The position numbers and the translations under genes are program-made. A stretch of 21,124 nt of DNA, taken from positions 1 through 21,124 of the IMG/VR virus record IMGVR_UViG_3300030380_003613, one strand, 5' to 3'. This stretch comes from a virus. Below the pieces are notes generated by a model. It saw nothing but the letters and a program-made list of their open reading frames with translations, searched no databases and was not told the origin of the DNA. Within the stretch, counting starts at the first letter, position 1. Each line of letters begins with the position of its first letter. This document shows positions 1-21,124 of this stretch, piece by piece.

Positions 1-227
1 TTCTCAGGTTCTGTATCAGTTTGAATAACATCGTTTAAACCGTAAGTTTCTTTTATTAAATTTAATTTTTCTTCATTAATATTACCTTGATCATACTTAG
101 AGTAAAGATCATTCACTAAAGTATCTATATCATTACTATAAGCATTTACTATACTGTTAAGCTTATCATCAGATAATTCTTCACCTACTTTTTCATAGTA
201 AAAATCTGTTAAAAAATCATTTATCAT
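1..227 (-). CDS. N-terminal part of a probable internal virion protein (truncated by window edge)
   Basis: The first 75 residues are visible, from an ATG at 227 reading MINDFLTDFYYEKVGEELSD and onward; the frame stays open to the window edge. The start overlaps the TGA stop of the 453-aa gene as ATGA, so the two are probably translationally coupled. The visible part is acidic and helical (repeated short D/E-, N- and L-rich stretches) with no signal peptide and no enzymatic motif. By position, after the nozzle genes and two putative internal proteins, this is where podoviruses often keep a very large ejection protein (T7 gp16 position) or, in crAss-like phages, giant cargo proteins or virion RNA polymerase. 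That role is inference from position only; the gene itself is clear. Confidence 0.75.
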   Translation of the reverse strand, partial: MINDFLTDFYYEKVGEELSDDKLNSIVNAYSNDIDTLVNDLYSKYDQGNINEEKLNLIKETYGLNDVIQTDTEPE

Positions 228-1585
228 AATATGGATGCTTTTTTATTCTCTACATCAGGTGGTGTAGCGTCTATTAATATTCGATTAATTTTATCTAAAC
301 TTAGGTCTGTATTTAGAGGAGTATAAGGTTCCCATGTTTCACCACTTTTGATATACAGCTTATTGTCATCAAAGTTTTCATATTTCTTTATTTTTAAACC
401 TTTTTCATCAGCTTTTAAATCTTTACCTAATAAAAAACGATTTGGATTAATATCCATTAACTTTTCAGCTACTAGCTTGTAATCACCTGGAGCTCTACCA
501 GGCGCATATGGTACTTCGTTTCCACCAAGGCTCTTTTTAACCCAGTCTTTGTAATCTACATATACTTTTTGCTTGCTACTACTACCAGAACCACCTTGTC
601 TTCTTTTAAAACTTTCTACTTGTGATGTTGTAACTTTATCTAAACCTAATTTTTGATCTACTAAATATTCAACTACCTCTTCTTTTAATTTATCAATATC
701 ATCTTTATCTTTAGGATTCCACTCTTCACCTGGGTTAAAAAATTGCCAAGTACTTTCATCTAGCGTAGGCAATAAATTTGTATTTTCCAACAACCTTTTA
801 GTTAAAGATTCTTTAGCTACAATATAATTTTCCACTGTTTTAGTATTTATTTTACCACCACCAAGTTCTTTTATAGACTTAATAACCTCTGGTTTTAAAT
901 TAGAGTTTTTAATAGTGTTATCAACTAAAGTACCCCACTCTTTTTCGTGTTCTCCTATTTTAGAATAGTTAATTATATTACCAGTTCCGCTATTGTTAGC
1001 TTTTATCCAATTATTAGCATTTAAAACATATTCTTGATCTCTACCTTGATCATCTTTACCGTTATAAGTTAATATTAAATTACCATTCTTGTATGATGGT
1101 GTTATATTATTACCATCATTATTCGCTATATCATTCATAAAAGCCCTAGCTTCTGTACTTGTGGAATTTAATATTTGCCTAGCTTGATCAGCTATACCAT
1201 TGTATTCTTCACTTTTAGAGTCTAATAAAGTAAGTGTCTTAGTATATAATTCAGGAAGACCCATTAAATTAGTTCTAGCTTTTATATATTCAGTTTGATC
1301 TCTACCTATAGAATTACGCATTAATAAATCTAAATTATCAACCTCTTCATTTAACATGTCTATAGACTTATCTTTGAAAGTAAGTTCATCACCACCAGCA
1401 ATACTATTTATACCTTTTTTAAGTTTAGCTATTTCTTCAGCTCCTTGATTTTGACTTATTCTTATATTCTCTTTTTGAGTAACTAAATCAGTACCTGCTT
1501 TATCTAACTCTTTAGAAAGTAGCTCAGCGCTTCTGTCTATCATATAAGGCGATACACCTGTTCCTGGTCTTGAATATGTTCCCAT
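224..1585 (-). CDS. Putative internal virion / cargo protein, 453 aa
   Basis: I do not recognise this protein by family. It is a 453-aa soluble, predominantly helical protein with charged heptad-like stretches in the first ~110 residues (SAELLSKELDKAG, NEEVDNLDLLMR), a short Gly/Asn-rich beta-looking part around residues 150-200 (NGNLILTYNGKDDQGR), then further helices, and a Gly/Ser/Gln-rich linker near residues 328-340 (RRQGGSGSSSKQK). No signal peptide or membrane segment is seen. The ATG at 1585 is preceded on the minus strand by AT-rich sequence (CATATTATG) with no Shine-Dalgarno motif. The gene lies between the 294-aa protein with a hydrophobic N-terminus and another, truncated gene, an order that recalls the T7 gp14-gp15-gp16 ejection cassette. 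The internal-protein role is inferred from this context. Confidence 0.85.
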   Translation of the reverse strand: MGTYSRPGTGVSPYMIDRSAELLSKELDKAGTDLVTQKENIRISQNQGAEEIAKLKKGINSIAGGDELTFKDKSIDMLNEEVDNLDLLMRNSIGRDQTEYIKARTNLMGLPELYTKTLTLLDSKSEEYNGIADQARQILNSTSTEARAFMNDIANNDGNNITPSYKNGNLILTYNGKDDQGRDQEYVLNANNWIKANNSGTGNIINYSKIGEHEKEWGTLVDNTIKNSNLKPEVIKSIKELGGGKINTKTVENYIVAKESLTKRLLENTNLLPTLDESTWQFFNPGEEWNPKDKDDIDKLKEEVVEYLVDQKLGLDKVTTSQVESFKRRQGGSGSSSKQKVYVDYKDWVKKSLGGNEVPYAPGRAPGDYKLVAEKLMDINPNRFLLGKDLKADEKGLKIKKYENFDDNKLYIKSGETWEPYTPLNTDLSLDKINRILIDATPPDVENKKASIL

Positions 1586-1597
1586 AATATGTTAATT

Positions 1598-2482
1598 TTA
1601 ATCGTCTAAACCTAAACCTGATAAACCACTAGAAAAAAAACTTTGACTAAGATCTATATTATTTAGATAATCTTCTGTTAATTGAATATCACCGCTCTCA
1701 TCCATTAAACTAAATTGATTATCTTCATTAATTTTGTTTAAATATGCATTTGCGTCATATTTTTTATTTAACGCGTCGTATTCCTCTCTATTAGCCCTAT
1801 ACTCTTTATTAGCTTTGCTAAAGTCTTTATATTGTCTTCTTTGTTGTCTTAACTCTTTTTTACTTAACTCACCATCGGCTAATTGCTGTGGTGGTAAAAC
1901 CCCACCTGCTAAAGTACTAAGCCCGCTTCCAAGAGCTCTCATAGCCCCGTATTGTGATTGTAATTGCTGTGCTTTAGCTAAATCAGCTTGGCCTTGTAAT
2001 CTATCAAGTTCACCTATTTCTCTTTTCTCCTGCATTTCCATTCTATCATATTCACCTTTTGCTTTAGCTATATCAACTTGTAATTGACCTTGAGCTTTTA
2101 ATTTTTCATTATTAACTTCCTGCTGTTCTATACTAGCTGAAATACCTTTTTTAGATCTTAACGCTGCTTGAGCTAAAGCAGTAGCACCACCTGCTCCTTT
2201 ACCTGTAGCTCTTAAGGTATCTAAAGTATTAGCTAAAGCTATATCTGCTTCTTCTGCTTGTATTCTAGCTGCTTGAGTAGCTACAGATAAATTTTTAAAA
2301 GGATTTTCTAAATTCTGGTATGGGTTAACTATACCTTGTCTTTGAAAGTTTTCAATTTCAGTTATTTTATCTTTGTAATCTGTTTTAGCTTTGCTAGCTT
2401 GCCAAAGACCTAATACAGCTGGAAGTGCTTGAGCAGCTGCGGCCCATCCAGTTCCTCCTTTAAAATTATCTTTAAAACCCAT
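1598..2482 (-). CDS. Putative ejection/internal virion protein with hydrophobic N-terminus, 294 aa
   Basis: The reading frame is open further upstream, but I place the start at the ATG at 2482 (MGFKDNFKGGTGW). This lies 10 bp after the stop of the 593-aa gene and avoids a 53-bp overlap caused by the upstream ATG at 2545, whose extra 21 residues (Gln/Tyr/Asn/Lys-rich) look like out-of-frame translation. Residues ~12-30 form an Ala/Leu-rich hydrophobic segment (WAAAAQALPAVLGLWQAS). It is followed by long Ala/Gln/Lys/Glu-rich amphipathic helices to residue ~200, a Gly-rich patch (LGSGLSTLAGGVLPP), a basic KKELRQQRRQYKDF stretch and an acidic C-terminus ending GLGLDD. Hydrophobic N-terminus plus Ala/Gln-rich helices directly after nozzle genes resembles T7 gp14-type ejection proteins, which insert in the outer membrane. 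This is inference from architecture and position. Confidence 0.8.
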   Translation of the reverse strand: MGFKDNFKGGTGWAAAAQALPAVLGLWQASKAKTDYKDKITEIENFQRQGIVNPYQNLENPFKNLSVATQAARIQAEEADIALANTLDTLRATGKGAGGATALAQAALRSKKGISASIEQQEVNNEKLKAQGQLQVDIAKAKGEYDRMEMQEKREIGELDRLQGQADLAKAQQLQSQYGAMRALGSGLSTLAGGVLPPQQLADGELSKKELRQQRRQYKDFSKANKEYRANREEYDALNKKYDANAYLNKINEDNQFSLMDESGDIQLTEDYLNNIDLSQSFFSSGLSGLGLDD

Positions 2483-2492
2483 AATTATATTT

Positions 2493-4274
2493 TTATCTTG
2501 ATAGTACAAATTCTGTTGATGCTGCAAATAACTCTTTAACTCCACCTACATCTGTGACGTTATCTGTTGACATTTTAACTGTTGCAAAAAATCCTTTAAT
2601 ACCAGTTATAGATGTACCAAAATTAACTTCACCTTGAGAAGCTTGACTGTTATTAACTAACTTTGCGTAATATTTATTATTTTTTCTATAAAAACCTTGT
2701 CTATATTGAACACCTGATTCTATATATCCACCTTCTTCATAACTTAACACTTTGTTTGTTTGATCAGCTGACGAACTATAAGATGTAGATCCACTATAAC
2801 CAGAGGAAACTAAATTTTCTGTTTCGTCTGAAGAAAAGGTATCAACTCTCCAACCGCTAGTTCCTTCATAGTTTACTGTTTTAAAGTTTTTACTTATAGA
2901 AGGATTACCATTAAATACAAAAGTTATAGACGATGCTACTGGATCTGCTCCATAAAAAGAATTATGCAACGTAAACTCATCATAATGTTTATAAACCTTA
3001 TTTTCTTTAGTGGTATATAAGTTACCTTTTAAACTTAGTATGCTTGAAGGTCTATAAGTATAAAAAGTAGTCCAACCTTGAACAGTTTCATCAAATGTTA
3101 ATGTATTATAATAATCACTTGTTTCATCAAGTGTTTTACTACCTGAATATTTTTGTATAGAAACAATATAATTGTCTTTGTAATTATCAAAACCACCTTC
3201 TATTTTATCATATTTTGAACTAACAAATCTAATATAAACATTGTTAATGATATTACCACTAGCATCTGTTAAAGGTTGGTTTATAATTGAATTTTCTATA
3301 TATACTAAATCTTGACTAGAAGAAGCACTTGTTTTTTTGCCAATAGTAGTAGCTTTATTTATTAAGGTAATCCAACCAGTATTTGGATTATCAGGATCAA
3401 AATTTAAGTTTATTTCTACAATAGATCCATTAATACTTTCTTCTTCTATTAAAGGATTTGAAGTATCTATTAATATATAGTTACCAAGATTATTATTTGT
3501 AATTAAATCAGATATATTATTATTAATTAATTCTACTTTATAATTACTTGAATAATATTTAGTTGCTGTTTCAGATATTTCAGATAAATTGTCTCTAAAA
3601 TAATCTCTCATGCCATATCCAGATATTTCAGTTATACCATCTCTTGATAATCTTAACACAGCATTTCTATCTTTATCAGAAAAATATCTTCTAAAGCCAA
3701 AAATAGCAAATGATTCTGGATTTCTACTAATACCATATTCACCAGTATAAGGAGTTACCTGTCCTATAACAACATCAGATTGTGTAGATATAGATTGACC
3801 TTCTGCTGAATATATATAGTCTTTATCTATTAAAGCTGTACTTACTTTGTTTTCTTGAAATATAGTTAAGTTATTATCCATAGCATATATAAGCTGTATA
3901 GAACCATTATGTGGATCTACTGCTTTAGTTATGTCTTCTGCTATAGAAAAAACATTAGTATTATTTACATTAGTATTAGAATTAAATATGCCAGAATATA
4001 TTAAAGCATTATTTCTTTTTTTAGCTAAATTGTAAACGTTTGATTTAAAATACTTAGAAGTATATGTACTAGTACTTATAGGCCAGTTAGGATATATTAA
4101 ACTAGCTTTAAAATTACTTTTGAATACTTCAGGGTCATAATCTCTAGCCCACGGAAAACCTGGAAACAAACTAAAGTAACCTGGTCGATTACCACTTGGG
4201 TTAACTAGTAGAGGCGTAGTTACATGCTTTAACCAAAAACTATTATAATATTTTACTTCTAATTTATATGCCAT
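2493..4274 (-). CDS. Nozzle/muzzle-associated structural protein (propeller-type segment), 593 aa
   Basis: This virion protein follows the 1581-aa muzzle gene with a 15-bp gap. Residues ~85-230 carry the pattern I associate with the second half of crAss-like stabilisation/muzzle proteins and other marine podovirus nozzle proteins: LIYSGIFNSN, DITKAVDPHNGSIQLIYAMD, NLTIFQENKVSTALIDKD, QVTPYTGEYGISRNPESFA, RYFSDKDRNAVLRLSRDGIT. These read as beta-propeller blades (the 'RNAVLRLS.DGITEIS' blade). The C-terminal ~350 residues are beta-rich and Ser/Tyr/Asn-rich with a repetitive Ser-rich patch near residues 500-520 (SGYSGSTSYSSSADQ), resembling fibre or surface domains. The stop is TAA and the start is ATG with A-rich upstream sequence (TTTCAAAA ATG) and no Shine-Dalgarno. 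Whether it forms part of the tail tip with the preceding protein or a separate fibre is not decided by the sequence. Confidence 0.8.
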   Translation of the reverse strand: MAYKLEVKYYNSFWLKHVTTPLLVNPSGNRPGYFSLFPGFPWARDYDPEVFKSNFKASLIYPNWPISTSTYTSKYFKSNVYNLAKKRNNALIYSGIFNSNTNVNNTNVFSIAEDITKAVDPHNGSIQLIYAMDNNLTIFQENKVSTALIDKDYIYSAEGQSISTQSDVVIGQVTPYTGEYGISRNPESFAIFGFRRYFSDKDRNAVLRLSRDGITEISGYGMRDYFRDNLSEISETATKYYSSNYKVELINNNISDLITNNNLGNYILIDTSNPLIEEESINGSIVEINLNFDPDNPNTGWITLINKATTIGKKTSASSSQDLVYIENSIINQPLTDASGNIINNVYIRFVSSKYDKIEGGFDNYKDNYIVSIQKYSGSKTLDETSDYYNTLTFDETVQGWTTFYTYRPSSILSLKGNLYTTKENKVYKHYDEFTLHNSFYGADPVASSITFVFNGNPSISKNFKTVNYEGTSGWRVDTFSSDETENLVSSGYSGSTSYSSSADQTNKVLSYEEGGYIESGVQYRQGFYRKNNKYYAKLVNNSQASQGEVNFGTSITGIKGFFATVKMSTDNVTDVGGVKELFAASTEFVLSR

Positions 4275-4289
4275 TTTTGAAAATTAAAT

Positions 4290-7200
4290 TTAAGTCAAAA
4301 CAGACTTTATTATGTATGGATTTGATATTTTAGGTGTTTCTCCAGACAATGTTTGTTCTGCAACAATATATAAAGTCACAACTAACGCATAGCTAGCTTG
4401 TTTTTGGAACTCTATAAAATCATTACCTAATTGTACATATATAAGAGGTGAGTTAGTTCTTATATATGTTCCATTCGCCCCATTTGCAACTTGATCAATT
4501 ATTATATTAACAGTATCACCTATAATTAAACCAGTATCTATAGCAGGGGAATTAGGTGTTAATTTAATAATAGTAGAGTTATTTGGGTCTTTAGAAATTA
4601 AAAAAGGATTTGATACCTGATTCATATAATATCTCATGCTAGCACTGCTGCCTGCCATGTGATCGGTTGTTATCTGTACATAACCTTTATCTATTCTATA
4701 ATTTAAATTATTAGATTCTTGAGTAGAATTAAGTGTTTTATTTAATCTACGTTTAAAATTATTTGTGTTATATTCATTTGCTAATCTAGTATTTTTTAAT
4801 GGTTCTTGGTACATACTGTTTTGATCATTAGCATTGTCCCTTATAACGAAGTCAGGATCATGATCAATTGTGCTAATTATAGGTTTACTAGCTCCAAATG
4901 TATGTGGAATGTTTGGCCCTTGCCCATACTGAGGAAATAAGTTTGTATTTTTGTTAAACTTTTCTAAACCATTAGAAGAAAATGTTATTTCACCTAAAAC
5001 ATTTACTCTCCCGTTCTCATTTCCTCCATTTTGTTTAGCTATTGGGTAATAATCTATTCTAGAACCCCTATTTGCGGCTGTGTAGTATTTACTACGTGCT
5101 ATAGAGTAATAACCTGGAACTGTTATTTTTTGAAAAATACGAATTCCATTAAATGTGTTGTAACATCCAGGAAGACCAATATTATTATCACAGTGAGAAA
5201 CACGTCGGATGTTGATATGGTTAGAACCAGTGGTTGTTATACTCCAATCACTTGTAGTATAACTATTAAAAGCTTGAAGAGTTATTTTAGGGCCTTTAAA
5301 ACCTTTAGATATATCACTAGTATCTTTTAAGTCCCAAACTAAAAAATTATTAAGATTTCCTGGATCATTATAATTAGGATTGTCAACTATTTCAACATGG
5401 TTCCAAAATCTAGCAAGTTTAATATACTGGTTAGTTGTACTTGTCCATTCACTCCAATCTTTTAAAAAGTTTCTTATAGATTCTAATTGATCACCATCAC
5501 CTTCAGAAGTTAAAGTATTGTATCTATTAGTCCAATCAGTAGCTGATTTATTAGGTATACCTATACTACCTATAAACGGTCTAACATCGCTTAAATTAAT
5601 TCTTTTTTCAACATCACCTTTTTGTATACCGTTTTGAGTTAATTTAAAATTAAGTTTAAACTCTATTCCAGCATCAAATCTATTTAAAGGTCTTTTAGAT
5701 ATTATTTTATATACTGGTGGTAGCTGTGGAGATATTATATTTTCTTGTAGTGAAAAAGGATTACTTGTATCAGAATTATCAAAATTACCAGATAAAAATC
5801 CTTTTTGCCTTAAATAATTAGGTACAGAACCAGAACTGCTATTAACGTTTTGCATTACAGAAAAACTAGAACTTGAGTCAGATTTATATTCAACTGAATC
5901 TAAAGTTATTCTACAAGAATTATCATTTACTATATTACCAAAGTCATCAACAATTTGAAACTCATTAGAAATTATTTCACCAAACTTTTCTGTTTCTTGA
6001 AGTAAAGGAATATCTATTGGAGATATGCCAGAAGCTATATTAATTGACGATTGTGTAAACTCTATATTAAAATTTAAATCTTCTATAGTTCCAGATGTGG
6101 ATGTTTCATAGTATATATCTAAGCTAGACTTTGTAGGTTTAGTTTCAAATATTGTTAATTCTTTAGCAAAATTATTTGTTTTTTGATCTTCTTCACTAAA
6201 ACCAATTCTTTTATTTGTAGATATAGTTGTTATTATAGGATTTTTATTATTTTCTAAAAAGAAAGGATCTACTTCACCTACATTACCTGGATATATATAA
6301 TAATCATTATCATAAGCAGATCCATCAGCTCTTTGTGCAGCCGGACCTATTGTAGTATATTTTAAATTTACATTTTTATATATAGTCCAATCACCTAGTT
6401 CTCTAAATTGTCTTATACTAGTTATATTAGAGTTTTCATAAGGGGCTAAAGCTTGACCATTTAAATCAGGGTATTTTTTTGAGTTTTCATCTATATTAAA
6501 ATTAGTTTGATTAACCCTATTTATTAATTCAACACTTGATGAATATATGTTATCAGAAGGGCCAACATCTTTTAAGTCTCTAGGTATTTTATTTATATTA
6601 TCATTAAAAAGCGCTATACTAGCTAAAGATTTAGTTCTTAAAAAAGATAAAGGTTCTGTCCATTTTGTAAATTTAATATTACCACTTACAGCTCCAGGTG
6701 TGTATATATTATAATAGTCTTGCTCTTGTTGTTTTACAACAACTTTATAACTATACCAACCAAGTGGATTTTGCTCACTCCACAAACCAACATAATCTCC
6801 ATTTTTATCAGTTGGTATTTTTTCATCAAACTCTATAGTTATAGAATTACCAAGCCAAGAGGTAGGATCTGCTCCTCCATTTGAATATGGCGCAAAAAAC
6901 GTAGAGTTAAAACCTTCAGCATCGTTAGCTAAAATAACATTAGAGCTTCTACCATATCTATCTTGAAGGACTATACCTGCTTGATATGATCTACCTTGTT
7001 TTAGTGTGTGATTATTAAATTCTACACCAGTTAAGTCTGTTATGTTTTCTGATGTTGATAAAAAAGATTTTGATTGAAAACTTACTTTATATTTTAAACT
7101 GTTTGGAGACTCAGTTGTTTGCTGAAAATTACCATATATAACTCTATTACCTACAGATTCTTGAGTTTTAGCTTTAATTGGAACTATATCACTTACTCTT

Positions 7201-9035
7201 ACTATTTCTTTTTCTGGTAATACTTTTATAGGTTTTTGTGATTTATAATCATGTATATAAGTACTACTTAACTTAGTAACTTTAACATATATATCATTAG
7301 TAACACCATCTCCATTTCCAACAAATAGCGATTCACCTATTTTATAACCATACCCACTATATGCTATTTCAACAGATGTTACAGGACCAGTTGAACCACC
7401 ACCACTTAAGTCTACACCAGTAACTTTAACAGTAAGACCTTCACCATCGCCTCCATATGTTGTTTTATATATTTTATTTAAAACATAACCACCTTGATTG
7501 CTAGGTGTTCTACTAGTATCTATTTCAATTTCGTCTGGAGCTCCTTTTATTAAACTAGGCTTAGAAAAATCTATATCTGTAATAACTTTTAAAGCTTGCT
7601 CATCTGATGCTTTATATAATATTTGTAATTCTTTAACCTTAAGCTTATCAAACATTTCATTAACTCTACAAGGCAAATCCATAACTAAACCAGCAGAAGT
7701 AATTTGATTGACCATAAAATCTACATTACTAGATTCTTTTGTATTATTTAAATCATCGCCTATAAAATAACCAAATTGTTTTGGTGTAAAAGCATGTTGT
7801 GAAAATGGAGCAGACAAAGAATATTCATCATCGTCGTATTTGAATCTATAGCTAAATCTTACAAACTTTTCTTTTAATAAATCTTCATCACCTACATTAT
7901 CAAAGTTTTCATTATAATCAGGATTTCTTAAGCTAAAAGCAATATTAGCAACAGAACCATCGGTAAGATTCCAATCTAATTGATTTTCAAAATTAAGTAT
8001 AGGAGTTCCATTTGCTGATTGCAAACGAAAACTACCAAACTCAGTAACGCTTTCTAAAAAAGCATCTTGCAAACCATTTTCTCCATATATACTAACTTTA
8101 ACTTTGTATTGATTAGTATGTAATTGACCAGTATTTTGATTAAAAAAGAAAAAAGAATTACCATTATTTGTCCCTTGACTTTCACTTAAAAAATTAGTTA
8201 AATCAGTAAAAAAACTATTATTAACGCCGTCAAGACTTGATTTATTTTCTTTATCTTGAGAATTTACATTAAAAAAATATCTACCACTATCCTCGTTAAC
8301 TAGCACGGATGCTGGAACCGCTATAAAGGGAGGTAAAAATTCATCTACTTCGTTTTTTAAAGTTTTTTCAGCATATAAAGGATCTTGTTTATCTAAGTAT
8401 TTTAAAAAATTAATAGAACTGTAAGGAGCATATTTAGCAACTGATATATGGTCTTCATTATAATAATATCCTTTGTTGTTTTCATCTACAAAACTATCAC
8501 CTATAGCTCTATCTATATTAATTTTTCTTGGTTGATTTCTATTATCAGTCCAAAACATTAAATTTTCTATTATACTAATATTTATTATTGGATTATTTTT
8601 AGAAAAATTTAAAAAACTTCCACTTAATAATATTTTAGAATCAGATACTTGGCTATTTTTATTAAAAGAAACATAAGCTATATAGTTTAAAACAGGATTT
8701 TTTGTAAATGTAAAGTTACCATCATTAAAAGATCCATCACTTACTACTCTTGCGACATCGTTAGATATACCTTCATTGTTATTTGTTATAAATAAAAATA
8801 TTCTATTATTTGCAGTGTCAGAATAATAACCTATTATTTCTAAATCTTTATTATCTAAACCAAATGAACTAATATCTACATTACCTCTAATATTTTCTAA
8901 AGCACCAACATCAGCCCCTTCAGAAGTACTAACACTTATATTTTGACCATCTCTATATTCACCATTTGGTATTATTCTAGAGTCTAAGTCTTTATTCATT
9001 TTAGACTTGAGAAAAGTATTTTTAATTTCTGGCAT
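4290..9035 (-). CDS. Tail muzzle/nozzle (stabilisation) protein, 1581 aa
   Basis: This is the largest gene in the window. The N-terminus reads NTFLKSKMNKDLDSRIIPNG followed by EYRDGQNISVSTSEGADVG and ALENIRGN, then IIGYYSDTANNRIFLFITNN. This is a signature I recall from crAss-like stabilisation/muzzle proteins and equivalent marine podovirus tail proteins, which take the place of the T7 gp12 nozzle. Residues ~676-700 carry a second signature, HTLKQGRSYQAGIVLQDRYG, a fibronectin-like domain. An insertion at about residues 515-595 is a Gly-rich 'GYGYKIGE' beta module also found in the two preceding proteins. The remainder is Asn/Ser/Tyr-rich beta sequence with no enzyme motif. It starts 2 bp after the stop of the 462-aa ring protein. 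The propeller expected in the later part of such proteins seems to sit in the next gene. Confidence 0.85.
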   Translation of the reverse strand: MPEIKNTFLKSKMNKDLDSRIIPNGEYRDGQNISVSTSEGADVGALENIRGNVDISSFGLDNKDLEIIGYYSDTANNRIFLFITNNNEGISNDVARVVSDGSFNDGNFTFTKNPVLNYIAYVSFNKNSQVSDSKILLSGSFLNFSKNNPIINISIIENLMFWTDNRNQPRKINIDRAIGDSFVDENNKGYYYNEDHISVAKYAPYSSINFLKYLDKQDPLYAEKTLKNEVDEFLPPFIAVPASVLVNEDSGRYFFNVNSQDKENKSSLDGVNNSFFTDLTNFLSESQGTNNGNSFFFFNQNTGQLHTNQYKVKVSIYGENGLQDAFLESVTEFGSFRLQSANGTPILNFENQLDWNLTDGSVANIAFSLRNPDYNENFDNVGDEDLLKEKFVRFSYRFKYDDDEYSLSAPFSQHAFTPKQFGYFIGDDLNNTKESSNVDFMVNQITSAGLVMDLPCRVNEMFDKLKVKELQILYKASDEQALKVITDIDFSKPSLIKGAPDEIEIDTSRTPSNQGGYVLNKIYKTTYGGDGEGLTVKVTGVDLSGGGSTGPVTSVEIAYSGYGYKIGESLFVGNGDGVTNDIYVKVTKLSSTYIHDYKSQKPIKVLPEKEIVRVSDIVPIKAKTQESVGNRVIYGNFQQTTESPNSLKYKVSFQSKSFLSTSENITDLTGVEFNNHTLKQGRSYQAGIVLQDRYGRSSNVILANDAEGFNSTFFAPYSNGGADPTSWLGNSITIEFDEKIPTDKNGDYVGLWSEQNPLGWYSYKVVVKQQEQDYYNIYTPGAVSGNIKFTKWTEPLSFLRTKSLASIALFNDNINKIPRDLKDVGPSDNIYSSSVELINRVNQTNFNIDENSKKYPDLNGQALAPYENSNITSIRQFRELGDWTIYKNVNLKYTTIGPAAQRADGSAYDNDYYIYPGNVGEVDPFFLENNKNPIITTISTNKRIGFSEEDQKTNNFAKELTIFETKPTKSSLDIYYETSTSGTIEDLNFNIEFTQSSINIASGISPIDIPLLQETEKFGEIISNEFQIVDDFGNIVNDNSCRITLDSVEYKSDSSSSFSVMQNVNSSSGSVPNYLRQKGFLSGNFDNSDTSNPFSLQENIISPQLPPVYKIISKRPLNRFDAGIEFKLNFKLTQNGIQKGDVEKRINLSDVRPFIGSIGIPNKSATDWTNRYNTLTSEGDGDQLESIRNFLKDWSEWTSTTNQYIKLARFWNHVEIVDNPNYNDPGNLNNFLVWDLKDTSDISKGFKGPKITLQAFNSYTTSDWSITTTGSNHINIRRVSHCDNNIGLPGCYNTFNGIRIFQKITVPGYYSIARSKYYTAANRGSRIDYYPIAKQNGGNENGRVNVLGEITFSSNGLEKFNKNTNLFPQYGQGPNIPHTFGASKPIISTIDHDPDFVIRDNANDQNSMYQEPLKNTRLANEYNTNNFKRRLNKTLNSTQESNNLNYRIDKGYVQITTDHMAGSSASMRYYMNQVSNPFLISKDPNNSTIIKLTPNSPAIDTGLIIGDTVNIIIDQVANGANGTYIRTNSPLIYVQLGNDFIEFQKQASYALVVTLYIVAEQTLSGETPKISNPYIIKSVLT

Positions 9036-9037
9036 AA

Positions 9038-10426
9038 TTAATGTTTAATCCATTTACCTTTGTTTCTAAACACTTGAGATATTTCTTCTATCTTAATATT
9101 ACTTAATCTTATTTTAGCGTTTCTAAGAGCGCTAGAACGCTCTCTCTTATACCTATTGATTATATACTCAGGTATATTTGCTCTACCTGATAATATAGCG
9201 TGCGCTATATGCATGTACATAGCTTGTTCTGCCATTTTAGGTACTTTAGTGTCTGCATCTATAGCTAAACCATCTGATATATATTCAAATATAATAAGTT
9301 TACCAACTAAATCACTTGTAAAAGAAAATGTACCAAGTCTTTCGTTTATAGTAAACTTACCGTTTATTTGAGCTTCTTCAGGTTGAAGTCCATATCTTTG
9401 ACCAAGACCAAACCTTCTATTAGGATGTCTATAATCATCAGTTAACATATCTTCATTAAGACTTTGATTAGCCCATCTATCTTCTGCTTGAGAATTGTTA
9501 GCCTCTAAGTTTTCTTCATATTCATTTTGAGTTGGTATACCATCAGCGTCTTGTATTAATAAATCTGTAGGATTAGAAGTAACTCTAGTTGGATATATAA
9601 TATGCTTAGCACCAGCATCGTCTATCCAAGAACATTTAACATAGTTAACATAATCTTGTGGTATAGGTATAGATAAACTAGGTGGTATGTTTAATTCTTG
9701 AGATTTAATACTTTTTAATGTATCGTATGAAAACTCTTGTAAACCTCTTTTAGCATGAAACATTATATCAGTTCTTTTACAACTAGATATAATTTTACCA
9801 ACTCCAACATAACCAACTATAAAGTTATTTATTATATCATCTAATGTTGTGTAAGAATAACTACCATAATTGTTATTTATAGCAGATTGCTTTAACTGTA
9901 TGTAAAAATGTCCAAGATAACCACCAGGAAGAGTATCTCTTAACATAACTTTGTTTTGAGACACATATGAAAGATTTTCATCTAATTCAACAAAAGATCC
10001 ACTAGCTGCTACGGTTAATGTAAAAGAAGATGGACCACCAGCTCTGTTAGATATTTGAACAGTGTCACCATTAACGTAACCAAAACCAGGATCATGTATT
10101 GTAGAAGCTCCATCAGCTCCAGTAATTTTAAATTTTAAACCAGATCCTTGACCACCAACTGGTTGTACTATATCACCTATGGTAAATCCACTACCAACTG
10201 TAATTTGTGTTATAGCAGACACTCTTTTAGAAAATTTATAATAAATAGTATAGTTAGAATTAGAACTTATTTGATTTCCAGATGTATCATATGCACTAAT
10301 AAACTCTGTGTTGAAGTTAGATATATCAAAAGGTATTTCACCGCCTGAAGAACCTGTATTATCTAATACTCCAAAATCTTTTTGACCTGCGTAATATTGT
10401 GCGTTAGTTTCTTTTAATAGTCCCAT
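9038..10426 (-). CDS. Ring/connector (tail adaptor) protein, 462 aa
   Basis: The N-terminus MGLLKETNAQYYAGQKDFGV and the core TLDDIINNFIVGYVGVGKII with FHAKRGLQEFSYDTLKSIKS (residues ~195-245) match the pattern of head-tail connector/ring proteins of crAss-like and related podoviruses, analogous to T7 gp11 (gatekeeper). The KRGLQEFSYDT helix is typical of the tubular adaptor fold. Residues ~70-142 hold a Gly-rich beta module (GQGSGLKFKITG, GFGYVNGDTVQIS) that looks inserted between the N-terminal strand and the adaptor core. The C-terminus is basic and helical (NRYKRERSSALRNAKIRLSN). The ATG is preceded by AAAATCTTAATAA without a Shine-Dalgarno, 3 bp after the preceding stop. The product would sit below the portal and bind the muzzle. 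Confidence 0.8.
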   Translation of the reverse strand: MGLLKETNAQYYAGQKDFGVLDNTGSSGGEIPFDISNFNTEFISAYDTSGNQISSNSNYTIYYKFSKRVSAITQITVGSGFTIGDIVQPVGGQGSGLKFKITGADGASTIHDPGFGYVNGDTVQISNRAGGPSSFTLTVAASGSFVELDENLSYVSQNKVMLRDTLPGGYLGHFYIQLKQSAINNNYGSYSYTTLDDIINNFIVGYVGVGKIISSCKRTDIMFHAKRGLQEFSYDTLKSIKSQELNIPPSLSIPIPQDYVNYVKCSWIDDAGAKHIIYPTRVTSNPTDLLIQDADGIPTQNEYEENLEANNSQAEDRWANQSLNEDMLTDDYRHPNRRFGLGQRYGLQPEEAQINGKFTINERLGTFSFTSDLVGKLIIFEYISDGLAIDADTKVPKMAEQAMYMHIAHAILSGRANIPEYIINRYKRERSSALRNAKIRLSNIKIEEISQVFRNKGKWIKH

Positions 10427-10429
10427 TTA

Positions 10430-11455
10430 TTAAGATTTTTCGTTTACTTCTTCTTCTTGTATTTTTTGTGCTGCAACTTGAACAACTGAAGGATCATTTA
10501 TAACTACTCCAGAATATAATAATATTCTTAAAACAAGTTCTGTTTGCTCTGAGTTGTGTAAATCAAAGTTACTAAAACCTCTAGTAGTTGAAGGCATCAA
10601 CATATTATTATTTATAGTTATAGTTGGTTTAGGATCGTTAATTGATCCTCCAAAACTTGCTGGGTCAAAAGATATTTCATCACCAACTTTATACCCTGTT
10701 CCTATATTTTCTATTATTATAGATGTTATAGTTGGTGGTGTTAATCCTGTATCTACGGTAAATAAGAAAGTAGCTCCAGAGCCACTGCCTGTTGTACTTT
10801 GTTGAGTTAAGCTAGATAAAGGTTGTGTCGCGCCTGGAGAAACGTTTAATGTAAAATCAATTAATTCAGCTCCCTGAATGAAAGAGGTCGCATCAAAAAC
10901 ATAATCAGTGAAAGTGTATTGTCCTAAATTACCTATTTCATATCCCCATCTAACGTCAGTTGGTTTTTTTACATATTGAGATTTTATATCACTAACTATA
11001 GTACTAGGATATACTTCAACTTTATTATCTTCGTATAAATATATTGGTTTTAAATTTGTTGGTGCTGTAAGTGGAGATTTTCTTATGTTGTAAAATTCAG
11101 CTCTACCAACTCTTTGAACTTCAACTGGCATAAAGCCAGGTCTTTCATATGTTAAAGAACCTAATCTATATAAATCACTAGGTAAAGTAAATGTGTTTGC
11201 GCCTGTAGAAATAGCGTCTGATTCAGTTTTAAATTCTGCAATTTTTTCATCTGTAATGGCTATACGATCAGAATATTCCATATCACTTTGTGGTATACGA
11301 ACTTGTTGGTTTAAGTCTTCAAAATATCTTTCAAATATTTGTCTTTGAACTTGTGTACCAATTTTGTTAAATTCGTCTGGCGTCATATAACCACGCTGTT
11401 CACTGTTTAGTATAAGTAATACTGTTCGATATACTGTATCTACGCTTATTGCCAT
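10430..11455 (-). CDS. Ring/connector protein, 341 aa
   Basis: The N-terminal 60 residues (VDTVYRTVLLILNSEQRGYM, TPDEFNKIGTQVQRQIFERY, FEDLNQQVR) form a helical signature that I recall from the protein following the capsid genes in crAss-like and related Bacteroidota podoviruses, where structural work places ring proteins between portal and muzzle. Residues ~85-190 are beta-rich (LPSDLYRLGSLTY, VEVQRVGRAEFYN). Residues ~201-285 are a Gly/Ser-rich beta module (TTGSGSGATFLFTVDTG, IGTGYKVGDEISF) that interrupts the core. The C-terminal helices (FDLHNSEQTELVLRILLYSG, VVQVAAQKIQEEE) resume it. The gene is the first downstream of a terminator hairpin, so it may rely on read-through or on a promoter I could not identify. 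Confidence 0.8.
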   Translation of the reverse strand: MAISVDTVYRTVLLILNSEQRGYMTPDEFNKIGTQVQRQIFERYFEDLNQQVRIPQSDMEYSDRIAITDEKIAEFKTESDAISTGANTFTLPSDLYRLGSLTYERPGFMPVEVQRVGRAEFYNIRKSPLTAPTNLKPIYLYEDNKVEVYPSTIVSDIKSQYVKKPTDVRWGYEIGNLGQYTFTDYVFDATSFIQGAELIDFTLNVSPGATQPLSSLTQQSTTGSGSGATFLFTVDTGLTPPTITSIIIENIGTGYKVGDEISFDPASFGGSINDPKPTITINNNMLMPSTTRGFSNFDLHNSEQTELVLRILLYSGVVINDPSVVQVAAQKIQEEEVNEKS

Positions 11456-11467
11456 TTTAATATTTTT

Positions 11468-11495
11468 AAAAAAAAGGGTGGCGTAAAACCACCCT
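11468..11495 (-). terminator. Rho-independent terminator after the 263-aa gene
   Basis: On the minus strand the sequence AGGGTGG TTTTACG CCACCCT forms a perfect 7-bp GC-rich stem with a 7-nt loop, followed at once by a run of seven further T residues. It lies 17 bp beyond the stop of the 263-aa gene and 13 bp before the ATG of the 341-aa gene. The T-run is only on the minus-strand side, which fixes the direction. It should lower transcription of the tail genes relative to the head genes. Confidence 0.9.
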
Positions 11496-11511
11496 AATTT
11501 ATTATCACTTG

Positions 11512-12303
11512 TTATTTAAGCTTTTTATCTATTGTTTTGTAAACTTCAACTCCTTCATCAGTTTTAAACCAAGCGGCTAAAGCCGAGTATGGGTTTTCAT
11601 CAAAAGGCACGTTCATTAGTTTACGGCCATTACTAGCCCAAGAGAAACTTCTTTGATCTTGAGATAAAGATATTATATTAGCTTCAATAGCTCTAATACC
11701 TATATTTCTAAGACCTACATTTTCATCATTAGCTAACTCTATAAATAATTCTGGATTACTTCTAGCTAATAACATTAAATCTCTTTTAAGTTCCTTAGAA
11801 CTCATCTTAGATACTCTAGAACCTTGCTCAACTCTTAATATAGCTTCGGCTTGATCAACATCCATAGTCATAGCAGCATTCATAGCTTCTACTTCTAATT
11901 CTAAATAATCAAGATCATCTACAGCTTCTTGTACTTCATCTTTTTCAGCATATAAAACACTTTTATTAGGATGATATAGTGAAAGCATTTTTTGTAAAGC
12001 AACATCTGATTTTGGTACCATAAGTACACCATCTTCAAAAACAATATGACCTAAAGTTACCATGCCTTGCTGTTCATCTACAAAACAAGATTTTTGATTA
12101 GTAGCATATCTAAGTTCTCTATTATAACCTTTTTCACTATCAAACCACATTAAAGGTTTTCTAGCAGAGTGTTTAGAGTTTATTCTAAATGTTAAAGGTG
12201 ACATATTATCTAATAAGTGATAATATCTATCTTTAATTTCCCAAGTATCTTTTTTAACTTCAGCTTTTTTAGCTTCAGTTTTTTTCTTTTCTTTTATTTC
12301 CAT
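11512..12303 (-). CDS. Conserved-type virion-region protein of unknown function, 263 aa
   Basis: Located directly after the major capsid gene and isolated between two terminators. The protein starts with a very basic Lys/Glu/Ala tail (residues 1-20, KEKKKTEAKKAEVKKD). It continues with a beta-rich domain (residues ~20-110: DRYYHLLDNMSPLTFRI, YATNQKSCFVDEQQGMVTLG, IVFEDGVLMVPK) and ends in helices (ALQKMLSLYHPN, YLELEVEAMNAAMTMDVDQA, MSSKELKRDLMLLARSNPEL). I recall proteins of this type (an 'LRYATNQ.S.F.DEQ' segment followed by an 'F.DG.L.VPK' segment) near capsid genes in marine and crAss-like phages, but know no assigned function; DNA or head binding would fit the basic tail and position. 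The start is ATG preceded by a pentanucleotide ATATT repeat rather than a Shine-Dalgarno. Confidence 0.85.
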   Translation of the reverse strand: MEIKEKKKTEAKKAEVKKDTWEIKDRYYHLLDNMSPLTFRINSKHSARKPLMWFDSEKGYNRELRYATNQKSCFVDEQQGMVTLGHIVFEDGVLMVPKSDVALQKMLSLYHPNKSVLYAEKDEVQEAVDDLDYLELEVEAMNAAMTMDVDQAEAILRVEQGSRVSKMSSKELKRDLMLLARSNPELFIELANDENVGLRNIGIRAIEANIISLSQDQRSFSWASNGRKLMNVPFDENPYSALAAWFKTDEGVEVYKTIDKKLK

Positions 12304-12331
12304 AATATAATATAATATAATATAATATAAT
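12304..12331 (-). repeat. Pentanucleotide repeat (ATATT)5+ abutting a start codon
   Basis: On the minus strand five exact copies of ATATT plus a partial copy end directly at the ATG at 12303. The tract fills the leader between the terminator hairpin behind the capsid gene and the 263-aa gene. It gives an unstructured A/U leader, which suits Shine-Dalgarno-independent initiation. A shorter version of the same repeat precedes the ATG at 15036. Confidence 0.9.
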
Positions 12332-12338
12332 AATTAAT

Positions 12339-12364
12339 AAAGACCCCGCCGAAGCAGGGTCTTT
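12339..12364 (-). terminator. Hairpin terminator with UUCG loop behind the capsid gene
   Basis: On the minus strand AAAGACCCTGC - TTCG - GCGGGGTCTTT forms an 11-bp stem closed by the very stable C(UUCG)G tetraloop. One pair is G-U in the minus-strand RNA but would be a C-A mismatch in the plus-strand RNA, so the hairpin is built for minus-strand transcription. It begins 17 bp after the capsid stop and its 3' arm ends in TCTTT followed by A/T-rich sequence. The 3' U-tract is imperfect, so partial termination or a 3' mRNA stabiliser is also possible. Confidence 0.85.
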
Positions 12365-12381
12365 TTATTTAATACGTAAAA

Positions 12382-13845
12382 TTACGTAGTAGATTTAAAT
12401 AACACAAAGTTATTTGCACCTTGAACACATAAACATCTCTCAGATAAGAAATGAACTTGCATTGCATCTAATCCTGAAGTGTAAGCTCCACCTACAGAAC
12501 CAACAACCCATGACTTCATTCTTCTGTCATCTGCTTCAGAAGCTCTATATCTTACATGTAAGAAAGGTCTTCTAATGTTTTGACCTAAAACTTGATCATA
12601 TACAGTAGATGTTCCAGCAGGAATCATAACACCGTCGATATCAGCAGTTAAACCTCTTGTAGAAGCATCGTTTAGATATTTCCAGTCAGTTTTATAGAAG
12701 TCATAAGAACCTCTTCTAAAACCGTCAAAACCAAAGTTTAATGCCATATCAGCTTCGTTGTTAAACAAACCATAAGAAGCACCTCTTGCTCCTGCACTTC
12801 CAGCAAAACCACCGTTCATTGCAGCTATCATATCATCAAAATCAAGAGCTGTAGCTCTAGATAAGAATAACATGTTTTCTTCAATAGCTCCTTGCTTATC
12901 TAACTGCTTAAGAATAGCGTCAAAATCTCCTAATGCACCTGATCCAGCAGCAGCAGCACCAGCAAAGTCATTATAGATATTTCCTCTTGCTTCAATAGCA
13001 GAAAATAAACCTTCAGAACCATCTACACTTGTAGTACCAGAAGCACCTTTTTTCTCAGCTTCAACCATTGACATTTCAAGATAATCTTCAAAACGTAATC
13101 TAGTTTCAGACTCAGCTTTTAAGTACCATAAGTACCCAGAAGTTCCATCTTCAGTAGCAACTTCAACCCAACCAATTTGAGCAGCGTCAGATCCAGAAAC
13201 TTCGTAGAAGTCTTTAAGGATAATTGGCTTGTTTGAAAATTGAGTAAAGTCAGGATCGATAGCTTGAGTAGAGTGAGCGCTAGTATTAAACGTTTCCATT
13301 CCATTAGTTCCTTTAGCAAACTCAGAACCGTATACAAATATCTTACAAACACCTGATGTATCTGGAATAGAAGTACCATCTGATACACCATAAGTTTTAT
13401 AATGAACGTTACAAGTTCTAGAACCAGCAGAACCAGTAGCAGCCTCAACATTGTGTACTCTAGCTTTTACAGTTTTTAACCCGTTAGAGATAACTACTGT
13501 TGCACCTATTCTAATAACACACTCTTTATTATCTTCTAATGGAACTGCTAATACAGTACCACCAGAGTTGTTAGTACAACCATCGTAAGAAATGTGTAAT
13601 CTATTTTGTTCAGACCAAACTACTTGATCAGATGTCATTGGCATTTCTGCTCCAACCATTCTTAAGAATCCTTGAAGAGTTCTGTTACCAAATCTCTCTA
13701 CTTCTGCTTCATACAACTCAGGAAGATATTGTTGAGCAAAAGTTCCTCCACCTGTGGAGCTATCAAAAGACAAGTAATTGCTTGATAAAGCAACTTGTTT
13801 TTGATGTGGGATTAAACCCGGGGCATTTGTTGCATCTAGTGCCAT
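12382..13845 (-). CDS. Major capsid protein, 487 aa
   Basis: Position (after portal and scaffold-like gene), length near 490 aa and sequence style point to an HK97-fold major capsid protein of the crAss-like type. The N-terminal arm (residues ~30-85) reads GTFAQQYLPELYEAEVERFG, then LQGFLRMVGAEMPMTSDQVV and WSEQNRLHISYDG, a pattern I associate with these capsid proteins. The middle (residues ~90-260) is beta-rich. Then come a spine-like helix (ETRLRFEDYLEMSMVEAEKK), Gly/Ala-rich loops, and a C-terminal P-domain-like part (GVMIPAGTSTVYDQ, RPFLHVRYRASEADDRRMKS, VVGSVGGAYTSGLDAMQVHF). Codons are richer in C/G-ending forms (ATC, GAC, AAC) than the tail genes, as expected for the most highly expressed gene. 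The ATG is preceded by TTAAAATTAATAATT without a Shine-Dalgarno. No prohead protease gene is visible nearby. Confidence 0.88.
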   Translation of the reverse strand: MALDATNAPGLIPHQKQVALSSNYLSFDSSTGGGTFAQQYLPELYEAEVERFGNRTLQGFLRMVGAEMPMTSDQVVWSEQNRLHISYDGCTNNSGGTVLAVPLEDNKECVIRIGATVVISNGLKTVKARVHNVEAATGSAGSRTCNVHYKTYGVSDGTSIPDTSGVCKIFVYGSEFAKGTNGMETFNTSAHSTQAIDPDFTQFSNKPIILKDFYEVSGSDAAQIGWVEVATEDGTSGYLWYLKAESETRLRFEDYLEMSMVEAEKKGASGTTSVDGSEGLFSAIEARGNIYNDFAGAAAAGSGALGDFDAILKQLDKQGAIEENMLFLSRATALDFDDMIAAMNGGFAGSAGARGASYGLFNNEADMALNFGFDGFRRGSYDFYKTDWKYLNDASTRGLTADIDGVMIPAGTSTVYDQVLGQNIRRPFLHVRYRASEADDRRMKSWVVGSVGGAYTSGLDAMQVHFLSERCLCVQGANNFVLFKSTT

Positions 13846-13863
13846 AATTATTAATTTTAAGTT

Positions 13864-15036
13864 TTATTTTTTGTTTATTCTTAATTTTAACTTAGAACTA
13901 TCAACACCGCTTATTGCTTTTACTTTTAATCCATTAATATAAACATCACCAGTAGACGTAGCTCTTGGTTCATTACTTATATTTTTAGATTTAGCCATCA
14001 TATCTTTAATAGCATCGGCTTTGCCTTGCTCATAGAAATGATTAGCTATAGTATCAGAATTTTGCGCTGCATAAATAGCTTTATGATAACCCTTAAAATC
14101 TTTTATCTCACCTTTGTTATCTAAGAACTTCCCGATTAGGTTCGTAAGATCTGATTGATTATTCGCAACAGAATCTTTATCACTAACTCCATATCTAAAT
14201 TTCTTTTCACCTAAGTTGAAGTCAAAACCTTTGAATTCTTTGTTAAAGAAATTTTTAGTATTAGATTTAAATCTATTATGTTGCTCTTGAACAGCTTGTT
14301 GTTCTTCGTTATATCTATTGAAAAAATCCATAGCTTTTTGTTGTTCCTGAGTAACGCCCGGTCTCAACTTGATCTCGTCGTAATATTTACTCTTGGTGTC
14401 TTCCAAAAAGTTTTTGGCTTTAGCAATTTCTTCTTTGAAGGCAAGTTTCTTTTTTCTTATATCTCGCTCTTCATCCACATCTTCATCAAATGAAAAATTA
14501 TCTTCCATTATGAAGTTAATTTCATCTATGTTTAAATGTGGTTTAGTTCTTTTGTAATATTCTTTTAATAATGTATTGTCATCTACATTAGAGTAGTCAG
14601 CATTTAATCTAACATAATCTTCAACAGTTCCACCTGTTTCTTCCATAAACTTAACTAGCTTTTCTATATTTTCTGGTAAGTTTACTTCCTGTTGTTTAGT
14701 TTCTGCAACTGGTTCCTCTACTTTTTCTTCTTCTTTAACTTCTTCTTCCGTGATCTCTTGTATTGGAGATATTACTTCTTCTACTTTTTTCTCTTCGGTA
14801 GGTTCTTCAGTTGCTTCTTTGACGTCTTCTTTAGAAACTTCTTCGCTAATTGGGGATTCGTTGCGAACAAGTACTTCATCTGTTGTTTGCTCTTGAACGG
14901 CATTTTCTTCTTTTTTCTCCTCTTCTTTTTTAGATAAATCTACTTTAATAGTTTCATCTTTTTTGTTTAGTTTTCTAGGTCTACCAGGTTTCTTTTTTAT
15001 TTTAAAGTCACCTTCTTGTTTGACTGTTTCTGACAT
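13864..15036 (-). CDS. Putative capsid scaffolding protein with AT-hook-like motif, 390 aa
   Basis: The gene lies between portal and capsid genes, the usual scaffold position. The protein is highly charged: residues 14-28 are basic and contain the AT-hook-like core KKKPGRPRK. Residues ~35-125 are low-complexity Glu/Lys/Val (KKEEEKKEENAVQ, EEEVKEEEKVEEP). The rest is largely helical (NLPENIEKLVKFMEETGGTV, YYKRTKPHLNIDEINFIMED, KKKLAFKEEIAKAKNFLEDT, QEQQKAMDFFNRYNEEQQAV) and ends with a basic segment (INGLKVKAISGVDSSKLKLR) that could bind capsid, as the basic C-termini of scaffolds do. Phage scaffolds are poorly conserved, so the call rests on position, charge and helicity. The start is ATG preceded by two ATATT repeats, 22 bp after the portal stop. 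Confidence 0.7.
   Translation of the reverse strand: MSETVKQEGDFKIKKKPGRPRKLNKKDETIKVDLSKKEEEKKEENAVQEQTTDEVLVRNESPISEEVSKEDVKEATEEPTEEKKVEEVISPIQEITEEEVKEEEKVEEPVAETKQQEVNLPENIEKLVKFMEETGGTVEDYVRLNADYSNVDDNTLLKEYYKRTKPHLNIDEINFIMEDNFSFDEDVDEERDIRKKKLAFKEEIAKAKNFLEDTKSKYYDEIKLRPGVTQEQQKAMDFFNRYNEEQQAVQEQHNRFKSNTKNFFNKEFKGFDFNLGEKKFRYGVSDKDSVANNQSDLTNLIGKFLDNKGEIKDFKGYHKAIYAAQNSDTIANHFYEQGKADAIKDMMAKSKNISNEPRATSTGDVYINGLKVKAISGVDSSKLKLRINKK
14971..14997 (-). other. AT-hook-like motif coding segment in the scaffold-like protein
   Basis: Residues 14-22 read KKKPGRPRK. The G-R-P core flanked by basic residues is the classic AT-hook, which inserts in the minor groove of AT-rich DNA. It precedes the acidic low-complexity region. 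Function here is inferred from the motif only. Confidence 0.6.
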
Positions 15037-15050
15037 AATATAATATAATA
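15037..15050 (-). repeat. Short (ATATT)2+ repeat abutting the start of the scaffold-like gene
   Basis: Two full ATATT units plus a partial unit end exactly at the ATG at 15036 on the minus strand. It is the same unit and the same placement as the longer tract before the ATG at 12303. Confidence 0.75.
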
Positions 15051-15058
15051 GTTAATAA

Positions 15059-17467
15059 TTATCTAGGCGTAAATTGCTCTAGTCCAAATCCACCAAGCGT
15101 ATCATTGCCTGATGATTCAAAGTTTTTAGGTAATAAATCATTTTTTCTTTGATCTATTAGTTCTGATTGTTGTGTAGCTTGAATTTTAGTTCTCTCGTCT
15201 TTACGATCTTCCTTAAACTCTTCGTTTGACTTTTTAGATTTAGCTTGTTGTTGAGCTAGCTGCATATTGTAATTAAACTCTAACTCCATTAACTGTTGTT
15301 TAATTTGAGCTTCTCTCTCCATTTTTTGAACTTCAAAATCAGACTTAGCTTTTTCAAGCTGCATTTTTTGTTCAGTTAATATTTGTTGCTTTTGAGCTTC
15401 TGCCATAGCTGCTTTTTCAGCAGACTCTGCATTAGCTTGAGCTTGAGCCTGTATATTAGCCATTTGAGCTTGTTGATCTCTTGTTTGCTTATCTTTCCTA
15501 CGTTTTTTAAGCATTTGGTTAGCTAACTTTAAATTGTTAACTTGCCTAATATCTATGGCGTCTTCTAAGTCTATTTGACCTGCTTTTAAAGCTATTTGAA
15601 TATTTTGCTCTAGTATTTGCTTATCCTCTTCATCTGGTTCTAATTCTAAGAATATACCAAAGTCATGCATGTTCATACTAGCTAGTTCTTCTAGTGTACC
15701 TACGTTATATCTTGATATACTAGATTTTAAACTTTGTTTAGTAAGTGGAAACATTAAAGCATCTGCAACTCTTAATGATATATTTTCACAAGCTCTAAGC
15801 GTTAAGTATAAACTAGCTTGTAATATGTGTCTTGTAGCTACATTTGAATTTGCAGCGGCTAATTTTTGTAACCCAACTAATGATTGCTTATCTGGAAGTG
15901 TACCATCTCTAGCTTCGTTAAGACCGGTCACATCTCTTATCATTTTTAGATAATACTCATAAGTTTGTATTAATGACTGTATTTTACCCATACCATTTGA
16001 AGTAGAAAGTTCTTGTATTGGAACTTTACCTGGATTCATACCACCATCTTGAGTCATTGAACGACCTACAATACTACCAGTTTGAAAATACATGTTTAAT
16101 GCTTCTGCTGGGTTGTAATTAGTTCCGTTACCAAGATCTACTTCTGCTAAACCATCTATATCCATATAAACACCATCAGGCACTATTCTAGACATTACCT
16201 GTTGTAGTTTTAAATGTGTAAGTTGTATCATATCAGCAAAACCAGTTATTCTGCTTACAATTGATTCTATACGACCTTTATACATTCTAGGAGCTACGAT
16301 GTTATAGTTCATGTTAACTTTAACAGTGTTAGCATTTGGTCTTGTCATATTTTCAGCTAACTCCCATTTAAGCATTTTTTCATGACCTAATATTTTAGCT
16401 CCACTATATAATACTTCTATTGATCTAAATGCTTTTTTAAAGCTTTCACTTTCTGGCGGATTAAATGAATCAGTTTTTTCTAATGCTTTTTCTAAACCAT
16501 TAGCTGTTTCTTTTATTTTAAATACTTGGTTAGTAAAAGTTTTATATTCAAAATACAGCACTTGAACAGTGGTATCATCATATCTACCACTCCAGTTTCT
16601 AGTATAATTTTGATTACCAGGATACTTTTCAATTTCTTTTAATTCATCTGGGGTTAAATATGGAAACTGCTTTTTAAGTTCAGCCATGCTTATAGGTTTT
16701 ACTTCACCTACATAGTATATATCTTCAAAATTTGGATCATCACTATAAGAATAAACTAAATTAGCTGGATCAACATATTCTACAGTAACACCTTCTGATC
16801 TATTAAATGATGTTTTTACAGCTGCAATACCTAATATTGTTAAATCTTGATTTAATCTTCTTCTTACTAAATCATATTTATTATTAGCTAATACATTGTT
16901 TATGACTTCTTCTTCAGCTACCTCAACAGATTCTTTATAATCCATCTGCATATGCAACTGTAATTCTTCTTCACTTTCCATTTCTAATCCAACACCACCT
17001 GATCTTGAAACATCTAAACCTGTTACTTCTTTTATTTGATTTATAACAGCTTTTTGGTTCATATCTCTCTGTATACCCTCAGCATAAGCTGTTCTTTTAT
17101 GTATTGACTCCGGATCTTGAGCAAAAGCTTTTATCTCATAACTTCTTTGAGACATACCATTTACAACAATGTCAACAAATTTAGGTATAACAGGTACTGG
17201 TTTCCAGTCTAAATTTAAATATGATAAATCTCCGTTAATAGATAGTTCGTCTTTATATTTTTGTATAGATTGTTCACCTCTAGCATATAATCTTAATCTA
17301 TGAAAATTGTTATAATTAGTATTAAACCTATCATTATAAGATCTATCGCCTCTAAACCATTCGCTTTCAATAGATCTACCAACTTGTAGACCATACTCGT
17401 AAGTGGCTTTCTCTGCATCAGGTACTACCTGACTAGGAAACGAACTATTGTAATTAGTATTTATCAT
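15059..17467 (-). CDS. Portal protein, 802 aa
   Basis: The portal forms the dodecameric ring at the head vertex through which DNA is packaged. Evidence is its place right after terL (ATGA overlap) and portal-like sequence: an N-terminal region with LYARGEQSIQKYK and LNLDWKPVPVIPKFVDIVVN (residues ~60-105), a wing region (VEYVDPANLVYSYSDDPNFE, DIYYVGEVKPISM, residues ~228-260), and the crown-side helix TYEYYLKMIRDVTGLNEARD with LPDKQSLVGLQKLAAANSN (residues ~503-545). From about residue 640 to 770 the chain becomes a long Gln/Ala/Lys/Glu-rich coiled coil (AQMANIQAQAQANAESAEK, MQLEKAKSDFEVQKMEREAQ), then a short Gly/Phe tail (GGFGLEQFTPR). The length of ~800 aa exceeds classical portals but fits crAss-like ones. 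No Shine-Dalgarno is present; the leader is AAAAATAAATAAA. Confidence 0.9.
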   Translation of the reverse strand: MINTNYNSSFPSQVVPDAEKATYEYGLQVGRSIESEWFRGDRSYNDRFNTNYNNFHRLRLYARGEQSIQKYKDELSINGDLSYLNLDWKPVPVIPKFVDIVVNGMSQRSYEIKAFAQDPESIHKRTAYAEGIQRDMNQKAVINQIKEVTGLDVSRSGGVGLEMESEEELQLHMQMDYKESVEVAEEEVINNVLANNKYDLVRRRLNQDLTILGIAAVKTSFNRSEGVTVEYVDPANLVYSYSDDPNFEDIYYVGEVKPISMAELKKQFPYLTPDELKEIEKYPGNQNYTRNWSGRYDDTTVQVLYFEYKTFTNQVFKIKETANGLEKALEKTDSFNPPESESFKKAFRSIEVLYSGAKILGHEKMLKWELAENMTRPNANTVKVNMNYNIVAPRMYKGRIESIVSRITGFADMIQLTHLKLQQVMSRIVPDGVYMDIDGLAEVDLGNGTNYNPAEALNMYFQTGSIVGRSMTQDGGMNPGKVPIQELSTSNGMGKIQSLIQTYEYYLKMIRDVTGLNEARDGTLPDKQSLVGLQKLAAANSNVATRHILQASLYLTLRACENISLRVADALMFPLTKQSLKSSISRYNVGTLEELASMNMHDFGIFLELEPDEEDKQILEQNIQIALKAGQIDLEDAIDIRQVNNLKLANQMLKKRRKDKQTRDQQAQMANIQAQAQANAESAEKAAMAEAQKQQILTEQKMQLEKAKSDFEVQKMEREAQIKQQLMELEFNYNMQLAQQQAKSKKSNEEFKEDRKDERTKIQATQQSELIDQRKNDLLPKNFESSGNDTLGGFGLEQFTPR

Positions 17468-19683
17468 TTATTTATTTTTGAAATATAACCACTGTTATCA
17501 TATTTTTTAATGCCTAAGTACATAGACTTTTTCTGTCTTTTAGCAACAGGAACATATCTATTTTTATTACAAGCCATAATAGCTAAACCAGAACTAATAG
17601 AAGCATCGTATTTAGTTCTGTTGTTAATATTAAATCCAGCCCAATCTTCTAAAGTTTTCTGGTGATACATATCACCCATACCTTCTTCTAATTGTCCTAC
17701 ATGTTCTTCTATATAGCTTTCTATTGCAGCAGCATGTGCTTGCTTAATATCTTCACTTGTGTTAGGTATACCACCTATTTCTTTTTCTGTAGGCGATAGC
17801 TTATTCCATACTTTATCAGGACGATTCATACTATAGCCTCTATAACCTCTTCTTTTTAAATAATATAAAAACCTAGGTTTGTTGTTTTCAGCAAGTACTG
17901 GCATACCGTAAAAAACCATAGCCATTAAAACATCTTCAAAAAATATTTCTGCTGTTTGTGGTCTACATATATATTCTAAGAAAAAATGATTAGGTGGTGC
18001 ATCTTCCATTGAAAACTTAGTTAAACCGTGTAATGAACCATTTGATCCTTTGCCATCTACAGTGCCTGATATATCGTAACTATCCAAACCAAATGCTCCA
18101 ACGTGATCATTTCCAGGGTGTTTAACACCATTCTTTATAATCACTCTGTTTTGTAAGTTTTTAGGTGGCACCCATGATATTTTAAATCTACCATCTTTAT
18201 TAGGTACAAACTTTACTTTAGTATCTTTAATACCATTTTCCCATATAAAACTACCTTGAGTAGTAGTATTATTCATTTCTTGGTTATAATCTATTTGCTC
18301 ATATATTTTAGTTAGATTAAATAAACTATCTTTAGTTTCATCTCTAAAAGCATGAGCTTCAGTTCTTGGAAATTGTCTATAGTATTCGTTTAAACTGTCT
18401 TGATCATTTCTTAAACCATCTACTTCGTTTTCCCAGTGTTCGATAACTCCGATTGTAACTTCAATACCGTCAACTCCGTAGATTCTATTTTTTCCCTTAG
18501 TGAATACAGGTGATCCAAAAGTATCCATGAATCCTTCGTAGTTCCACTCCATAGGGATGAAAAGAGAATAGAGTCCGCTAGATGTCTGTCCGTTTCTATT
18601 TCTTTTTGTAACGTCTGAATTGTAGTACAGTTTCTTGAAATTGTTTCCACCTTTATCTAATGCGTTTGAAGTTGAGCCCATCATACACTTGCCTACGATT
18701 CTTGATCCTAACCTTAGTGTTGTTTTTGTAACTCGCCAGTTGTTTAGTATGTTGTCCGGTCTTTCCCATTTTCCTGATTCGTCGTGTGCTAATATTTTTA
18801 ATTTCTCACCATCGTAAGAGTTGTCCCCCGTGTTTTTCCAGTCTATAGTTGTATCAAGACCTTGTAATTCTCTTAATTGTTCGTTTGTTTCTAGTTTTCG
18901 TCTAGTAAGCTTTGAAGCTGGGACTCTATACGCCAACTCGGTTTTAGGACGATCCATACCATCCTGGATGGGTTTAAAGAAAAACGGATAGTTAACGGAT
19001 ATTGGTACGACTTTGTCGGTAAACATTTTTTTAGCGTCTGCTCCAGTTTTAGATAAGATACCGAATCTAGCGTCAGACGATATTGTTGCCTGGTTGACCA
19101 ATTCGGCTGACGACATAAAGCTAAATCCACTCCGTCTGTTTTTAAGATAGCACATTCCATAGCACCTGCTGTCCGCTTTACAAGCTTCCCAGAAGATAAA
19201 GAAGAGTCTATTTGCTTCTCTGTAATCGGCTGCACCAACATCAATCTTTGACCATTGCAAATACATGTAGTGAGTACCAGTGATATAAGTAGGATTACCA
19301 TTGTTATAAAACCAGTGGCCTTCATCTCTTTTTTTAAATTCATTATCTATATAATCGTACCATTCTTCTTTAAAATCATTTGGGTATTCATCCCAATCAA
19401 ATCTACTTTTTATCTTGCTTAATGCTTTCGGGTAGGTTTGTTTTTCCCAGTATTGTTCCTTTTGTTTCTCACTTCGTTTAAACGGTTGATCGACTGCTGG
19501 TAAAGCAATCCTGAGATTTTGTATTTCAATGATCTGTCCAATTTGTCCAGTTTTACTTATTACTATAAAATCGTAATCTTGATTATATCCATAAACCCAT
19601 TTTTTTGATTTGTTTTGTTTTTTTAAATATGTAGGGTTTACAATATCTTTTAATTCTTTCCAAAGTGTTTGATTGTAACTCAC
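17464..19683 (-). CDS. terL: Terminase large subunit (packaging ATPase/nuclease), 739 aa
   Basis: TerL pumps DNA into the prohead with an N-terminal ATPase and cuts concatemers with a C-terminal RuvC-like nuclease. Visible motifs are a deviant Walker A (LKNRRSGFSFM, residues 180-190), Walker B with catalytic Glu (KILAHDE, residues 296-302), and a coupling motif (GSTSNALDKGG, 336-346). The nuclease core begins at HVGAFGLDSYD (527-537, Asp534/Asp537), followed by HFFLEYICRPQTAEIFFEDV and LYYLKRRGYRGY. The deviant Walker A and length recall crAss-like TerL. The start is GTG, overlapping the previous TGA as GTGA. It is preceded by GGGAGGAG, the only strong Shine-Dalgarno I saw in the window. Codon use changes inside the gene: the ATPase part (about 18420-19260) uses many G/C-ending codons (AAC, CGG, TCG, GCC, GTC, CAG) whereas the nuclease part is strongly AT-ending. 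Confidence 0.93.
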   Translation of the reverse strand: MSYNQTLWKELKDIVNPTYLKKQNKSKKWVYGYNQDYDFIVISKTGQIGQIIEIQNLRIALPAVDQPFKRSEKQKEQYWEKQTYPKALSKIKSRFDWDEYPNDFKEEWYDYIDNEFKKRDEGHWFYNNGNPTYITGTHYMYLQWSKIDVGAADYREANRLFFIFWEACKADSRCYGMCYLKNRRSGFSFMSSAELVNQATISSDARFGILSKTGADAKKMFTDKVVPISVNYPFFFKPIQDGMDRPKTELAYRVPASKLTRRKLETNEQLRELQGLDTTIDWKNTGDNSYDGEKLKILAHDESGKWERPDNILNNWRVTKTTLRLGSRIVGKCMMGSTSNALDKGGNNFKKLYYNSDVTKRNRNGQTSSGLYSLFIPMEWNYEGFMDTFGSPVFTKGKNRIYGVDGIEVTIGVIEHWENEVDGLRNDQDSLNEYYRQFPRTEAHAFRDETKDSLFNLTKIYEQIDYNQEMNNTTTQGSFIWENGIKDTKVKFVPNKDGRFKISWVPPKNLQNRVIIKNGVKHPGNDHVGAFGLDSYDISGTVDGKGSNGSLHGLTKFSMEDAPPNHFFLEYICRPQTAEIFFEDVLMAMVFYGMPVLAENNKPRFLYYLKRRGYRGYSMNRPDKVWNKLSPTEKEIGGIPNTSEDIKQAHAAAIESYIEEHVGQLEEGMGDMYHQKTLEDWAGFNINNRTKYDASISSGLAIMACNKNRYVPVAKRQKKSMYLGIKKYDNSGYISKINK

Positions 19684-19955
19684 TTACTCCTCCCTTCAGC
19701 AAAACCTCTAAAAGTTTTTTCTTGTTTATCTTTTTTAGGTTTTTCATTTAGCTTATCTTCTTCCTCTTGTATACGTGTTAGTATTTCAAAAGCATCAAAT
19801 ATAGCTAGCTTTTTAGTAGCTGCAGCATTCTTAAGTCTATCAGCTGAAACATCATCATCTGAATCTACGATCTTCTCTTTTGCTACTTTTATAAGCTCTT
19901 CAACTGCTTTTTGCCCAGCTAGGATTATTTTCTTCTTCGTTTCCTTCGTATTCAT
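19680..19955 (-). CDS. Small helical protein upstream of terL; candidate small terminase, 91 aa
   Basis: The 91-aa protein is charged and helical: a basic start (MNTKETKKKIILAGQKAVEE), an acidic stretch (EKIVDSDDDVSADRLKN), a conserved-looking helix (AAATKKLAIFDAFEILTRIQ), and a basic Lys-rich tail ending FRGFAEGRSK. There is no other in-frame start, so it overlaps the end of the co-chaperonin-like gene by 56 bp in a different frame. It overlaps terL by the GTGA tetranucleotide. Its size, helix content and place before terL suit a small terminase subunit, but I see no helix-turn-helix motif, so the role is a positional guess. The last codons of this gene supply the GGGAGGAG ribosome-binding sequence for terL. 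Confidence 0.8.
   Translation of the reverse strand: MNTKETKKKIILAGQKAVEELIKVAKEKIVDSDDDVSADRLKNAAATKKLAIFDAFEILTRIQEEEDKLNEKPKKDKQEKTFRGFAEGRSK
19687..19694 (-). promoter_or_regulatory. Strong Shine-Dalgarno sequence for the GTG start of terL
   Basis: The minus strand reads GGGAGGAG, then TAA, then the GTG start, giving a GGAGG core 5 nt from the start codon. It supports GTG as the start. The sequence also encodes Gly-Arg-Ser of the preceding gene, so part of the match may be coincidental. The other starts inspected (75-aa and co-chaperonin-like genes not examined) lack such a motif. Confidence 0.6.
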
Positions 19956-20493
19956 GGGTTACGGCTATATCATTAGATTTCATACAATAAAGGCGTTCGC
20001 CTTCTACAATAAATTCAAACTCAGAGTATGGTGTAAATACAACTAAGTCACCAGGTTTTAATCCTACAGCTTCTAAGGAGCTATTAGAGTATTTAAGTAT
20101 ACCAAAATGCTCTTTTTCTTTAGACAGCGTTAGATATGATTTATCTAGTATTGGTTTTACAAAACAATAATTTAAATGGCACTTTTGGTTATACATATAT
20201 ATTTGATCAAGACTACAAAAATATAGTTCACCTTGAAAGTAAGTTGCACTATTTCTTTCTTTACCTTTTTGATCATACCATCTTCTAAATATGTTATGAT
20301 GTACATATACTATATCACCTGGTTTTATGTCAGTATTAAAAGCCGTAGGAGTAGAAACTACTACAGCTTTTTTACTAACAAATTTGTGGTCTTCAATACC
20401 TGTGTTAATAATAAGTTCTTTATTATCAACTTGTCTTATATTATCATACCTTTGTTTATAAGGTTTAATAATAAAATTATATAAACTTTTCAT
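19900..20493 (-). CDS. GroES-like co-chaperonin with two tandem domains, 197 aa
   Basis: The protein reads as two consecutive GroES-type beta-barrels. Domain 1 (about residues 1-101) has LYNFIIKPYK, then KKAVVVSTPT, then DIKPGDIVYVHHN, then FQGELYFCSLDQIYMY. Domain 2 (about residues 106-182) has NYCFVKPILDK, then FGILKY, then GLKPGDLVVFTPYSEFE, then VEGERLYCMKSNDIAVT. These correspond in order to the GroES RPL.DRV strand, the G-V/I strand, the 'KPGD.V.F' hairpin and the 'ly.i..sDIla' end. Possible mobile loops are ELIINT (residues 26-31) and SYLTLS (119-124). GroES is ~97 aa and T4 gp31 ~111 aa, so 197 aa fits a duplication. It starts in a TAATG overlap with the preceding gene. The likely role is assisting host GroEL in folding virion proteins. 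The fold call is from pattern reading only. Confidence 0.7.
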   Translation of the reverse strand: MKSLYNFIIKPYKQRYDNIRQVDNKELIINTGIEDHKFVSKKAVVVSTPTAFNTDIKPGDIVYVHHNIFRRWYDQKGKERNSATYFQGELYFCSLDQIYMYNQKCHLNYCFVKPILDKSYLTLSKEKEHFGILKYSNSSLEAVGLKPGDLVVFTPYSEFEFIVEGERLYCMKSNDIAVTHEYEGNEEENNPSWAKSS

Positions 20494-20720
20494 TAATATT
20501 TTAAATCAAATTCAACAGCAATAGCCATATTATTATTAAATCTTTTCCATGGTAATACTTCATTATTCTTTTTTATATAAATAGAATATTCACCACTTTT
20601 TTCATTATTTAATATATCGCATATTGTGTGACCACCATAAACTTCTTGACCTATTGCATAATGCATTGCATCGTTTTTATAATCAGAGCCAATACTAATT
20701 TTTCTAATTACATTAGGCAT
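20493..20720 (-). CDS. Small protein of unknown function, 75 aa
   Basis: I do not recognise this protein. I chose the ATG at 20720 (MPNVIRKISIGSDYKNDAMH) rather than a TTG two codons upstream; the ATG overlaps the stop of the 88-aa gene by 8 bp. The sequence is beta-rich (YAIGQEVYGGHTICDI, GEYSIYIKKNNEVLPWKRF, NNMAIAVEFDLKY) and ends in a TAATG overlap with the co-chaperonin-like gene. It has no membrane segment or cysteine cluster. The compact beta sequence suggests a small globular domain co-expressed with its neighbours. Confidence 0.8.
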   Translation of the reverse strand: MPNVIRKISIGSDYKNDAMHYAIGQEVYGGHTICDILNNEKSGEYSIYIKKNNEVLPWKRFNNNMAIAVEFDLKY

Positions 20721-20979
20721 TTTCAAGAACTTCTTTGTCTTCTTCTTCTATTTTTGTGTAAGTACCATCTTCAACATTTATGTTTATAGCACCATATTCT
20801 TCTTCAAGATCATTTTTAAATTTTTCTACATCTTGATTAACTCCAGCTAGTTCATGTAGTAAGCCATGTTTTTGACTTTCTAAATAACCTATTTGGTTTA
20901 GAATACCACTTACTTTTTCTTGGTGTTTGTTTATAGTTTGTAATTGATCTAAACTAATTTTATTTTCTACTTTTTCCAT
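20713..20979 (-). CDS. Small coiled-coil protein of unknown function, 88 aa
   Basis: Residues ~8-62 form a continuous heptad-like helix (LDQLQTINKHQEKVSGILNQ, ESQKHGLLHELAGVNQDVEK, FKNDLEEEYG). It is followed by a short strand pair (AININVEDGTYTKIEEE) and an acidic tail ending VLENA. The arrangement, a coiled coil plus a beta hairpin, is common in small phage morphogenesis proteins but I cannot assign a family. The ATG is preceded by an A/T-only leader (TTTAATTAA) and follows the previous stop by 28 bp. Confidence 0.8.
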   Translation of the reverse strand: MEKVENKISLDQLQTINKHQEKVSGILNQIGYLESQKHGLLHELAGVNQDVEKFKNDLEEEYGAININVEDGTYTKIEEEDKEVLENA

Positions 20980-21007
20980 TTAATTAAATTTAATTATATT
21001 GTTTTTT

Positions 21008-21124
21008 TTACTCTCCAGGGCCTGCGTTAGGATCTGTCCAAGCAGCTGTTGCTAATAAAGCTAATGCTGCAGCATGATCCATAGTCTCAACCGGAGTTAA
21101 TGAACCATTTGTTATAAAACTAGG
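21008..21124 (-). CDS. C-terminal end of an unidentified gene (truncated by window edge)
   Basis: Only the last 38 residues are present, reading PSFITNGSLTPVETMDHAAA, then LALLATAAWTDPNAGPGE and TAA. The peptide is Ala-rich and helical in the middle, with a Pro/Gly end. The frame is open to the window edge, its composition resembles protein, and its stop lies 28 bp before the next gene on the same strand. Function is unknown. Confidence 0.65.
   Translation of the reverse strand, partial: PSFITNGSLTPVETMDHAAALALLATAAWTDPNAGPGE

Follow-up and report, generated by a model that had tools for sequence, protein, structure and literature searches.

Do three successive tail proteins of one virus carry the same small glycine-rich module and, if they do, how did it come to lie in all of them? 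The question is raised by a 21-kb virus record (G000), a fragment of the genome of a crAss-like podovirus, which we analysed over its whole stretch of 21,124 nucleotides (hereafter the window).

Genomic setting

On the minus strand the genes of the window run in the order terminase (phrog_6681), portal (phrog_6547), a 390-aa protein, capsid, a 263-aa protein, R1, R2, muzzle-N and muzzle-C. The major capsid protein (phrog_13704) was assigned by position. The order is the same as in Cellulophaga phage phi38:1 and in the Flavobacterium elemo phages. The proteins of interest are encoded as follows.

10430..11455, minus strand: R1, tail-barrel ring protein, 341 aa (phrog_14543, E 5e-33, and a match of its AlphaFold model)
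9038..10426, minus strand: R2, second protein at a connector or ring position, putative, 462 aa (phrog_13977, E 7e-39 over residues 184–449, and synteny with phi38:1)
4290..9035, minus strand: muzzle protein, N-terminal open reading frame (muzzle-N), 1581 aa (phrog_14478, E 3e-42)
2493..4274, minus strand: muzzle protein, C-terminal open reading frame (muzzle-C), 593 aa (PF25729, crAss_MUZ_C; phrog_14478 positions 949–1148)

What are these proteins? The AlphaFold model of R1 (pLDDT 84) resembles the tail-barrel chains 7qoj_D, 7qoj_F and 7qoj_E of phicrAss001 at E-values from 6.6e-7 to 1.4e-5, the best match being 7qoj_D (E 6.6e-7, probability 1.00). The same model also matches the adaptor rings of other podoviruses, and a profile search of the PDB sequences found no solved ring chain for R1. 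By its predicted fold, then, R1 is a tail-barrel ring protein of the crAss type. The predicted model of R2 has a pLDDT of 55 and gave no meaningful Foldseek match; gene order and phrog_13977 place R2 as a putative connector at the ring position. Muzzle-C scores 29.2 bits against crAss_MUZ_C, over the cut-off of 27, and the alignment to the phi38:1 muzzle covers 20% of the muzzle-N query. The preliminary description had spoken of three stacked rings. That wording suits R1, judged from its predicted fold; R2 is a putative connector placed by synteny, and the third member of the series is the muzzle, not a ring.

The window thus shares with the tail barrel (R1–R4) and muzzle gp44 of phicrAss001 (PMC10172136) the R1 ring fold and the crAss muzzle C-terminal domain. 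In the cultured relatives, phi38:1 and the elemo phages, the muzzle is one open reading frame, whereas in the window it is two; and these relatives lack the module that R1, R2 and the muzzle of the window possess. The available part of the phicrAss001 structure paper (PMC10172136) makes no mention of such a module.

One module in three proteins

Three Gly-rich segments are present in R1, R2 and muzzle-N, close to the residue ranges given for them earlier, except that the muzzle module begins some 20 residues sooner than had been claimed. The ‘leave-window-out’ model cited below is a profile built without the window and without the three loci nearest to it.

10577..10906, minus strand: module in R1, residues ~184–293 (leave-window-out model, E 5.8e-16; muzzle-only model, E 1.9e-12)
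9995..10228, minus strand: module in R2, residues ~67–144 (muzzle-only model, E 5.9e-13; leave-window-out model, E 7.9e-10)
7263..7562, minus strand: module in muzzle-N, residues ~492–591 (leave-window-out model, E 3.3e-7)
9875..10384, minus strand: accessory N-terminal beta-domain of R2, residues ~15–184, which encloses the module and is missing or replaced in relatives

Are the three segments homologous? Compared pairwise and ranked against about 9,000 shuffled segments, the R1–muzzle pair came 12th, the R2–muzzle pair 6th and the R1–R2 pair 584th. This likeness is only suggestive, and pairwise comparison was set aside as the sole test of homology, its scores being too weak to decide. Profiles are more telling. 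One made from 33 R1 inserts, that of the window included, picks up both the R2 and the muzzle copy of the window at E about 6e-5. With this R1-only profile the corresponding segments of relatives are detected as well, muzzle copies at values as low as E 1.3e-14, while the best reversed-ORF decoy scores E 0.1. The muzzle-only model, for which only muzzle copies from phages other than that of the window were used, detects the R1 and R2 copies of the window at the values listed above. Because held-out profiles detect the copies at about 1e-12 and reversed decoys reach only about 0.1, we conclude that the three segments are homologous, and the earlier claim of the same module in three successive tail proteins is borne out. 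Aligned directly with each other, the R1 and R2 module profiles gave no alignment beyond chance.

What is conserved in the module? Its invariant positions are all glycines, those of GxGxG and GxGY; the pattern GxGxG, GxGYxxGD is kept and the remainder diverges. The module, of ~80–110 residues, probably consists of two units of ~40 residues, each of the form ‘VTSVTI..xGxGYxxGDxIxI..GGSGSGlxvxV’. The ‘first copy-like’ GSGFTIGDIVQ that had been remarked in R2 fits such a two-unit module, whose halves 1 and 2 align weakly in register (hhalign E 3e-4, probability 38%). No model for the family exists in Pfam or NCBIfam, and none of 22 module members matched an Ig-family Pfam entry. Over the insert the R1 model is predicted to form beta strands, mostly with good pLDDT, and no solved domain matched there. 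A search of the PDB sequences with the module profile returned repeat and antibody artefacts as its top matches, together with weak matches to the gp18 sheath (E 0.5–2.9).

Presence and absence among relatives

Is the module an integral part of these proteins? We compared 80 related loci (designated L) from viral contigs. An R1 insert at ~183/184 is present in 33 of 74 distinct relatives and absent from the other 41. In the R1 of L014, L016–L018 and L030, residues 1–183 and 294–341 align with almost nothing in between, and in insert-free relatives generally the two flanks meet across a few residues. The R2 of L010, L011, L020, L034 and others is a protein of 292 aa that lacks residues 15–184, while further relatives carry a different domain in the N-terminal region. 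At the window's own site in R2 the module is otherwise found only in L002; in L053 and L064 it lies inside another form of the N-terminal region. In the muzzle, a short stretch takes the place of residues ~492–591 in L005, L014, L032, L034 and others.

R1, R2 and muzzle are all readable in 60 loci, a set that includes near-duplicate contigs. Of these, 20 lack the module altogether and two have it in all three proteins; it is confined to R1 in 10, to the muzzle in another 10 (with one or two copies) and to R2 in two, and in 16 it is present in both R1 and the muzzle but not in R2. Those relatives in which R1, R2 or the muzzle bears the module are metagenomic contigs. Judged across the relatives as a whole, the module is dispensable, and its clean absence speaks against the segments being integral, non-homologous parts of each core fold. 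In each of the three proteins the module had seemed to interrupt a conserved core, but the R2 copy is nested in the accessory N-terminal beta-domain and not in the core.

Movement of the module

If the module can be absent, can it also move? Besides ~183/184, R1 has a further site after residue ~92 (L050, L054), and the muzzle has sites at ~56, ~216, ~492, ~753 and ~850. In the genome of L018 a module ends a 1050-aa protein of the laminin-G type (LamG), and the R1, R2 and muzzle of that genome are without it. On a tree of the R1 core, presence or absence of the module needs seven changes, at least five of them forced by well-supported branches; the tree is unrooted, and the changes do not separate gain from loss.

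Close pairs of alleles catch the process at finer grain. L025 and L030 are 97.5% (left) and 91% (right) identical in the nucleotides of their R1 flanks, and the insert is present in one and absent from the other. Between the window and its nearest neighbour, L004, the R1 flanks are 94 and 93% identical and the inserts 53%, all in nucleotides. The left flanks of L028 and L012 are 98% identical and their inserts 48%. The reverse holds for L028 and L031, with left flanks 60% identical and inserts 66% identical in nucleotides and 64% in amino acids. Since insert identity thus sometimes exceeds flank identity in distantly related backgrounds, exchange is indicated, and hypermutation acting alone is not favoured as the source of R1 insert divergence. 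Muzzle regions 211–360 and 961–1581 are equally variable without the module; variability by itself thus does not set the module apart.

Do copies also pass from one protein to another? When the module copies are placed on a tree, muzzle-56 copies from L069–L075 nest inside the R1 copies (support 95), as do some muzzle-492 copies; one muzzle-56 copy matches R1 inserts at best with 45% amino acid identity over 86 residues (E 6e-20). For the most part, copies cluster by site (9 changes, compared with 31.8 for shuffles); inheritance bound to the site and exchange at the same site are thus commoner than jumps to new sites. The clean absence in close relatives, the several sites, the cassette exchange and the copies in unrelated phages described below strongly support the earlier proposal that the module is mobile.

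Occurrence in T4-like phages

How far does the family extend? A tblastn search with one muzzle copy found the sheaths of Sinorhizobium phage phiM9, Agrobacterium phage Atu_ph04 and Synechococcus phage S-CAM1, and also cyanophage structural proteins annotated ‘YadA domain’; a tblastn search of phages with one R1 module found no match. In a small database the mod3 profile matched the sheaths of S-CAM1 (E 1.1e-14) and phiM9 (E 2.4e-12), a large structural protein of Syn33 (E 2.7e-13) and Syn33 gp14 (E 7e-9). Over whole records there were 17 module matches in Syn33, 11 in S-CAM1 and 3 in phiM9, and none at threshold in phi38:1, elemo or T4. By annotation the carriers among T4-like phages include the sheath protein gp18, gp14 and gp8, besides further wedge proteins and large structural proteins. 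The PHROGs that module members match bear the names baseplate wedge, head closure Hc2, tail fibre and virion structural protein; the PHROGs touching the family are 5342, 6005, 438, 32294 and 460. By profile, the Gly-rich module in tail and neck proteins of these marine and rhizobial myophages belongs to the same sequence family (best E 1e-11 to 1e-15). The T4-like carriers have contractile tails, and some have long module arrays in one protein, whereas the copies of the window phage are inserted singly or in pairs in the ring and muzzle proteins of a podovirus.

Does T4 itself hold a relative? In the phiM9 sheath the module follows just after the N-terminal core segment, where the alignment with T4 runs into domain I; T4 gp18 domain I (PF22639) therefore occupies the same place in the sheath protein as the phiM9 module, a correspondence that concerns the sheath copies and not those of the window. 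The module profile scores 17.4 bits on T4 gp18 domain I, against 10.9 for the best of 2000 shuffles. Yet hhalign gives a probability of 58% over 21 columns, so that essentially one motif of ~20 residues aligns, and Pfam Gp18_dom_I (PF22639) stays below its gathering cut-off, with a best E of 0.01, in 5 of 22 module members; nor is PF22639 listed for the phiM9 and S-CAM1 sheaths. On this balance gp18 domain I is a probable distant relative of the module.

Alternative explanations

Could the likeness be no more than composition, unrelated Gly/Ser/Thr-rich loops having come to look alike? The weak raw pairwise scores of the three window segments would suit this, but held-out profiles attain 1e-12, a level that reversed sequences with identical composition fail to reach, and we reject it as having next to no chance of being right. 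Nor do we credit descent of the three copies from a module in a common ancestor of paralogous tail proteins, which seems just as improbable. The clustering of copies by site does mean that much inheritance is site-bound. Against it, the insertion sites are not equivalent between the proteins and the R1 and R2 profiles do not align beyond chance; what excludes it in our judgement is the nesting of muzzle-56 and some muzzle-492 copies within R1 copies, together with outgroups, phi38:1 and elemo, that are module-free across the whole record.

Two other explanations accept homology and movement and differ about what the module does. It may dock or cement parts of the virion (tail-fibre hubs, whiskers, neighbouring rings), its variation following the exchange of partner proteins. 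This is a serious contender because R1 and R2 of phicrAss001 carry the fibre hubs (PMC10172136). The T4-like copies, moreover, belong to proteins of the neck, the wedge and the sheath, and several of these proteins serve attachment or lie at interfaces. We nevertheless consider it unlikely: a third of the 60 fully readable relatives do without the module in all three proteins, R1 alleles with and without the insert share nearly identical R1 backgrounds, and an unsystematic look noticed no partner gene that co-varies with the module. Less likely still is a nearly neutral passenger, an insertion-tolerant fold spread by recombination with no selected role. The many relatives that lack the module in all three proteins and its very fast divergence are what such a passenger would produce, but the GxGxG, GxGYxxGD pattern is kept while the rest diverges, open frames are maintained in dozens of lineages and distant phages hold many copies.

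Discussion

What, then, is the module? We favour, with a probability of roughly 0.7 for the reading as a whole, a single promiscuous beta-module that is inserted into loops, travels as a cassette and forms a beta-domain on the outside of the tail with weak and variable contacts. The module sits in loops of tail proteins that tolerate insertion and is exchanged in frame, as a cassette. Recombination in the conserved flanks would allow its gain, loss or replacement at the same loop, while a move to a new loop or to another tail protein would be rarer. The most likely arrangement is a separate beta-domain that points outward from the tail and adds surface that assembly does not need. That it decorates the tail is plausible, given the many relatives without it and the T4-like sheath copies at the non-core domain I; in a study of sheath proteins, additional sheath domains lie away from the tube, and those of T4 are cited as non-essential for sheath formation (PMC9230969). 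Our guess is that the added surface may make weak, variable contact with host-surface material or may dock tail appendages.

Promiscuous beta-domains on phage virions (PMC9230969) and the shuffling of phage domains (PMC10684548) are already known. Like the promiscuous Ig-like domains and mosaicism described there, the module occurs in many unrelated virion proteins, is exchanged horizontally and is dispensable for the core. It differs in matching no Ig family and in its hosts: the mosaicism catalogued in these papers is concentrated in fibres, spikes, endolysins and polymerases, whereas the module is found in ring and muzzle proteins. Searches of the open-access literature yielded no paper on the module in crAss-like ring or muzzle proteins. 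What appears to be new is the unnamed module family itself, together with its use in these proteins and with the pairs of alleles in which its exchange is caught.

Assembly is expected to constrain the proteins of the barrel and nozzle, yet in them the module can be present in one allele and absent from another that is nearly identical. Members of the family occur both in crAss-like podoviruses and in T4-like phages that infect cyanobacteria and rhizobia; once defined, the family would help to annotate many genes now called ‘structural protein’. Alleles of one ring protein with and without the module amount to a clean natural experiment on the purpose of tail-surface decoration. Tentatively, the modules might form a swappable surface system on the crAss-like tails of this clade, a shared pool exchanged among lineages and among ring, connector and muzzle proteins so as to vary the whole exterior of the tail. 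If that were true, recombination would diversify the outside of the tail, each virion bearing many copies, just as the tip is varied by fibres.

The module outside the connector and muzzle proteins

The Gly-rich beta module forms the end of a laminin-G/concanavalin-type protein encoded by L104, a part of the L018 genome. This protein has several domains of that type, which account for its four matched stretches.

L104 1816-4968, 1050-aa laminin-G/concanavalin-type protein

Other variable regions of the tail proteins

What else varies in these proteins? The following regions were delimited.

L067 8648-9649, tail-barrel ring protein R1, non-module insert at residues ~81-186
L074 8652-9965, R1 of 437 aa, insert at residues ~150-345
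Window 9875-10384, accessory N-terminal region (residues ~15-184) of the second connector, R2

At the second insertion site, the R1 of L067 carries a different repeat-like domain (YYITSTNKYNTFTLS...), which the module profile does not match and which looks like a further repeat that is frequent in proteins of marine phages. The insert of ~200 residues in the R1 of L074 is likewise unrecognised by that profile. The accessory region of R2 takes several unrelated-looking forms, or is missing (292-aa R2), even among close relatives; the window, L004 and L011 present three different states. Residues 211-360 and 961-1581 of the window's muzzle-N, the first muzzle protein, show module-like variability among close relatives (~0.43–0.59 nucleotide identity), and no module lies inside these two stretches.

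Ring and muzzle genes

In three related loci R1 is preceded by a second R1-like gene, as if the tail contained an extra ring, reminiscent of the multi-ring barrel of phicrAss001.

L067 7261-8004, extra R1-like gene
L080 9227-10000, extra R1-like gene
L081 4596-5369, extra R1-like gene

All through the clade, in the window (2493-9035) as in some 50 loci related to it, a pair of neighbouring ORFs, mostly spaced by -1 to 45 nt, codes for the muzzle, whereas in the cultured relatives phi38:1 and elemo it is a single ORF. The two-ORF muzzle of the window's clade looks like a stable gene fission.
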